Shown in pieces: positions 1 through 64,000 of a DNA stretch of 64,000 nt. The stretch covers positions 62,001-126,000 of the forward strand of contig NZ_AQWM01000001.1 in NCBI RefSeq assembly GCF_000376105.1. Reading direction: 5' to 3'. How positions within the stretch are numbered: the first letter of the stretch is position 1; every line of letters starts with the position of its first letter. The notes below the pieces were generated by a model, which ran no database searches, had not been told where the DNA came from, and saw nothing but the letters and a program-made list of their open reading frames with translations. Both the position numbers and the translations under genes were made by a program. The stretch is from Asticcacaulis benevestitus DSM 16100 = ATCC BAA-896 (GTDB lineage: Bacteria; Pseudomonadota; Alphaproteobacteria; Caulobacterales; Caulobacteraceae).

Positions 1-694
1 GATCTTGAGCGGCTTGCCGGCCGCCACGATCTGTTTGGTCATGTCGATATCGCCTTGCGACGGCATCGGATCGCCGGAAGGGGGGGGGTGGACCAAAATC
101 ACCGGACTCGACGACAGTTCCAGCGCCCGACGCATGATTTCGCGCCGATAGGCCGGGGCGTGATCGACCGTGCCGTGGCCCATGATCTCATCGGCGATAG
201 GCTGGTTTTTCTTGTCTAGAAACAGGATGCGGAACTGCTCACGCCGTTCGTGGGCCAGGGGCACCTTGAGGTAGGATATCAGCGCCGACCAGCTCGAAAT
301 CACCGTCGAGCGCTTGAGCGGTTCGGCCACCATGCGGCGCGTCGCCTCGAACATCAGGGCGAGATCGAGCGCGATATCGCCCGTGACCTTAAGCGCCTTG
401 CCCTTGTTATCGACCGCCGAGACCTGAAGCATATCTTCCAGCGGCGCCGAGAGCGTGGCAGGCAGGGAGCCGAAGCGCGCCAGCACGGCCTTGGCCAGCG
501 GCCTCACATCGCGTTGCGGGATTGAGCGGAACAGGAACAGTTCCAGAAGTTCGTAATCGGGCAGGGCGGACACGCCGCCCAAGCCGGGCGCGGTGACGCA
601 GACGATGGCGATGACCGCCATGATCAGGGAGGTTCAGAGCGGCGGGCACAGTGTCGAAAAAGCTGCCAGCCTCTTCCAGTGCGTTGTCGTCCAT
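1..694 (-). pseudogene. radC: RadC-family JAB/MPN protein, frameshifted and truncated by the window edge
   Basis: The reading frame starts at the ATG at 694 behind a G-rich Shine-Dalgarno and encodes the usual RadC N-terminus (MDDNALEE..., then HGGHRHRLRHRARL). Near 583-590 the frame is lost; one extra base there separates it from the rest of RadC, which continues in another frame with LPDYELLELFLF and ends at the window edge in a TKQIVAAGKPLKI segment. The JAMM metal motif, normally HNHPSGD in RadC, reads HPPPSGD at about 78-100 because of a run of nine C on the coding strand, so the second metal-binding His is missing. The run itself does not break the frame. The two defects together suggest a dying gene, although sequencing error could explain the frameshift. 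RadC proteins are of uncertain function despite the DNA-repair name. The neighbour is map. Confidence 0.75.
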
Positions 695-714
695 GCACCC
701 CCCTGTGCTGAAAT

Positions 715-1533
715 CTAGCCCAGAACCGGCAAGGGCTTGAACTGGCCGGTCGGCGAGGCGGTGAAGAGTTCCACGCCATCATCAGTCACGCCGCAGGAGT
801 GTTCGCATTGCGCGGTCAGCATCTTGTCGCGCGTTACGGCGGTCCAGCCGTCGTTCAGCACCTTCACATCGGGCTTGCCGAGATTGATCATTGGCTCGAC
901 CGTGAAGAACATGCCCTTTTCGAGACGCGGACCGGTGCCCGCCTTGCCGAAGTGCAGGACGTTGGGATTATCGTGGAAGACGCGACCGACGCCATGGCCA
1001 CAGAAATCGCGCACCACCGAGCAGCGCTGGGCTTCGGCGTATTTCTGGATGGCGGCGGCGATATCGCCAAAGGTATTGCCCGGCTTGATCTGGGCCAGAC
1101 CCAGCGCCATGGCTTCGTAGGTGACATCGATCAGGCGCTTGGCCTTGGGCGCCACAACGCCGACCTCATACATGCGCGAGGTATCGCCATGCCAGCCATC
1201 GACGATGCAGGTGACGTCGATATTGGCGATGTCGCCTTCGCGCAGGGTCTTGTCCGACGGGATGCCGTGGCAGACCACATGATTGGGCGAGATACAGACC
1301 GTATGCTGGTAACCGCGATAAAACAGGCAGGCCGACAGGCCGCCGTGATCGGCGATGAACTCGCGCGCCAGATCATCGAGGTACGAGGTCTTCACCCCGG
1401 GCACCACGTAGGGGATCAGCATGTCGAGGCATTCGGCGGCGACGCGACCGGCCTTGCGCATGCCGGCGAAGTCCTCGTCGGTATGGATACGGATGGTTTC
1501 GGAGCGGAGCATATAATCGGAATCTGTGTTCAT
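715..1533 (-). CDS. map: Type I methionine aminopeptidase
   Basis: This cytosolic metalloenzyme removes the initiator Met from nascent proteins. The 272-residue product has the type I 'pita-bread' sequence with the five expected metal ligands visible: Asp106 (ANIDVT), Asp117 (WHGDTSR), His180 (CGHGVG), Glu213 (TVEPMI) and Glu244 (AQCEHS). The substrate-site His of type I enzymes sits in the YQHTVCIS segment. Length matches the family with a short N-terminal extension and no SH3-like zinc region. It is divergent from mipZ across 163 bases and tandem with the degraded radC. The ATG at 1533 is the first in frame; a second Met at residue 8 is also possible. Confidence 0.95.
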   Translation of the reverse strand: MNTDSDYMLRSETIRIHTDEDFAGMRKAGRVAAECLDMLIPYVVPGVKTSYLDDLAREFIADHGGLSACLFYRGYQHTVCISPNHVVCHGIPSDKTLREGDIANIDVTCIVDGWHGDTSRMYEVGVVAPKAKRLIDVTYEAMALGLAQIKPGNTFGDIAAAIQKYAEAQRCSVVRDFCGHGVGRVFHDNPNVLHFGKAGTGPRLEKGMFFTVEPMINLGKPDVKVLNDGWTAVTRDKMLTAQCEHSCGVTDDGVELFTASPTGQFKPLPVLG

Positions 1534-1602
1534 GGCGGCAATATAGTCCTGTCACGGCCTCAAATCCAGTAGGCAGTTGCGACAACTTACCCACGTCAAA
1601 TT

Positions 1603-1617
1603 TTAACCCTATGTTAA
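1603..1617. promoter_or_regulatory. Perfect CtrA-type box, with a GANTC site nearby
   Basis: TTAA-CCCTATG-TTAA fits the full CtrA consensus TTAA-N7-TTAA and lies in the divergent map/mipZ intergenic region, 80 bases before mipZ. A GATTC (CcrM methylation, GANTC) occurs at 1668-1672, just before the mipZ ribosome-binding site. CtrA and CcrM/GcrA are the Caulobacter cell-cycle regulators. Binding here is an inference from the match alone. Confidence 0.6.
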
Positions 1618-1696
1618 CCAGCTACTGGCGGCGCGGCGGCAGAGGGCTTAAATGAGGTGAACCACCTGATTCAATAAGAGGTGGCAGGAGTAAGTT

Positions 1697-2572
1697 ATGA
1701 GTGACGTCAAGTCGGGCGCGCGTATTCTGGTATTCGGCAATGAAAAGGGCGGGGCGGGCAAATCGACCGTCGCCATGCACGTCGCCGTGCATCTGCTCCA
1801 TCAAGGCAAACGCGTCGCCTTTATCGATCTCGACCTGCGTCAGCGGTCTCTGGCGCGCTTTTTCTCCAACCGCGCCAAGTGGGTGGCGGCCAATGAAAAG
1901 CAACTGCCGATGGCCTTTGAGCCTCACCTGCATGACAAGCCGGCCAGCCTACTGACCGTGCCCGAAGCCGAGGCGCGCAAGGCCTTTGACCGCGCGCTCG
2001 ATGAGGCGATCGAGCAGGCGGACTATGTGATTGTCGATACGCCGGGCGGAGACCACGTGCTGTCGCGCCGGGCCCATGCCGTGGCGCACCTGATCATCAC
2101 GCCGATGAACGACAGCTTTATCGATTTCGATCTGCTGGGCGAGGTTGATCCGGTGACGCTCGATGTCAAGCGGCCGTCGATCTATGCCGAAACCGTATGG
2201 AATTCACGCAAGCAGCGCGCCGTCTGGGACGGTAAGTCGATTGACTGGATCGTGCTGCGCAACCGTCTGGCCGCCAATGAGGCGCGTAATCGCAAGCGCG
2301 TCGATGAACGGGTGCAGGCGCTGGGCAAGCGCGTTGGTTTTGAGGTTCTGGCCGGTTTGCGCGATCGGGTCATCTATCGTGAGCTTTTCCCCTTTGGTTT
2401 GACGGTGGCCGATCTCTCCGGCGACATCCGGCCGGTGGCGGTATCGCTCAGTCATATCGCGGCGCGTGCTGAACTGCGGGCCTTGATGGGATCGCTTGGT
2501 CTTGAGGCGGGGGCGGAAGTTTCAGAAACCGCATCTGAAGGCGTGGACGATAACGATATGGCTGAGGTCTGA
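1697..2572 (+). CDS. mipZ: MipZ, division-site ParA-like ATPase
   Basis: MipZ forms a bipolar gradient by binding ParB at the chromosome origins and inhibits FtsZ assembly, so the Z-ring forms at mid-cell. The 291-residue product carries the deviant Walker A motif KGGAGKST (17-24, signature Lys17) and the IDLDLRQR strand with Asp44 and Asp46, equivalent to Asp40 and Asp42 of Caulobacter MipZ. The MipZ-specific stretches NDSFIDFDLLG and YRELFPFGLTVADLS distinguish it from chromosomal ParA. The start has a clear AGGAG seven bases upstream. Its stop overlaps the next start (TGATG), implying translational coupling to a membrane J-domain protein. A CtrA box and a GANTC site lie upstream. Confidence 0.95.
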   Translation: MSDVKSGARILVFGNEKGGAGKSTVAMHVAVHLLHQGKRVAFIDLDLRQRSLARFFSNRAKWVAANEKQLPMAFEPHLHDKPASLLTVPEAEARKAFDRALDEAIEQADYVIVDTPGGDHVLSRRAHAVAHLIITPMNDSFIDFDLLGEVDPVTLDVKRPSIYAETVWNSRKQRAVWDGKSIDWIVLRNRLAANEARNRKRVDERVQALGKRVGFEVLAGLRDRVIYRELFPFGLTVADLSGDIRPVAVSLSHIAARAELRALMGSLGLEAGAEVSETASEGVDDNDMAEV

Positions 2573-3033
2573 TGCTCTGGGTCGGCGGCGCCATCGCTGT
2601 TTTTCTGTTGCTGGCTTATGTCGGGCGGCAATCGCGCCTTGGCCGGCTGAAACAGGGGCCATGGATCAACCAGTTCCGCGCCCTGCGCAGTCTGGTCAGC
2701 ATGGCCTTGCTGGTGCTGGGCGTGACCCTGATGGTGCGCGAGCTGATGCTGCCGGGACTGGGCGCCTTGCTGGCCTCGTTCCTGGTGGGCGGCTCGGTGC
2801 GTTACCAAACCTATTTCCGTAAAGACGAACAGCCGGCCACCGCGGCCAGCTATACGCCTGATGAGATCAAGGCCTACAACACGCTGGGCCTGGCGATTGG
2901 CGCCGACAAAAGAGCCGTCAAGGAAGCGTGGAAAAACCTGATGAAGACGGCGCATCCGGATCAGGGCGGCGATGTCAGTCGCGCCAGCGCCTTGAATGCC
3001 GCAAGGGATGTGCTGTTGAAGCGGCGGCGCTGA
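2572..3033 (+). CDS. Membrane-anchored J-domain protein
   Basis: The 153-residue product has two or three hydrophobic segments (about 3-18, 40-56 and 60-74) followed by a C-terminal J-domain. The HPD triad that stimulates Hsp70 ATPase activity is at 128-130 (KTAHPDQGGD), after the helix containing VKEAWKNLMK. This resembles the TIM14/Pam18-like layout of a membrane anchor with a short cytosolic J-domain, so it probably recruits DnaK to the inner membrane. The start codon overlaps the mipZ stop by one base, so the two genes are very likely cotranscribed. The specific client is unknown. It is followed by a strong bidirectional terminator. Confidence 0.85.
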   Translation: MLWVGGAIAVFLLLAYVGRQSRLGRLKQGPWINQFRALRSLVSMALLVLGVTLMVRELMLPGLGALLASFLVGGSVRYQTYFRKDEQPATAASYTPDEIKAYNTLGLAIGADKRAVKEAWKNLMKTAHPDQGGDVSRASALNAARDVLLKRRR

Positions 3034-3070
3034 ACTTATGGGGTTTGGGGCCAACGGCCCCAAGTCTTCT

Positions 3071-3123
3071 CTCTTTCAAAAGAAAAACCCGGTCCAAAAG
3101 ACCGGGTTTTTCTTTTGAAAGAG
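3071..3123. terminator. Long bidirectional terminator hairpin
   Basis: A perfect 24-base inverted repeat (arms 3071-3094 and 3100-3123, loop CAAAA) contains GACCGGGTTTTTCTTTT on each strand, giving a U-rich tail in both directions. It lies between the convergent J-domain gene and dacA-like gene. It is flanked by further G/C palindromes (about 3040-3060 and 3133-3152). Confidence 0.85.
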
Positions 3124-3162
3124 GTAAGGTTTGTGGGGTCACAGACCCCACGCCCCGTAGGT

Positions 3163-4701
3163 TTAGGCCTCGGGCTTGATCACCATGCAATCCAGGTGCT
3201 TGGCCGATATGCTCTTACAAGCGGCGGCGGCCTGTTCCTTGGTCAGGGTGGCGAAGCGGGTGCGATACCAGCCATTGTCGTTCTTGGCGATCTGCGTGGT
3301 GCTGTCCGTCAGGTGCTCGCCAAAGCGCGACTGCATCTTCTTCACCCAGTCACTCGCCAGCGACTTGTCCTTGAAGGCGCCGACCTGAATGGCGTAGGTC
3401 GCCTTCGGATTCTTCTTTTTCTTACCCTTGCTCTTCGGCTCATCGGCATCCGCCAGCTTGGTCTTGGCGTTCTTGGCGGCCGGCTTGGTCTTAGTATTTT
3501 GGGCGGCCACCTTGGTCGCGGCCGGCACGGCCTTCGGCTTGATATCGGCGGCGGTCGGGGCCTTGCTCAGGGTCTGCACCACGTCCGGCGCCGAGACCAT
3601 TGAACTGGCGCGCTGCACATCGACATCCGTGGCATTGGCCTGTTCGCTACCCTCAAGGGTTTCGCGCAGTTGGTCATCTGTCAACGGCTTGTTGTTGCTG
3701 GCCAGCATCGTATAGGAGGTCGGGCTGTCCGGGATGCGGCTTTCGGCGAACATGGCGCGGGTGAATTCGTTCTGCGCCACGGCGATGGTCTCACCGCGCT
3801 GGCGGCGGCTGATGACGTCGAAGCCGGTGCTCATCAGGGTGGTGACGTGCTCGCGGCGCTGGGTCTTGTTGGAACCACCGAGCATGACGGCGATCAGTCG
3901 GTGACCGTTCTTGACCTGCGAGGCGACCAGATTATAGCCGGCGGCGTTGGTAAAGCCCGTCTTCATGCCGTCAACGCCATCCAGACCACGCAAGGGGTTG
4001 TGGTTGACATAGGTGCGGCCGCGGAACTCCTGTGAGGGCAGGTTGAAGTAGTTATAATACTGCGGATAGTCGCGTAAGGTGGCGCGGGCCAAGATCGCGA
4101 GATCGCGCGCCGAAGAGAGCTGGCGGGCATCGGGCAGGCCGTTGGCGTTGACGAAGCGCGTCTGGGTCATGCCCAGGTCCTGCGCGCGAATGGTCATCAT
4201 GGCGGCGAAGCGCTCTTCGGTGCCGCCGATCTTCTCGGCCAGGGCAAGAGCCAGATCGTTGGCGGAATAGAGCGCGACCAGGCGCATCGCGGTATCGACG
4301 TCGATCGTGTCGCCGGCCTTGAGGTAAACCTTCACGGGGGCCTGGGAAGCAGCGCGGGCGCTGATGGTGATCTGGTCGGTCGGCTTGAGCTTGCCCTGGG
4401 CCAGGGCGTCGAACGCCATGTAGAGCGTCATGATCTTGGTCAGCGAAGCCGGATAGCGGGCTGAATCGGCACGACGGGCGTAAAACACTTCGCCGGTCTG
4501 GGCATCGACCACGATGGCCGCATACTTGGCGTTATCGCCCGGATCCTGCGCGCTGGCCGAAGCCGGCAGCAGAAGTGTCATGAAGGCCAGCATGGACAGG
4601 AGCAGGGCGACAACGCCCTTTCCCCCCAACACAACGTCCCCAAAAATTTGGCCTGTCGTCCGCCCGATCATACGCATCAAAGCTGTCCTTAACTCTATCA
4701 A
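3163..4701 (-). CDS. D-alanyl-D-alanine carboxypeptidase with C-terminal SPOR domain
   Basis: This is a class A low-molecular-weight penicillin-binding protein that trims the terminal D-Ala from peptidoglycan stem peptides in the periplasm. A hydrophobic signal segment (about 28-50, ending ASASA) precedes the S11 peptidase domain with all three motifs: SLTK (Ser86 nucleophile, Lys89), SAN (146-148) and KTG (247-249). A lysine/alanine-rich linker (about 375-430) leads to a C-terminal SPOR domain (YAIQVGAFKDKS... to the end), which in known proteins binds denuded septal glycan. The 512-residue length and architecture are typical of alphaproteobacterial DacA/DacF-type proteins. It probably acts at the division site. 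A perfect CtrA box lies about 120 bases upstream. Confidence 0.92.
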   Translation of the reverse strand: MIELRTALMRMIGRTTGQIFGDVVLGGKGVVALLLSMLAFMTLLLPASASAQDPGDNAKYAAIVVDAQTGEVFYARRADSARYPASLTKIMTLYMAFDALAQGKLKPTDQITISARAASQAPVKVYLKAGDTIDVDTAMRLVALYSANDLALALAEKIGGTEERFAAMMTIRAQDLGMTQTRFVNANGLPDARQLSSARDLAILARATLRDYPQYYNYFNLPSQEFRGRTYVNHNPLRGLDGVDGMKTGFTNAAGYNLVASQVKNGHRLIAVMLGGSNKTQRREHVTTLMSTGFDVISRRQRGETIAVAQNEFTRAMFAESRIPDSPTSYTMLASNNKPLTDDQLRETLEGSEQANATDVDVQRASSMVSAPDVVQTLSKAPTAADIKPKAVPAATKVAAQNTKTKPAAKNAKTKLADADEPKSKGKKKKNPKATYAIQVGAFKDKSLASDWVKKMQSRFGEHLTDSTTQIAKNDNGWYRTRFATLTKEQAAAACKSISAKHLDCMVIKPEA

Positions 4702-4823
4702 ACGCGATTACACACAATTTGGAATCCGCCGGACCCACGCAAAATAAGAAAACAATGTGGTCTTATTGTGAGTGGTATATCTATCAATATAGTCCCAGAA
4801 GCCTAGTCTGTCGTGAATTTTCC

Positions 4824-4838
4824 TTAACCAAGCCTTAA
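4824..4838. promoter_or_regulatory. Perfect CtrA-type box
   Basis: TTAA-CCAAGCC-TTAA matches TTAA-N7-TTAA exactly. It lies about 123 bases upstream of the divergent carboxypeptidase start and 300 bases upstream of the phasin start, so the carboxypeptidase is the likelier target. Confidence 0.55.
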
Positions 4839-5010
4839 GCTCACCGTATCGTGACCGCTAACGCGCTATAATGTCTCAGTTCATGCCTGTTTGGCAGGCA
4901 TCACCACACCAGACAACCACCACGCGCCTGAAGATGCTAAGAAACTCCCACATAGGGGGAATTGTCTCTTCACGTTTTCGTATTCCTTATTGTGCAGTGC
5001 AACATACGGC

Positions 5011-5039
5011 TTGACCATATGCTGCACTTGCGTTATATA
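5011..5039 (+). promoter_or_regulatory. Housekeeping promoter for the phasin gene
   Basis: TTGACC (5011-5016) and TATATA (5034-5039) are separated by 17 bases, a near-consensus sigma-70/sigma-73 arrangement. The phasin ATG follows about 100 bases downstream, leaving a sizeable 5' leader. Confidence 0.6.
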
Positions 5040-5139
5040 AAGTCGCAACCGGGCAGAAGGTTCGATGTCAAACGACGTCGGAAATTAGGCTCATTTCGCC
5101 TTTGTATCCACGCATCAAACCAATCATAGGGAGTTTGTC

Positions 5140-5577
5140 ATGTCGGAAGCTGCTGAAACCATCAAGACCACTGTTGAAAAGTTCACCACGGCTGGTAACC
5201 AGGCCTTCAAGGACTCGGTCGAAAAGACCCTGGCCGGCCTCAACGAAGCCAACGGCCTTGCCAAGGGCAATGTCGAAGCCGTCGTCGAAAGCCTGACCGC
5301 CGCCACCAAGGGCGCGGAAACGGTCGGCGCGCAAGCCATGGCCTTCTCCAAGAAGAACTGGGAAGAAGCCGTCTCGGCCGCCAAGACGCTGCAAGGCGCC
5401 AAGAGCATTCAGGAAGTCATCGAGCTGCAATCGAAGTACGCCAAGACCTCGATGGAAGCCTACGTCGCTGAAATGAACCAACTGACCGAAACCCTGTCGG
5501 CTTCGTTCAAGGACACCTTCAAGCCGATCAACGCGCGCATGACCGCTGCGGTTGAGAAGTTCCAGTCTTATCGCTAA
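5140..5577 (+). CDS. Phasin family protein
   Basis: Phasins coat polyhydroxyalkanoate granules and control their size and number. The 145-residue product is an amphipathic, mostly helical protein rich in Ala, Lys and Glu with the typical phasin stretches (QAMAFSKKNWEEAV, SIQEVIELQSKYAKTSMEAY, KDTFKPINARM). There is no signal peptide, no Cys and no Trp apart from Trp70. AGGGAG precedes the ATG, a strong promoter lies about 100 bases upstream, and an intrinsic terminator follows, so it looks monocistronic. No PHA synthase is in the window. Some proteins of this family have regulatory or chaperone-like roles. Confidence 0.85.
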   Translation: MSEAAETIKTTVEKFTTAGNQAFKDSVEKTLAGLNEANGLAKGNVEAVVESLTAATKGAETVGAQAMAFSKKNWEEAVSAAKTLQGAKSIQEVIELQSKYAKTSMEAYVAEMNQLTETLSASFKDTFKPINARMTAAVEKFQSYR

Positions 5578-5624
5578 GACTCTGGTCGCTAAACTCTAAG
5601 GCCCTAAAGGCCTGAGAATGCCGA

Positions 5625-5662
5625 GCCTCGCACCTTCACCGGTGCGGGGCTTTTCTTTTTTC
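5625..5662 (+). terminator. Intrinsic terminator of the phasin gene
   Basis: GCCTCGCACC / GGTGCGGGGC stem (5625-5634 with 5641-5650, one U-G pair) with a six-base loop, followed by TTTTCTTTTTT. Confidence 0.85.
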
Positions 5663-5871
5663 AGCGGTGCACCATATGGACGTTTCCCTCATAAGCGTCA
5701 CAATTCGACATCACACCCCATAAACTGTGATCGCGTTGCATCATGTTTGTGCATTTACCCCCTTAACAGCGTCCTCATTTGGACTATCTTGTTATTAGGC
5801 GACTCCTGCATATCTAGAGGGAGGGCTGGGAACATCGGTCCGGAAATAGCCAGAAAACGAACAGATACGAG

Positions 5872-6249
5872 ATGAGATTGGTTTTGACACACGACGGGCA
5901 GAACGCAGCGCAACGGATCATGGCGGCCGACAAGGGCACCACGACCAGGCCCGGACAGGCGCCGGGATTGCTGATCGATACCAAGCCCAAGCCACAAAAG
6001 CCTTCGCTCTATCGCGTGCTGATTCTGAACGACGACTACACGCCGATGGAATTCGTGGTCTATGTGCTTGAGCGCTTCTTCAACAAGTCGCGCGAAGAGG
6101 CCACCCTGATCATGTTGCACGTCCATCAAACCGGTGTGGGGGTGTGCGGCGTATACACGTATGAGGTGGCGGAAACCAAGGTGGCGCAGGTCGTGGATAT
6201 GGCACGCCGTCATCAGCACCCACTCCAGTGCACGATGGAGAAAGACTGA
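5872..6249 (+). CDS. clpS: ClpS, N-degron adaptor of ClpAP
   Basis: ClpS binds proteins with destabilising N-terminal residues and delivers them to ClpA. The core from [19 protein letters not shown] to [10 protein letters not shown] is near-identical to Caulobacter ClpS. The N-degron pocket residues are visible as Asn53, Asp54 and Asp55 (LNDDYTP) and His85 (HVHQTG), numbered from the ATG at 5872. That start gives 125 residues; the ATG at 5920 would give 109 and drops a weakly conserved N-terminus. Neither start has a good Shine-Dalgarno, so the start is unresolved. ClpA lies 246 bases downstream, the usual clpS-clpA order. A second copy of the last 12 codons lies just after the stop. Confidence 0.95.
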
Positions 6250-6281
6250 AGTTATGCTGATGACAAACATGCAAAACTGCC

Positions 6282-6320
6282 CATCAGCATCCGCTTCAAT
6301 GCACGATGGAGAAGGACTAA
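6282..6320 (+). pseudogene. Remnant of a second clpS 3' end
   Basis: These 39 bases encode [12 protein letters not shown] and a stop, exactly the last 12 residues of ClpS, in the spacer 33 bases after the intact gene. Compared with 6211-6249 the copy differs at six positions. All six are third-base or stop-codon changes (CAC/CAT, CCA/CCG, CTC/CTT, CAG/CAA, AAA/AAG, TGA/TAA), and none alters the peptide. Upstream of the His codon the similarity ends abruptly. It looks like the tail of a diverged but functional clpS left behind after replacement of the rest. Confidence 0.75.
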
Positions 6321-6495
6321 CCGGAGAAACTTAGACGGCCGGGATTTTATCTAAATTCTATCTACAGGGTTCAGATCAGGTTCAGACTGCCACGATTAAC
6401 GTCTGGTAGGGTTAATGTCTTAAACCATAAGTAAGATTTTAAGCCCACAGTTTTGATTTGAGTAACAGCGTTTTCAAGATTTATTGGAGGTCGTC

Positions 6496-8811
<2,316 letters not shown>

Positions 8812-8881
8812 GCAGGGTCGCGGACCCTGCACCCGGATTGTTGACGACGTGTGTTGAAGTGTTGGCAGCTAAATAACGAAG

Positions 8882-8917
8882 GCCCTTTGGTGCAAACCGG
8901 AGGGCTTTCTTTTTTAT
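8882..8917 (+). terminator. Intrinsic terminator of clpA
   Basis: GCCCTTTGGT / ACCGGAGGGC stem (with U-G pairs) around GCAA, followed by TTTCTTTTTT at 8906-8915. Confidence 0.75.
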
Positions 8918-8918
8918 A

Positions 8919-9012
8919 CCTCCCTGCTTGCCGGGGTTTGGCGCCAGCGAAAGTATAGCTTTCGCCAGCCATGGGACCGACGCGCTTTTGCGCAGTGGTC
9001 ATGGGCTTTCTT
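8919..9012. repeat. Intergenic palindromic repeat copy
   Basis: This stretch begins ATACCTCCCTG, contains the inverted pair GCGAAAG/CTTTCGC, and ends CGACGCGCTTTTGCGCAGTGGTCATGGGCTTTCTT. Its beginning and end match the copy at 28018-28095 (ATACCTCCCTG... GCGACGCGCTTCAGCGCGTTGGTGGTGGGGTTTCTT). The remaining bases up to the next gene at 9151 show nothing recognisable. Confidence 0.5.
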
Positions 9013-9150
9013 GCTTTCTTTCCTGTACACCCTCGTAATCGTAACCGCATCACCTACATAAGCACTTCAGGACCGCGCAGACACGCCGCATAAGCGGCGG
9101 CGGGCGGTCGCCCTAGCCAAGCGAAAGCTTGGAACTCTCCGGAGCGCCGC

Positions 9151-10149
9151 ATGATCCCCTTTTCCATCCTCGACCTGTCGCAGATTTCCGAAGGCGGCAG
9201 CATCAGGGATGCGCTGGCCAATTCCGCGCGGATGGCACAAGGCGCGGAGGCGGCGGGCTATTCCCGTTACTGGCTGGCCGAACACCACGGCATGCCCGGC
9301 ATCGCTTCGGCGGCGACCGCGATCGTCATCGCCCATGTCGGCGCGGCCACGAAGACCATCCGTATCGGTTCGGGCGGCATCATGCTGCCGAACCATTCGC
9401 CGCTTGTGATCGCCGAACAGTTCGGCACGCTGGAAGCGCTCAATCCCGGCCGCGTCGATCTCGGCATTGGCCGTGCCCCCGGCACCGACATGATGACCGC
9501 GCGCGCTTTGCGCCGGAATATGGACGCCGGCGTCGAGAGTTTCCCAAACGATATCATGGAACTACAGAGACTGCTGGGCGAACCGGACGATGGTCAGCGC
9601 ATCCTGGCGGTGCCCGGCATGAACAGCCATGTGCCGATCTGGCTGCTCGGCTCCTCGCTCTATAGCGCCCAACTGGCGGCCCAACTGGGTCTGCCCTATG
9701 CCTTCGCCTCGCACTTCGCGCCGGAGCTTCTGTTCGACGCCATCCAGCTTTATCGCCAGCATTTCCGTCCGTCTGCGGCGCTGAACAAGCCCTATGTCAT
9801 GGTCGGGGTCATGGGCGTGGCGGCCGATAGCGACGCCGAGGCCGACTATCAGTTCACCTCGATGCAGCAGTCCTTCGCCAATCTGCGCCGCAATGTGCGT
9901 GTGCCGTTTCCGCGGCCGAGCTATGACGCCGTGGCCAACCTGACGCCTGAAGAAACCACCATGATCGACCATATGCTGCGCTACGCCATGGTGGGCTCGC
10001 CGGCCACGATCGAAAAGCGCCTTGGCGGCTTCCTGCAACAGACCGGCGCCGACGAACTGATCATCTCCATGCCGATTCACGATATCGGCGCGCGCCTCAA
10101 GTCGGTGGAACTGTTCGCGGGTCTGCCATTGATGCAGAAGGTGGCTTAA
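9151..10149 (+). CDS. Luciferase-like flavin-dependent oxidoreductase
   Basis: The 332-residue product belongs to the bacterial luciferase-like (LLM) TIM-barrel family, which uses reduced FMN or F420. Visible family segments are [37 protein letters not shown] and [20 protein letters not shown], followed by WLLGSS and a C-terminal [14 protein letters not shown]. This pattern matches the YhbW-type subgroup, whose substrates are mostly unknown; FMN is the more likely cofactor outside Actinobacteria. It has no signal peptide and is probably cytosolic and monocistronic. GGAGCG precedes the ATG. Its stop codon overlaps that of the convergent DUF4153 gene through the self-complementary TTAA. Confidence 0.88.
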
Positions 10150-11864
10150 TCCCTAAGGCGTAAGCGTTCCTTGCCGATCATCAGATCATCCCACTTTGGT
10201 TTTGCCGCCGTCACCCGACCGGCATTGAAGTCTTCTTCGTGGCCGGAATTGTAAAGAGGACTGCCCTGCATTTCCCAGCCTTTTTCACCTTCGGCGTAGA
10301 TATACAGCGCATTTGAATCCCGCATGATGATTTCCGGCTTTGCATCGCCATTGAGATCAAGCAGGACGACGGTACAAACGCGGTCGGTATTTGTAAGGCA
10401 TTGCGGGGTGTAGCCTTCATCCGGGTAGTCCTGTTGCAGGAAGCTCGTCGGCAGTAAGGCCTTTTCAGGCGCTACGACTTTAAGCCGGCGCGCATCAGGT
10501 TTGACCCTGTTCTGAGGTGGCTGATACGGAGTGATCAGGTAGCGATCTTCGTTTGTGACGGCCAGGGCGGTAACAGCGGCTTTGCGGATCGTGTCCGTCT
10601 TACCGCTCTTGCTCAAGCGCTTGAGTTCATCCAGCCCATAGCTGCCGGTCTCGAAACGCAGCACGCGCCAGTCGAATTTTTCCGGTATCACCGCGCCACT
10701 GTTGACGCGCTCAGCTTGCGACTGCGCGCTCAGGCGATAGGGATCGGCGATGGGCGTCAGAACGACGAAGCAGATCGCCGCCATCACAAAGGCGAGGGCG
10801 ATATTGACCGGCTCCAGCGGATTAAGCCAGCGGCCCCTGGGCAACGCCGCCGCCACCGCATAGCCCAGACCATAGAGCAGGGCGATGACGACACCGACCA
10901 GCGCCATGACACGCTCTGGCGTCAGGCCATATTGGGCGATGCGCAAATAAAGCGAATAGGCCGCAAGGCCCGCGAAGATCGCCAGCAGGCCGCACGCCAG
11001 CCGCGCCGACCAGCGCAACACGATATGGACCGGGCGCTCGGCGTCGCCCTGCTGATAGGCGGCATTGATGAGCAGAACCAGCGCCACGCAGGCGGTGAGC
11101 AGCGAGGCGGTGGCGGCTTTCGTCTTCCACAAAGGCTCAAGTCCGCTGAAGCAGAGCGATACGGCGAACAGAAGCCCGATGACAGTGATCACCGGCAGCA
11201 GCCACGACAGCACGCCGAGCACAAGGGCGCGGAAATTGTGCATCAACTTGGTCTGGACGTCACCGAGATTGACCGAAGCGGCGATGGCCAGCCCTGAGAT
11301 CGGCCACGAGAAATATTCGTTCGAGAGCAAGTCCTTGAACCAGCTAAAGCCGATATAGCCGAGCAGCACGGCGCCCAGCCACAATATCCCCCAGAACAGG
11401 GCGGTAAAGATGACGCTCAGGGCCAGTTGCACGCCGCGCTTCCACGCCTCATCGAAATAAAGGCCATAGGGCGCTATCGGCGTGCCCGATTGATCGGCGC
11501 TGGAGACAAGTTCATGCGTAATGAACAGGAACGGATAGATCAGGAAGGAGAGGTTGAAAAAGAACGGATTGTAGCCGCCCTCATTGGCATGGGCGACGCG
11601 GTTCCAGGCGATCAGCGCGATCAGGCCAAGCGCGATCACGCTCCATATCGCCAGACTGAGGCGCTTCATCGCGCCCGCCCCGGCCCACAGGATAAAGGCG
11701 CCGAGCATCAAGGTGCTGGTCAGCACCTGCGCCCATAGCGGGATGCTTCTGCCCTCCAGGGCGTCGAACGACTTGATCAGCCAGGCGATGGCCAGTCCGA
11801 ACACCAGCCCTGTGGCCAGCCGGACGATCAGGGCTTCATTGGGTCTCAACTGTTGGTTGGTCAT
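10146..11864 (-). CDS. DUF4153 multi-pass membrane protein
   Basis: The first roughly 370 residues of this 572-residue protein form about ten to twelve hydrophobic segments. A soluble C-terminal domain of about 190 residues follows (from [11 protein letters not shown]), ending in a [15 protein letters not shown] / [19 protein letters not shown] part that looks like an FG-GAP or integrin-type calcium-binding repeat. The membrane part fits DUF4153, a family of unknown function. A periplasmic location for the C-terminal domain is likely but not proven. No catalytic motif is apparent. It is transcribed alone and converges on the luciferase-like gene. Confidence 0.7.
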
Positions 11865-11931
11865 GGTATCCCCCGCTTTGACTGAGGGGTAACACGAATA
11901 GGGCTATCCGCCTAGATATGTCCCCCAACCC

Positions 11932-12573
11932 TTAAATACGCCCCATGGTGGTCTGGGCGTTGTAGATCTGCTGGATCGGGGCGTTATCCGGATCGAGCGG
12001 CACCATACGCCATTCTTCACCATCTTGCTCGAAACGGACCGGCGCGGCGTTGGGGCTGGAATACATGTCGTTGAGAAACTTGCGCGTCACGGCGCGGAAG
12101 GGGATACCGTGGAAGACGAACAGGCATTTGCCGCCGCCAGTCTTGTCAAGGTTTGCACGGTGTTCGTTGACGCAGGCGAACACCCGGTCGATGACCTCGC
12201 CCAGCGGCTCGGCATTATGCGGATAGTGCTTGCCATCGAGATCGGCGTCCGGATTCATGTGCTCGCGCATCTCTTCGCGGTGGGCATGGACCTCATCGAT
12301 CGTCATGCCCTCGAAGAGACCGAAATTGCGCTCGATCAGGCGGTTATCGATCACCGGCTCCAGCCCGCTGGCGGCGCCTACGATCCGCGCCGTTTCCAGC
12401 GCGCGGGAGAGGGGGCTGGCGATGATGCGGGTCAGGCCTTCGCGTGCCAGTATCCCGGCGGCGACATGGGCCTGTTGCCGGCCGGTCTCATTCAGCGGAA
12501 TATCGGTCGAACCCTGGAGGCGTAACTGCACGTTCCAGTCGGTCTGGCCGTGACGAAGGACGTAAAAGGCCAT
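11932..12573 (-). CDS. Histidine phosphatase family protein
   Basis: The 213-residue product shows the phosphoglycerate mutase-like fold signature: RHGQT at 7-11 with His8 as the phospho-acceptor, Arg57 in SPLSRALETA, the acid/base Glu in the IERNFGLFEG region, and a second catalytic His155 in FVFHGIPFR. The sequence is closer to broad-specificity phosphatases than to glycolytic mutase, and the substrate is unknown. The ATG overlaps the stop of the upstream HIT gene by one base (TAATG), so the two are translationally coupled and may act in the same nucleotide or sugar-phosphate salvage process. Confidence 0.85.
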   Translation of the reverse strand: MAFYVLRHGQTDWNVQLRLQGSTDIPLNETGRQQAHVAAGILAREGLTRIIASPLSRALETARIVGAASGLEPVIDNRLIERNFGLFEGMTIDEVHAHREEMREHMNPDADLDGKHYPHNAEPLGEVIDRVFACVNEHRANLDKTGGGKCLFVFHGIPFRAVTRKFLNDMYSSPNAAPVRFEQDGEEWRMVPLDPDNAPIQQIYNAQTTMGRI

Positions 12574-13004
12574 TAAAGTTTCGCCTTAATGCGCGCCGCC
12601 AAGTCCTTCAATTCATTTATATCTGCCATCTCGCCGGAAGCGTGCTTGCGTGGCGCCGCCTCGCTCCAGGCCGGGATGATATGGAAATGGATATGGAAGA
12701 CGGTCTGGCCGGCGGCCTCGCCATTGAACTGCATCAGGCGGATGCCGTCCGGCTCCAGCGCGTCGCGCACGGCGCGGCCGATCTTTTGTGTCTGGGCGAT
12801 CAGGTTTTGCAGGTGTTCGCTCGGAATATCGAACAGGTTGCACGCCTTGACCTTGGGGATGACCAGCGTGTGGCCTTTGGTCTGTGGAAAGGCGTCCATG
12901 AAGCTCAATATGCGCGCGTCCTCATAGACCTTCGCCGAGGGAATTTCGCCGCTCAGGATCTTGGCGAAGATGTTTTTCGGATCGTATTGGGTCTGAAGGC
13001 TCAT
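12573..13004 (-). CDS. HIT family protein
   Basis: HIT proteins are nucleotide hydrolases or transferases acting on AMP-linked or dinucleoside polyphosphate substrates. The 143-residue product has the family fold with NIFAKILSGEIP and DAFPQTKGHTLVIPK near the N-terminus and the catalytic triad HIHFHIIP (His104, His106, His108). This matches the HINT-like branch more than Fhit, so phosphoramidase activity is plausible. The first gene of a two-gene unit, it overlaps the histidine phosphatase downstream and faces the crcB operon across a structured 261-base spacer. Confidence 0.9.
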   Translation of the reverse strand: MSLQTQYDPKNIFAKILSGEIPSAKVYEDARILSFMDAFPQTKGHTLVIPKVKACNLFDIPSEHLQNLIAQTQKIGRAVRDALEPDGIRLMQFNGEAAGQTVFHIHFHIIPAWSEAAPRKHASGEMADINELKDLAARIKAKL

Positions 13005-13063
13005 GGTTTACCTGCGATTTGTGCTGATTCCGAGCTTAAAGGACTATGCTCACAAGGCCAAGA

Positions 13064-13250
13064 GGGGGACTCCAAAACCTGTAAAGGTTTTGGCAAGGGC
13101 AAAGCCCGCCGCCGCTTTTGCGGCGAGCCCCCAATATGACTGAAAGCCATATTGGACTTAATCTAGGTTAAAGAGCGTGTTTCAATGAAACACGCGGGCG
13201 GCCTCTGAGCGCGACCTGAAATCCAAAGGTTTCCTTCTTTGGATTTTAGG
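13064..13250. other. Dense cluster of hairpins upstream of crcB
   Basis: Read as + strand RNA, 13064-13071 pairs with 13126-13132 (GGGGG(A)CT with AGCCCCC) and encloses three adjacent hairpins: 13072-13093 (CCAAAACCT/AGGTTTTGG), 13097-13107 (GGGC/GCCC) and 13110-13125 (CGCCGC/GCGGCG). Together they make a four-way-junction-like fold. Three more hairpins follow: 13131-13155 (CCAATATG/CATATTGG), 13175-13195 (GCGTGTTTCA/TGAAACACGC) and about 13215-13250 (CCTGAAATCCAAAG/CTTTGGATTTTAGG). I do not recognise an RNA family and the fluoride riboswitch consensus is not visible. Confidence 0.55.
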
Positions 13251-13265
13251 TCTAAAGACCCGTCA

Positions 13266-13652
13266 ATGTTCAATCTCGTACTTGTCATGATCGGTGGAGC
13301 TGTGGGCTCGGCGGCGCGCTATGGGCTTAGCCTCAGCACGAAATCGCTGTGGCCGGCATCGGCGTGGCCGATCGGCACCTTCTGTGCCAACATCATCGGC
13401 GGCCTGTTGATGGGGCTGCTGATGGGGGTGCTGCTCGGCAAGGGCCTGGCCGATAACGAACGTACGCGCCTTTTGCTGGGCGTCGGCGTGCTGGGTGGCT
13501 TCACCACCTTCTCGTCCTTTTCCCTCGAAACCGTGCAGATGCTGGAGCGCCGCGATTACGCCCTGGCGTTCGGCTACAGCACCCTGTCGGTTATCCTCTC
13601 CATTGCCGCCGTGATGGCTGGCCTTTTCCTGATACGGAAGTTTGCCCTATGA
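13266..13652 (+). CDS. crcB: CrcB/Fluc fluoride channel
   Basis: CrcB exports toxic fluoride as a dual-topology dimeric channel in the inner membrane. From the ATG at 13266 the product has 128 residues and four membrane segments, with the conserved N-terminal GGAVGSAARY, the pore Asn42 (FCANIIGG) and the family signature GGFTTFSSF beginning at Gly77. An in-frame TTG at 13239 would add nine residues derived from an intergenic hairpin, so I rejected it. The stop overlaps the next gene (ATGA), making crcB the first gene of the crcB-rlu-HAD-ATP12 operon. No fluoride riboswitch was recognised upstream. Confidence 0.92.
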   Translation: MFNLVLVMIGGAVGSAARYGLSLSTKSLWPASAWPIGTFCANIIGGLLMGLLMGVLLGKGLADNERTRLLLGVGVLGGFTTFSSFSLETVQMLERRDYALAFGYSTLSVILSIAAVMAGLFLIRKFAL

Positions 13653-14653
13653 GTAACGAAGTCAAAACCCTGTATATCACCGATGGTGAGGACGGCATCC
13701 GCGTCGATCGCTTCTTCAAGCGCCGCTGGCCGCATATCAATCACGTCATGCTCAACAAGCTGCTCCGTTCGGGGCAGGTTCGTGTCGATGGCGGCCGGGT
13801 GAAGGCCGATACGCGCCTGGCCATCGGCCAGACCATCCGCGTCCCGCCGCTGCCGGCCGCGCCCGATGTCGACCAGCAAAAACGCGAACGCGCCATGCTG
13901 AGCCCGCAGGAAATCCGCTTTATCCGTTCGCTCGTCATCTACGAAGACGAGGACGTTATTGCGATCAACAAGCCGTCCGGGCTGGCGGTTCAGGGCGGCA
14001 CCAAGACGAAGAACCACGTCGATCGTTTGCTCTCCGCCTGGGGCGAGGGGCTTGAGCGTCCGCGCCTCGTTCACCGTCTCGACCGTGACACCTCCGGCGT
14101 GCTGCTGCTCGGCAAAAGCCCGCAGGCCGCCGCGCGCCTCTCTGGTGCCTTCGCCAAACGCCGCGCCAACAAGACCTACTGGGCGCTGGTGGTCGGCAAT
14201 CCGAAGCCGGAAGAGGGCTATATCGACGTGCCCCTGATTAAGAAGGGCTTCCACGACCGCGAAATCGTCCAGCCGGCCGAGCCCAATGAGGTTGGTGCCG
14301 AGGCGGCCGAGACCGAGTACGTCACCATTTCGCGCGCCGGTCCGCGTGTGACCTGGATGGCGCTGCGTCCGCATACCGGCCGCACCCACCAGCTCCGCGC
14401 CCACATGCAGGCCATCGGCCACTCGATCCTTGGCGATCCGAAATACGGTAACGAGGCCAGTCAGTCGCTGTCCGAGGGGCTGCAACTGCAACTGCATCAC
14501 CGCCGCATCGAACTGCCGCACCCGACCAGTGGCAGCCTGATCATCGAGGCGCCGCTCGATCCGGTGATCAAGGCCGGTTTCGATCGCTTCGGTTTCGATG
14601 AGCACGAGGCCGAGAACGATCCGTTTGCCAATATGAAGAAGAAAAAGCGTTGA
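13649..14653 (+). CDS. 23S rRNA pseudouridine synthase, RluC/RluD type
   Basis: This enzyme isomerises specific uridines of 23S rRNA to pseudouridine. The 334-residue product starts with an S4 RNA-binding domain (about 15-65, including HINHVMLNKLLRSGQVRVDG) and continues with the RluA-family catalytic core. The catalytic Asp145 lies in HRLDRDTSG, and downstream motifs include NKTYWALVVG and RPHTGRTHQLRAHM. The S4 domain plus catalytic core resembles E. coli RluC, but I cannot assign exact target positions by eye. A lysine-rich tail (MKKKKR) ends the protein. It overlaps crcB by four bases (ATGA). Confidence 0.92.
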   Translation: MSNEVKTLYITDGEDGIRVDRFFKRRWPHINHVMLNKLLRSGQVRVDGGRVKADTRLAIGQTIRVPPLPAAPDVDQQKRERAMLSPQEIRFIRSLVIYEDEDVIAINKPSGLAVQGGTKTKNHVDRLLSAWGEGLERPRLVHRLDRDTSGVLLLGKSPQAAARLSGAFAKRRANKTYWALVVGNPKPEEGYIDVPLIKKGFHDREIVQPAEPNEVGAEAAETEYVTISRAGPRVTWMALRPHTGRTHQLRAHMQAIGHSILGDPKYGNEASQSLSEGLQLQLHHRRIELPHPTSGSLIIEAPLDPVIKAGFDRFGFDEHEAENDPFANMKKKKR

Positions 14654-14769
14654 GCGACTCTCCAAAGACCCATTCTTCCTTGGGCTTTGGCAAGGGTGCC
14701 ATTCTTTCCGAGAAGGATGGGGCGCCCGAGCCGTTGCGAGGAAAGCCCGCGCGGCTTGAGCGCATAAGA

Positions 14770-15456
14770 ATGGCTGTTTTCGATGTAGACGGGACTTTGA
14801 TCGACAGCCGGTCGTCCATCTTCCGTGCGGCGGTGGAAGCCGCCCACGCCATCAATATCAGCCCGCCGAGCTACGATGATGTGCGCGCCATTGTCGGCGT
14901 GTCGCTGTTCGACGCCCTGGCCATGATGCGGCCCGATCTCGATAACGAGACCATCGCTGCCTATACGCACGAGTTCCAGCAGGCTTTTCTGCGTTTCCAC
15001 GCCGATCCGTCGTTCGCCGAGTCGCTCTATCTCGGCGCCGAGGAAACCCTGCGCGCTCTTAAGGCCGAGGGCTGGCTGATGGGCATGGCCACAGGCAATT
15101 CGCGCCGCGGCGTCACGCGCACGGTTGAAAAACACGGCTGGTCGGATGTGTTTGATACTACCTTCTGCGCTGACGATGGCCCTTCCAAGCCGCACCCGCA
15201 CATGCTCCAGTGCAATCTTGAGGCCCTGGGTGTCGATCCACATGAAGCCGTCATGATCGGCGACGCCACGCACGATATGCGCATGGCCCGCAGCGCCGGC
15301 GTCACCGCCATCGGCGTGTCGTGGGGGTTCCATACGGTCGAGGAATTGCTGGCCGCCGGCGCCGATCAAATCGTCCACGATTTCACCGAACTGAAGGTTT
15401 GGCTCGACGCTTTCGAGCCGCAAGCTCTTTCTGAACAAAAACGCGCAAGGTATTGA
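14770..15456 (+). CDS. HAD-superfamily hydrolase, phosphoglycolate phosphatase-like
   Basis: From the ATG at 14770 the product has 228 residues, typical of Gph-like phosphatases. It shows HAD motif I FDVDGTLIDS (Asp5 nucleophile, Asp7 acid/base), motif II ATGNS, motif III Lys in DDGPSKPHPHM and motif IV MIGDATHDM. Phosphoglycolate or another small phosphate ester is the likely substrate. An alternative TTG start at 14650 would overlap the pseudouridine synthase stop (TTGA) and add 40 residues. That extension has no HAD homology that I recognise and resembles local intergenic palindromes, so I prefer the shorter form. The next gene begins one base after its stop. Confidence 0.85.
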   Translation: MAVFDVDGTLIDSRSSIFRAAVEAAHAINISPPSYDDVRAIVGVSLFDALAMMRPDLDNETIAAYTHEFQQAFLRFHADPSFAESLYLGAEETLRALKAEGWLMGMATGNSRRGVTRTVEKHGWSDVFDTTFCADDGPSKPHPHMLQCNLEALGVDPHEAVMIGDATHDMRMARSAGVTAIGVSWGFHTVEELLAAGADQIVHDFTELKVWLDAFEPQALSEQKRARY

Positions 15457-15457
15457 T

Positions 15458-16204
15458 ATGACTTACGAAGCCAAGGCGCCTGATAAAAAATCCGACTCGC
15501 TCGGCTTCCGTCCCAAGCGCTTCTGGGGTGGCACAGCCACCGTTGACCTTGAAGGCGGCATAGGCGTTGCGCTCGATGGCCGGCCGGTCAAGACCCCCAA
15601 GGGCAAGCTGCTGGTGCTGCCGAACGCCGATCTGTCGCAACGGATCGCGGCCGAATGGTCGGCTGTGGGGGAGTATGTTGATTACGAAGCCATGCCGCTG
15701 ACCCGCCTGGGCTTTGCCAGCGTCGATCGCATGGGCGAGGTGCTGGACGATACCCTGGCCGAGGTGACGCGCTATTCCGAAACCGATCTTCTGTGCTATC
15801 CGGCTGAATATCCTGCGGCCTTGCAGGCGCGTGAGGCGGCCGTCTGGCAGCCGGTTCTGGCCTGGGCCGATGCGACGCTCGATCTGCAGTTCCAACAGAA
15901 CCAGAGCATCATCCATCAGCCGCAGCCGAAGACAACGATCCAGCGAATTCAATCGTTGATTTCCAACACCACGCCTTATGAACAGGCGGGGATCATGCTG
16001 GCCATTCCCTTGCTGGGTTCGGTCATTCTGGCATTGGCCCTGTGGCGCGGACACCTGAGCGGCGAGGCGGCCTTTGTGGCGTCGCGTATCGGTGAGGACT
16101 TCCAGACCGAGACCTGGGGACGTGATGAAGAGGCCGCCAAGCGCGCTGCCGGCATCCGGGCGCAGGCGCACAGCCTGGAGATCTGGTTCAAGGCGCTGGC
16201 TTGA
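15458..16204 (+). CDS. ATP12 family F1-ATPase assembly chaperone
   Basis: ATP12 binds the free alpha subunit of F1 and keeps it competent until it pairs with beta. The family occurs in mitochondria and alphaproteobacteria. The 248-residue product shows the expected segments: FRPKRFWGGTATVDLEGGIGVALDGRPVKTPKG near the N-terminus, the AEWSAVGEYVDYEAMPLTRL stretch and the RYSETDLLCYPAEYP motif. There is no signal peptide. It is the last gene of the crcB operon, starting one base after the HAD gene. Its 3' end overlaps by 17 bases the convergent DUF962 gene. Confidence 0.9.
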   Translation: MTYEAKAPDKKSDSLGFRPKRFWGGTATVDLEGGIGVALDGRPVKTPKGKLLVLPNADLSQRIAAEWSAVGEYVDYEAMPLTRLGFASVDRMGEVLDDTLAEVTRYSETDLLCYPAEYPAALQAREAAVWQPVLAWADATLDLQFQQNQSIIHQPQPKTTIQRIQSLISNTTPYEQAGIMLAIPLLGSVILALALWRGHLSGEAAFVASRIGEDFQTETWGRDEEAAKRAAGIRAQAHSLEIWFKALA

Positions 16205-16532
16205 GGTGATCCTCGGCCAGTTGGCGCCGCTTACTTAAGCCGCCGGTCAGCCACAGAAAGTACATGTGGTAGTCGCCTGCGAAGGACCACAGCGGGTATT
16301 TAAAGGTCGCCGGACGGTTATGTTCAATGAAGAAATGCCCGATCCAGGCGCAGCCGTAGCCGGCGATCAGGCCCACAACGATCCAGCCCGTCCAGCCGGT
16401 AGAGAGGGTGAGGATCAGCGCGACAATCCCGCAGGTCGAGCCGAGATAATGCACCGCGCGGGTGGCCGGCAGGCTGTGTTCGCTCAGGTAAAAATCGAAA
16501 AAGGCGGAATAGGTTGTGTAGCGTTCGACCAT
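16188..16532 (-). CDS. DUF962 / Mpo1-like membrane protein
   Basis: The product is a small membrane protein with the DUF962 pattern: TYSAFFDFYLSEHSLPATRAVHYLG, two hydrophobic hairpins, then WIGHFFIEHNRPATFKYPLWSFAGDYHM. Conserved histidines in these blocks (HYLG, HFFIEHNRP, DYHMY) probably bind a metal. The yeast relative Mpo1 is an iron-dependent dioxygenase for alpha-oxidation of 2-hydroxy fatty acids, so a lipid-oxidation role is possible. I chose the ATG at 16532 (114 residues) because AAGGG lies nine bases upstream. Longer in-frame starts run into the inverted-repeat element at 16587-16748. The start at 16541 would be only three residues longer. Confidence 0.75.
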   Translation of the reverse strand: MVERYTTYSAFFDFYLSEHSLPATRAVHYLGSTCGIVALILTLSTGWTGWIVVGLIAGYGCAWIGHFFIEHNRPATFKYPLWSFAGDYHMYFLWLTGGLSKRRQLAEDHLKPAP

Positions 16533-16586
16533 CGGTTTCATCCCTTTTGGCCTAAGATAACATGTTTTGGACTTGGGCAGCAAAAG

Positions 16587-16748
16587 AGGATCACGGAAAG
16601 GCACGGAATTCTTTGCGTGGCGCGTGCAGACGCGAAGCGTCATCCATCATATCTGCTCTAACAGCAAAGAGTGTGCCCTTCGGGCGAAGAAGGCGCCGCC
16701 TGAACCTTCCGTGCTTTTCCCTCTTCTTCTGTGCCTTTCCGTGATCCT
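16587..16748. repeat. 162-base element with perfect 18-base inverted ends
   Basis: AGGATCACGGAAAGGCAC (16587-16604) is the exact reverse complement of 16731-16748. Inside lie a second inverted pair (CACGGAA/TTCCGTG) and GCCCTTCGGGC at 16676-16686. The element fills the gap between two minus-strand genes and encodes nothing convincing. It has the size and symmetry of a MITE or a large palindromic repeat. No target-site duplication is evident. Confidence 0.6.
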
Positions 16749-16753
16749 TTTAA

Positions 16754-17902
16754 TCACACGCCCTTTTTAAACGGCGACGCTTCCTCTTCGAGCATCTGCA
16801 TCTGTTCCACCACAGCTTCACGTTCGCGCTTCAGATAATCCTCGATCGGTGCGCGCAGGCGCTTGTCGCGGATATAGTGCGCCGAATAGACCGGGTTGGG
16901 CAGGTAGCCGCGTGACAGCTTGTGCTCGCCCTGCGTGCCGGCTTCAACGCGCTTTAAGCCCCGCGCAATGGCGAAGTCGATGGCCTGATAATAGCAGACC
17001 TCGAAATGCAGGAAGGGGATATCGATCAGCGTGCCCCATTGGCGGCCGTAGAGCGTGTCACCGCCGATAAAGTTGATAGCGCCCGCCACCGCCTCATCGC
17101 CGTCATAGGCAAAGACCAGCGCCAGTTGATCACGCATGGTCTCGGCGATACGGCTGAAAAAGGCCCGCGTCAGATAGGGCGCCCCCCACTTGCGGTCATA
17201 GGTGCTCTCGATAAAGGCATACATCTGATCGAGATGGGTTTCCGTGATGTCAGAGCCGACATGCCAGCGCAGATCAACGGTTGACCGGACATCGCGGCGT
17301 TCGCGTCGGATCACCTTGCGGCGATTGGAGGAGAGGGCGGCAAGGAAATTATCAAAGGTGGCGTAGCCGTTATTGTCCCACCAGAACTGCTGGTCCTGAC
17401 GTTGCAGCAGGCCCATACCGCCCATCATCTCCCATTCGTCGTCACGGGGGAAGGTGATGTGCAGAGAGGACAGCTTGTTGGTTTCGCACAGCGATATGGC
17501 GGCTTTCGCCAGCGCCTGCCGCACCTCCGGATCGGGCGAGATCAGGCGGCTGCCGGTCACGGGCGTGAAGGGGACGGCGCCTTGCAGCTTGGGGTAATAG
17601 TCGCCACCGGCCTGTTCGTAGGCGCGGGCCCACGACTGATCGAAGACGTATTCGCCCATCGAATGATATTTGACGTAGAGCGGCATGACGCCGCACACCA
17701 CGCCGGCTTCATCGCATAAGGACAGATGGACGGGCTGCCAGCCGCTGGCCTGATCAACGCAGGCTGTCGCCTCAAGCGCATCGAGATAAGCAAAGGATGT
17801 GAAAGGGTTATCGTCATCCCTTAAACCATTCCATGCGGTTTCGCCGATCTCGGCGATGCGGCTGTGAATTTTAAGCGTCAGGGCAGGGGACATGTTCGCC
17901 AT
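16754..17902 (-). CDS. GNAT-fold DUF482 (peptidogalycan biosynthesis-like) protein
   Basis: The product matches the DUF482/PF04339 family related to FemAB acyl-aminoacyl transferases. Visible blocks include NPFTSFAYLDALEAT, MPLYVKYHSMGEYVFDQSWARAYE, YYPKLQGAVPFTPVTGSR, SSNRRKVIRRERRDV and VEAGTQGEHKLSRGY. The function is unproven; transfer of an amino-acid or acyl group is the family-level expectation. I prefer the ATG at 17902 (382 residues). An upstream in-frame start at 18016 would add 38 residues derived from the hairpin region beyond btuB. Neither ATG shows a strong Shine-Dalgarno. It lies downstream of btuB on the same strand, separated by a strong hairpin. Confidence 0.8.
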   Translation of the reverse strand: MANMSPALTLKIHSRIAEIGETAWNGLRDDDNPFTSFAYLDALEATACVDQASGWQPVHLSLCDEAGVVCGVMPLYVKYHSMGEYVFDQSWARAYEQAGGDYYPKLQGAVPFTPVTGSRLISPDPEVRQALAKAAISLCETNKLSSLHITFPRDDEWEMMGGMGLLQRQDQQFWWDNNGYATFDNFLAALSSNRRKVIRRERRDVRSTVDLRWHVGSDITETHLDQMYAFIESTYDRKWGAPYLTRAFFSRIAETMRDQLALVFAYDGDEAVAGAINFIGGDTLYGRQWGTLIDIPFLHFEVCYYQAIDFAIARGLKRVEAGTQGEHKLSRGYLPNPVYSAHYIRDKRLRAPIEDYLKREREAVVEQMQMLEEEASPFKKGV

Positions 17903-17986
17903 ATAGTGCGTTGGAGGACAGGCAGGAAGCCCCATCACCATCTTTACTATGTGCGATGATCTTCGCGCCGACAAGCGGCATAGCGT

Positions 17987-18014
17987 GTCCTCCCCCGCCG
18001 GGACGGGGGAGGAC
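17987..18014 (-). terminator. GC-rich hairpin downstream of btuB
   Basis: GTCCTCCCCCG/CGGGGGAGGAC, a perfect 11-base stem with a six-base loop, begins eight bases after the btuB stop. There is no U-tract, so termination is uncertain; the CTCCCCC core also recalls the repeats at 22857 and 25926. Confidence 0.4.
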
Positions 18015-18021
18015 ATTAGAT

Positions 18022-19884
18022 TTAGAACAGCTTAGCTTGCAGGCCCACCCAGACGCGGCGGCCGGTCTGGCCATAACCGCCGGCGGTCTGGTAGCGGGTA
18101 TCGCCGGCGTTCTCGATACGACCGTAGAGGCTGAGGCGATCATTGAGCGGATAGTTCGCGCGCAGGTCGGCCAGATCATAGGCCTTGAGCATGCCGGTAA
18201 AGGCGGTATCCAGCGCCTCGCCGACATGACGCAGGCCAAGGCCCAGGTTCAGCTTGTCGGTCGCGGTCCAGGTCAGGTCGACACTGCCTATCTGATCCGG
18301 ACGGCGCGGCAGCAGGCCGCCATTGCCATCGCGGGCGTGCAGGAAGCTGTAATTGCCGCGCAGATTCAGGGAATCGGTCAGGTCCTTTGACAGTTCCAAC
18401 TCGACACCGCGCGTTTCGGTGCGGCCGACATTACCGTAGCAGCCGTATGGCTGGGCGAGCGTGCAGGTGTTGTAAACGAAGTCGATCTGGTCGCGCACCG
18501 AGCGGGTGAACAGGCTGACGCTGAACACGCCGCCGTCAAAGCCATAATCGACGCCGCCGTCGAGCGTGGTCGATTTTTCCTCGACCAGGGTGGCCGTGCC
18601 GTAATCGCTGTAAAGCTGGTAGAGGCTCGGCACCTTGACGCCCTGACCGGCGCTGGCATGGAGGCGCAGGTGTTCACCAAGTGGGGCATTGACCGTCACC
18701 TGCGCGATATCGTTGCCGCCGAAGGACGAGGCGTCGTCATGGCGGGCGCTTAAGGCCACATCAAGCGGACCGAAATCGTGGGTCACCTGACCGTAGACGC
18801 TGGCCAGCGTCGAAGAGGCCTTGAGCGGCACAGGGTTCGGATCCCAGCTTGCGGGGTAGGCCACGCTCATGGTGTCGCGCTCATAGCTCAGGCCACCGAG
18901 AAGACGTGTGGCGTCGCTCAGGCGATAGCTGATGTGATAATCGGCGGCTTCGATATGACCATTGGCGACATAGTTGGGCGAAGAATCGGGATTGTAATTG
19001 TTGCTGTCATTATCGGTGATGCTGAACGACAGGGTCTGTTCGCCTCTGGTGAAGCGGTGCGTCAGGGCGACGACCGAGAGAGTGTTGTCGTTCTTGCCGA
19101 AATCGCCGGTGTCCATGAAGTTGTAGGGGGCGACCGGGTTATAGCCGTCGAAATCACTGCGGCTGTGGCTGGTGGTCGAGAAGGCCTGCGCGCTGAAGGC
19201 TTCGTTGAAGTCGTAGCGCAGCTTGCCGTTCAGCGTGGTCTGGGTGAAGCCGTCCTTTTCCGCGCCGCCGGCAAAGCTTGATACGCCACGGTCGTTATAG
19301 GTGCTGCCCGACAGACGCCAGGTCAGACCGCTTGTTTTGCCACCGATACCGGCGCGGGCCGAACCGTATTCATCGAAGCCTTCAAAGCGCAGATCGCCTT
19401 CGAGCGGTTGGGACGGGGTGCGCGAGGTGATGCTGACCACGCCGCCCATGGCGCCGGAGCCCCACAGGGTCGAGAGCGGGCCGCGCAGCACTTCGATGCG
19501 GCTAGCATCATCCGTGCTGACCAGGCCGAGATTGGTGCCGCCGCCGACCTGCGCCGGATCATTCAGGCGCACGCCATCGAGAATATAGAGCGTGTGATCG
19601 GCACCGGCGCCACGGATCGAGGCGGTGGTGGCCGTGCCCGGACCACCGGTGCGGGCGATGCTCAGATCGGGCGTGCGGGTCAGGAGATCGGCGACGAACA
19701 GCGACTGGTAGGCTGTGATATCGGCATCGCTCAGCACGGCGACGCTCTGGCCGAGTTTGGACACCGGCAGGGTTTCGCGGGTGATCGAAACGACGACTTC
19801 GGTCGGCGCCTCGTCGGCGTGCGCAAAGACGGGCAGGGCCAGAAGCGAGGCGGTCAGGAAAAGGGCAGTCTTGGAGTTCAGCAT
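18022..19884 (-). CDS. btuB: TonB-dependent vitamin B12 receptor
   Basis: The product is an outer-membrane TonB-dependent receptor of 620 residues with a signal peptide (1-23, ending AHA) and a TonB-box-like TEVVVSITRE just after it. The plug domain follows (DADITAYQSLFVADLLTRTP, GAGADHTLYILDGVRLNDP, IEVLRGPLSTLWGSGAMGGVVSI). The C-terminus is an aromatic-ending beta strand (WVGLQAKLF). Its size and plug sequence resemble BtuB, and the cobalamin riboswitch upstream makes cobalamin the expected ligand. It is probably the main B12 uptake receptor. No BtuCDF transporter genes are in the window. Confidence 0.9.
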   Translation of the reverse strand: MLNSKTALFLTASLLALPVFAHADEAPTEVVVSITRETLPVSKLGQSVAVLSDADITAYQSLFVADLLTRTPDLSIARTGGPGTATTASIRGAGADHTLYILDGVRLNDPAQVGGGTNLGLVSTDDASRIEVLRGPLSTLWGSGAMGGVVSITSRTPSQPLEGDLRFEGFDEYGSARAGIGGKTSGLTWRLSGSTYNDRGVSSFAGGAEKDGFTQTTLNGKLRYDFNEAFSAQAFSTTSHSRSDFDGYNPVAPYNFMDTGDFGKNDNTLSVVALTHRFTRGEQTLSFSITDNDSNNYNPDSSPNYVANGHIEAADYHISYRLSDATRLLGGLSYERDTMSVAYPASWDPNPVPLKASSTLASVYGQVTHDFGPLDVALSARHDDASSFGGNDIAQVTVNAPLGEHLRLHASAGQGVKVPSLYQLYSDYGTATLVEEKSTTLDGGVDYGFDGGVFSVSLFTRSVRDQIDFVYNTCTLAQPYGCYGNVGRTETRGVELELSKDLTDSLNLRGNYSFLHARDGNGGLLPRRPDQIGSVDLTWTATDKLNLGLGLRHVGEALDTAFTGMLKAYDLADLRANYPLNDRLSLYGRIENAGDTRYQTAGGYGQTGRRVWVGLQAKLF

Positions 19885-19911
19885 GTGAACGGTCTTTCAG
19901 TCAGAAACGAA

Positions 19912-19953
19912 AGCCGTAAACCGCGCATGACGAAGCCTGCGCCGGTTACGGCT
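19912..19953 (-). promoter_or_regulatory. Hairpin at the btuB start, probable riboswitch expression platform
   Basis: On the minus strand AGCCGTAACCGGCGCA pairs imperfectly with TGCGCGGTTTACGGCT, followed by TTTCGTTTCTG and then, 28 bases on, the btuB ATG. A second hairpin lies at about 20006-20031 (CCTGAA/TTCAGG). Either could switch between termination or ribosome access in response to the upstream riboswitch. The U-tract is weak, so translational control is as likely. Confidence 0.45.
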
Positions 19954-20074
19954 CACAAGGTATCGTCTCTCGGTATTTTCACGCGCCATCATGCAATCCT
20001 GAAAGTGGAGACCACGTTCAGGCATCAGGCTTTGAATTTCCGCTCGCGCTGCACTTCCCGGCCACGCAAAGGAC

Positions 20075-20245
20075 GACAGCCAAGGCAGGTCTCCTGACTC
20101 GCGCCTCGAACGCTTCGCTGCCGTCTTCCCCGCAGATGCGAGTGACATAGGGCAGCAAGGCTCGGCGCTTACAGTTGCGGGGACAGTTTGGGCCTCTAAC
20201 CCAATTCCCTATTATCCTGCGGTTTTGACGCGCAGGCACCATTGG
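20075..20245 (-). promoter_or_regulatory. Cobalamin riboswitch
   Basis: On the minus strand, in order, are GGTGCC (20240-20235), AATAGGGAA, CCCCGCAACTGTAAGCG, a TGCGGGGAAGACGGCAG segment and the terminal B12-box AGTCAGGAGACCTGCC (20099-20084). These are the conserved blocks of the adenosylcobalamin-sensing family in the right order and spacing. It lies about 190 bases before btuB in the same orientation and should lower btuB expression when B12 is plentiful. Confidence 0.92.
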
Positions 20246-20317
20246 CACGGGCGGGTGCTAGGGCCTGAGCTGCGGCGCGTCAAGCCTTCAAACGCGCATT
20301 TCGCCACAATGTGTCTT

Positions 20318-21343
20318 TTAGGAGTTGATCCGGACGACCGAAACGACCTTGTTAAAAAGCGCGGTCATGGCTTGGGAAATGCCCTGGTTAGGACCGACCT
20401 CAAAGTAGAGGCCCGGTGAGGCACAGGCTTCCATTTGCGTGGCAAGTTGGGACGGATTTGCCTTTGGGGGTAAAAATTTCTGAACATTGCCCATGAAGAA
20501 TACGTCGGTGGGTACCGGCTGGTAGGTTGTGTACAGCACGGCGATGCGAACGCCTCGGCTTTTCATCGTTGTGCAAATAGCGGTATCGATAGGTGCGATG
20601 CGGCGGCAGCCTGATGAAGCGCAGTCATAACCATCGTTAAGACCGTCCGATACGAAGAACAGGACTTTTTGCGGATTGCTGGATGTCATGCCGTCACCCG
20701 TCTTTGGTATCAACTTGTCCATGCTGGTAAGCGTGGATTTGAAATTGGTCTGGCGGTCACTATTATAGTTTTGATAGGGAATCGTCATGAGGTCGAGGGC
20801 CTTAGCATCGATTGCTGACTGAACGAGATTGGCTTGGAGCTTGCTTATTTGGCGCGCTACCGGATTTTGCTGATCAATTACATCAGCAGCGCCCCCAAAG
20901 TCATATATAGCCATGCGGTATTGATCGGGTGTTCTCTCGGTGCTTTCGGCGGTTGTCATCAGTTTTTGCGTGGCTTCGCGGACAACATCAATACGCATGG
21001 TGACACCGAGGGTTTTAGCAAGGCCGTATCGTTCAGGAATTGTAGCCTTATGCGAAGCGGTAAATGGCCCCGTTTCATGACATGCGAAGGCGCACGATGG
21101 GTCAACGGGCGCGTTCTTAGTTGCGGCGATTAGCTTATTCATGTCAGCTACGGTCGCTCCCAACCCCATGGAGGGGGTGTTATCCAGCAGCAAATAAAAG
21201 TCGATAAAGGGCGGCATACTAACCAGAGATTTCGACGTCACCGCAATGGGGAGCGTGCTGAAGCCGAAAAGTCCCAGCATATAGGGCTTGTAATTTGCGG
21301 TGACCGTGACCGTCGAGGTGATCAGGGTGCCTGTCTTCATCAC
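20318..21343 (-). CDS. TadG-like protein, C-terminal part with von Willebrand A domain
   Basis: This 341-residue segment is in the same frame as the upstream open reading frame and follows its TAG stop directly, beginning with GTG-ATG. It holds the remainder of a TadG-like pilus-assembly protein: VTVTANYKPYMLGLFGFSTLPIAVTSKS, then PPFIDFYLLLDNTPSMGL, a vWA domain whose MIDAS-like motif reads D-x-T-x-S, and KVLFFVSDGLNDGYD further on. A Cys pair (CAFACHET) matches secreted relatives. Without the N-terminal membrane segment this part would have no export signal, so it is either reached by readthrough or re-initiation, or is not functional. It lies upstream of the B12 riboswitch on the same strand. 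Confidence 0.65.
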   Translation of the reverse strand: MMKTGTLITSTVTVTANYKPYMLGLFGFSTLPIAVTSKSLVSMPPFIDFYLLLDNTPSMGLGATVADMNKLIAATKNAPVDPSCAFACHETGPFTASHKATIPERYGLAKTLGVTMRIDVVREATQKLMTTAESTERTPDQYRMAIYDFGGAADVIDQQNPVARQISKLQANLVQSAIDAKALDLMTIPYQNYNSDRQTNFKSTLTSMDKLIPKTGDGMTSSNPQKVLFFVSDGLNDGYDCASSGCRRIAPIDTAICTTMKSRGVRIAVLYTTYQPVPTDVFFMGNVQKFLPPKANPSQLATQMEACASPGLYFEVGPNQGISQAMTALFNKVVSVVRINS

Positions 21344-21661
21344 CTAGGCTTTGGGCGTGACAGCGCTCAGTTCCGCGTGGGTTGGCATGTCGGAGTTGAA
21401 AATACTGACGGCCTGTGCTTCGCCGGCGGTGATCTCGCCGGACCCCATGGTCTGGCCGATCTTGTAGGCGACCGAATTAATGGCCACGGAACCGACGCTG
21501 GCCACATCCGCCGAATCCTGAAGCTCGGCGCGCAAGCCAATGGCGCGGCCGAAATCGATCGCGCCGGCAACGAACATAAACAAAACAGGCACAGCCAGTG
21601 CCACGATCATGATGACATTGCCGCGCACATCGAGCGCAAAATTTCGCAGTTTATTCAGCAC
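21344..21661 (-). CDS. TadE/TadG-like pilin-type N-terminal part, ended by an in-frame TAG
   Basis: The 105-residue product begins with the TadE/TadG pattern: a short charged start, FALDVRGNVIMIVALAVPVLFMFVAGAIDFGRAIGLRAELQDSADVA as the pseudopilin-like membrane helix, then a serine/alanine-rich helix. Full-length TadG proteins continue into a vWA domain. Here a TAG at 21346-21344 stops translation after TPKA and the same frame continues with the missing domain. TadG-like proteins take part in Flp/Tad pilus assembly. On the minus strand a TTAACCAT motif, typical of Caulobacter cell-cycle promoters, occurs at 21725-21718, about 57 bases upstream of the start. Confidence 0.65.
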   Translation of the reverse strand: MLNKLRNFALDVRGNVIMIVALAVPVLFMFVAGAIDFGRAIGLRAELQDSADVASVGSVAINSVAYKIGQTMGSGEITAGEAQAVSIFNSDMPTHAELSAVTPKA

Positions 21662-21720
21662 CGTGTCGCCCCAATGTCTGTTCAGTCGGGGGCACTATCG
21701 CATAGGATGATTAATGATGG

Positions 21721-22011
21721 TTAACCGGCGTTGCGCTTTTCGGCCTCTTCCGGTGTCAGGGTTTGCACACTGAGGGCATGGACCGGGCCGGCCAGATCCT
21801 CGGCCAGGGCGCTGTTCACCAGCCGCTGGCGGGCGACGCGATTAAGCCCTTCGAAGCGTTCAGAAACAATAAGTACGGAAAAATGGCTCTCGCCCCCTTC
21901 ACGCGCGCCCGCATGTCCACTATGTTTGGCGCTGTCGTCGTGAATCTCCAACTGTTGTGGAGCGAAGGCCTGATTGAGCTTCACGCTTAAACGGTCCGCT
22001 ACGGTTCCCAT
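21721..22011 (-). CDS. BolA family protein
   Basis: BolA proteins bind monothiol glutaredoxins through a shared [2Fe-2S] cluster and influence iron handling and cell morphology. The 96-residue product has the family signature: VADRLSVKLNQAFAPQQLEIHDDSAKHSGH, the HFSVLIVSERFEGLNRVARQRLV helix-turn segment and LAGPVHALSVQTLTPEE. The invariant His of the cluster site is in the GPVHALS block. It is divergent from the J-domain gene, an arrangement widely kept in alphaproteobacteria beside cobS-cobT. Confidence 0.92.
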   Translation of the reverse strand: MGTVADRLSVKLNQAFAPQQLEIHDDSAKHSGHAGAREGGESHFSVLIVSERFEGLNRVARQRLVNSALAEDLAGPVHALSVQTLTPEEAEKRNAG

Positions 22012-22079
22012 ACTCTGGCCTCACTTTACAGCTATACGCACGTCGCAATTTTTTAAGATCAAAGGATCACTGTCATCAT

Positions 22080-22742
22080 ATGACCGAAGGATTTAAGTTC
22101 AAGCCCAAATTCATGGACATGCGTATCCGTCCGCCCAAGGAAGGCGAGGAGAAAACGCGCAGGCCGGAAGATGATGTCTTGCATCTGAAGCCTGGCGAAA
22201 AGCCATGCGAATGGCCGGAATGCCACAAGGCCGCCACGGCCAAGGCGCCGAAGTCGCGTGAAATGATGAATGAACACTACAATTTCTGTGTGGGTCATGC
22301 CGCCGAGTACAACAAGAACTGGAACTTCTTCGCCGGTATGAGCGAAGGCGAGGCGCGCCGTCACCGCGAAGCCATCGCCACCGGCGACCGCCCGACCTGG
22401 GCCTTCCGCGCCTCGCGCCTCAGCCGCGAAGCCGCTAATGCCGCCGTCAAGGGCACCAATTCCAAGACCTTCTTCGATCCGCACAGCGTCTTTGGCGCCG
22501 GTGCTGCACCCATGCGCGACAAGGGCGAACCCGCCGTGCGTCAGTATGGCAAGATCGAACGCGCGGCCTTCGCCGATCTCGATCTGGAAGTCGGCGCCAC
22601 GGCCGAACAGATCCGCGTGCGCTACACCGAGATGCTCAAGCGTTGCCACCCCGATAACAACGGCGGCGATCGCTCGGCCGAGGATAAGCTCCAGCGCGTG
22701 ATCAAGGCCTACAAGGTTCTGAAAAAGATGAGCCTCGCCTAA
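22080..22742 (+). CDS. C-terminal J-domain protein, bolA-linked family
   Basis: The 220-residue soluble protein has an N-terminal region with a CEWPECHKAA motif and a second Cys/His (NFCVGHAAEYN), which could form a zinc site. A middle helical part (FFAGMSEGEARRHREAI) leads to a C-terminal J-domain with HPD (RCHPDNNGGDRSAEDKL). It belongs to the J-domain family found next to bolA and cobST across alphaproteobacteria; the client is unknown. I see no membrane segment, unlike the J-proteins at 2572 and 59415. An intergenic palindromic repeat begins immediately after its stop. Confidence 0.85.
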   Translation: MTEGFKFKPKFMDMRIRPPKEGEEKTRRPEDDVLHLKPGEKPCEWPECHKAATAKAPKSREMMNEHYNFCVGHAAEYNKNWNFFAGMSEGEARRHREAIATGDRPTWAFRASRLSREAANAAVKGTNSKTFFDPHSVFGAGAAPMRDKGEPAVRQYGKIERAAFADLDLEVGATAEQIRVRYTEMLKRCHPDNNGGDRSAEDKLQRVIKAYKVLKKMSLA

Positions 22743-22885
22743 GCGGTGCTTTTCGTCCGTGGACGCCGCAGTCGTCGCTAGCGGGTACGCATTGTACCCG
22801 CGGCGCTAGCCGGCTAGCCACAAACAAAAATCCCTCGCCTATGCGCTACGGTGTTCTCCTCCCCTGCAAAGGGGGGGAGGTGTCT
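22743..22885. repeat. Intergenic palindromic repeat, copy A, with CTCCCC hairpin
   Basis: Bases 22746-22821 (GTGCTTTT... CTAGCCGGCTAGCCAC) align with 27901-27974: shared blocks include GTGCTTTT, CGCAGTC, CGCTAGC, GTACC and GCCGGCT. Inside, GCGGGTAC/GTACCCGC forms a perfect hairpin and GCTAGCCGGCTAGC is a perfect palindrome. A second hairpin, CCTCCCC/GGGGGGAGG, lies at 22857-22881. Confidence 0.6.
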
Positions 22886-22903
22886 CTTTGTCGTCCGCGT
22901 GCC

Positions 22904-23614
22904 CTACAAGCTGCTGAAGAACGGATCGTGGGTGACATTGCCGCCGGGTTTGCGCAGCAGGTGCACCTGCATCAGGCGGCGCAGGCGAAAGCCGAGACTT
23001 TCATAGAGCGCAATTGCTGCCGCGTTTTCCGGCAGCACATTGAGAAACGGCACGCGCCCGTCGGCGACGATGCGCTTGCCGAGGATCGAGGTCAGCCGCC
23101 GCGCGTGGCCGCGTCCCTGATGCTCCGGATGCACGCAGATGGCGCTGATTTCGGTAAAGCCCTGCGGCTTCATGCGCTCGCCGGCCATGGCGGCCAGCCG
23201 GCCATTTTCATGTACGCCGATATAGTTGCCCATCTCGAGGGTGCGTTTGCCGAAAGGGCCGGGCTTCATCAAGGTGGTGAGCGCGATCATCTCATCAACA
23301 TGCGTGAGGGTGAGCGCTTCCGCATCCATCGCATTAACCGGGGCAAAATCAAAAGCGACCATCTGGATAATCGGAAACCGCACGACCAGGTCAACGCCGG
23401 TCGGTGCTTTCAGTTCATCCGGCGACCACAGTACCGCTGTCTCGCCCTCGGCCATGCGCTCGGCCAGAACCGGCAGAGCGTCAGGCGTTTCCAGGGCGGC
23501 AAAGGGGGAAACCTCCGCCGGATAGCGCAGCACGGGGCCGTTACCTGTGGCCAGATGGGCGTGGCGGCCCTTGAGCGCCGCCCAGGCGGGATTGTCGAGT
23601 TCGGAAATATCCAT
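22904..23614 (-). CDS. GNAT family N-acetyltransferase
   Basis: The 236-residue product has the GNAT acetyl-CoA-binding motif A in its C-terminal half: EISAICVHPEHQGRGHARRLTS, followed by PFLNVLPENAAAIALYESLGFR (motif B). The N-terminal half (to about residue 120) is a degenerate GNAT-like fold, as in FR47/GCN5-related two-lobe proteins. The acceptor substrate is unknown. The gene lies on the opposite strand from its neighbours within the accessory stretch between the J-domain gene and cobS. Confidence 0.88.
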   Translation of the reverse strand: MDISELDNPAWAALKGRHAHLATGNGPVLRYPAEVSPFAALETPDALPVLAERMAEGETAVLWSPDELKAPTGVDLVVRFPIIQMVAFDFAPVNAMDAEALTLTHVDEMIALTTLMKPGPFGKRTLEMGNYIGVHENGRLAAMAGERMKPQGFTEISAICVHPEHQGRGHARRLTSILGKRIVADGRVPFLNVLPENAAAIALYESLGFRLRRLMQVHLLRKPGGNVTHDPFFSSL

Positions 23615-23701
23615 AGGCTGCGATCTAGCAGATCGTGAGAGGAACTGCTGCCGGAATTTTGCGCTATCCTACGACAGAGTGTATCGAAAAGGAGACCGGC
23701 T

Positions 23702-24151
23702 ATGACGATAATTCATAAGGGCGGCTGCCAGTGCGGTGCGGTGCGTTTTGAGGTCAGCGAACCGCTGGGCCATGCCTCGGTCTGCCATTGCCGCATGTGC
23801 CAGAAGGCGTTTGGCAATGTGTTCGCGCCGCTGGTGTCGGTACGCGGCACGGACTTCCGGTGGACGAAAGCCGAACCGAAGCGTTTTGCCTCGTCCAATC
23901 TGGTCGAGCGCGGCTTCTGCCCGGATTGCGGCACGCCCCTGACCTATGAGGCGCCGGATGGTGTCGCGGTCGCCATCGGCGCTTTCGATCATCCGGAAAG
24001 CATCGTGCCGGATATCCAGTTTGGGGTTGAGGCGCGCATTGCGTGGATGGATCATGTCAATGACTGGCCGCTCCGCACCACGATGGACGACATAGAAGCG
24101 GCGCCATTTCTCGATAAGCTGGTGAGTTATCAGTATCCCGATGAGGCCTGA
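23702..24151 (+). CDS. GFA family zinc protein
   Basis: The 149-residue product belongs to the GFA (glutathione-dependent formaldehyde-activating-like) family. The zinc-binding cysteines are visible: Cys9 and Cys11 (GGCQCGAVRF), Cys28, Cys30 and Cys33 (CHCRMC), and Cys73 and Cys76 (FCPDCGTPL). Most family members have no proven formaldehyde activity, so I do not assign one. It stands alone, 87 bases downstream of the divergent GNAT gene and 42 bases before mntA. Confidence 0.88.
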   Translation: MTIIHKGGCQCGAVRFEVSEPLGHASVCHCRMCQKAFGNVFAPLVSVRGTDFRWTKAEPKRFASSNLVERGFCPDCGTPLTYEAPDGVAVAIGAFDHPESIVPDIQFGVEARIAWMDHVNDWPLRTTMDDIEAAPFLDKLVSYQYPDEA

Positions 24152-24193
24152 TGTCATCGTGACATTTTAAGTCTTTGAGGCTAAGGTCGCCTT

Positions 24194-24490
24194 ATGAAAC
24201 GTGAAGATGTTCTTGCCATCCTGACCCGGCATAAGTCCGACTTGAAAAGTCTGGGCGTCAGTCGGGCTGCGCTTTTTGGTTCAGTGGCGCGCGGTACAGA
24301 AACGGGCGATAGCGATATCGATATTCTGATTGATATCGATAAGGATTTGGACATCGGTGTTTTTGAGTACGTCGGCATCGTACAGTTTATTGAAAGCCTG
24401 TTTACGCAAACAGTGGATGTCGCCAATCGGGACGGCTTGAAAGCCGGCATCCGTCCTGCCATCGAACAGGAAGCTATTTATGCCTTCTGA
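24194..24490 (+). CDS. MntA-like nucleotidyltransferase antitoxin
   Basis: This 98-residue minimal nucleotidyltransferase shows the GS-x10-D-x-D active site (Gly29-Ser30, Asp41, Asp43: FGSVARG...SDIDILID). In MNT/HEPN type VII toxin-antitoxin systems MntA transfers AMP to the HEPN toxin and silences it. The gene overlaps the HEPN gene by 11 bases, the usual antitoxin-toxin order. It lies in the accessory stretch that separates the conserved bolA/J-domain pair from cobST. Confidence 0.9.
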   Translation: MKREDVLAILTRHKSDLKSLGVSRAALFGSVARGTETGDSDIDILIDIDKDLDIGVFEYVGIVQFIESLFTQTVDVANRDGLKAGIRPAIEQEAIYAF

Positions 24491-24818
24491 CCGGAGCCGG
24501 CAGGCCCTGAGGGATATCCGCGATAACATCAAGCCGGCGCAAAGTTTCATAGTCGGACTGGATGAACTTGCCTTCAAGGCGGATCAGAAAGCCTTCTACG
24601 CCGTTGTCAGGGCGCTGGAGATCATTTCCGAGGCCAGCCGGCACTTGCCGGAAGAGACTAAGCAAAAGCATGGCCATCTGCCATGGAAACAAATCGCCGG
24701 CGCCGGAAATATTTATCGGCATGATTGTCAGAATGTGACCGGAGATTTCGTTTGGGTGACATTGCACAAAAGTCTGCCGGTCCTATTGCGGACTGTCGAA
24801 GCCGAGTTGGATCAATAG
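24480..24818 (+). CDS. HepT-like HEPN ribonuclease toxin (DUF86)
   Basis: The 112-residue helical protein is a DUF86/HepT homologue, the RNase toxin of the MNT/HEPN pair. It contains AFYAVVRALEIISEASRHLPEE and the active-site block LPWKQIAGAGNIYRHDC. In this subfamily the active motif normally reads RHxY, the Tyr being the residue that the MntA partner AMPylates. Here Arg80 and His81 are kept but position 83 is Cys (TGT). If modification needs that Tyr, neutralisation may work differently or use the nearby Tyr79. The gene overlaps mntA by 11 bases. Confidence 0.88.
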   Translation: MPSDRSRQALRDIRDNIKPAQSFIVGLDELAFKADQKAFYAVVRALEIISEASRHLPEETKQKHGHLPWKQIAGAGNIYRHDCQNVTGDFVWVTLHKSLPVLLRTVEAELDQ

Positions 24819-24918
24819 TCAAAAAAATTTAATGCAGGACAACATTAGGGTTGTTTCGAGTGTCTTAAAGTCTTAGCTGAAAGGCCTGTCCGTTCGTTAC
24901 CGAAAGCGTCTGTCCGCC

Positions 24919-25920
24919 ATGTCCGTCGAGCTTGAATATCCCGATCCCCTGTTGGCCCTCGCACCCGATAAAAAGGTCAATGTCCGCGACGTCTTCAACG
25001 TAGATATCGACATGCAGGTGCCGGCGTTTTCGCATCGTGACAGCCATGTGCCGGATATTGACGACGCCTATCGCTTCGATCCGCAAACGACCCAGGCTAT
25101 CTGCGCCGGCTTCGCCTTCGATCGCCGCGTCATGGTGCAGGGCTTCCACGGCACCGGTAAATCGACCCACATCGAGCAGATCGCCGCGCGCCTGAACTGG
25201 CCGCTGGTCCGCGTCAATCTCGACAGCCATGTCAGCCGCATCGACCTGATCGGCAAGGACGCCATCGTGCTGAAGGATGGCCAGCAGGTTACCGAGTTCA
25301 AGGAAGGCATCCTGCCGTGGTCGATCCAGCGCCCGGTCGCGCTGGTATTCGATGAGTACGACGCCGGCCGCCCGGACGTCATGTTCGTCATCCAGCGCGT
25401 GCTGGAAGCGCAAGGCCGCCTGACCCTGCTTGACCAGAACAAGGTCATCAAGCCGAACCCGTTCTTCCGCCTGTTCTCGACCACCAACACCATTGGTCTG
25501 GGCGATACCACCGGCCTTTACCACGGCACGCAGCAGATCAATCAGGGCCAGATGGACCGCTGGTCGCTCGTCACCACGCTCAACTATCTCAGCCATGAGG
25601 CCGAGGTCGAGATCGTGCTGGCCAAGGTGCCGGAGTTCAATACGGCTGAGCGCAAGGGCCTGATCAACGCCATGGTACGCGTCGCCGATATGTCGCGTTC
25701 GGCCTTTGCCAATGGCGATATCTCCACAGTCATGTCGCCGCGGACCGTGATTACCTGGGCGCAGAACACCCTGATTTTCAATAATGATCCAGAACTGGCC
25801 TTCCGCCTGTCGTTCCTTAACAAGAGCGATGAGCTTGAGCGCCATACGCTGGCGGAATTCTATCAGCGCGCCTTCGGCACCGATGTTAAAGAATCGGCGC
25901 TGAAAGTGAAAGTGATCTGA
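24919..25920 (+). CDS. cobS: CobS, AAA+ subunit of cobaltochelatase-type complex
   Basis: CobS and CobT form the AAA+ chaperone part of aerobic CobNST cobaltochelatase, which inserts cobalt into hydrogenobyrinate diamide. The 333-residue product has Walker [10 protein letters not shown] (75-83), Walker [10 protein letters not shown] and a sensor [11 protein letters not shown], with the CobS N-terminal block [22 protein letters not shown]. No cobN or other B12 biosynthesis gene is in this window, while a B12-regulated receptor is. CobST also persists in organisms without a complete pathway, so the actual role here is open. CobT follows after a palindromic repeat. Confidence 0.93.
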
Positions 25921-25921
25921 T

Positions 25922-26031
25922 CTTCTCCTCCCCATGACAATGGGGAGGGGGACTACGAAGTGGTGGAGGGGCGCCCCTCCGTCTGCTCGCTTTGCTCGCA
26001 GCCACCTCCCCATCACGATGGGGAGGAGAAG
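25922..26031. repeat. Palindromic repeat between cobS and cobT
   Basis: About 110 bases form a large imperfect palindrome. The ends are CTTCTCCTCCCCAT and ATGGGGAGGAGAAG, each also forming a local hairpin (CCTCCCCAT/ATGGGGAGG), and the centre has GGAGGGGCGCCCCTCC. The distal GGAGGAG (26021-26027) and AAGGAA (26029-26034) lie 12-19 bases before the cobT ATG and appear to act as its ribosome-binding region. Confidence 0.65.
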
Positions 26032-26045
26032 GAACCTCTCTTTTC

Positions 26046-27896
26046 ATGGCCAATAAGCCGACCATCCTCTCCGAACCGTTCAAGAAGGCGCTGGTGCATT
26101 CCACCCGCGCCCTGGCGGAGGATGCTGAGCTGGAGGTCGTCTTCGGCTCCGACGGCCCGCGCCTCGATGGCAACAAGCTGATCCTGCCGCATCCGCCGCG
26201 TGATCTGGCGCCCAAGGCGGCTCAGCGCGTACGTGGTCAGGCCGATCGGCTGGCGCTGAAAGTGGCGCATCACGACGATACGCTTCATGCCCGCGCTCGT
26301 CCGCGTGACGATATGAGCGCCGACGCTTTTGATGCTCTCGAAGAGGCGCGCCTTGAGGGCATCGGTGCTCACGCCATGCAAGGGGTGCGCGTCAATCTGC
26401 TGGCGGCTCAGGAAAGCGATCTCGAACGCAGCGGCCTTTACCGCAAGGAAGACAAGCAGGAGATCGGTATCCCCGAAATCCTGGGCCTGATGGCGCGTGA
26501 GGCCGTGACCGGTGATCCGATCCCGCAATCGGTGCAGCGCGTGGTCAATATGCTGCGTAATGAGATTGAGGAAAAAACCGGCGACGGCCTGGAGAAACTG
26601 GCGGCGCTGATCCACGATCAGAAGGCCTTCAACAGGCAGGCGCGCCATATCCTGACCTCGCTCGATCTTAAGGACGACAGTCAGGACGCCGAGGACGAAA
26701 AGAAAGACGAGGGCGAAGAGGGCGAGAGCGAAGGCGAAAGCCCCAAGGACGATGCCCAGGACAGCGAAGAGCCCGACGACAGCGACGGTCCGCAGGATCA
26801 GCCGGAAGAACAGTCCGGTCAGGAGCAGCCGCAGGAGGGGGAGGACGACTACACCCAGATGCAGGGCGATCCGCAGATGTCGTCCGAATCCTCGACCGAC
26901 GAAACACCCGATGGCGAAGCCGGCGAGGCTGAACGCCGGGAAAACGACCAGCCTGAGACCAACGTCAAAAAGGACTACGACGTCTACACGAAGCAGTTCG
27001 ACGAGATCATCACGGCCGAAGAACTGTGCGATCCGGAAGAGCTTGAGCGCCTGCGTGGCTTCCTGAACGCGCAACTGGCCAATATGGCGTCTGTCGTGTC
27101 GCGTCTGGCCAACCGCCTGCAGCGCAAGCTGCTGGCGCAGCAAAACCGCTCGTGGTCGTTTGATCTTGAAGAGGGCGTGCTCGACGCCTCCAAGCTGACG
27201 CGCGTCATCACCGATGCCTCGGCACCGCTCAGCTTCAAGCAGGAAAAGGACACCGAGTTCCGTGACACGGTGGTGACCTTGCTGCTCGACAATTCCGGCT
27301 CGATGCGCGGCCGGCCGATCATGGTGGCCGCCATCTGCGCCGACGTTTTGGCGCGGACGCTAGAGCGCTGCGGCGTCAAGGTCGAGATTTTGGGCTTCAC
27401 CACCAAGGCCTGGAAGGGCGGCATGTCACGCGAGGCCTGGGTGCGGGCGGGCAAGCCGGCCAATCCGGGACGCCTCAACGATCTGCGTCACATCATCTAC
27501 AAGGCGGCCGATAATCCGTGGCGCCGTACGCACAAGAACCTCGGCCTGATGATGCGCGAAGGCCTGCTGAAAGAGAATATCGACGGCGAGGCCCTGCAAT
27601 GGGCGCACAGCCGCCTGATCGGACGCCCCGAACAGCGCAAGATCCTGATGGTGATCTCGGATGGCGCGCCGGTCGATGATTCGACGCTCTCGGTCAACAG
27701 CGGCCACTATCTCGAAAACCACCTGCGCAAGGTGATCGATGAGATTCAGTCCCAGCATCGCGTGGAACTGGTCGCCATCGGTATCGGTCACGACGTGACG
27801 CGCTACTACAAGCGCGCCCTGACCCTGATCGACGTCGAACATCTCGCCGGCGGACTTATGGATAAGCTCACCGAATTGTTTGAAGAAACCAAATGA
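26046..27896 (+). CDS. cobT: CobT, vWA-domain subunit of cobaltochelatase-type complex
   Basis: The 616-residue product has the CobT N-terminus ([24 protein letters not shown]), a very acidic central linker (about residues 215-310, rich in Glu, Asp, Gln and Ser) and a C-terminal von Willebrand A domain. The MIDAS motif DNSGSMRG begins at Asp415 and a [14 protein letters not shown] strand follows. CobT bridges the CobS ATPase ring to the CobN chelatase. I chose the ATG at 26046; an in-frame TTG further up lies inside the palindromic repeat. The repeat separates it from cobS by 125 bases, an unusually large gap for this pair. Confidence 0.93.
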
Positions 27897-27899
27897 CTC

Positions 27900-28096
27900 G
27901 TGCTTTTGGCGATTGGCGTCGCAGTCTGCGCTAGCAGGCACTTGAGTACCTGCGTCGCTTGCCGGCTGGCCACTCATCCAAAATCCCGGCCATTTGGGCG
28001 ACAATGCATAAAAAAACTATACCTCCCTGAAACGCACTTGCGTTTTGGGGAGGGGGGCGACGCGCTTCAGCGCGTTGGTGGTGGGGTTTCTTATTT
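27900..28096. repeat. Intergenic palindromic repeats, copy B plus a second element
   Basis: Bases 27901-27974 align with copy A at 22746-22821. A second element at 28018-28095 starts ATACCTCCCTG, contains CCTCCCTGAAACGCA/TGCGTTTTGGGGAGG as a hairpin with U-G pairs, and ends like the repeat at 8919-9012. Both copies of the first element begin a few bases after a gene's stop codon. Confidence 0.55.
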
Positions 28097-28114
28097 GTCT
28101 TACTCAGGTGTTTC

Positions 28115-29080
28115 ATGCGTTTTGTTTTTCTCGTAGCCCTTCTGGCCACCTCGGCTCACGCAGCGCCACAGCCCTATCTGCAAAAGCCGACCGTCAGCTT
28201 TCGCGCCCTGCCAGCGGTCACCGATCCCAAGCCCCTCAACGCGAAAGTGCGCTATGTCGGCGGCTATGAACTGAACGCCAAAGGCACCTCGGAACTTGAC
28301 GGTCTCTCCGACCTGCTGGTTCTTCCTGAGGGCGATGCGCTGAAAGTCGAGGCCATCAGCGATTTCGGCGCCATAGCGCGCTTCGCGTTGACACCCGACG
28401 GCAGGGGCGGTTATCTCGACAGCCCGCTGGAGATCGACCGTCTGCGCGATGGTAACGGCAAGACCTTCCAGAACAAGATGCAGGCCGATTCGGAAGGGCT
28501 GACCTACGATCCGGTGAGCGGCGACCGCTACGTCTCGTTCGAGGGCGTACAGCGCGTGATGAAGTTCACTGGCTGGCGCAGTGCCGGCGAAACCCTGCCA
28601 TTGGCCGGACTGGCCCAGTTTCCGAGCAATGCGGGCATGGAGGCGGTCACCTATGTGCGTGAGGCCGATGGCGATTCGCTGCTGATCGGCGTCGAATCGG
28701 GCGGTTTCTGGCGCTGTGGTCTGGCGCTGGATCGCTGCCGCGAGATTGCCGGACCCGCGACGCCCGGCTTTCTGTACATGATGACCTCGCTGGCCGTGGT
28801 GGCGCAGGACGAGACCGCCAAAAGCCATGAGGTATTGGCGCTGTATCGCTATTTCGATCCCTTCAGCGGCCCGCGCAATGTGCTGCGCCTGTTGCGTCTG
28901 GAGGGTGACAAACTGACCTTCGTGGCCGATCTGGCCAAGGTGGCGCCGCCCTTGCCCTATGATAACTATGAAGGCGTGGCGGCGATTAAAACCGCGGAAG
29001 GCTATCGTATCTTCCTGGTCAGCGATGGCCTGCACGATAACGACAAGCCGAAAATCCTGATCTACGACTGGCGGCGCTGA
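28115..29080 (+). CDS. Secreted esterase-like/phytase-like beta-propeller protein
   Basis: The 321-residue product has a signal peptide (1-17, FLVALLATSAHA) and matches the 'esterase-like activity of phytase' family. The pattern includes YVGGYELNAKGTSELDGLSDLLVL, ADSEGLTYDPVSGDRYVSFEG, NAGMEAVTYV, YDNYEGVAAIKTAEGYRIFLVSDG and a final NDKPKILIYDW. These repeated blades with conserved Glu and Asp suggest a calcium-binding propeller acting on phosphoesters in the periplasm. Substrate is not established. It is preceded by the repeat cluster and ends at a bidirectional terminator. Confidence 0.8.
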   Translation: MRFVFLVALLATSAHAAPQPYLQKPTVSFRALPAVTDPKPLNAKVRYVGGYELNAKGTSELDGLSDLLVLPEGDALKVEAISDFGAIARFALTPDGRGGYLDSPLEIDRLRDGNGKTFQNKMQADSEGLTYDPVSGDRYVSFEGVQRVMKFTGWRSAGETLPLAGLAQFPSNAGMEAVTYVREADGDSLLIGVESGGFWRCGLALDRCREIAGPATPGFLYMMTSLAVVAQDETAKSHEVLALYRYFDPFSGPRNVLRLLRLEGDKLTFVADLAKVAPPLPYDNYEGVAAIKTAEGYRIFLVSDGLHDNDKPKILIYDWRR

Positions 29081-29085
29081 TAGCA

Positions 29086-29118
29086 AAAAGCCCTGAGTGC
29101 GGAACACTCAGGGCTTTT
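29086..29118. terminator. Bidirectional terminator
   Basis: AAAAGCCCTGAGTG/CACTCAGGGCTTTT, a perfect 14-base stem with loop CGGAA and T-rich ends on both strands, lies between the convergent phytase-like gene and rpmB. Confidence 0.88.
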
Positions 29119-29143
29119 CAAATTTGACGCTGATAAGCGATCT

Positions 29144-29437
29144 TTAAGCGGCGGTTTCGGCCAGCTTGTCCTTGATCTGCTTCTTCAGGCGACGGGCGCG
29201 GATCGACAGATCGGCATCGTCAGCCTTGACGATGAAGGCATCGAGGCCGCCCTTGTAATCGAGCGTGCGCAGGGCAGCGTTCGAGATCTTCAGGCGGAAG
29301 GTGGTGCCCAGCGCGTCCGAAGCCAGGTTGATTTGACGCAAGGACGGCAGGAAGCGACGCTTGGTCTTGATGTTAGAGTGGCTCACGCTGTGGCCGACCA
29401 TGGGACCGACACCGGTGAGTTCGCAACGACGCGACAT
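29144..29437 (-). CDS. rpmB: 50S ribosomal protein L28
   Basis: L28 is a small protein of the large ribosomal subunit. From MSRRCELTGVGPMVGHSVSHSN through KTKRRFLPSLRQI the 97 residues match the alphaproteobacterial form. The ATG at 29437 follows GAAGGT at a suitable distance; longer in-frame starts run through the promoter and are not real. No zinc ribbon Cys pair is present. A near-consensus promoter lies 70 bases upstream, and the gene is monocistronic with a strong terminator. Confidence 0.95.
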   Translation of the reverse strand: MSRRCELTGVGPMVGHSVSHSNIKTKRRFLPSLRQINLASDALGTTFRLKISNAALRTLDYKGGLDAFIVKADDADLSIRARRLKKQIKDKLAETAA

Positions 29438-29506
29438 GGGATTACCTTCGGTTAAAACGAATAAGGGAGCGCGAAAGGACGCCGTGTCCATCGCGCGAGA
29501 GGCGGT

Positions 29507-29535
29507 TCTATAGGCAAATGAGACGGCGAGGTCAA
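29507..29535 (-). promoter_or_regulatory. Housekeeping promoter of rpmB
   Basis: On the minus strand TTGACC (29535-29530), a 17-base spacer and TATAGA (29512-29507) form a near-consensus promoter about 70 bases before the rpmB ATG. Confidence 0.7.
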
Positions 29536-29582
29536 GGGTAAAACGGCTTTTTTTGCCATAAGCACCAAGCCTCGCCATCCTT

Positions 29583-30008
29583 TTAGATGTGACGGCCCCG
29601 CAAGGCAAACCGGGTGTCCGGAAAGGCGCGCGGCATATCGCGGCGCGGCCTTAAAACAACCTGATGATCGTCATGCCAGATGATCTCGCGCGGAGACCTC
29701 AGCTTGACCGCCTGCACGGGCACGCCGCCTTCGGTGATCAGCCAGGCACAATACCGTGCCCGGTCGATACATTCCCGCGCCGCCGTATGGAACCAGCAAA
29801 CGCCGTAGATACTGTTGCGGCGCTTGAAATGGCGGGCCACCCGACCGGGAACAGGCAGGTTCCGGTTGAACCAGCGGAACTGGATATCCAGTTCGTCATG
29901 AATCCAGTCGGGGCATCCGGTTCTGTGCAGATACCAGGACGCTCGGAAAAAGCCCGTCTCCATCCCGCTGTCGGGATGGATAAGCGGGGTTACAAACCGC
30001 ACATACAT
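29583..30008 (-). CDS. Conserved-looking hypothetical protein
   Basis: I do not recognise this 141-residue protein. It begins MYVRFVTPLIHPDS, is rich in Arg, Trp and aromatic residues, and has a WIHDELDIQFRWFNRNLPVP segment, a CWFHTAARECIDRARYCAW block and an EIIWHDDHQVVL block. No signal peptide or membrane segment is present, and three of its Cys and several His could bind metal. Codon use is like that of its neighbours. It lies downstream of a very short open frame with a good ribosome-binding site and a hairpin, which could be its leader. Confidence 0.6.
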   Translation of the reverse strand: MYVRFVTPLIHPDSGMETGFFRASWYLHRTGCPDWIHDELDIQFRWFNRNLPVPGRVARHFKRRNSIYGVCWFHTAARECIDRARYCAWLITEGGVPVQAVKLRSPREIIWHDDHQVVLRPRRDMPRAFPDTRFALRGRHI

Positions 30009-30092
30009 GATGTTTCCGCGCTGGCCTGTAGGCAGGCGCGCCTTCTTTATCTTCGGATTTTTGCGTAAATTATAGCGAGCCCTTTGGGCCGC

Positions 30093-30146
30093 TTAGACGG
30101 CTTCCAAAGGGAGACGTGGGCCGTAGCCATTGCCGATATGTTTCAT
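30093..30146 (-). CDS. Possible 17-residue leader peptide or micro-protein
   Basis: An ATG at 30146 preceded by GGAG six bases upstream opens a 17-codon frame, MKHIGNGYGPRLPLEAV, ending at 30093. Its last codons lie inside a hairpin (CCCTTTGG/CCAAAGGG with inner GCCG/CGGC). The next start codon on this strand is that of the hypothetical gene 84 bases on. Such a layout fits a leader peptide, but nothing shows that it is translated. The rest of 30009-30271 holds no other feature that I can support. Confidence 0.3.
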   Translation of the reverse strand: MKHIGNGYGPRLPLEAV

Positions 30147-30271
30147 CGGAGTCTCCAAGACGTTAGGCGCAAGAGGCGCGGACATGCGGCAGATACAAAA
30201 CGCCGTTCGATCCGGCAAGATGGTATTTTTTGAAACAAGTTGTTTGAGCTAGAGCGCGACTTTTGGGCAAC

Positions 30272-30306
30272 AAAAAAGCCTCCTGACAGAAATCAGGAGG
30301 CTTTTT
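30272..30306 (-). terminator. Intrinsic terminator of the carD-like gene
   Basis: AAAAAGCCTCCTGA/TCAGGAGGCTTTTT around CAGAAA, with U-tracts on both strands; it lies 22 bases after the CarD stop. Confidence 0.88.
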
Positions 30307-30327
30307 GATCTTCAAACCGAAGACGGC

Positions 30328-30843
30328 TTAGGCGGCCTTGGTCAGGTTCTTGTTGAGGATGGCGACAGCCGAGTCGCGATCGATCTTTTCGATGGCTGCC
30401 ACTTCGCGGGCCATGCGGTCGAGCGCCGATTCATAGAGCTGGCGCTCGGAGTAGGACTGCTCGGGCTGGCTGTCCGAACGGTAGAGGTCGCGGACGACTT
30501 CGGCCAGCGAAACGAGGCAACCGGAGTTGATCTTCGCTTCGTATTCCTGAGCGCGACGCGACCACATGGTGCGCTTGATGCGCGCGCGGCCCTTTAGGGT
30601 GACGAGGGCTTGCGACATCACGGCCTCGACCGCCAGGTGACGCAGACCCGCGACCTTGGCCTTCTTGGTAGGGACGCGCAGGGTCATTTTTTCATGATCG
30701 AAGGTAACCACAAACACTTCAAGCGTATAGCCGGCAACTTCCTGCGTTTCGATGGCGGCGACCTGGCCCACACCGTGGGCAGGATAGACGACCTTATCGC
30801 CAATGGCGAAATCGTGACGGGAAAGGGTGAGGGTGTCGGACAT
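30328..30843 (-). CDS. CarD/CdnL family RNA polymerase-binding regulator
   Basis: CarD-like proteins bind the RNA polymerase beta subunit and stabilise open promoter complexes, especially for rRNA and growth genes. The 171-residue product has the N-terminal Tudor-like RNAP-interacting domain (about 10-70: FAIGDKVVYPAHGVGQVAAIE... KMTLRVPTKKA) and the C-terminal helical domain (RRAQEYEAKINSG, YRSDSQPEQSYSERQLYESALDRMAREVAAIEKI). This matches Caulobacter CdnL. GAAAGG precedes the ATG. It has its own promoter and terminator. The ferredoxin and S4 genes lie beyond a 385-base gap and a DUF1294 gene. Confidence 0.92.
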   Translation of the reverse strand: MSDTLTLSRHDFAIGDKVVYPAHGVGQVAAIETQEVAGYTLEVFVVTFDHEKMTLRVPTKKAKVAGLRHLAVEAVMSQALVTLKGRARIKRTMWSRRAQEYEAKINSGCLVSLAEVVRDLYRSDSQPEQSYSERQLYESALDRMAREVAAIEKIDRDSAVAILNKNLTKAA

Positions 30844-31228
30844 GGCGAACCTTTCGAGAGGTTAGGGCAGTACCGAAGGATAGCCGCATCTCATAGGCGT
30901 CAAGAAGGCCTGCTCCAGAACCGGGGAGGGACTGAAGTAAGGGTTTGAGCGCACGAAGTCATCCGCAAAGAGGGAAACTCTCAGGGAGGGACATGGTGCG
31001 CTGATCTCAACTAAGACAAGGGTATCATCCGACCTGCGTCGATGGTGCATAACAGACCCGCTGGAACAGCCGGTCTGAACACAATAAAACAAACGAAGAT
31101 TTGCGCGGATCGGCTGGTCTGGGTTTATCCGTAAGGACAGAAGAAGGCCGTCGACTCTTGCAATATGACATCCATATCACAAATTTACGGCAAAATAAAG
31201 GGCGGGCGCACCAATCCGTTAGGGCGCA
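30844..31228. other. 385-base intergenic region
   Basis: Apart from the candidate carD promoter, a GANTC site (GACTC, near 31152) and a short GGCTGTTC-type imperfect repeat, I see no gene, terminator or known RNA here. Confidence 0.5.
30877..30903 (-). promoter_or_regulatory. Candidate promoter of the carD-like gene
   Basis: On the minus strand TTGACGC, 12 bases, then GCTATCCT resembles the Caulobacter sigma-73 consensus (TTGACGS-N10-14-GCTANAWC), ending about 33 bases before the ATG. Confidence 0.5.
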
Positions 31229-31504
31229 CTACGCAAACACGATTATAGAGCATAGCAGGACGACCTGAAATGCCACCACGGCATAAACCTTGTGTATAAA
31301 GGCTTTTTTGCTGCTTTTATGGCGAAAAACATGGCTGCCGATCATGCCCATGGGCCAGCCGCCGACCGCGCACAGGGTCAAAAGAGTCGATTCCGGCACG
31401 CGCCTTTGCCGGGCGATGGCATATTTTTTATCCAGCGCCCAGACGTGGAACGTCACAAGGTTGATCAGGCAGATGTAAATCAGGATGACGGACCACAGGA
31501 TCAT
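31229..31504 (-). CDS. DUF1294 small membrane protein
   Basis: The 91-residue product has two or three hydrophobic segments, with the DUF1294 signature FHVWALDKKYAIARQRRVPESTLLTLCAVGGWPMGMIGSHVFRHKSSKKAF. A C-terminal membrane helix (VYAVVAFQVVLLCSIIVFA) follows. The related proteins are often fused to a cold-shock domain, but none is fused here. Function is unknown. It lies 31 bases downstream of fdxA on the same strand. Confidence 0.85.
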   Translation of the reverse strand: MILWSVILIYICLINLVTFHVWALDKKYAIARQRRVPESTLLTLCAVGGWPMGMIGSHVFRHKSSKKAFIHKVYAVVAFQVVLLCSIIVFA

Positions 31505-31534
31505 GGCCGCATCAGACTTTGAGTCCGTTAAGGC

Positions 31535-31873
31535 CTACTTACCGTCGCCGGGTTTTTCAGAGAAATACTTCTCGAATTTACCGGTTTCGCGCTCGAAGTC
31601 TTCACGATCGGCGGGCGGTGTGCCCTTTTCGGAGATGTTCGGCCAGATGGCGGCGTACTTGGTGTTGATCTCCAACCACTTGGTGCCTTCGTCCTCGGTG
31701 TCCGGCTTGATGGCGTCGACCGGGCATTCCGGCTCGCAGACGCCGCAATCGATGCATTCGTCCGGATTGATGGCCAGGAAGTTTTCACCTTCATAGAAGC
31801 AATCGACCGGACACACTTCCACGCAGTCCATGAACTTGCACTTCACGCACGGGTCCATAACGATGTAGGTCAT
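31535..31873 (-). CDS. fdxA: FdxA-type 7Fe ferredoxin
   Basis: The 112-residue ferredoxin carries nine Cys in the pattern for one [3Fe-4S] and one [4Fe-4S] cluster: Cys9, 12, 17, 21 and 25 ([19 protein letters not shown]), then Cys40, 43, 46 and 50 ([13 protein letters not shown]). The acidic C-terminal extension ([19 protein letters not shown]) is typical of FdxA in alphaproteobacteria. It transfers electrons in the cytosol; partners are not indicated. It sits between the S4 gene and the CarD gene, a neighbourhood conserved in the class. Confidence 0.93.
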
Positions 31874-32032
31874 AACGGTCTAGCCTCTTACTGGGGGGTC
31901 GAGCGTGCGTCATGCTCAGATAAGGCGTCTGTGTCAAGACTTGAGGCCCTGTTGATGGGCCATTTGTTCTAATTTCAGGCATTAGCTGAAGTGCGGCACG
32001 GTTGAAACGCCAGGATCTCAGGACTATGCGCC

Positions 32033-32335
32033 TCATTCTCGATGGGGTTCGGCTTGGCGGTAAAGGCTTTGCGCTTCCGACGCCGGGCCGCGTCGCTCGC
32101 CGGTATCGACCACCACGATATCGAGCAGGCGCGTACCGAGCGCAAAGATCAGATGGTCGTCGGGCTTGATAAAGGTCGAGGGCTTTTCGACGCGCACCAC
32201 CTTGCCGAAGCGCTCGATACGGATATGACCGCTCTCGCAAGCCTTAGCGGAAAGCGCACGGGTCTTGAAAAAGCGGGCGCGCCACAGCCAGACGTCGAGC
32301 CGGCAGGAAGAAGAGTCTGTTTGCATAGGCGTCAT
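32033..32335 (-). CDS. S4-domain RNA-binding protein, Hsp15-like
   Basis: The 100-residue product is a single S4 domain similar to heat-shock protein Hsp15 (HslR), which binds stalled 50S subunits carrying peptidyl-tRNA. Key stretches are CRLDVWLWRARFFKTRALSAKACESGHIRI and KPDDHLIFALGTRLLDIVVV, with GERRG before a short tail. In alphaproteobacteria this gene normally follows a Suv3-like helicase gene and precedes fdxA. Here the helicase lies 3.7 kb away beyond accessory genes. Two candidate starts (32335 and 32326) differ by three residues. Confidence 0.88.
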   Translation of the reverse strand: MTPMQTDSSSCRLDVWLWRARFFKTRALSAKACESGHIRIERFGKVVRVEKPSTFIKPDDHLIFALGTRLLDIVVVDTGERRGPASEAQSLYRQAEPHRE

Positions 32336-32455
32336 ATTGGAACGCGGCCATGAAATGTCAAACGGTCGCTTGTGATGGCGCCCTCGTGCGCTATAGTCGC
32401 GTTGTAATCGATATCAATGCCCCGTCATACCAGAGGGCAGCCAGGGAAAAGAACC

Positions 32456-34954
32456 ATGAAGATCATGACGACGGCCGCCTCGTGTCTGGCGCTGATGATG
32501 GCAGGCAGCGCTTTTGCCGAGCCAGCGCTCAAGCTCAACGACAAGGGCTATTTTGAAGCACCGGGCCTGAACGTTACGGTCTTCGCCGACATCTATCCCG
32601 ATGGCCACCAGACCGGCGTGACCGTGATCCAGCATGGCGTGCGTGTGGCGGCCAATGGTGATCTGCGGCTGGAACCATCGCCTGGTCAGTGGTCGCCGAT
32701 GCCGGCGGGCGATGGCAAGCCGGTCGTGGATAGCGCAACCAGTTCGGTCAGTCAGGCGCTGCACTATCCGGACGACTCGAAGAACCGAAAGGGCTTCAAT
32801 CCGATCGAATATCCCGATCTCAATTTCAGCTATCATGTCCGCGTCACGCCGCTGGAAGGGAATGCCTTCAAGGTCAGTGTCGATCTTGATAATCCGCTGC
32901 CGAAAGACTGGGAAGGCAAGGTCGGCTTCAATTTCGAACTGTTCCCGACCGACCTTTTCGGCAAGTCCTGGCTGATGAATCAGACAGATGGAAAAGAAGT
33001 GGCGGGCATCTTCCCGCGTCAGGCCAATGGCGGCATGAGCGATGATCACGGCCAGATCATCACCGCGCCTCTGGCTGAGGGCAAGCGACTGACCGTGGCG
33101 CCGGACAGCGATCTGCAACGCATGACGATCCAGAGCCAGACCGGCGAACTGGAACTGATCGACGGCCGCGGTAATTTTAACAACGGCTGGTATATCGTGC
33201 GCGAGATTACCCGGCCGGGCGCGACGACCGACGCGATTACCTGGGTGATCACCCCGAACGTCGATCCGGACTGGCGCTACAAGCCGGTGGTGCAGGTCAG
33301 CCAGGTCGGTTACCGGCCGGAGCAGACCAAGACCATCATCATCGAGCAGGACCTGCGCGACCGTCAGGCCGATCCGCTGATCCTCTACAAGCTGACCGAC
33401 AAAGGCCGCGAAGAGGTGACGCGCTATACGCCCAAACCGTGGGGCCAGTTCCTGCGCTATAATTACCTGACCGCCGACCTGACGGCGGTGACGGCGCCGG
33501 GCATGTACGTTCTGGCGTATCGCGGCGAGGCGACCGGCACTTTCAAGATCGCTGACGATGTCTATGATCGCCACGTCTGGCAGCCGACGCTGGAATATTT
33601 CCTGCCGGTTCAGATGTGCCATATGCTGGTCAAGGAAAAGTACCGCACCTGGCACGGCATCGACCATGAGGACGATGTCCGCATGGCGCCGATCAATTTC
33701 AACCATTTCGACGGTTACCTGCAAGGCGGCTCGACCCTGACCAAATATCAGCCGGGCGATCATATAGCGGGCCTGAACGCCGGTGGCTGGCACGACGCCG
33801 GCGACTATGACCTGCGAGTCGAGAGCCAGATGGGCACGGTGTGGCTGCTCTCCAAGATGGTCGAAGAGTTCAATCTCGACTACGACGCCACCAGCATAGA
33901 TCAGGCGAAGAAGGTCACCGAAATCCACCAGCCGGACGGCCGGAACGACGCCCTCCAGCAGATTGAACATGGCCTGTTGTCGGTGCTGGGGGGCTATAAG
34001 GCGCTCGGGCGCACCTATCGCGGCATTATCGAGCCCGACCTGGCGCAATATACCCTTCTGGGCGACGTCACCACCCAGACCGATAATCTCAATTACGATC
34101 CGGCGCTCAAGGCCGGCGAGCGCACCGGCACGACGTCCTCGCTGAAAGACGATCGTTATGTCTTCACCGAGGACAATCCCAACCGTGAACTGACGACGGC
34201 GGCGCAACTGGCGACCGCCGCGCGTGCCCTGACGCCGACCAATCCGAAAATGGCTGGGGAGGCTTTGGCAGCGGCGCGCGATCTTTATGGCAAGGCCTAT
34301 GACCGCGCCACCGACCTGCAAGCCAGGGTCTTCGTCCTGTCAGAACTGGCGCAGACCACCCACGATGCGGCGCTTATCAAGCGTTTGATCGCGCTTAAGC
34401 CTGAGATCGTGGCGCATATCGATCAGACCGGCGCCGTCCTGGCCTCGGCCATGCCCTTGATCCGCGATAAGGCCTTCCTCAAGGACGTCGGGGCGGCGGT
34501 GCAGACCTATCAGGCCAAACTGACCGACGATGCCACCAAGACGCCCTATGGCGTGCCCTATGTGCCCTATATCTGGGGCGCCGGTTGGCAGATTCAGGAA
34601 TTCGGCGTGCAGCAGTATTTCTTCCGCAAGGCGTGGCCGCAATATACGCCGGATGCCTTGCAAATGGAGGCGCTGAACTTTGTGCTGGGCGTCCATCCGG
34701 GCGAGAACACATCGTCGTTCGCCTCAGGCGTGGGCGCGAAATCAGCGACCACGGCCTATGGTGCCAATCGCGCTGACTGGAGCTATATCCCCGGCGGTGT
34801 GATTTCGGGTACGGCGCTCATCCGGCCTGACCTGCCTGAGCTCAAGGTCTGGCCCTATTTCTGGCAACAGACCGAGTATGTCATGGGGGGCGGCGAGACC
34901 AATTACATGTTCCTGGTGCTGGCGGCGACGCAGAAAGCGGATCAGAAGAAGTAG
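32456..34954 (+). CDS. Glycoside hydrolase family 9 cellulase-like enzyme
   Basis: The product is an exported 832-residue GH9 enzyme acting on beta-1,4-glucans. A signal peptide (1-21, ending GSAFA) precedes a long N-terminal region, then a cellulase N-terminal immunoglobulin-like domain (about 283-370, KPVVQVSQVGYRPEQTKTIIIEQ) and the (alpha/alpha)6 catalytic domain. The catalytic Asp pair is seen in GGWHDAGDYD (Asp447, Asp450) and the acid Glu814 in GGGETNYMF. The 240-residue N-terminal extension is unusual and I do not recognise it. I chose the ATG at 32456 because a GGAAAAGAACC lies before it. Its stop abuts that of the convergent ParE gene. Confidence 0.9.
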   Translation: MKIMTTAASCLALMMAGSAFAEPALKLNDKGYFEAPGLNVTVFADIYPDGHQTGVTVIQHGVRVAANGDLRLEPSPGQWSPMPAGDGKPVVDSATSSVSQALHYPDDSKNRKGFNPIEYPDLNFSYHVRVTPLEGNAFKVSVDLDNPLPKDWEGKVGFNFELFPTDLFGKSWLMNQTDGKEVAGIFPRQANGGMSDDHGQIITAPLAEGKRLTVAPDSDLQRMTIQSQTGELELIDGRGNFNNGWYIVREITRPGATTDAITWVITPNVDPDWRYKPVVQVSQVGYRPEQTKTIIIEQDLRDRQADPLILYKLTDKGREEVTRYTPKPWGQFLRYNYLTADLTAVTAPGMYVLAYRGEATGTFKIADDVYDRHVWQPTLEYFLPVQMCHMLVKEKYRTWHGIDHEDDVRMAPINFNHFDGYLQGGSTLTKYQPGDHIAGLNAGGWHDAGDYDLRVESQMGTVWLLSKMVEEFNLDYDATSIDQAKKVTEIHQPDGRNDALQQIEHGLLSVLGGYKALGRTYRGIIEPDLAQYTLLGDVTTQTDNLNYDPALKAGERTGTTSSLKDDRYVFTEDNPNRELTTAAQLATAARALTPTNPKMAGEALAAARDLYGKAYDRATDLQARVFVLSELAQTTHDAALIKRLIALKPEIVAHIDQTGAVLASAMPLIRDKAFLKDVGAAVQTYQAKLTDDATKTPYGVPYVPYIWGAGWQIQEFGVQQYFFRKAWPQYTPDALQMEALNFVLGVHPGENTSSFASGVGAKSATTAYGANRADWSYIPGGVISGTALIRPDLPELKVWPYFWQQTEYVMGGGETNYMFLVLAATQKADQKK

Positions 34955-35242
34955 CTACAGGTCTTCCTGCCAGTTTTCGCGCGAATGACGGACGGCGAGG
35001 ATGATAATATCTTCGCCGTCCGTTTTATAAATGATGATATGAGAGCCGTGAGGATGCGCGCGGACAGGCGGATCGATTTCAGCGTACTCACGGGCCATTC
35101 TGGGATTGTCGCCGAGCATGGCGAAGGTCGCTTCCAGGCGAGCATGGTACGTCTCGGCCTGCGCTTGTCCGAACATCATCACCCCCTGCACGTAGACGTC
35201 CACTACGTCATGAGTGGCCTCGGGTGTTAGACTGTAGGGCAT
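34955..35242 (-). CDS. parE: ParE-like toxin
   Basis: The 95-residue product belongs to the RelE/ParE superfamily: YSLTPEATHDVVDVYVQGV at the start, LGDNPRMAREYAEIDPPVRAHPHGSHIIIYK in the middle and IIILAVRHSRENWQ at the end, which is the common ParE-type C-terminal RHxR block. ParE toxins poison DNA gyrase. The gene overlaps the antitoxin gene by one base and lies downstream of it, the standard order. The pair sits next to the GH9 gene in the accessory stretch. Confidence 0.9.
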   Translation of the reverse strand: MPYSLTPEATHDVVDVYVQGVMMFGQAQAETYHARLEATFAMLGDNPRMAREYAEIDPPVRAHPHGSHIIIYKTDGEDIIILAVRHSRENWQEDL

Positions 35243-35502
35243 CAGGCGCTCTTGGCGATGCCGTTGGCGGCGACATGCGCACGCGCCTTTTCAAGGATAT
35301 CCTGCATGCTCAGGTCGCTAATCCCGCTGGCTATGCTGCGTGTAACGACCGCCTGCATCGCGGCGATTTTCTCGGCACGTTCCTGATCGCGGCGGATAAG
35401 ATCGCGGACATAGTCACTGGTATTGCTGTACTTGCCGGTTTCCGCCTGGCTTTCCGCCCACGCCTTCATCTGTTCGGGCAGGGAAATATTCATTGTGGCC
35501 AT
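35242..35502 (-). CDS. parD: ParD-like antitoxin
   Basis: The 86-residue product begins MATMNISLPEQMKAWAESQAETGKYSNTSDYVRDLIRRDQER, the ribbon-helix-helix DNA-binding pattern of CopG/ParD antitoxins. The C-terminal half (AEKIAAMQAVVTRSIASGISDLSMQDILEKARAH) is the toxin-binding part. It should repress its own operon and neutralise ParE. GGAGAC lies before the ATG. Confidence 0.9.
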   Translation of the reverse strand: MATMNISLPEQMKAWAESQAETGKYSNTSDYVRDLIRRDQERAEKIAAMQAVVTRSIASGISDLSMQDILEKARAHVAANGIAKSA

Positions 35503-35565
35503 AACGGTCTCCTTTGCGCCAGACTATATCTCTTGGCAAAGTTTGTCAAAGTCGCTCCGGACGCG

Positions 35566-35598
35566 AAAAAGGCCGGAACCTTGCGGCTCCGGCCTTTC
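35566..35598 (-). terminator. Terminator of the cold-shock gene
   Basis: AAAGGCCGGA/TCCGGCCTTT with an internal ACCTTGCGGC, and an A-run at 35566-35570 giving a U-tract on the minus strand. Confidence 0.8.
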
Positions 35599-35621
35599 CA
35601 AATTCGGTTAAACCCTAAGGC

Positions 35622-35831
35622 TTAAGCGTTTTCGAGTTGTTCGGCAGACATCTTGCCGGACTTGGCGTCGCGCGCCATCTCGTAGGAGATCTTTTGACCT
35701 TCATTGAGGCTGCGCATACCAGCGCGTTCAACGGCGCTGATGTGAACGAAAACGTCCTGGCCGCCGTCCGAAGGCTCGATGAAACCAAAACCCTTAGTCG
35801 GATTAAACCACTTAACTGTGCCAGTGCTCAT
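35622..35831 (-). CDS. Cold-shock domain protein
   Basis: The 69-residue single cold-shock domain binds single-stranded RNA or DNA and melts secondary structure. RNP1-type KGFGFIEP and RNP2-type DVFVHISA are both present, after [10 protein letters not shown]. The ATG at 35831 is preceded by AAAGGG; a start 15 bases up is less likely. The 5' leader may be long: AT-rich sequence between 35840 and 36030 contains several A/T runs but no clear single promoter, and regulatory leaders are common in this family. A terminator follows. Confidence 0.93.
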
Positions 35832-36037
35832 AATGAACCCTTTCAAATAGCAATATTATACGCCGCCGAACGAAATGTACGACGACCTCTCGGTTAACTT
35901 TTGAATGGGGGTTCGCTCGATGCACTTTGGAAAAGTGCGAAACAAAACAGCAGACAATTATAAATCGATTTCTCAACTATAATGTAAAACTTGAAAACAC
36001 GCAAGTCATTTCAAAAAAAGACGTAATAAAACTGCAA

Positions 36038-36063
36038 CGGCGCGTCGTATTACTGACGCGCCG
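36038..36063 (-). terminator. Hairpin downstream of the helicase gene
   Basis: CGGCGCGTC/GACGCGCCG with an eight-base loop lies 12 bases after the helicase stop. The U-tract is short (TTGCAGTTTTATT), so this is a plausible but not ideal terminator. Confidence 0.6.
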
Positions 36064-36074
36064 CTTTATAGAGT

Positions 36075-38939
36075 TCAGGATTGTCCCAGTTTTTCGCGCA
36101 GGATGGCGAAGGGCGAATAGGGGTTCACATAGGGCTCCGCCGGCTTTTGTTCGCGGGCGGGTTTACGATCCGGCTTGCCGCCTGAATAGGGCTTGCCCTC
36201 TTTCGGTGCCCCCTTGCGAGAGCGGTCGCCGCGCGGCTTGCCAGCGTTTTCACCTGGCGCGTCAGAGCGTGTCCGCTCCGGACGGACGCGCGGCGGCCGC
36301 GGCTCGAACGATTTTTGCCGCCAGCCAAGCAGTTGCACCTCACGGGTTTCAGACACGGGCGCCGGCGTTTCGGCCACGGCTTCCACGACAGGTTCTGTAA
36401 TGGCTTCTGCCACAGGTTCTACAGCGGCTTCCGGCAGGTCAACCACCTCGACGGTCGTTTCCACAGCTTCCACGCTCGCTTCGACAGCGACGGGCGCCTT
36501 GCCTCTGCGGCGTTTACGGCGTGACTTGCCTTCGGTCGGCGCGGTTTCCGCCTTCACGTCGACCGCCACAGCCACCGTCTCGGTCACCGTGATCGGCTCA
36601 ACCTTCACCAGCCCCAGGGCCTGCAACAGCTTGTCGCGTTGGTTCTCGTTGAGCCCCAGTGCGACGAAATCGGCTTCGCGCACGTAGGTCGCGCCTTTTT
36701 GCCAGACGCCATGGCCCATGATCTTGTCGAGCTGCGACAGGGTCTTCATCGCCACCGCGCCATAGTCACCCAGCAAAAGCTGACCGCGCTGGCTGTGCTT
36801 GCGCTGCGGATGATCGGTCGGGTTGGCGCCGCTGCCAAAGGCCTGCAACAGCGGGCGGATTTTCGGGCTTTGCAGTTCGGGCAGGAACCAGGCGTAGCGA
36901 TGGCCGGCGACTCCAAGCGCCTTGAGCGCGGCCTTGTCTTCGGCGGTCAGCTTCAGGGTTTCATCGCGGGCAAGGATGCCGGCGTTTTCATAGAGGCGGA
37001 AGGCGATGGCGCGGACGGCTGGCGTCGCGGCCTCATCTTCCGAGGTCTGTTTGATCTTGTACAGGCTCTTGAGACCGGCCTGAGCGCTCTGGCGCACATA
37101 GTCGGTCAGGCGCTTGACGGCGCGTTCCTGCAAGGCCGGATGATCGGGCGCTTCGATCAGCTTGAGGCGCGGCGCGAACCAGTCGGAAGGCTCGATGCGG
37201 GCCACGATTTCCTTCTTCCAAAGGACGTCATGGCCCTTGATCTGGAAAGCTTTCGAGGCGCTGTTGGCGAGATCGCGCAAACGATCAAGCAGGATCGGCT
37301 TGATGGCGCGGTTGGCGGCCTGACGCAGCGCCTTGTCGGCGATAACGCTTTCGGCGCTGGTCGATGTGAAGGACAGGCCTTTCAGTTCGCCGACGACATG
37401 GCCTTCGATAATGACCTGGCCTTCGGGGGTGACTTCGGGGCGCGGCGCTTCCTCGGCATCGAGCGCCTTGAGCAGGGCGCTGGTGCGGGCGTCGATAAAG
37501 CGCTGCATGAGGGCTTCGTGCAGTTTATCGGACAGGCGCTCTTCGAGATCGCGCGCCGCGTCGCGCCAATGCTCGGTGCGGGCCAGCCAGGCGCCGCGGT
37601 TGGCGATGTAGGAGAGGGTGCGCACGCCGGAAAGGCGCGACGACAGGGTGTCGATATCGCCGTCCATATGGTCAAGATCGCGCAAGGCGCCCTCGAACCA
37701 GTCCTCGGCGATGAAGCCGCCGGGGCTGAGACGTGACCAGAACAGATGCGCCACCAGTTTCAGGTGCTCATCCAGCCCGATCTTGCGGAAGTCAGGCAAC
37801 TGGCAGCCTTCCCAGAGCGTGCGCAAGGTCACCGGATTTCTGATCTTGGCGGCGATATCCTCGTCCTGGCTCAAAAGACGCAGGGCCTTTTCATCGAGCG
37901 CTTCCTTGGCGAGGTGCAGGCCGATGACGGTCGAGGGCTGCGACAGGCTTTTCAGCAGGGCGTCGAGCGTCGAGAAATCAAGCTTGTGGTTGCGCCATTG
38001 CGCGGCATCGAGCGCCATGAACTGATGGTTCTCGACCGCGTGGACCAGATCCTCGTCGAGTTCGTGACATTCACCGGTGACGCCAAAGGTGCCATCGCGC
38101 ATGAAGCGGCCGGCGCGGCCGGCGATCTGGCCGATCTCCTGCGCTGTCAGGTGGCGCGTCGACTTGCCGTCGAACTTGGAGAGGCCTGAAAACGCGACAT
38201 GCTGGATGTCCATGTTAAGGCCCATGCCGATCGCGTCGGTCGCCACCAGAAAATCGACCTCGCCTTTTTGAAACAATTCGACCTGCGCATTGCGGGTCTT
38301 GGGCGACAGGCTGCCCATCACCACAGCCGCGCCGCCACGTTGGCGGCGGATCAGTTCGGCGATGGCATAGACCTTCTCGGTTGAGAACGCGACGATGGCG
38401 GTGCGCTTGGGCAGGCGGGTCAGCTTCTTCGGACCGGAATAGGTGAGGGCGGAGAGACGCTCACGCAGCATGACTTCGGCGGCGGGGAAGAGGCGGTGGA
38501 ACAACGGTGCGAAGGTCTTGGCGCCCAGAAATACGGTCTCGAAACGGCCGCGCGCATGCAGCAGGCGGTCGGTGAAGATGTAACCGCGCTCGGGGTCGGC
38601 GCAGAGCTGGATTTCATCGACGCACAGGAAATCGACCTGGCGTTCCAGCGGCATGGCCTCGACCGTGCAGATGAAATAGGAGGGCAGGCGCGGAATGATC
38701 TTTTCCTCGCCGGTGATCAGGGCCACGGCGTTGACGCCCTTCAGCGCCACCACGCGCTCGTAGATTTCACGGGCCAGCAGGCGCAGGGGCAGGCCCATCA
38801 TGCCGCTGGCATAGCCGCACATACGCTCGATGGCGTAGTGGGTCTTGCCGGTGTTGGTGGGACCAAGCACGGCCATCAGCTTTGCGTCGCTGGCGGCGTG
38901 GATAATGGGGCGGGGGCTGTTGGGGGCTATCTCTGACAC
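36075..38939 (-). CDS. Suv3-like DEx(H) RNA helicase
   Basis: The 954-residue product resembles the mitochondrial Suv3 family. Walker A is GPTNTGKT (26-33), the motif II box is DEIQ (108-111), and motif VI is QIAGRAGRF. GECHEL, RQRGGAAVVMGSLSP and IGMGLNMDIQHVAFSG lie between. Downstream come the Suv3-type winged helix and helical parts. A long low-complexity C-terminal region of Val, Glu, Ala and then Arg, Lys, Pro (about residues 810-940) is probably disordered and may bind RNA. Suv3 acts in RNA turnover; a bacterial role in RNA processing is the inference. The usual S4-fdxA-carD neighbours are 3.7 kb away beyond the GH9/ParDE/cold-shock genes. Confidence 0.85.
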   Translation of the reverse strand: MSEIAPNSPRPIIHAASDAKLMAVLGPTNTGKTHYAIERMCGYASGMMGLPLRLLAREIYERVVALKGVNAVALITGEEKIIPRLPSYFICTVEAMPLERQVDFLCVDEIQLCADPERGYIFTDRLLHARGRFETVFLGAKTFAPLFHRLFPAAEVMLRERLSALTYSGPKKLTRLPKRTAIVAFSTEKVYAIAELIRRQRGGAAVVMGSLSPKTRNAQVELFQKGEVDFLVATDAIGMGLNMDIQHVAFSGLSKFDGKSTRHLTAQEIGQIAGRAGRFMRDGTFGVTGECHELDEDLVHAVENHQFMALDAAQWRNHKLDFSTLDALLKSLSQPSTVIGLHLAKEALDEKALRLLSQDEDIAAKIRNPVTLRTLWEGCQLPDFRKIGLDEHLKLVAHLFWSRLSPGGFIAEDWFEGALRDLDHMDGDIDTLSSRLSGVRTLSYIANRGAWLARTEHWRDAARDLEERLSDKLHEALMQRFIDARTSALLKALDAEEAPRPEVTPEGQVIIEGHVVGELKGLSFTSTSAESVIADKALRQAANRAIKPILLDRLRDLANSASKAFQIKGHDVLWKKEIVARIEPSDWFAPRLKLIEAPDHPALQERAVKRLTDYVRQSAQAGLKSLYKIKQTSEDEAATPAVRAIAFRLYENAGILARDETLKLTAEDKAALKALGVAGHRYAWFLPELQSPKIRPLLQAFGSGANPTDHPQRKHSQRGQLLLGDYGAVAMKTLSQLDKIMGHGVWQKGATYVREADFVALGLNENQRDKLLQALGLVKVEPITVTETVAVAVDVKAETAPTEGKSRRKRRRGKAPVAVEASVEAVETTVEVVDLPEAAVEPVAEAITEPVVEAVAETPAPVSETREVQLLGWRQKSFEPRPPRVRPERTRSDAPGENAGKPRGDRSRKGAPKEGKPYSGGKPDRKPAREQKPAEPYVNPYSPFAILREKLGQS

Positions 38940-39259
38940 GCTGCATACATAGGAGCGCGGAAGCCGTTTGGGAAGCGCTATTGCACCAGAGGGCGCGCAA
39001 AAGCGGACTTGTAAACGAGGTGTTACCGGAATGCCGAACGGGATGGAAACGAATCATGTCCGAATCACTGACATCGACGGATACCGTTTATGTTCCCTAC
39101 AGTATCTTGTGGGCCGCTCTGCGATTAACCATAGTCGATCTGCCGATTGCGTGATGGGGGCTATACAAAAACACTACGCAAGCCTGGCCAATCTATACGC
39201 CTGTCATACGGGCGAAGGCGTAGAAAACCGTTGTCTCATCCCTAGAGAGCCAACACAAA
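38940..39259. other. 320-base intergenic region
   Basis: This divergent spacer between the helicase and the small gene at 39260 contains one TTAACCAT motif (39124-39131) of the kind found in Caulobacter cell-cycle promoters. There is also a short TACGCC/GGCGTA hairpin near 39198-39223. No gene or known RNA is visible. Confidence 0.5.
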
Positions 39260-39517
39260 ATGCCTTCCCCAGATCCCCTTCAGATGACGGTTTTGTTCCC
39301 CCTGACCGTCGATACTGACCTCAGCCTCACGGCGCAATCTCTGTTACGTCGTGAGTGCGGGGCGCAGATCCATTCCATCCACCTGCAATCCATCCCTGAT
39401 AAACGCGAAGCCTGCCTGTGGGTGACGCTGTCAGCCTCGGCCTATGAACCGGCCGTGCATGCGCTCGTCCTTGGTCTGCCGGCCGCGCAGTTCGGCGCCG
39501 TGGCGATGGCGGCCTGA
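39260..39517 (+). CDS. Small hypothetical protein upstream of dapA
   Basis: I do not recognise this 85-residue product. The pattern MTVLFPLTVDTDLSLTAQSLLRRECG, HSIHLQSIPDKREACLWVTLSAS and YEPAVHALVLGLPAAQFGAV alternates strands and helices much like a single ACT-like domain, so a small regulatory role is possible. It ends four bases before the dapA start and is probably cotranscribed with it. A start at the ninth codon (Met) is also possible. Confidence 0.6.
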   Translation: MPSPDPLQMTVLFPLTVDTDLSLTAQSLLRRECGAQIHSIHLQSIPDKREACLWVTLSASAYEPAVHALVLGLPAAQFGAVAMAA

Positions 39518-39521
39518 TCCC

Positions 39522-40460
39522 ATGCTTATCCCCGAAACCTTCGAACCCCGTTCCCCTTACACCGGCATCTGGGTGCCAATGATGACCCCTTTCAAACATG
39601 GAGATGTCGACTATGACGCTGCTAATCTCTTCACTCATCATCTTGTGGACTCTGGCGTTCACGGTCTGGTTGTCGGCGGGACGACGGGTGAAGGTCCGTC
39701 TCTCACGCCTTATGAGAAGGCCCGTCTTATTGAAACCGTCGCAGCATCCGTCCCTGATGATATCCCCGTCGTCCTGGGTGTTGAAGGCGCGAACACCTCG
39801 AAGATTTTAAACGAACTGACGGAGATCGGTGATCTTCCGGTGCATGGCTATCTGGTCTCTGCGCCGAGCTATGTCAGGCCGGGGCAGGAGGGTATCTACC
39901 GGCACTTCATGGCGATATCCGAAGCGGTGAAGCGTCCGGTTATCCTCTACGATATTCCGGTGCGCACCGGGGCGGCGCTGCAAATTGACACCATCCTACG
40001 CCTGATGGCCAGTGGTGATTTCCCGGCCATCAAGGCCTGCGGGCTGACGACGGATCGCCTGAAAGACCTGCTGGCCATATACCGCCTCAAGGTGATGTGC
40101 GGTGACGATCAGTGGATGTTCCGGGCGCTGGACATGGGCGCGCATGGCGTCATCAGCGCCTCGGCCCAGGTGGCGCCGCGCCGCTTCGTCGAAGCCTATG
40201 CCATGCTGGAAAAATACAGCGCCGATGGGGCCTGGAAACGCTTCAACATCCTGATGCCCCTCATCGAGCATATGTTCGCGCAACCGAATCCGGCGCCTGT
40301 CAAGGCCGCGCTCGCCTTGCAGACCTGGTGTCAGGAAGAGTTGCGCCTGCCGATGACGCCGGTGACGGCGGACTTTCGCCAGGAGCTGGAAACCGTACTC
40401 GCCCATATGCACGCCCTGCATCATGACGATCTGCTCTGTGCCGACAAGTCCTCGAAATAG
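39522..40460 (+). CDS. dapA: 4-hydroxy-tetrahydrodipicolinate synthase family enzyme
   Basis: DapA condenses pyruvate with aspartate semialdehyde, the first step of the lysine and meso-diaminopimelate branch. The 312-residue product has GGTTGEG with Thr54 and Thr55, Tyr143 in ILYDIPVRTG, Arg148 and the Schiff-base Lys171 (FPAIKACG). The related YagE and NanA aldolases share this fold, but the Thr-Thr pair and Arg favour DapA. The ATG at 39522 lies just after the stop of the upstream small gene; a longer frame starting at 39444 overlaps that gene and is not credible. A strong hairpin follows. Confidence 0.9.
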   Translation: MLIPETFEPRSPYTGIWVPMMTPFKHGDVDYDAANLFTHHLVDSGVHGLVVGGTTGEGPSLTPYEKARLIETVAASVPDDIPVVLGVEGANTSKILNELTEIGDLPVHGYLVSAPSYVRPGQEGIYRHFMAISEAVKRPVILYDIPVRTGAALQIDTILRLMASGDFPAIKACGLTTDRLKDLLAIYRLKVMCGDDQWMFRALDMGAHGVISASAQVAPRRFVEAYAMLEKYSADGAWKRFNILMPLIEHMFAQPNPAPVKAALALQTWCQEELRLPMTPVTADFRQELETVLAHMHALHHDDLLCADKSSK

Positions 40461-40481
40461 GTAAAACCCGCGGACCCGGCC

Positions 40482-40526
40482 ACAGGATCGGCCCCAGCCA
40501 TCTCCTACGGCTGGGGCCGATCCTGT
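40482..40526 (+). terminator. Terminator-like hairpin after dapA
   Basis: ACAGGATCGGCCCCAGCC/GGCTGGGGCCGATCCTGT, a perfect 18-base stem with a nine-base loop, begins 21 bases after the dapA stop. The tail is only TTTGCGG. Confidence 0.7.
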
Positions 40527-40604
40527 TTGCGGTTGTGTGCAACGGATGAGGGTTCTATGCTGACCCGATAAAGCGTTCGCTCAAGGACGCGCGAGGAAAC
40601 GTCA

Positions 40605-41759
40605 ATGCCCATCGATCACGTCGTGATAACCGGCGCCATGCGCACGCCCATGGGCGGATTTCAGGGTGATTTCGCCGGCGTCACCGCGCCGCAACTCGGG
40701 GCGGCAGCCATCAGGGCGGCTGTCGGTAACATGCCTGCCGATCTGGTCAGCGAAGTTCTTATGGGCTGCGTCCTGCCGGCCGGACTGGGGCAGGCGCCGG
40801 CGCGTCAGGCCGCCCTTCTGGCAGGCTTGCCGGTCTCCGTGCCGGCCACAACGGTCAACAAGATGTGCGGTTCGGGCATGAAGGCGGTGATGCTGGGCTA
40901 TGACGCCCTGCTGGCGGGCTCGGCGGACACGGTGGTGGCCGGTGGCATGGAGAGCATGTCGAACGCACCCTATCTGTTGCCCAAGGCGCGTTCGGGGATG
41001 CGGATGGGGCATGGCGAGGTCAAGGACCACATGTTCCTCGATGGTCTGGAGGATGCCTACGAACCGGGGCGTCTGATGGGCAGTTTCGCCGAGGACGCCG
41101 CCCGGCACTATCAGTTGAGCCGCCAGATGCAGGACGACTACGCGTTGGCCAGTTTAAGCCGCGCTCTGGCCGCCGATGTCAGCGCTGAGATCGTGCCGGT
41201 TGAGACGAAGGCGGGCGTCATCACGGCGGACGAGCAACCTGCCAAGGCGCGGCCGGACAAGATTCCGCTGCTCAGACCGGCTTTTGCCAAAGACGGCACG
41301 GTCACCGCTGCAAATGCCAGTTCGATCTCCGATGGCGCGGCGGCGCTGGTGCTGACGAAGGCATCGGTCGCCGAAGCGCACGGCCTGACACCGCTGGCGC
41401 GTATCACAGGCCATGCCAGTCATGCCGAAGAACCGAAATGGTTCAGCCGCGCGCCGGTTGGGGCCATCAACAGATTGCTCGACAAGGTCGGCTGGTCGGT
41501 GGATCAGGTCGATCTGTTCGAGATCAACGAGGCCTTCGCTGTGGTGGCGCTGATCGCCATGCACGACCTCAAAATCCCGCATGGCAGGCTTAACATCCAT
41601 GGCGGCGCCTGCGCGCTTGGTCACCCGATAGGCGCCAGCGGCGCGCGTATCCTCGTCACCCTGATCAACGCGCTCCGGCAAACCGGCGGCAAGCGTGGTG
41701 TGGCCGCCGTCTGCATCGGTGGCGGCGAGGCGACGGCGGTGGCGATCGAGTTGGTTTAG
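40605..41759 (+). CDS. Acetyl-CoA acetyltransferase (thiolase)
   Basis: The 384-residue product is a biosynthetic-type thiolase that condenses or cleaves acetyl-CoA units. Cys88 (NKMCGSGMKA) is the nucleophile, His340 (GHPIGASGAR) and Cys370 (VCIGGGEA) complete the active site, and EINEAFAV is also present. Acetoacetyl-CoA formation for PHB or degradation of short ketoacyl-CoA are both possible. A phasin elsewhere in the window is suggestive of PHB. It stands alone here. Confidence 0.92.
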   Translation: MPIDHVVITGAMRTPMGGFQGDFAGVTAPQLGAAAIRAAVGNMPADLVSEVLMGCVLPAGLGQAPARQAALLAGLPVSVPATTVNKMCGSGMKAVMLGYDALLAGSADTVVAGGMESMSNAPYLLPKARSGMRMGHGEVKDHMFLDGLEDAYEPGRLMGSFAEDAARHYQLSRQMQDDYALASLSRALAADVSAEIVPVETKAGVITADEQPAKARPDKIPLLRPAFAKDGTVTAANASSISDGAAALVLTKASVAEAHGLTPLARITGHASHAEEPKWFSRAPVGAINRLLDKVGWSVDQVDLFEINEAFAVVALIAMHDLKIPHGRLNIHGGACALGHPIGASGARILVTLINALRQTGGKRGVAAVCIGGGEATAVAIELV

Positions 41760-44700
41760 CCCTTCGCCTGCGGGCTGGTGCGGCCGCTGCGTTCCAACTT
41801 GCCCCAGCCAACGGCCATGCCGCGTCCGGCCGCGAACAGCGCCTTGATGACCACGTAATACATCATCTGGCGATAGACGAAGCGTTGCGACAGCAGCCAG
41901 AACACCGGATAGGACTTTTCGCGAGGCTCCAGCCAGTAGGCGATGCCGCCACAGATGGCGTCGATGGTCAGGAAGGCGATCCAATAGACCAGCATTCGCT
42001 CCAGATCGCCACTGGTGGCGGCCCAGCCGTGCTGCGTCACTTGCAGCGCCGTATTGATGATATTGACCACCAGCGCGAAATCGATCAGCGGCGAGATGAC
42101 CGCGAAGCCGATCTGGAACACCCAGGCCTGCGGAATGCCGATAAAGGCGAGACCTTTCGGCTTGCCCTCTTTCAGGATGGTGCGGTGCTTCCACAAGCAC
42201 TGCAGGGTGCCGAAGGCCCAGCGGAAGCGCTGTTTCATCAGGGCGCCAAAGCTTTCTGGTGATTCTGTCCACGCCACGGCATCCTGATCATAGGCCACCT
42301 TCCAGCCCTTGTGCTGGATGGCGATGGTCAAGTCCTGATCTTCGGCCAGGGTGTTGTGCGGATAGTTACCAACTTCGGCCAGCGCTGCGCGCCGCCAGGC
42401 CCCGACCGCGCCCGGCACCACCATCATGGCGCCGAACATGGCCAGCGCGCTGCGCTCCAGGTTCTGTGACGTGACGTATTCCACCGCCTGCCAGCGCGTG
42501 ACCCAGTTGAAGCGGTTGCCAACCTTGGCGTTGCCGGCCACGGCGCCGATTTCCGGCCGGATAAACCAGCGCACCAGACGGGCGATGGTTTCCGGCTCGA
42601 ACTGCGTGTCGGCGTCGAGCGCGATGATGATGTCGCCCTTCGAAGCGGCGATGCCGTTGTTGACGGCGGTCGCCTTGCCGGCATTGGCCTGGGTGATCAG
42701 GCGGACGCGAGGATCCGTCTTGAAGGTCTCGGCGACGATGGCGCTGGTGGAGTCCTTCGAGCCGTCGTCGATAACGATCACCTCCATGTTGACGCCGATG
42801 CTCGACAGCACCCGGCGCACCGAGTTCTCGATGACGCGCGCCTCGTTGAAGGCGGGGATCAGGACGCTGACGAAACGCCCGTTGACATAGTCGGCGACCT
42901 CATCGTGCTGAGGGTCGTTTTCAAGGCTGCCGGGCGCGACCATATGGCGGCTGAACTCGGCATAGATGGCCAGTCCGGACAGGAAGAGGGCGCGGGTGAT
43001 GCCGAGGATGATGGCGATGATAAACAGCCACTTGAAGGCCTCCGCCGTCCACGCCAGGAACATGAAGATACCCACGTCAAAGCGCACCTCGGCGAGATCG
43101 GCGCCGCTCAGTTTCGGCATGACCTGATCCGGTGCCAGCCCGACCAGACCGCCGACCGTGGTGAAGGTATAGCCCTCGGCCTTGAGGGTGCGGATGATGG
43201 TTGGCAGGGCAGCGATGGTTTCCGTGCGCTCACCACCTGAATCGTGCATCAGGATGATCTGGCCGGAGTGACATTCCGACGCGTCTTTCAGGCAGGCCTC
43301 AGAGGTCTGGCTGGCCTTGCCGGCATGCACGCCATCCAGCGTATTCTTGATGATGGCGTCGATGCCGGGGCGTGTCCAGTCCTCGGAATCGACGTGCAGC
43401 CCGACATTGGTATAGCCAAGCTGTTGCGCCAGCAGCGCCGGTCCCAGTTCGTTTTCGGTGGTCGGCTCGGCGTCACCGAAGTATGGGGAACGTAACAGAC
43501 GCATTGAGCGGCCGGTATAGGCCTCGACGACGCGTTGGGTCGAGTTGAGCTCGACGCGGGCCCATTCCGGTGAGACTTTCGACATGTCGGGATGGGTGTA
43601 GGAATGGTTGCCGATCTGGTCGCCTTCATTCACCATCTGACGCAGCAGAGCGGGATGGCTGATCGCTTTTTCACCGATGACGAAGAAGGTGGCTGGCACC
43701 TTTTCTTCACGCAGGATTTTCAGCACCTGCGGTGTCCACTTGGCATCCGGACCATCATCGAAGGTGAGGGCCAGATAACCCGGCTTGAGGCCGGTACGAC
43801 GCACCACATAAGGCGTTGGCAGGCTTTGGTACTGCACAACCTGCGCCACGCGGTTCTTGTCAAAGGTGACGGTGCGGGCACCATTGGTCGGCGTGCTGTC
43901 GATATGCAGCACCTCGCCATTGCCCTCGACATCGACATTGCCCAGGGGCTGGAGCACGCGCAGGTCGGGTGTCTTGTTTGTCTGGAAGGCTACCAGGGAG
44001 GCCCAGACGCCGGGGTCTTCGCTGCCCAGCCGCCACAGGGCGACGCCGTAGGGGTTGGTATTATCGATGGTCAATAGTTGATTCCAGGCGCTGACGGCAT
44101 CCAGCATCCATACCTGATGGTTCTTGCCGCCTTCCTGATAGGAGAAGTTCGGATTGCCGGACGCCGAATCGAACTGCACCGGCGCGTCGGAATCGTGGGC
44201 AATCAGCCAAGCTTCGGGAATGGTCAGCACATCGGCCTGTTTGTCATGCCAGTCATAAGCGTAGTTGCCGATACAGGCGATGGCCTTATCGAGCGGCACG
44301 CTTTTCAAGGCCTCGGTCAGGCGGGTATTGAACCAGTCCTGCGCGGCGATCGGCCCGGCCGGATCAACCATGGAGTGCTGGTCGTAGAGCATCAGGAACA
44401 GCTTGTCCGAGGCCTTGGCGAAGCCTTTCAGGTTCCAGGTGTCGTCATCAATCGGCGCGGTCAGGGTGACCAGAAAACCGTCGTGTGAGAGCTGCGCACG
44501 CGCTTCGTGGATGAATGTCAGGTAGTTGCCGAGCGCGTGGGCCGGCAAGGCTTCGAAGTCAAACACGACACCCGCGGCCCTCTCCTTGCGCAGCATGTCT
44601 TCGACCTGACCGATCAGGGTCTTGCGCTGCGCGGGATTGGCCAGCAGACGGCTCAGGCTGACACCGTCAAAACTGCCCTTGTAGGTGTTTTGCACCATGA

Positions 44701-45142
44701 CCAAGACAGCCGGCTGATGCTTCGCCGAGGCGACGATGCTGCGGAACTGGTAATCGGGCGTATAGATGAAGGCGTTATTGGCACCGCTGACAATGGCCAG
44801 GGACGGGATAACAATATCAAGATCGTTGACGTGGCGCTCCAGCGAGGCGCGGCCGGGATCATCACCGATATAGAAGGCCGCCACGGTCTGGTTCACACTC
44901 GGATTACCGCGTTTTACCATGATGTCGCGATGGCGCGGCGCGGCCTTGTGGAAGGGGGCTGTCCAAGCCGAAGGCTTCGGATATTCCATGTGCAGGTCGA
45001 GATCCTTTTGAACCGGCACCAGCATAATCGAGACAATCAGGCCGATAAACAACAGGACGGCGACAAGGATCAGGCCGACGACCCCAATGAAGGACACCTT
45101 GCGGCGGCGGCCTGTGGGATCATAGAAAATGGGTTTTGGCAT
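41756..45142 (-). CDS. Three-domain GH18-like / polysaccharide deacetylase / GT2 glycosyltransferase membrane protein
   Basis: This 1128-residue protein joins three carbohydrate-active parts. After an N-terminal membrane helix (about 18-42) comes a GH18-type barrel (about 80-400) with GVVFDFEAL as the DxDxE-like site. A NodB-type deacetylase (about 455-680) follows with FDDGPDAKW near 461 and HSYTHPD near 514. After two membrane helices comes a GT2 domain with DDGSKDS near 790, DADTQ near 843, EDQDL near 935 and QRFRW near 972, then C-terminal membrane helices. Such architecture would polymerise an N-acetylglucosamine-type sugar inside and trim or deacetylate it outside. The whole fusion is the remarkable part; the product is inferred, not shown. 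Confidence 0.85.
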   Translation of the reverse strand: MPKPIFYDPTGRRRKVSFIGVVGLILVAVLLFIGLIVSIMLVPVQKDLDLHMEYPKPSAWTAPFHKAAPRHRDIMVKRGNPSVNQTVAAFYIGDDPGRASLERHVNDLDIVIPSLAIVSGANNAFIYTPDYQFRSIVASAKHQPAVLVMVQNTYKGSFDGVSLSRLLANPAQRKTLIGQVEDMLRKERAAGVVFDFEALPAHALGNYLTFIHEARAQLSHDGFLVTLTAPIDDDTWNLKGFAKASDKLFLMLYDQHSMVDPAGPIAAQDWFNTRLTEALKSVPLDKAIACIGNYAYDWHDKQADVLTIPEAWLIAHDSDAPVQFDSASGNPNFSYQEGGKNHQVWMLDAVSAWNQLLTIDNTNPYGVALWRLGSEDPGVWASLVAFQTNKTPDLRVLQPLGNVDVEGNGEVLHIDSTPTNGARTVTFDKNRVAQVVQYQSLPTPYVVRRTGLKPGYLALTFDDGPDAKWTPQVLKILREEKVPATFFVIGEKAISHPALLRQMVNEGDQIGNHSYTHPDMSKVSPEWARVELNSTQRVVEAYTGRSMRLLRSPYFGDAEPTTENELGPALLAQQLGYTNVGLHVDSEDWTRPGIDAIIKNTLDGVHAGKASQTSEACLKDASECHSGQIILMHDSGGERTETIAALPTIIRTLKAEGYTFTTVGGLVGLAPDQVMPKLSGADLAEVRFDVGIFMFLAWTAEAFKWLFIIAIILGITRALFLSGLAIYAEFSRHMVAPGSLENDPQHDEVADYVNGRFVSVLIPAFNEARVIENSVRRVLSSIGVNMEVIVIDDGSKDSTSAIVAETFKTDPRVRLITQANAGKATAVNNGIAASKGDIIIALDADTQFEPETIARLVRWFIRPEIGAVAGNAKVGNRFNWVTRWQAVEYVTSQNLERSALAMFGAMMVVPGAVGAWRRAALAEVGNYPHNTLAEDQDLTIAIQHKGWKVAYDQDAVAWTESPESFGALMKQRFRWAFGTLQCLWKHRTILKEGKPKGLAFIGIPQAWVFQIGFAVISPLIDFALVVNIINTALQVTQHGWAATSGDLERMLVYWIAFLTIDAICGGIAYWLEPREKSYPVFWLLSQRFVYRQMMYYVVIKALFAAGRGMAVGWGKLERSGRTSPQAKG

Positions 45143-45182
45143 GGAATGACTTAATTAAAAACAGGGCGGCGGACAGGAGGTA

Positions 45183-46739
45183 TCATGACAATGTTGCGAT
45201 TCGTCGACTGGACGGCAGACTCAGTATGTCGCGGCACGGTACCATACGTCCGGCCTGGATTATATCGATAAGCCACGCTTTCAGGCCGGGATCGTAATCC
45301 GGCTTGCTGAGGGTTTGTGGGGCGCCGCCAAACAGCGAAAAGCGATGATCCATCAGGGTGCGGCTGCTGAGGAAGGTGTCGAAATCACGAACGCTGGCGA
45401 AGGCAGTAAAGTCGAAAACGCAGCCTTGCGGCGGTACGTCGTCAAGATCATGCAGGAAGGATGCCGCGGTTTCGGGCTTGTCGGTATCACTCATCGGGGT
45501 GATCAGCCGGACGCTTTTGCCGTAGTGAAGCTGCGGTATATTATCAACATTGCCGGTATCAAGCGCCGAGGCCGGCAACTGGAAATAGACGACGGTGGCC
45601 AGCGGCGGCCCTTTATAGATGAGATCGGACACGGAAGCCGCCGGGAACTGATAGCCGGTGCGCAGATCGCTGAGATCCTGCGGGATGGAGAGACCATCGC
45701 AGAAGATGACGCAGGCCAGTCCGCAGGCGAGTAAAGCCCAAATTTTCGGCGGCTCGTCCTTGCGCCACCGGATATAGCGCCCCGCCAGCCCCGCCAGGGT
45801 CAGGACGACACCGTAACCGATGGTGCGGACATTGTAAGGGTCGAACTGGGTGCGGAAACGTAACACAAAAGCCAGGGCCAGAAAGCCCAGTCCGGCCAGA
45901 AGGACAAAGGTGACAGCCGGAGAGGTCTTTTCGCGCGATAGCGACAGCCTGTTCCATGACGCGCCGGCCAGCACCACGATCACGGCGATGATGCCAAATG
46001 CGCAGCCGGCGACCGCGATAATAAATTGCCGGATCAGCAGCAGTTTGGCTTCGGGCGCAGCGATGCGCGGCATGCCGGTGCCGTAGCCGGTCATGTGGTG
46101 GTTGAAGGCCTGATAGCCCAGGAAGACGACGCCGGCGATGGCGAAACAGGCCAGGGTGCGCAGGGCAGTGGCGCGGCCATAGGCCAGCCAGGTGCAGATA
46201 AACAGGATGAAGGCGAAGGGCGCGAAGATATAGCGGGCGAAACAGCCGAGCACGAGAAACAGGGCAAGGAGGCCATAGAACGCCCATTTGCGGGGATGGG
46301 TATGAATCAGCGATATAGCGAAGAAGGTGCCGCAGACGCAGAACAGCAGCAGGTTTTCCGACCAGGTGTACATGCCGATCAGCAGGGTGACGGGATTGAT
46401 CACGATCAAGGTCGCCATCAGCAGGTTGCGCGAGGCCTTGTAAACAAAGACAAATGAGGCCGCCAGCAAGAGGAAATTGGTCAGTTTGCTGCTGACCATC
46501 AGGAAGGCCGGATCAGCGACCGGCGCGGTCAGAGCCAGCATGGTGGGGTAGCCGCACGGGTAGACTGCCAAATAGGTGCCGTTCAGACTGCATCCCTGGC
46601 CGTGACGCAGGCTGTCGGCAAGAAAGATATAGTACCAGGAATCGACACTGATATAGCCAAAAGCGATGGCCAGCCCCATCGAGAGGGCCAGGATCGCCGC
46701 GACGGCCGCCAGATAAAGGGTCTTGGAGTTGATGGACAT
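45183..46739 (-). CDS. Putative GT-C-type membrane glycosyltransferase
   Basis: The 518-residue product has about ten membrane helices in the first roughly 350 residues and a C-terminal soluble part. The first loop has the pattern DSWYYIFLADSLRHGQG... YPCGYPTMLAL, which resembles the Asp-containing first loop of GT-C transferases (ArnT, PMT-like). Family assignment is by pattern only. It lies 40 bases upstream of the GH18/NodB/GT2 gene on the same strand, so a role in the same envelope polysaccharide is plausible. Confidence 0.55.
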   Translation of the reverse strand: MSINSKTLYLAAVAAILALSMGLAIAFGYISVDSWYYIFLADSLRHGQGCSLNGTYLAVYPCGYPTMLALTAPVADPAFLMVSSKLTNFLLLAASFVFVYKASRNLLMATLIVINPVTLLIGMYTWSENLLLFCVCGTFFAISLIHTHPRKWAFYGLLALFLVLGCFARYIFAPFAFILFICTWLAYGRATALRTLACFAIAGVVFLGYQAFNHHMTGYGTGMPRIAAPEAKLLLIRQFIIAVAGCAFGIIAVIVVLAGASWNRLSLSREKTSPAVTFVLLAGLGFLALAFVLRFRTQFDPYNVRTIGYGVVLTLAGLAGRYIRWRKDEPPKIWALLACGLACVIFCDGLSIPQDLSDLRTGYQFPAASVSDLIYKGPPLATVVYFQLPASALDTGNVDNIPQLHYGKSVRLITPMSDTDKPETAASFLHDLDDVPPQGCVFDFTAFASVRDFDTFLSSRTLMDHRFSLFGGAPQTLSKPDYDPGLKAWLIDIIQAGRMVPCRDILSLPSSRRIATLS

Positions 46740-46807
46740 ATACGTCTTTGCGCCGGATGAGAGTTTGTCGCCTTAGGCGCAGAGCATGGCCTTTTGTGGG
46801 CCGTCTT

Positions 46808-47329
46808 TCAATGCCGTAATATTTCGTGGAACGCGATCACAAGGCCTTTCGCTGTAAGGGTTTCGTCTGCGATCATCAGGGCGTCGAAGGGTTTCAGCGC
46901 ATGGCCTTCGACTGTCTGCGCTCCGGTGACGATCAACAGGCCGCTTTGGAGGGCCGTTTCGCCGTCGATGCGGCGGACATCGGCGCGCATCTGTCCGCGT
47001 CGTGTCATGACATTGAGATCAGTGACGGGCGCCAACGGTACGCCACTGACCGGTACATCACCGGCAAAGGTGAGGCTTTCGCCCGTTGCCAGAATGACGC
47101 TGCGATCGCTGAACTCCAGCCTCAGGCTTCCGCTCAACACAGTTAGATGGCGGTCGATATTGGCGAATAGCGAAAACGGCCCCGGTTCGGTGACCTCCGC
47201 CATACTGATCCGCCACAGGAAATCGTCCATCGACGCGCCGATGGGAAAGACGGCGACCTCGCGCGTGACGCCACCGCCATTTTTCCACGGTGTGGCCACG
47301 CGCTCTGCAGCGGGAAGGTGCCGGATCAA
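46808..47329 (-). CDS. hutD: HutD family cupin
   Basis: HutD is a cupin-fold protein of hut operons that probably limits pathway flux; its biochemical activity is not settled. The 173-residue product has the HutD start [45 protein letters not shown] and a cupin-like [17 protein letters not shown] start it at the TTG at 47329, which overlaps the hutU stop as TTGA; no ATG lies nearer. It is the last gene of the hutI-hutH-hutU-hutD unit. Confidence 0.85.
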
Positions 47330-48993
47330 AGGATGCCCGGCAAAATACCAGGAAGATCGAGGCCCTTCTCGCGGGCGCAATCAAGGGCGATATCATAGCC
47401 CGCATCGGCATGGCGCATGACGCCGGTGGCCGGATCGTTCCACAATACGCGGCCAAGGCGTTTGGCGGCATCATCGGTGCCATCGGCCACGATCACCATG
47501 CCAGAATGTTGCGAATAGCCCATGCCGACCCCGCCGCCGTGATGAAGCGAGACCCACGTCGCGCCGGACGCCGTATTGAGCAGGGCGTTGAGCAGGGGCC
47601 AGTCGGAGACGGCGTCCGAGCCATCGCGCATGGCTTCGGTTTCGCGGTTGGGCGAGGCGACGGAACCGCTGTCGAGGTGATCGCGGCCGATGACCACCGG
47701 CGCCTTAAGCTCACCTGTGCGCACCATCTCATTGAAAGCCAGACCCAGGCGATGACGGTCACCTAGGCCCACCCAGCAGATTCGCGCCGGCAGGCCCTGG
47801 AACTTGATGCGTTCGCGGGCCATGTCGAGCCAGTTGTGCAGGTGTTTATTATCGGGCAGCAGTTCCTTGACCTTGGCGTCGGTCTTGTAGATGTCTTCCG
47901 GATCGCCGGAGAGCGCCACCCAACGGAAGGGACCGATACCGCGGCAGAAAAGCGGACGGATATAGGCCGGCACGAAACCGGGGAAATCAAAGGCATTTGT
48001 CACGCCCTCATCGAGCGCCACCTGACGGATATTGTTGCCATAATCGACCGTTGGCACACCGGCCTTCTGGAAATCAAGCATGGCGCGGACGTGCTGGGCC
48101 ATCGACGCCTTGGCGGCTTTGGCGACGCTTTGAGGATCGCGGTCGCGCATGTCGAGCCAGTGCTCAACCGTCCAGCCGGAGGGCAGGTAGCCATTGATCG
48201 GATCGTGCGCCGAGGTCTGGTCGGTCAGCAGGTCGGGGCGCACGCCGCGCCTGTAAAGCTCCGGCAGGATATCGGCGGCATTGCCGAGTAGCCCGACCGA
48301 AATCGGTTTGGTGGCGTTCTGGATCATGGTCAGAGCGTCATCGATATCCTTGGCCTGATAATCGAGATAGCCGGTGCGCAGGCGCATCTCGATCCGCGAC
48401 GCCTGACATTCGATGGCGAGGCACGAGGCGCCGGCCATCACCGCCGCCAGCGGCTGGGCGCCGCCCATGCCGCCAAGGCCGGCGGTCAGCAGCCATTTGC
48501 CCCTGAGGTCGCCCTTATAGTGCTGGCGACCCATCTCGACGAAGGTCTCGTAAGTGCCCTGCACGATGCCCTGCGTGCCGATATAGATCCACGAACCGGC
48601 GGTCATCTGACCGTACATCATCAGGCCCTTGCGATCGAGTTCGTGGAAGTGGTCCCAGGTGGCGAAGGCCGGCACGAGATTGGAATTGGCCAGTAGGACG
48701 CGCGGCGCATTCTCATGCGTTTCGAAGACGCCGACCGGCTTGCCCGACTGGATCAGCAGGGTCTGGTTGTTTTCCAGCCGCTTCAGGGTCTCGACGATCT
48801 TGTCATAGCTTTCCCAGTCGCGCGCCGCCCGGCCGATACCGCCATAGACGACCAGTTCCTCCGGCCGTTCGGCAACATCGGGATGCAGGTTGTTCATCAG
48901 CATGCGCAGGGGCGCTTCGGTCAGCCAGGACTTGGCGGAAAGGGTGGTGCCGGTGGCCGGCCTGATCACGCGGGTATTATCGAGACGGGTCAT
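47326..48993 (-). CDS. hutU: Urocanate hydratase
   Basis: Urocanase adds water to urocanate using NAD+ as an electrophile, giving imidazolonepropionate. The 555-residue product has the family blocks [42 protein letters not shown] (the NAD-binding motif), [14 protein letters not shown] and [11 protein letters not shown]. Length matches the family. Its ATG overlaps the hutH stop (ATGA), so the genes are coupled. Confidence 0.96.
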
Positions 48994-50513
48994 TGATCTA
49001 CTCCGGGCAAGGCAATATTCGCTGCTTTTATAACTGCGCCGGACCGCACCAGTTCGATCGCCAGCGCCATGTCCGGATGGAAGTGGCGGTCGTGATCGAG
49101 GGCGGGCACGGCCGAACGGGTGAGCGCGCGGACACGCTCCAGCGCGTCCGACGAGGTTAGGGGCTTGAGGAAATCACAGCCTTGTGCCGCCGCTAGCAAT
49201 TCAATGCCGATCACGGCGAAGGCGTTATCGGCCATCTCCATCAGCCGGCGCGCGCCGTGGGCGGCCATGGAAACGTGGTCTTCCTGATTGGCGCTCGTCG
49301 GAATGGAATCGACGCTGGCGGGATAGGCGCGCTGCTTGTTTTCCGACACCAGGGCGGCCGCCGTCACCTGCGGGATCATGAAGCCGGAATTGAGCCCCGG
49401 TTGCGGCGTCAGAAAGGCCGGGAGGCCCGACAGCGCCGGATCAACCAGCATAGCGATGCGGCGCTCGGCGATTGAGCCGATTTCGCAGATGGCCAGAGCA
49501 ATGATATCGGCAGCGAAGGCGACGGGTTCGGCGTGGAAATTACCGCCGGACAGGGCCTCATCCGGATCTGTGAAGATCAGCGGATTATCGGAAACGCCAT
49601 TGGCCTCGGTCTCCAGTGTCACCGCTGCCTGACGCAGAATATCGAGTGCGGCGCCCATCACCTGTGGCTGGCAACGCAGGCAATAAGGGTCCTGCACGCG
49701 CTCGTCGCCCTTCAGATGCGAGGCCCGGATAGCGGAATCGCTCATCAGGTCGCGCAGGGTATGGGCGGTATCGATCTGGCCCTTGTGGCGGCGCAGGGCA
49801 TGGATACGTGGATCGAACGGCGCATCCGACCCCTTGGCGGCTTCGGTCGAAAGCGCGCCAGTGACCAGGGCTGTTTGCAGCAAAACCTCGGCCTCGAACA
49901 GGCCAGCCAGGGCATTGGCGGTCGAGAATTGCGTGCCGTTGAGGAGGGCCAGCCCTTCTTTCGGGCCGGGCGTGAGGGGCTTAAGGCCGGCTTCCTTCAG
50001 CGCCCGCAGGGCCGGCATCCGCGCGCCATAGACCTCGATCTCGCCGACGCCGATCATGCAGGCGGCCATATGCGCCAAAGGCGCCAGATCGCCGGATGCC
50101 CCGACCGAGCCCTGGCACGGAATGACCGGCATCAGGTCATGATCGAGCATGGCCTGCATCAACTCCAGCGTTTCCGGTTTGATGCCGGAAGCGCCCTGCG
50201 CCAGCGAGGTCAGCTTGAGCGCCAGCATCAGCCGCACCACAGGCTGCGGGGAGGGGGCACCGACTCCCGCGGCATGGCTGAGGATGATGTTGCGCTGGAG
50301 CGTCGTCAGATCGGCGTCCTCGATGCGCGTCGACGCCAGTTTGCCAAAGCCGGTATTGATGCCGTAGACCGGCTCGCCCCGTGACAGAATGCGCGAAACC
50401 GCCGCCGCACTTTCGGCCACCGCAGGCATACAGGCCGGATCAAGCTTGAAGGCCGCGCCGCGATAGATATCGCGCCATACGGACAAAGGGACGTTGCCGG
50501 GGGTGAGGATCAT
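48990..50513 (-). CDS. hutH: Histidine ammonia-lyase
   Basis: HutH deaminates histidine to urocanate, the first step of the pathway. The 507-residue product shows the MIO prosthetic group precursor Ala139-Ser140-Gly141 in [13 protein letters not shown] and the supporting [10 protein letters not shown] and NPLIF blocks. I chose the ATG at 50513, overlapping the hutI stop (ATGA); the longer frame upstream lies within hutI. Stop and start overlaps with its neighbours indicate tight coupling. Confidence 0.96.
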
Positions 50514-51697
50514 ACGGTTTGACCTTGGAATACACGAGCATGGAGGGGCGAAAAGCCCATGAAATAAACGAGATCGGCGGGCTGTTCGCAGTCCCAGATG
50601 GCGAGGTCGCACGCCTTGCCGGCCTCCAGCGTGCCGATCTCGTGCGATAGGCCAAGCGCTTGTGCGGCATGGATCGTTACGCCGGTCAGGCATTCATCGA
50701 CCGTCATGCGGTAGAGGGTGGCGGCCATGTTCATCGCCAGCAGGATCGAGGTCAGCGGCGAGGTGCCGGGATTGCAGTCGGTGGCGATGGCCATGGGCAC
50801 GCCTGCCGCACGCAGGGCTTCAATCGGTGGCTTGATGGTTTCGCGCATGAAGTAATAGGCGCCGGGCAGGACGGTGGCGACCGTGTTGGCGTCGCGCAGG
50901 GCGGCGATGCCATCGGCGTCGAGATGTTCGAGATGATCGGCCGACAGCGCGCCATAGCGCGCGGCAAGAGCTGCGCCATGCAGGTTGGAGAGCTGTTCGG
51001 CGTGGAGCTTGACGGTCAAGCCATGCGCCTTCGCAGCCATAAAGACGCGCTCGGTCTGGGCGGGGGAAAAACCGATGCCTTCGCAGAAAACATCGACCGC
51101 CGAAGCCAGGTTTTCGTGGGCCACGGCGGGAATCATGCGTTCGCACACCTCGTCGATATAGGCGTCAGGGCGGCCCGTATATTCCGGCGGCAGGGCATGG
51201 GCACCGAGCAAGGTGGTCACCACTCGCACCTTGCGATGATGTGCCAGCGCCTTGGCGGCGCGTAGCATCTTCAGCTCGTCTTCCAGCGTCAGGCCGTAGC
51301 CTGACTTGATCTCGACGGTAGTGACGCCGCTGGCTAAAAGCGCATCGAGGCGGGGCAGGGCGGCTGTGATCAGATCATCTTCAGTGGCGGCGCGCGTAGA
51401 GGTGACAGTGGAGAGAATGCCGCCCCCGCTACGGGCGATATCTTCGTAAGAGGCACCATCGAGACGCAACTTGAATTCATGGGCACGGTTGCCGGCAAAG
51501 ACGAGGTGGGTGTGGGGGTCAATCAGGCCGGGGGTAACCAGCCGGCCTTGCAAATCTATGGTGTCGCCCGTGTAATCAGCGGCCGGGCCGGCATAGACGA
51601 TGTGGCCACCACGTGCGGCGATCATGCCCTTGTCGATCACCGGTTGGCCCGCTTTCACCAGCAGGCGGCAATTCGTCCAGACCGTATCGCATTGCAT
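50510..51697 (-). CDS. hutI: Imidazolonepropionase
   Basis: HutI opens the ring of imidazolonepropionate to N-formimidoyl-glutamate. The 395-residue amidohydrolase has the metal-binding HTH (His62 and His64 in [10 protein letters not shown]) and the family blocks [23 protein letters not shown] and [10 protein letters not shown]. It is first in the left arm of the hut locus, reading away from hutF. Confidence 0.95.
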
Positions 51698-51717
51698 AGC
51701 TTTTCAGACTCGCCTAA

Positions 51718-51751
51718 TATGTCTATACATAATGCATAATGTATAGACATA
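51718..51751. promoter_or_regulatory. HutC-type operator palindrome
   Basis: TATGTCTATACAT (51718-51730) and ATGTATAGACATA (51739-51751) are exact inverted copies separated by AATGCATA. The site lies in the 54-base gap between the divergent hutI and hutF and ends right at the hutF ATG. GntR-type HutC regulators bind such AT-rich TGTATA inverted repeats, so this is most likely the shared operator. The compact promoter and operator leave almost no leader for hutF. Confidence 0.8.
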
Positions 51752-53062
51752 ATGAGTGCAAGTGCGATGTCGTCACTTTGGTTTGAAAAAGCGCTGCTGA
51801 AATCAGGCTGGCAGTCGGGCGTGTTGCTGACCATTAGCCATGGCCTTATCGCCAGCATAGAAATCGACGCTGAGCCTCAAGGGGAGCGCCATGCGATCGG
51901 CATCCCCGGCATGCCCAATCTGCACAGCCACGCCTTCCAGCGCGTTATCGCCGGCCTGACAGAGTGGCGCTCTGGTGAGCCGGCCCAGAAACCAGATAGC
52001 TTCTGGTCATGGCGCGAGCAGATGTACAAATTCCAGGCGCAAATTGGCCCGGACGAACTGCAGATCATCGCCAGTCTGGCCTATATGGAAATGCTGGAGG
52101 CCGGTTTTACCCGTGTCGGCGAATTCCACTATCTGCATCATGCACCGGATGGTCAGCCCTTTACCGATCCGGCGGAGATGGCCGCGCGTATCGCTGCGGC
52201 CGCCGCGCAGACCGGCATCGGCCTGACGCTTCTGCCGGTCTTCTACGCCCATGCCGGTTTTGGCGGACAGGCGCCCAATGCCGGTCAGGCGCGCTTTATC
52301 CATGATATCGAGGGTTTCCAGCGCCTGTTGGAAGCCAGCCGCAAACAGGTCGCCGCGCTCGATGACGCCCTTGTCGGAATCGCCCCGCATTCTTTGCGCG
52401 CCGTCACACCGGAAGAATTGACAGCCCTGATCCCCATGGCCGAAGGCGCGCCGATCCATATCCATATCGCCGAGCAGACGCGTGAGGTCGAAGACTGTTT
52501 GGCCATGACCGGCCAGCGTCCGGTCGAATGGCTACTCGACCATGCGCCGGTCGATGCGCAATGGTGTCTGGTTCATGCCACGCACATGACGCCCGAAGAG
52601 ACGACGCGATTGGCGACATCAGGCGCCATCGCCGGCCTGTGCCCGATCACCGAGGCCAATCTGGGGGATGGTCTGTTCCCGGCGCGGGACTATCTCCAAC
52701 AGGGCGGGCGCTTCGGTATCGGCTCGGATTCCAACGTCCTGATCAGCGCGGCCGAGGAACTGCGCCTGCTCGAATACGGCCAGCGCCTGATCCACCGTGA
52801 ACGCAATGTGCTCGATAACCTCTATGTCCGCGCGCTTGATGGCGCCCAGGCGCTGGGTGTTGAGAGCGGTCTCGTCGTCGGCCTGCCTGCCGATCTGGTT
52901 AGTCTGGATTGCGATCTCGACAGCTTCGTCTTCGCCTCTGCGCGCTCACCGATCGATTGCGTCTGGCGCTTTGGCCGCAAGCAGGTCACGGGCGGCCGCT
53001 ATATCCGGCGCGACGCTATACTTGCCGATTACCGCAGGCTGATGCAAAGGCTGTCCGCATGA
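51752..53062 (+). CDS. hutF: Formimidoylglutamate deiminase
   Basis: HutF converts N-formimidoyl-glutamate to N-formyl-glutamate and ammonia, the five-step pathway branch. The 436-residue amidohydrolase shows the metal-binding HSH (His58 and His60 in PNLHSHAFQ), the block IHIHIAEQTREVEDC and LCPITEANLGDG. There is no clear Shine-Dalgarno before the ATG at 51752, which abuts the operator, so translation may be leaderless, or begin at Met6 (51767). The stop overlaps the hutC start (ATGA). Confidence 0.94.
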   Translation: MSASAMSSLWFEKALLKSGWQSGVLLTISHGLIASIEIDAEPQGERHAIGIPGMPNLHSHAFQRVIAGLTEWRSGEPAQKPDSFWSWREQMYKFQAQIGPDELQIIASLAYMEMLEAGFTRVGEFHYLHHAPDGQPFTDPAEMAARIAAAAAQTGIGLTLLPVFYAHAGFGGQAPNAGQARFIHDIEGFQRLLEASRKQVAALDDALVGIAPHSLRAVTPEELTALIPMAEGAPIHIHIAEQTREVEDCLAMTGQRPVEWLLDHAPVDAQWCLVHATHMTPEETTRLATSGAIAGLCPITEANLGDGLFPARDYLQQGGRFGIGSDSNVLISAAEELRLLEYGQRLIHRERNVLDNLYVRALDGAQALGVESGLVVGLPADLVSLDCDLDSFVFASARSPIDCVWRFGRKQVTGGRYIRRDAILADYRRLMQRLSA

Positions 53063-53766
53063 CCCGAATCCTGCCGCTGCATCAGCAGATCCGTAACGAC
53101 ATCGAAGCGCAGATCCGCTCCGGGGCCCTGAAGCCCGGTCAGCGTATCCCCTTTGAGCATGAATTAATGAAGCAGTACGGCGTGTCGCGCATGACGGTCA
53201 ACAAGGCGCTGACCCCGCTCGATGAAGCCGGTCTGATCGAACGTCGCAAGCGCGCCGGCACCTTCGTGCGGTTGCCGCGCCTCGATTCCACCGTACTTGA
53301 TATTCCCGATATCCAGATCGAGATCGAGACGCGCGGCGAAGCCTATCATTTCGAAGTCCTGTCCTATGCCATTCGCCCCGCGTCCAGCGATGATGAGCGC
53401 GAACTGGCCGGTGAAGGCGGACGGGTGCTGAAAATCGAGGGCTTGCATTTCGTCTCCGACAAGCCGTTGGCGCTGGAACGCCGCCTGATCAATCTGTCGG
53501 TGGTGCCGCAGGCCGAAGGCGTTGATTTCAGCCGCCAGTCACCCGGCCACTGGCTGCTCGGCGCCGTGCCATGGACGCACGTCGAGAACCAGATCAGCGC
53601 CACCGCCGCGGAGGCGCAGACCGCCCGCCATCTGCGCCTCGATGCCGGCGCCGCCTGTCTGGTGGTCGATCGCCGCACCTGGCGCGACAGGGACCGCGTC
53701 ACCACGGTGCGGCAGATCTTCGACGGGGCGTCTTATCGCCTGATCGCGCGATTCGATCACGGTTAA
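53059..53766 (+). CDS. hutC: HutC, GntR-family repressor of hut genes
   Basis: HutC represses hut genes until urocanate is present. The 235-residue product has the N-terminal GntR winged helix (1-70, LHQQIRNDIEAQIRSGALKPGQRIPFEHELMKQYGVSRMTVNKAL) and a C-terminal UTRA effector domain (from about 90, VLKIEGLHFVSDKPLALERR). The ATG at 53059 overlaps the hutF stop. It probably binds the palindrome between hutI and hutF. Confidence 0.94.
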   Translation: MTRILPLHQQIRNDIEAQIRSGALKPGQRIPFEHELMKQYGVSRMTVNKALTPLDEAGLIERRKRAGTFVRLPRLDSTVLDIPDIQIEIETRGEAYHFEVLSYAIRPASSDDERELAGEGGRVLKIEGLHFVSDKPLALERRLINLSVVPQAEGVDFSRQSPGHWLLGAVPWTHVENQISATAAEAQTARHLRLDAGAACLVVDRRTWRDRDRVTTVRQIFDGASYRLIARFDHG

Positions 53767-53846
53767 GGTCTTTCCGGCGCCGTCCGGCAATCTTGCGTTA
53801 ACTACAAGCGGTGATACTCCGTGCACACATACGCAAGGGCCCTTTC

Positions 53847-54323
53847 ATGACATCCTGGCAAGCCGGTATCGCGCTTAGTCTGCTGATCGCTTCGGTGAGC
53901 GCTCCCGCGCACGCCACGCTCGGCGGCAAGGCGTCCACCATCGAAAACGATCGTATCCGCATGGTGGGGCGCAAGAGCGCTCAGATGGTCCAGGGTGAGG
54001 TCACCAGCCACGAAGTCACGCTGGAAAACGGCACGGTGACACGCCAGTTGACGCGCGCCGATGGCACGGTTTTCGCCGTGAGCTGGCAAGGGCCGGTGCG
54101 CCCCAATCTCAACCAGCTATTCGGCACAAGCTATTTCAAGCGTTTCCAGAGCGATAATGCGCCGGTCGGTCGTATCCGGATGCGGCGCGCCCTGGCCTCG
54201 ACCCACAGCGATTTTGTCGTACGCACCGGCGGCCATGCCGGCGCGTTCTGGGGGTTTGCCTTCCTGCCCAAGGCCGCGCCTGCCGGTTTCTCAGCCCAGA
54301 GCCTTCACGCAGGTGCACAATGA
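53847..54323 (+). CDS. Secreted DUF2844 protein
   Basis: The 158-residue product begins with a signal peptide (1-22, ending APAHA) followed by TLGGKASTIENDRIRM, the start typical of DUF2844, and SHEVTLENGTVTRQLTRADGTVFAVSWQGPVRPN. The function is unknown. DUF2844 and DUF3443 genes are usually adjacent, as here, with an ATGA overlap to the DUF3443 gene. I chose the ATG at 53847 after AAGGGCC; a GTG further up (53811) is less plausible. Confidence 0.85.
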   Translation: MTSWQAGIALSLLIASVSAPAHATLGGKASTIENDRIRMVGRKSAQMVQGEVTSHEVTLENGTVTRQLTRADGTVFAVSWQGPVRPNLNQLFGTSYFKRFQSDNAPVGRIRMRRALASTHSDFVVRTGGHAGAFWGFAFLPKAAPAGFSAQSLHAGAQ

Positions 54324-55591
54324 AGCCGCATATTCTTCTGACGGGTCTTCTGCTCCTTCTTGCCGCCTGTGGCGGCGGTGGTGGCGGGGGCAGCACGTCC
54401 TCTGGCGGTGGTTTCTCTGGCGGCGGTTCCTCGTCCTCATCGTCCAGCTCCAGCAGCGTGGCGTTGAGTAATTTTACCACCATCTCGGTGGATTCCGGGC
54501 CGACTCAGGCGGGGGGTAACGTCAATATCGGCTTTGTTACGGTCACGATCTGCGCGCCGGGCACGAGCACCTGCCAGACCATCGATCACGTCATCATGGA
54601 CACCGGCTCTGTTGGCCTGCGCATCGAAAACGAAGCCCTGACGCCGGCCATGCGCACTGCCTTGCCGCATACGCAGGTGGCCGGCAAGGGGGCCGCGGAA
54701 TGTTACCAGTATGTCGATGGCTATGTCTTCGGCTCGATCCGCACGGCCGATTTCACCATCGGCGGCGAGAATGTCGCGGCCATGCCCATGATGGTCATCG
54801 GTGATGATGGCGATTACGCCAATGTGCCGACCGACTGCTCCTCCGGCGGCGGCACCAGCCACGACACCATCGCCGATTTCGGCGCCAACGGCATTATCGG
54901 CATCAGCAACGGTATCATCGATTGCGGCAGTTATTGCGCGGGGACCACCAATAACGGCTATTACTACACCTGTGTCGCGGCCACCTGTACGCCCTCGACC
55001 CTGGCCACGGCTTCGCAGGTGCCCAATCCGGTGGCGCGCATGGCGGTCAACAATAACGGCACGATCGTTGATCTGCCGGCGGTGGCCGGCCTTGGCACGC
55101 CCAGCCTGACAGGAACGCTTTACTTTGGCATAGGTACCCAGACCAACAACACGCTCGGCAACCGCACGGTCCTGACGCTCAGCAACAGTTTTCTGCTGAC
55201 CGCCACCTACAAGGGGGTGGCCCTGACGCAGAGCTTTATCGACAGCGGCACCAACTTCTACGGCTTCTCCGACAGCGCCATTCCATCCTGCACCGGCAAT
55301 CTGGCGGGCTTCTACTGTCCGGCCACCTCGCTTGGCCTGACCGCCACCCTGACCGGGCAGAACGGCGTTGTGGCCAATGTCCCGTTCACCATCGACAACA
55401 CGTCTCAGCTTGTCCAGTCGCCAAACTACGTCCTGCCGGGATTGGGCGGTGATCCCGCCGGGTTCGACAATCTGGAGCCTTACAGCAACAGCTTCGATTT
55501 CGGCCTGCCGTTCTTCTATGGGCGGCGCGTCTATACGGCGATTTCCGGCCGCAATGCCGGCGGTACGCTTGGCCCTTACATCGCGTTTTAA
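54320..55591 (+). CDS. DUF3443 lipoprotein with two aspartic-protease-like motifs
   Basis: The 423-residue product is a lipoprotein (lipobox LLAAC, Cys17) with a Gly/Ser-rich tether (18-46). It has two motifs that look like the paired catalytic aspartates of pepsin-type proteases: VIMDTGSVGLRI (Asp94) and SFIDSGTNFYGF (Asp308). Pepsins show DTGSSNLW and DTGT at similar spacing. Whether it cleaves peptides is untested. It contains several Cys in the middle (IDCGSYCAGTTN, TCVAATC). Its start overlaps the stop of the DUF2844 gene. Confidence 0.8.
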   Translation: MKPHILLTGLLLLLAACGGGGGGGSTSSGGGFSGGGSSSSSSSSSSVALSNFTTISVDSGPTQAGGNVNIGFVTVTICAPGTSTCQTIDHVIMDTGSVGLRIENEALTPAMRTALPHTQVAGKGAAECYQYVDGYVFGSIRTADFTIGGENVAAMPMMVIGDDGDYANVPTDCSSGGGTSHDTIADFGANGIIGISNGIIDCGSYCAGTTNNGYYYTCVAATCTPSTLATASQVPNPVARMAVNNNGTIVDLPAVAGLGTPSLTGTLYFGIGTQTNNTLGNRTVLTLSNSFLLTATYKGVALTQSFIDSGTNFYGFSDSAIPSCTGNLAGFYCPATSLGLTATLTGQNGVVANVPFTIDNTSQLVQSPNYVLPGLGGDPAGFDNLEPYSNSFDFGLPFFYGRRVYTAISGRNAGGTLGPYIAF

Positions 55592-55602
55592 GGTTGACTA
55601 CC

Positions 55603-56478
55603 ATGCCAGCCTATCAAGATGTCTTTTACGATAGCCATGATCTGCGCGTGAAGCTCTATGCCCGGGACTATCATCGTTCCGGGGGCGGCGAGATCATGCC
55701 GGTCATCTGCATGCATGGCCTGAGCCGCAATTCGGCGGATTTCGAGGTCATCGCGGCGCATCTGTCCGAGCGCTATCGCGTCATCGTGCCGGACCAGCGC
55801 GGCCGCGGCAAGTCAGGCTGGGATGCCGAGCCGGCCAACTATTCTCCGGCGCTCTATGTGCAGGATGTGTTCAAGCTGATGGGAGAGCTTGGCATCGCGC
55901 GGGCAGCCCTGATCGGCACGTCGATGGGCGGCATCATGGCGATGATCATGGGCATGATCGCGCCACAGGCCGTCATCGGCATGGTGATCAACGATGTCGG
56001 GCCGGAACTGGACGTGACGGGGCTGGCAAGGATCAAGTCCTATGTCGGCAAGAGCCCGCCGATCAACACCTGGGCCGATGCGACAGCGCGCGCCCGTCAG
56101 ACCAATGCCGCGGCTTTTCCGGACTATGACGACGCCGACTGGCTGGCCTTCGCGAAGCGCACCTATCATGAGGTCGAGGGTGTGCCGGTATCGTCCTACG
56201 ATCCGGCGATTTCCGGCGCCTTCGATCCGGATGGGCCGGTTGTGGCGCCGCCCGATATGTGGGGAATCTGGGATACGCTTAAAGGCATCCCTGTATTGGG
56301 CGTGCGCGGTGAGCTTTCCGACCTGCTGTCAGAGGCGACCTTTGGCCAGATGCTGGAGCGCCATTCGGCCATGCGCGCCGTGACCGTGGCGCGTGTCGGC
56401 CATGCGCCGATGCTCGACGAACCGGAGGCGATGACGGCGATAGATGCGTTTCTGGCTGATCTGGAAACGCGCGTCTGA
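55603..56478 (+). CDS. Alpha/beta-hydrolase
   Basis: The 291-residue product is a cytosolic alpha/beta-hydrolase with the GTSMGG nucleophile elbow (Ser107), an oxyanion-type MHGLSRNS near residue 40 and the catalytic His267 in GHAPMLDEP. The substrate is unknown. The ATG at 55603 lies 11 bases after the DUF3443 stop, so it may be the third gene of that unit. A TTG at 55594 is possible. Confidence 0.88.
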   Translation: MPAYQDVFYDSHDLRVKLYARDYHRSGGGEIMPVICMHGLSRNSADFEVIAAHLSERYRVIVPDQRGRGKSGWDAEPANYSPALYVQDVFKLMGELGIARAALIGTSMGGIMAMIMGMIAPQAVIGMVINDVGPELDVTGLARIKSYVGKSPPINTWADATARARQTNAAAFPDYDDADWLAFAKRTYHEVEGVPVSSYDPAISGAFDPDGPVVAPPDMWGIWDTLKGIPVLGVRGELSDLLSEATFGQMLERHSAMRAVTVARVGHAPMLDEPEAMTAIDAFLADLETRV

Positions 56479-56507
56479 ACCTCTCCGGATGTCGCGGTAC
56501 GGAGGCC

Positions 56508-57920
56508 TTATTGATCCGCCAGTGTTTTGACGAACTGATAATGGAACCGGCGGCCGTCCATCAGCGACTGGACGCGGATGCGCTCGTTCAGGCCATGAGC
56601 GTGGCTGCCGTCCTTATCGACGAAGATACCGGAAATGCCGTAGGTCGGGATACCGCCGGCGGTCATATAGATGCCGTCGGTCGCCCCGGTCGACATGGTC
56701 GGCAAGATCGGCGTGCCCGGATAGATCTTCGCTGACACGCTCTCGACTGCCGCCATGATCTCCGGGCTCAGCGCCGGCACCGGCGTGGCCGGACTGCGCG
56801 GCTCCACGATGGTGACGTGGTTGTTCGGATCGCCAATGGCCTGGTCGAGTGTGGCGCGCACCGATTCGATCGGCGTGCCCGGCAGGATGCGGCAGTTGAT
56901 ATTGGTCGTGGTCCGCTGCGGCAGGGCATTGGTGGCGTGTCCACCGTTGATCATGGTCGCCACGCAGGTGGTGCGCAGCATCGAATGCCACTTCTTGTCG
57001 GCCGAAACGATGGCGTTGGCTTTTGCGTCGGTCGTGTCCTTCACAAGGGCCAGCATGGCCGCGCCGATATCGCCGCCCTTGATGGCCGCCATGCGGGTGA
57101 AATAGGCGCGGGTGGTGTCGTTGAATTCGACCGGGAATTCCAGCGCGCTCAGCTTCGTCAGGTCGCTAGCCATGTCGTAGATGGCGTTGGCCGCTACCGG
57201 CTGCGAGGAATGGCCACCGGGATTGGTCGTCTCGATCCGGAAGTCCTGATAGACCTTTTCCGCCGCCTGAACGCCGAATGTGACGCGCTTGCCGTTTTCA
57301 TCCAGTTCGCCGGAACCACCTTCATTGATGGCATAGGCGGCGTCGACCCAGTCCTTGTGGTTCTGCGCCAGATATTCCGCGCCATTGAAAGCGCCGGAGG
57401 TTTCCTCGCCGCAGGTCAGCGCCATCTTAATGTCGCGCTTCGGCGTATAGCCTTCCTGACGGTAACGGATCAGCAGATCGGTGAAGATGGCGGCCATCGC
57501 CTTGTCGTCCTGAGCGCCGCGGGCGTAGAAATAGCCGTCTTCTTCCACGAGCGTAAAGGGATCGCGCGTCCAGTCGGCGCGGTTGGCCTCCACCACATCA
57601 ATATGGGCCAGTAGCAAGATTGGCTTCTTTTTCGAGCCCTTGCCGTGCAGGATGGCGACGAGGCCGCCTTCCTTGGGGTGCTCAGGCACCGAAAAGACGC
57701 GCAGATCGGCATCGGGATAGCCGGCGGCTTTCAGGCGCGCCGCCATGCGTTCGGCGGCCAGGGTGCAGTTACCGACGGAAAGCGTGGTATTGGTCTCGAC
57801 CAGTTCCTTGTAGGTCGCACGGAAAGCCGGTTCGCCGTCACCCGACGTATCGGCCGCAAAGGCGGGGACGGAGATGGCAAGAACAGCGGTAAAAGCCAGC
57901 AGGCTGTGTTTCAGGTGCAT
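56508..57920 (-). CDS. Secreted M20-family metallopeptidase, copy 1
   Basis: The 470-residue product begins with a signal peptide (1-23, ending FAAD) and carries the M20/M25/M40 metal site: His106 and Asp108 (LLLAHIDVV), Asp138-Asp139 (GAQDDKAM) and Glu172-Glu173 (CGEETSG). Members cleave dipeptides or amino-acid conjugates. It belongs to the carboxypeptidase/deacylase group with a dimerisation domain (about 215-330). A second copy of the same length follows immediately upstream. Confidence 0.92.
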   Translation of the reverse strand: MHLKHSLLAFTAVLAISVPAFAADTSGDGEPAFRATYKELVETNTTLSVGNCTLAAERMAARLKAAGYPDADLRVFSVPEHPKEGGLVAILHGKGSKKKPILLLAHIDVVEANRADWTRDPFTLVEEDGYFYARGAQDDKAMAAIFTDLLIRYRQEGYTPKRDIKMALTCGEETSGAFNGAEYLAQNHKDWVDAAYAINEGGSGELDENGKRVTFGVQAAEKVYQDFRIETTNPGGHSSQPVAANAIYDMASDLTKLSALEFPVEFNDTTRAYFTRMAAIKGGDIGAAMLALVKDTTDAKANAIVSADKKWHSMLRTTCVATMINGGHATNALPQRTTTNINCRILPGTPIESVRATLDQAIGDPNNHVTIVEPRSPATPVPALSPEIMAAVESVSAKIYPGTPILPTMSTGATDGIYMTAGGIPTYGISGIFVDKDGSHAHGLNERIRVQSLMDGRRFHYQFVKTLADQ

Positions 57921-57931
57921 ATCGGTTCCCC

Positions 57932-59344
57932 TTATTGATCGGCGTAAAGCTTGACGAGCTTGTGGAAGAAGCGTCGGCCTTCCATCAGCGACTTGACCCC
58001 GACATGCTCATTGAGGCCGTGGATATTGCCTTCGTCCGGTCCCTCGAAGAAGCCGTAGAAGCCATAGGTCGGGATGCCGGCGGCGGTGGTGTAGATGCCG
58101 TCTGAAGCGCCTGTTTCCATGGTGGGCAGCACCGGCACGCCAGGATAGACCTCCGCCACCACCTTCTCAATGGGCGCCAAGATATCGCGGCCAAGCGGTG
58201 GCGCGGGTGTGGCCGGGCTGGGCGCGCCATTGAGCGTCAGGCTGACCTTGGGATTGTTGATGGCGGTGGCCAGGGCCTTCTTGACCTCGTCGACCGTCGT
58301 GCCCGGGAAGATGCGGCAATTAACATTGGCCTTGACCGTCTGGGGCAGGGCGTTGACCGCATGACCGCCTTCGATCATGGTCGCCACGCAGGTGGTGCGT
58401 AGCATCGCCTGCCACATGGCGTCCTGCGACAGGCGCGCCTCGGCAGCGGCATCGTTCGGATTGGTGACGATGGCGCGCATGGCGGCGCCGTCCTCGCCGC
58501 CCTTGATATCGGCCATGCGGGTGAAATATTCCCTGGTGGCGTCGTTGATCCTGACCGGAAACCTGTAAGCAGAGACGGCTTTCAGAGCATCGGCCATGTC
58601 ATAGATGGCGTTCTCCGGCACCGGGCGCGACGAGTGACCGCCGGGATTGTCGGTCTCCAGCGTGAAGTCCTGATAGACCTTCTCGGCCGCCTCGACATCG
58701 AACGAGACGTGACGGCCCTCAGCATCATCCGCGCCATAGGCGCCTTCATTGATGGCGAAAGCCGCGTCGATCCAGTCCTTGTGGTTTTCGCTGAGCCATT
58801 TGGCGCCATTGAAGACGCCTTCGGTTTCTTCGCCACAGGTGAGCGCCAGCTTGATGTCGCGCTTTGGCCTATAGCCTTCCTGTTTGTAGCGGATAAAAAG
58901 GTCGGTGAAGATGGCGGCCTGCCCCTTGTCGTCGGCCACGCCGCGTCCGTAGAACTGGCCGTCTTCCTCGAAGAGGGTAAAGGGATCGCGCGTCCAGTCC
59001 TCGCGCTTGGCGGCCACCACGTCGATATGGGCCAGCAGCAGGATCGGCTTCTTACTAGAGCCGGTGCCTTTCAGTGTCGCTACCAGCCCGCCATCGTTCG
59101 GCGCGCTATCAGGAATAAAGAGATGGATGTCGGTATCGCTGTAGCCGGCAGTTTTCAGGCGGGCTTCCATGCGCTGGGCGGCGAGGGTGCAACTGCCGAC
59201 GCCCGGCGCGGTGTTGGTTTCGACCAGTTCCTTGAACAAGGTGCGAAAAGCCGCTTCGCCATCGCCGGATCTGTCGGCGGCCACAGCCTGACCCGAAAGC
59301 GCCAGCAAGGAGGTTAGCGCCAGCGGGAGGGCTTTCAGGCGCAT
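57932..59344 (-). CDS. Secreted M20-family metallopeptidase, copy 2
   Basis: The 470-residue product is a paralogue of the neighbour, colinear throughout, with the same signal peptide layout and metal-binding blocks (LLLAHIDVV, GVADDKGQ, CGEETEG). The N-terminus is MRLKALPLALTSLLALSGQAVAADRSGDGEAAF from the ATG at 59344. The pair has diverged substantially in the C-terminal half. A tandem duplication is the simplest origin, and the two may act on different peptides. The stop lies 11 bases before the start of copy 1, so they are probably cotranscribed. Confidence 0.92.
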   Translation of the reverse strand: MRLKALPLALTSLLALSGQAVAADRSGDGEAAFRTLFKELVETNTAPGVGSCTLAAQRMEARLKTAGYSDTDIHLFIPDSAPNDGGLVATLKGTGSSKKPILLLAHIDVVAAKREDWTRDPFTLFEEDGQFYGRGVADDKGQAAIFTDLFIRYKQEGYRPKRDIKLALTCGEETEGVFNGAKWLSENHKDWIDAAFAINEGAYGADDAEGRHVSFDVEAAEKVYQDFTLETDNPGGHSSRPVPENAIYDMADALKAVSAYRFPVRINDATREYFTRMADIKGGEDGAAMRAIVTNPNDAAAEARLSQDAMWQAMLRTTCVATMIEGGHAVNALPQTVKANVNCRIFPGTTVDEVKKALATAINNPKVSLTLNGAPSPATPAPPLGRDILAPIEKVVAEVYPGVPVLPTMETGASDGIYTTAAGIPTYGFYGFFEGPDEGNIHGLNEHVGVKSLMEGRRFFHKLVKLYADQ

Positions 59345-59414
59345 GGGGTGCTCCGCAAAAGAGGTGACGCTAACACCCCTTTCGCGGATGCACAATCGGC
59401 CATTACAGCCGCGT

Positions 59415-61103
59415 TCAGGCCTCTGACCGGAACTGGTTGATGGTCAGTTCGATCAGGGAAACGACCGTCCAGATGAGCAGGGCGAATCCTCCGAACAGGA
59501 ACATATAGTCGATCCCGCCATGCAGGGTGGCGAAGCTCATACCCATGAAGGTTATCCAGCGCAGGCGGAACGACCAGCCTTCGAGAGTCAGGGCCGGCGT
59601 GCGCTGAAGGAGTGTGACGATCGTTATGGCGGAAACCGCAACGGGCTGCAGGATAGCCAGATCGCGCGCCTGCCATAACAGAGCACCGGCGCCGACAGTG
59701 AAAGCGCCGATTGCCGGAAGCGCGGATATGCGCCACGCCCTTGACAGGCGAAACCATAGCGGCAGCAGCGCCATTTTACCAAACGCGCTGACAAAACAAA
59801 CCGCTATCACGGCGAGCGACATCTGGATTGCCGTGAGAGGTGGCATAGTGAAGGCAACCACGGCCCACCAGGCAATGAGATAACCTTCACTTAGAAATGC
59901 GCGCATCTGCCACGGAATGCTGCTTTCGCGCTGATCGGGGACACCGGTTATGGACACCCATATGGCGATGAGGGTGGCCAGAATACCGATAATAACAATA
60001 AGAGGCCATGAGGCCGGCACCGCGGCCAGCAGCAAAAGTAACAGAACGGCAGGTCCCCAGCCAAATTGCAGCAGGTGATTACCCTGCAACCGCCAGCTCT
60101 TTTTCAGACTGTGGCGCGGCATGATGACTGCGAAGTGGTGCAGAATAGTCGACAGGGTGAGCGCGGTTGGTATCAGCAGAAGCAAGGCGACCTCACGCCA
60201 TTGCGGGCCGGCGTTGTAGATTACCGCTTCCAGAGCCAGAAGAATGGGCGCAAGCATCAATGCCCATCTCGCTGTGGATTTCAGGCGTGGTTTCTCGAAA
60301 TAGGCCTCCCAGTGCGCCAGTGAGTCGGCGTTCATATCCTTCAACAGACCGTCATGACGAGTGTTCAGATGATCCAGCAGGGCCCTGACCCCGGCGCTGT
60401 CCCCAAACAGCTTGCGCCAGAGTCCCGGCGGTTTAGGTGGCGCATTCAGCACCTTGTAGGCGTCATGATGTTCGCTGGTTGGATTTTTCAGACGCTCCAG
60501 ATAAGCGAGATCATCGCTGCGCGTCAAAATCCGCCGGGTCAGATAGGCCGTTTTCAGACCGCGTGATTGCAAGCGCCAGCCGAAGCGCTTGATGATTCTA
60601 TCTATTAGTGGATCGCTGTAGGGGCTTGTCTTCAGCAGCAACTGAGCCATCCAGATCTCAGTCTCGGCGCGGATATCGAGCGCTTCCAGAGAAGGTGAAT
60701 CAAGGACGGTTTGCAGCGCCTTGATACGCATGTCCGGTTCGGCGCTGGTGGCGCGTAGAATTTTTTCCAGTCGCAGGCGCGCGGTATAAAAGTCGGCGTG
60801 CGGATCAGCAAAGACGACAGGCGCGGGGGCTTCTATTTTTTCCGCAAGCTCAGGTCCGGCGATAAAGGCCGATACCTCCGAGGCCTTGACGATATAGACC
60901 TTGCCCTGAGACAGGGCGGGTGCCGCAACGGGACGCTCGGCATAGTTCAAGGCACGTTCATAAGCTTCGCGCAGGGCCTTGAAGCCCTCCGCGTCGTCTT
61001 CCGGATTGGTGACCTTCAGTTTGGCGGCATATGCCCTGCGAATATCCTTGCGATCAGATGTCTTCTTAATGCCGAGTGTCTTCCAGATCGATGTCACAGC
61101 CAT
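59415..61103 (-). CDS. Membrane J-like protein paired with the HscC-type Hsp70
   Basis: The 562-residue protein begins with a J-domain-like segment (1-60: SIWKTLGIKKTSDRKDIRRAYAAKLKVTNPEDDAEGFKALREAYERAL). The canonical HPD is replaced by NPE, so it is degenerate. A region of about 220 residues follows, then about seven or eight membrane helices to the end. E. coli HscC works with such membrane J-proteins (DjlB/DjlC). The ATG at 61103 overlaps the hscC-like stop by ten bases, so the two are one unit. Confidence 0.82.
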   Translation of the reverse strand: MAVTSIWKTLGIKKTSDRKDIRRAYAAKLKVTNPEDDAEGFKALREAYERALNYAERPVAAPALSQGKVYIVKASEVSAFIAGPELAEKIEAPAPVVFADPHADFYTARLRLEKILRATSAEPDMRIKALQTVLDSPSLEALDIRAETEIWMAQLLLKTSPYSDPLIDRIIKRFGWRLQSRGLKTAYLTRRILTRSDDLAYLERLKNPTSEHHDAYKVLNAPPKPPGLWRKLFGDSAGVRALLDHLNTRHDGLLKDMNADSLAHWEAYFEKPRLKSTARWALMLAPILLALEAVIYNAGPQWREVALLLLIPTALTLSTILHHFAVIMPRHSLKKSWRLQGNHLLQFGWGPAVLLLLLLAAVPASWPLIVIIGILATLIAIWVSITGVPDQRESSIPWQMRAFLSEGYLIAWWAVVAFTMPPLTAIQMSLAVIAVCFVSAFGKMALLPLWFRLSRAWRISALPAIGAFTVGAGALLWQARDLAILQPVAVSAITIVTLLQRTPALTLEGWSFRLRWITFMGMSFATLHGGIDYMFLFGGFALLIWTVVSLIELTINQFRSEA

Positions 61104-62797
61104 GTTTCGCCTTCAAGCGAATCGAGAACCGACAGCAGATGTCCGCGTGCCTTGTCGATCAGGCGATTGTCCTGACTGGCCAGAGCCCCCTCGAACTCGC
61201 GCATCAGGCCGCCGACATGCTCGCGCTTGTCGCCCAGGAAGTTTTCGTAGCAACGCGAGGCACGCGCAAGGGCCGCGCGATTGGCGTCGCTGTCGCGTGG
61301 ATGCGCCTTGAGCGCTTCGAGCGCCTTGCGCTGTTTCTCCAGATCGGCGCCCGTGGGGCCATCTTCATCGACAATAACAAGCTGGTGCTTTTCGCCCGTC
61401 ATGGGGATATGGACATCGACCTCGATCAGGCCGTTGATATCGTAGGTGAAGCGACAATCCGCCGTCACCTCGCCGGCGGGCCTGCGCGGGACCGGCACGC
61501 TGATCTTGCCCAATGAAATATTGTCGGTCACATAGCGCGACTCGCCCTGATATATTTCGAACTCGATGACCGACTGGTTGTCTTGCAGTGTATTATAGGT
61601 GTTCATCCGGCTGGCGGGCACCGCGACATTGCGTTCGATGATCGGCGAGAAAATACCATGATGCAAATGGCCGGCATGGTCATGCTCGGCGATGCCCACA
61701 CCTAAGCTGTACGGGCAGACATCAGTGACCGCGACCTCTTTCAGGGCCTGATCGCGTGCTTTCAGACCGGCCTGCACCGCGGCGCCCATGGCCACGGCCT
61801 CATCGGGATGCACGGTCTGAGATGGGAAGCGCCCGAACATGCGGGTCACAGCCTTGCGCACCACCGGCATGCGCGTCGCACCGCCAACCAGGACGATTTC
61901 ATTCAAGGCATCGGTGCGAATCTCGCCGTCGCGCAGGCTGCGCAGCACCGGTTCGCGCAGGCGCTCTAACAGGGGCGCGGCCAGGGTGTCGAAATCGTCG
62001 GCGGAAACCGCGTGCTCATAAGCCTTGCCCCGCCACACAATCTCCATCTTCGCCCACGGCTGGCTGGTGAGTTCGCGCCGCGCTTTCTCCGCCGCCGCGC
62101 GCAGCAGTTGATGCAGAGCGTCTTCCTCGCCGAGCTTGAGTTTCCAGTCGTCGGTGAATGTATTGCGCATAGCGCGGATCAGCAGGTCGTTGAAATCCTC
62201 GCCACCCAGCCGAGCGTCGCCGGTCGAGGCGCGGACCTCGATGACGCCTTCGAAGATTTCCAGGATCGAGACGTCGAACGTGCCGCCGCCGAGATCGAAC
62301 ACCAGAAACTGAGATTCGTCCTCCAGCAGATGAATGCCGTAGGCGAGAGCGGCTGCGGTCGGTTCGTTCAGCAGGCGCTCGACCTTGAGGCCGGCCAGTT
62401 CTCCCGCCCGGCGAGTGGCCTTGCGCTGTTTGTCGTTGAAATAGGCGGGGACAGTGATCACGGCCTCGGCCACCGGTTCGCCCAGATAAGCCTCGGCATC
62501 GGCCTTGAGACTGCGCAGGACCAGCGCCGACAGTTCCTCAGGAGAGAACTCGCGCCGACCAAGCGTTGTCATCCGCCGTGACCCCATATAGCGCTTGAAG
62601 GCGCTGGTGGTCAGCTTAGGGTGCGTCGATTGCCGCTCACGCGCGGGTAGTCCGACCAGCAGGTCGCCATTGTCGTCCAGACCAACAGCCGAGGGCGTCA
62701 GGTTATGCCCCAGGCTGTTCGGAATCAATTCCGCCTTGCTGTCACGAAAAACGCCGACGGCGGAGTTCGTCGTGCCCAGGTCGATGCCGATAATCAT
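61094..62797 (-). CDS. hscC: HscC-like Hsp70 chaperone
   Basis: The 567-residue product is a short Hsp70 with the actin-like ATPase (IIGIDLGTTNSAVGVF, NEPTAAALAYG, DLGGGTFDVSI, LVGGATRMP) and a reduced C-terminal substrate domain lacking the long lid. Length matches E. coli HscC (556) rather than DnaK (638). HscC forms a specialised pair with membrane J-proteins; the client set is not well defined. It overlaps the membrane J-like gene downstream. Confidence 0.9.
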   Translation of the reverse strand: MIIGIDLGTTNSAVGVFRDSKAELIPNSLGHNLTPSAVGLDDNGDLLVGLPARERQSTHPKLTTSAFKRYMGSRRMTTLGRREFSPEELSALVLRSLKADAEAYLGEPVAEAVITVPAYFNDKQRKATRRAGELAGLKVERLLNEPTAAALAYGIHLLEDESQFLVFDLGGGTFDVSILEIFEGVIEVRASTGDARLGGEDFNDLLIRAMRNTFTDDWKLKLGEEDALHQLLRAAAEKARRELTSQPWAKMEIVWRGKAYEHAVSADDFDTLAAPLLERLREPVLRSLRDGEIRTDALNEIVLVGGATRMPVVRKAVTRMFGRFPSQTVHPDEAVAMGAAVQAGLKARDQALKEVAVTDVCPYSLGVGIAEHDHAGHLHHGIFSPIIERNVAVPASRMNTYNTLQDNQSVIEFEIYQGESRYVTDNISLGKISVPVPRRPAGEVTADCRFTYDINGLIEVDVHIPMTGEKHQLVIVDEDGPTGADLEKQRKALEALKAHPRDSDANRAALARASRCYENFLGDKREHVGGLMREFEGALASQDNRLIDKARGHLLSVLDSLEGETWL

Positions 62798-62821
62798 AGT
62801 ATGTCCCCCCTCAGACCGTTT

Positions 62822-63292
62822 TTAGCGACGATCCGACACTTCGATCAGGGCATCGATCTCGACGGCGAAGCCGAGCGGGATCTTGTACATGCCCACGGCC
62901 GAGCGGGCGTGCTTGCCGGCGTCGCCGAGCGCGGCCACCATCAGGTCGGAGCAGCCGTTGATGACCTGCGGGATATTGTAGAATTCCGGGCCGGCCTGGA
63001 CGAAGGCGTTGAGCTTGATAACGCGGACGACGTTGTCAAGATCGCCGTCGGCGGCGGCCTTCATCTGGGCCAGCAGGTTGATGGCGCACAGGCGCGCAGC
63101 TTCCACGCCCTGTTCCAGCGTGACATCGACGCCAAGCGTGCCCTTGATTCCGCCATTCGCGTCATTCGAGAGCTGGCCGGAGATATGAACGTGATTCCCG
63201 GTGCGGACGAACGGCACGTAATTGGCCACCGGCGCGGTGGGGACGGGCAGGGTTAACCCGAGGGCGCGCAGACGATCTTCGGTTTGTGACAT
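62822..63292 (-). CDS. RidA/YjgF family protein
   Basis: RidA proteins hydrolyse reactive enamine and imine intermediates of amino-acid metabolism. The 156-residue product has the family pattern: FVRTGNHVHISGQLSNDANGGIKGTLG, NLLAQMKAAADGDLDNVVRVIKLNAFVQ and the substrate-site Arg in HARSAVGMYKIPLG. I chose the ATG at 63292 (MSQTEDRLRALG) because AGGA lies before it; a much longer upstream frame extends into the divK promoter region. It belongs to a subgroup slightly longer than E. coli RidA. Confidence 0.88.
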   Translation of the reverse strand: MSQTEDRLRALGLTLPVPTAPVANYVPFVRTGNHVHISGQLSNDANGGIKGTLGVDVTLEQGVEAARLCAINLLAQMKAAADGDLDNVVRVIKLNAFVQAGPEFYNIPQVINGCSDLMVAALGDAGKHARSAVGMYKIPLGFAVEIDALIEVSDRR

Positions 63293-63557
63293 GAGGAATC
63301 CTTTATGTGGTAAGAGTATGCAGCCGCTCAAAGGTGGCCAGTTGGCGGAGGTTATAGCTGATTTGCGTTCATGACTTCCATCCCCATTTTTACCTTTTGT
63401 TACCTTCCCCTTCATCGGACCTTAAGAGAGTCCCTATAGATTGAGGCTCGAAAAGCCGAGGGCCGCGCAAGCGGGCGATTCGGTGCAAAAAATAAGATGA
63501 TGTGGGGCTGAGGGTCTTCAATATTGAAGGTTTCCGGCGGGGCTCAAAGGTTTTGGA

Positions 63558-63926
63558 ATGATACAGAAGAAAGTCCTTATTGTTGAGGACAACGAACTGA
63601 ACATGAAGCTCTTTCATGACCTGCTCGATGCGCAGGGCTATGAAACCTTCCAGACCGGCGAGGGATTGTCGGCGTTGACTCTTGCCCGCGAACACCGTCC
63701 TGACCTCATTCTCATGGATATCCAGCTTCCCGAAATCTCCGGCCTGGAAGTCACCAAGTGGCTGAAAGAGGACGATGAACTGTCGCACATTCCAGTGGTG
63801 GCCGTGACGGCCTTCGCCATGAAGGGCGACGAGGAACGCATCCGCGAAGGCGGCTGTGAGGCCTATATTTCGAAGCCGATCTCCGTCACCCATTTCCTGG
63901 ATACCGTGCGCCGTTATCTCGGTTAA
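63558..63926 (+). CDS. divK: DivK, cell-fate response regulator
   Basis: DivK is a single-domain response regulator phosphorylated by DivJ and dephosphorylated by PleC. Through DivL and CckA it switches CtrA activity and sets asymmetric fate. The 122-residue product is near-identical to Caulobacter DivK, with Asp54 (MDIQLPE) as phosphorylation site, the ED pair at 10-11, and Lys in the SKPIS motif. A GANTC site (GAGTC, 63428-63432) lies 126 bases upstream. The next gene is pleD, as in Caulobacter. Confidence 0.97.
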
Positions 63927-63941
63927 GGCTGAGGGGGCAAG

Positions 63942-64000
63942 ATGACCGCGCGCGTCCTGATCGTCGATGACATCGCCGCCAATGTGCGCCTGCTTCAGGC
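63942..64000 (+). CDS. pleD: PleD response regulator/diguanylate cyclase, 5' end only
   Basis: The first 19 codons (MTARVLIVDDIAANVRLLQ) match the receiver start of PleD, a two-receiver GGDEF protein that makes cyclic di-GMP at the swarmer-to-stalked transition. GGGGGCAAG precedes the ATG. The gene lies 15 bases after divK and is cut by the window edge, so the GGDEF domain cannot be seen. Confidence 0.9.
   Translation, partial: MTARVLIVDDIAANVRLLQ

Follow-up and report, generated by a model that had tools for sequence, protein, structure and literature searches.

Introduction

Prophage e14 of Escherichia coli has its own integrase, and phage 21 represents the same icd-type case. Integron attC cassette arrays consist of short head-to-tail units with folded single-strand sites. 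According to the parts of the source available to us (PMC6379469), e14 is an element of about 15 kb that inserts near the 3′ end of icd and provides the gene with a new end, the original one persisting downstream as a duplicated fragment. SGI1, an example of the islands found at gene 3′ ends, inserts near the stop codon of the housekeeping gene trmE, as far as described in the excerpt that we consulted. REP and RPE palindromes as well as MITEs are small hairpin-forming DNAs which can sit within genes (excerpts of PMC3733652 and PMC10969869), and quasipalindrome or template-switch mutation homogenises the arms of inverted repeats (excerpts of PMC8794818 and PMC8604942).

Here we describe a locus with features of several of these systems, the end of the protease-adaptor gene clpS in Asticcacaulis. 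An original prediction, made from the DNA letters of Asticcacaulis benevestitus, had proposed that a second clpS tail downstream of the gene was left over when recombination replaced a diverged clpS. We favor, tentatively and with somewhat less than even confidence, a reading in which the clpS end has been displaced again and again by a miniature hairpin unit inserting at one spot, codons 112/113-114. No prior description of the phenomenon was found in the open-access literature searched, which yielded no paper on Asticcacaulis with clpS; this is weak evidence of novelty.

Results

The end of clpS recurs downstream of its stop codon

The window, i.e., the whole stretch of DNA analyzed, comprises 64,000 nt of the A. 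benevestitus genome (G000). Its ClpS protein was matched in 61 of 61 genomes (G000 and 60 relatives), with 100% identity in the sister genome G022; for clpA, the homolog in G010 showed 94% identity. The features of the locus are as follows.

5872 to 6249, + strand: clpS, an open reading frame of 125 amino acids, the last 12 codons and stop codon of which are supplied by the putative inserted unit
6209 to 6218, + strand: upstream arm of an inverted repeat, GTCATCAGCA, from the end of codon 113 to codon 116
6211 to 6249, + strand: tail 1, translated, with the final 12 codons of clpS and TGA; closest to tail 1 of G015 (1 of 39 nt different)
6211 to 6281, + strand: putative inserted unit of 71 nt, measured between the starts of the two tails; missing in the sister genome G022, with comparable units in 11 of 24 genomes
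6255 to 6264, + strand: downstream arm of the inverted repeat, complement of the upstream arm
6265 to 6281, + strand: spacer end, of loose likeness between arrays, with ..ATGNCGN ahead of the next tail in most of them (compared by eye)
6282 to 6320, + strand: tail 2, an untranslated remnant, probably the displaced resident clpS end; its 3′ flank corresponds to the G022 flank
6321 to 6495, + strand: resident clpS-clpA spacer, 3 of 172 nt different from G022
6496 to 8811, + strand: clpA, with ATG at 6496; the mechanical open reading frame begins at a TTG at 6484

The recurrence of the last 12 clpS codons and the stop codon, on which the original prediction had been built, is real: positions 6211-6249 are copied at 6282-6320 with six differences, all of them synonymous. 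The gap between the copies is 32 nt (6250-6281) and not 33 nt as had been stated. Each copy comprises 39 nt, and the differences are located at the 0-based offsets 8, 11, 14, 17, 32, and 37, including the TGA/TAA exchange. An independent repeat search recovered 6211-6247 and 6282-6318 with 86% identity and a spacing of 71. As 18 of the 117 possible single-base changes in the tail stretch are silent, random placement would yield six silent changes out of six with P ≈ 1.3e-5.

The ends of 4334 mechanical open reading frames were scanned for similar copies in 864 kb, composed of the window and of 400 kb of G020, 200 kb of G007, and 200 kb of G009; ends at the very edges of a stretch were counted but skipped. 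A match required that the last 36 nt were copied with at least 26 of 36 identities within 250 nt, a threshold that weaker copies escape. Seven matches were obtained, three of which were the clpS tails of the three genomes with clpS inside the scan. The other four had 35-36 of 36 identities, and the three inspected resembled intergenic repeats. Hence, a diverged, peptide-keeping tail copy was found at no gene besides clpS in the 864-kb sample among copies with at least 26 of 36 identities. The low odds of silent-only differences and the rarity of such copies in the scan place the clpS tail copy beyond chance.

Two observations on other repeats were made in G020. Intergenic-looking tandem repeats with a period of 113 nt are present at about 5240-5640 of L177 and 16600-16900 of L184, about 151 kb apart, and form a repeat family of their own. 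At about 800-960 of L193, on the minus strand, a direct repeat with a period of 84 nt and 36 of 36 identities spans the end of an open frame.

Tandem clpS tails are patchily distributed within the genus

Two or three clpS tails in tandem were present in 11 of the 24 readable genomes of the same genus (G000, G018, G020, G007, G015, G005, G009, G006, G001, G019, and G011), whereas 13 of the 24 were single-tailed. In all 11 arrays successive tail starts lie 62-93 nt apart, and the tails are nearly always silent variants of one peptide. The 25th genome, G010, was left out of the scoring, its contig C21 stopping at codon 113 and C22 beginning in the spacer before clpA. Such an assembly break at the first clpS tail, with resumption in the pre-clpA spacer (L168, L167), is what identical repeated units would be expected to cause. 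In the genus, the distance from the last tail to clpA is 44-202 nt (its counterpart in the window is 6321-6495), and clpS and clpA are 4-14 nt apart in the 20 closest loci from beyond the genus (L002-L021, mostly of the same family by title).

Within the 24 genomes of the genus that matched the tail pattern (≤ 3 mismatches), it occurred at clpS and nowhere else. In the rest of the family, a tandem tail was found in none of the 336 genomes with a match (365 searched with ≤ 2 mismatches, which more diverged tandem copies would escape). Two tail matches occurred in G028, G074, G331, G381, and G401, each time on two separate contigs. G028 has two clpS-clpA loci on different contigs (L113, L114), one of them cut by the contig end, reflecting either mixed strains or a real second copy.

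Outside the genus, 1 of 103 loci contained a second tail within 360 nt, which is part of a complete second clpS-like frame in the Mesorhizobium record L069. In this MAG the second frame, at about 4001-4580 between clpS and clpA, is shorter and has the same NQHPLQC end. The tails of the genus might, by analogy, be remnants of a full second clpS that once stood between clpS and clpA, and the Mesorhizobium locus documents that such a frame does occur there. We regard this origin as extremely improbable, because the spacers in the genus contain an inverted repeat (see below) and no recognizable clpS sequence, up to three tails follow one another at regular distances, and clpS gave just one match in each of the 25 genus genomes.

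When array presence was mapped onto a tree of clpS body plus clpA, the minimum was nine state changes, gains and losses not being distinguished by the tree, and seven of these were forced by well-supported branches. On an outgroup-bearing tree eight changes were forced. The presence of arrays is patchy and recurrent and clusters no more than shuffled labels on the tree. The row of G015 forms a long branch in both trees.

The outermost tail corresponds to the single tail of relatives

Possession of the same spacer copy by all close relatives, which would have counted against a replacement, was not observed: G022, which forms a node with G000 with a support of 100/100 on the clpS+clpA tree and has an identical ClpS protein, has a single tail. 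Its clpS body differs from that of G000 at 11 of 270 positions, and the flank past its tail matches the G000 flank past tail 2 (3 of 172 differences). In two further pairs, the outermost array tail and the only tail of the relative agree at 39 of 39 positions, namely in G007/G008, although the bodies differ at 29 of 270 positions, and in G006/G023. Tail 1 of these arrays differs from the single tail of the relative at six (G007/G008) and five (G006/G023) positions, all silent, and its codons are therefore foreign to the nearest relatives. In both pairs a substitute gene end has been supplied and the old end left behind, a trait of icd/e14-type elements. The G022 flank and the two perfect outermost-tail matches suggest that the outer tail is the displaced resident one and that the translated tail is a newcomer that arrived with a unit of about 71 nt.

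G000/G022 is a less clean before/after case, because 7 of 39 positions distinguish tail 2 of G000 from the tail of G022, suggesting that the tail of G000, of G022, or of both has been exchanged since the split. Tail 1 of G000 is closest to tail 1 of G015, although the bodies of these genomes differ at 58 of 270 positions, followed by tail 1 of the G006 group (2 of 39), and tail 2 is closest to that of G024 (2 of 39). The expectation that the gene and the remnant group with different relatives was therefore borne out for the tails but not for the clpS body. Likewise, the extra tail does look as if it had terminated a formerly functional clpS whose silent codons were different, and DNA with other codons has been imported, but the body of clpS was kept and still groups with G022, the import being restricted to the short unit. 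The original prediction is thus partly supported: the remnant of a gene end and the import of DNA were correctly recognized, but the gene itself was not replaced.

Four arrays have three copies. Their two inner tails are identical or one base apart, while the outermost tail differs from the inner ones at five to eight positions in three of these arrays and by one peptide-changing base in G020. Changed codons in the outermost tail were found in G020, G019, and G011. The claim that a simple tandem slip does not account for the pattern agrees with the comparison of first and outermost tails, which in the 11 arrays, partly non-independent, revealed 54 silent versus three peptide-changing codons; it does not extend to the inner units of three-copy arrays, which resemble simple tandem copies.

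First tails share further properties. They begin with CATCAGCA in eight of eight array types compared to four of 13 single tails (P = 0.005; G001, G011, and G019 were dropped as near-copies of G006), and first tails of different clades, as grouped by us, are more alike than under random swapping of first and last tails (P = 0.03). Genus pairs with a body difference of about 2.2% differed by 11.1% in their tails (four pairs) and those with 4.4% by 9.2% (19 pairs), whereas outside the genus body differences of 1.5% and 4.4% corresponded to tail differences of 0.0% (four pairs) and 4.4% (five pairs), the pairs being non-independent in all these comparisons. In distant genus pairs the tail excess was gone (body 17.2%, tails 17.8%, 174 pairs). 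A search of the flanks of 24 genomes for decayed old tails gave weak signals only, in G013, G002, and G014 (2-4 of 60 shuffles equal).

Differences rise close to codon His114 in pairs of unlike array state

In five pairs differing in array state, 22 of 410 positions differed from -90 to -8, compared to 9 of 40 in the 8 nt directly preceding His114 (P = 0.0007), a limit which was picked after the positions had been seen. Four same-state pairs showed 29 of 328 and 2 of 32 differences, respectively. These nine pairs are a subset of 12 state-differing and 14 same-state pairs, in which the last 8 nt differed by 20.8 and 8.0%, respectively. The breakpoint that had been proposed at the His codon is therefore sharp by this post hoc limit, and the left edge of the unit may be situated as much as 8 nt further upstream than indicated above. 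In the two pairs that allowed the right boundary to be placed (G007/G008 and G006/G023), it was located 2 nt ahead of the tail.

These boundaries bear on the main alternative, ordinary homologous recombination, which is closest to the earlier idea of replacement but on a smaller scale. Here, array DNA from a relative would pair via clpS on the left and via the tail on the right and thereby carry the unit in, and the array would be an old feature of the genus that has been spread and lost by recombination and slippage. Homology on both sides is indeed provided by clpS and the tails, and the near-identical tandem inner units of the four three-copy arrays fit this explanation. In addition, a sliding-window view of close pairs showed the excess difference already rising from about -90, partly via a mosaic in G017/G012, and G016 and G023, which are both single-tailed and stand outside the four controls, differ strongly at the tail as well (3 of 8 in the last 8 nt, 7 of 36 in the tail). 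Homologous recombination does not account for the clustering of left boundaries within 8 nt of His114 and of right ones 2 nt before the tail, as random crossovers should scatter, and it leaves the first origin of the unit unexplained. We consider it unlikely, while giving it real weight.

The mosaic itself consists of ten differences between G017 and G012 at -85 to -49 before His114, surrounded by near-identical stretches, and looks like a short imported tract. This patch suggests that short-tract recombination acts at the clpS end too.

An inverted repeat follows the stop codon in all arrays

In G000 the arm GTCATCAGCA has a perfect 10-bp complement 3′ of the clpS stop codon, which was equalled in none of 200 shuffles. 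Downstream of the stop codon, 11 of 11 arrays contain codons ~112-116 once more in inverted orientation, sometimes imperfectly. In ten of them this copy measures 9-16 bp and has no more than one mismatch; in G015 it comprises 7 bp, or 11 bp if the arm is extended into the stop codon. The match was equalled in 0 of 200 shuffles for nine arrays, in 2 of 200 for G018, and in 6 of 200 for G015. The 13 single-tail genomes lacked it except for an imperfect trace in G017 and G012 (5 and 11 of 200 shuffles).

The sequence of the downstream arm follows the codons of the genome in which it lies. Among 40320 reassignments of arms between the eight array types, 40 were as good as the actual one, and 48 when the part matching codons 112-113 was used (G019 stands for the G006 group, and the test is uncorrected for relatedness). 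The fit is imperfect, as G018 and G020 have an arm mismatch and the match is shorter in three of the four G006-group genomes. This agreement would be expected if the inverted repeat and the second tail had arisen on the spot through fold-back template switching during replication, which would also keep the arms matched. Hairpin arms can be both generated and mended by this process (PMC8794818, in the part available to us). A tail of local origin should, however, begin identical to the resident one, yet tail 1 differs from it at the five to six silent sites seen in G006/G023 and G007/G008. Template switching thus explains the matching of the arms but not the foreign tail, and as the origin of the arrays we judge it quite improbable; it may nevertheless keep the arms matched under insertion and recombination alike.

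Compared to mononucleotide shuffles, the array ends folded with z values of -2.0 to -5.0 in 10 of 11 cases (G020, -0.2), while z was -1.0 or weaker in 12 of 13 single-tail genomes (G017, -2.4). These folds, together with the covariation of arms and codons, are also consistent with selection for a hairpin in the terminal part of the clpS mRNA, acting on stability or on control of clpA, for which both tails would be retained. Such a hairpin is dispensable in 13 of 24 genomes, the arm fails to pair with tail 2 in G006 and G019, and the outermost tails of G020, G019, and G011 have a changed codon. Taken together, this makes selection for an RNA hairpin very improbable as the cause of the arrays.

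An attenuator-like pairing of the arm with tail 2 was considered separately and rejected because it is not conserved. CGTC-tagged REPs were rejected too, CGTC being a coincidence of arginine codons that is replaced by CGC or CGG in other arrays. A search of window positions 5600-6600 against Rfam gave two weak matches, both far under the gathering threshold.

No element body or recombinase gene lies within the arrays

From the first tail to the start of clpA the distance is ≤ 395 nt in the 24 genus genomes, which provides no space for a recombinase gene. Of 80 loci outside the genus, 78 gave a distance, the largest clpS-clpA gap being 372 nt; of the other two, L081 has clpA on the other side and L027 has none. 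A large element between clpS and clpA was found neither in the 24 genus genomes nor in these outside loci. Similarly, no element body with a recombinase was present between the gene-end copies, as only 62-93 nt separate the tail starts in 11 of 11 arrays. The arrays might be scars of a larger integrative element, a prophage or island, which used the clpS 3′ end as attachment site and lost its body so that two site copies remained. The anatomy, with an element supplying the gene end and the old end duplicated, is that of icd/e14 (PMC6379469, as far as its available parts go). The short distances within and outside the genus speak against such a scar, as does the fact that the units of all array types are alike in size and organization, which would not be expected of random internal deletions, and we therefore regard it as improbable.

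Searches for the unit elsewhere found none in viral contigs, phages, and plasmids at the sensitivity used. Three plasmid matches turned out to be ordinary clpS genes, and one phage match comprised 26 nt with an E value of 0.4. An integron integrase (TIGR02249) above the cut-off was detected in 0 of 25 genus genomes, with weaker matches in all 25 and in all 14 controls. Other tyrosine recombinases are abundant in the 25 genomes. To our knowledge, a DNA circle of 71 nt is very small for known integrases. The Y1 transposase PF01797 was found in 4 of 25 genomes (G008, G010, G015, and G020) and was missing from 9 of the 11 array genomes, at variance with a REP/RAYT or IS200/IS605 system. The unit is also not a dispersed multi-copy repeat of the REP or MITE kind, as the tail pattern was limited to clpS in the 24 genus genomes and a hairpin pattern looked for in G000 had a single occurrence.

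Discussion

In the reading that we favor, a unit of ~62-77 nt (93 nt in one place) would insert repeatedly at codons 112/113-114 of clpS. It would bring in substitute last 12 codons and a stop codon, behind which codons ~112-116 in inverted orientation and then a short spacer would lie; in the window, its content would be tail 1 with its stop codon, a linker, the inverted repeat, and the spacer end. The ClpS protein would stay unchanged because the unit supplies substitute codons and a stop codon. After insertion the new tail would be translated, and the resident tail would come to lie untranslated downstream, where it might be free to decay. Inserted units may later be lost or copied in tandem.

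We infer that the insertion would be site-specific and depend on the hairpin, and that an enzyme with its gene at another locus would drive it in place of ordinary recombination, similar to elements which integrate into a gene 3′ end and rebuild it. In its full form, i.e., a gene-less mobile unit of about 71 nt at a single host gene, with the 3′ end rebuilt in silent codons within its own hairpin loop, site-specific insertion by an enzyme acting in trans and repeated passage between species of one genus, the proposal is doubtful. Against insertion count the occurrence of the unit at clpS only and the fact that the spacers of different clades are only loosely alike. Furthermore, the G016/G023 pair and the post hoc choice of the 8-nt limit weigh slightly against site-specific insertion and in favor of homologous recombination.

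If the proposal is true, gene-end rebuilding, which is known for kilobase-sized islands and phages, shrinks to a gene-less unit of ~71 nt at one protease-adaptor gene, and an integration reaction of unknown type would be indicated. The silent codon sets would serve as a natural marker for following the unit between species, and clusters of silent differences at gene ends can be imports instead of the result of slow drift.

Integron attC arrays, like the clpS arrays, consist of short head-to-tail units, yet none of the 25 genus genomes has an integron integrase above the cut-off, and no attC core motif was seen by eye in the clpS units. REP, RPE, and MITE sequences share the small hairpin-forming design but are dispersed in many copies, whereas the clpS unit occupies one locus and has the host gene's own coding end as its loop. 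Quasipalindrome or template-switch mutation, as described in the excerpts cited above, does not import foreign silent codons, unlike the change that occurred in the clpS arrays. The insertion near a housekeeping-gene stop codon recalls SGI1 in trmE, the clpS case being one without an element body. In outcome the arrays resemble e14 in icd, with its insertion near the 3′ end, substitute gene end and duplicated old end; in contrast to e14, the clpS unit comprises only ~71 nt, is devoid of genes, contains an inverted repeat, and recurs in tandem.
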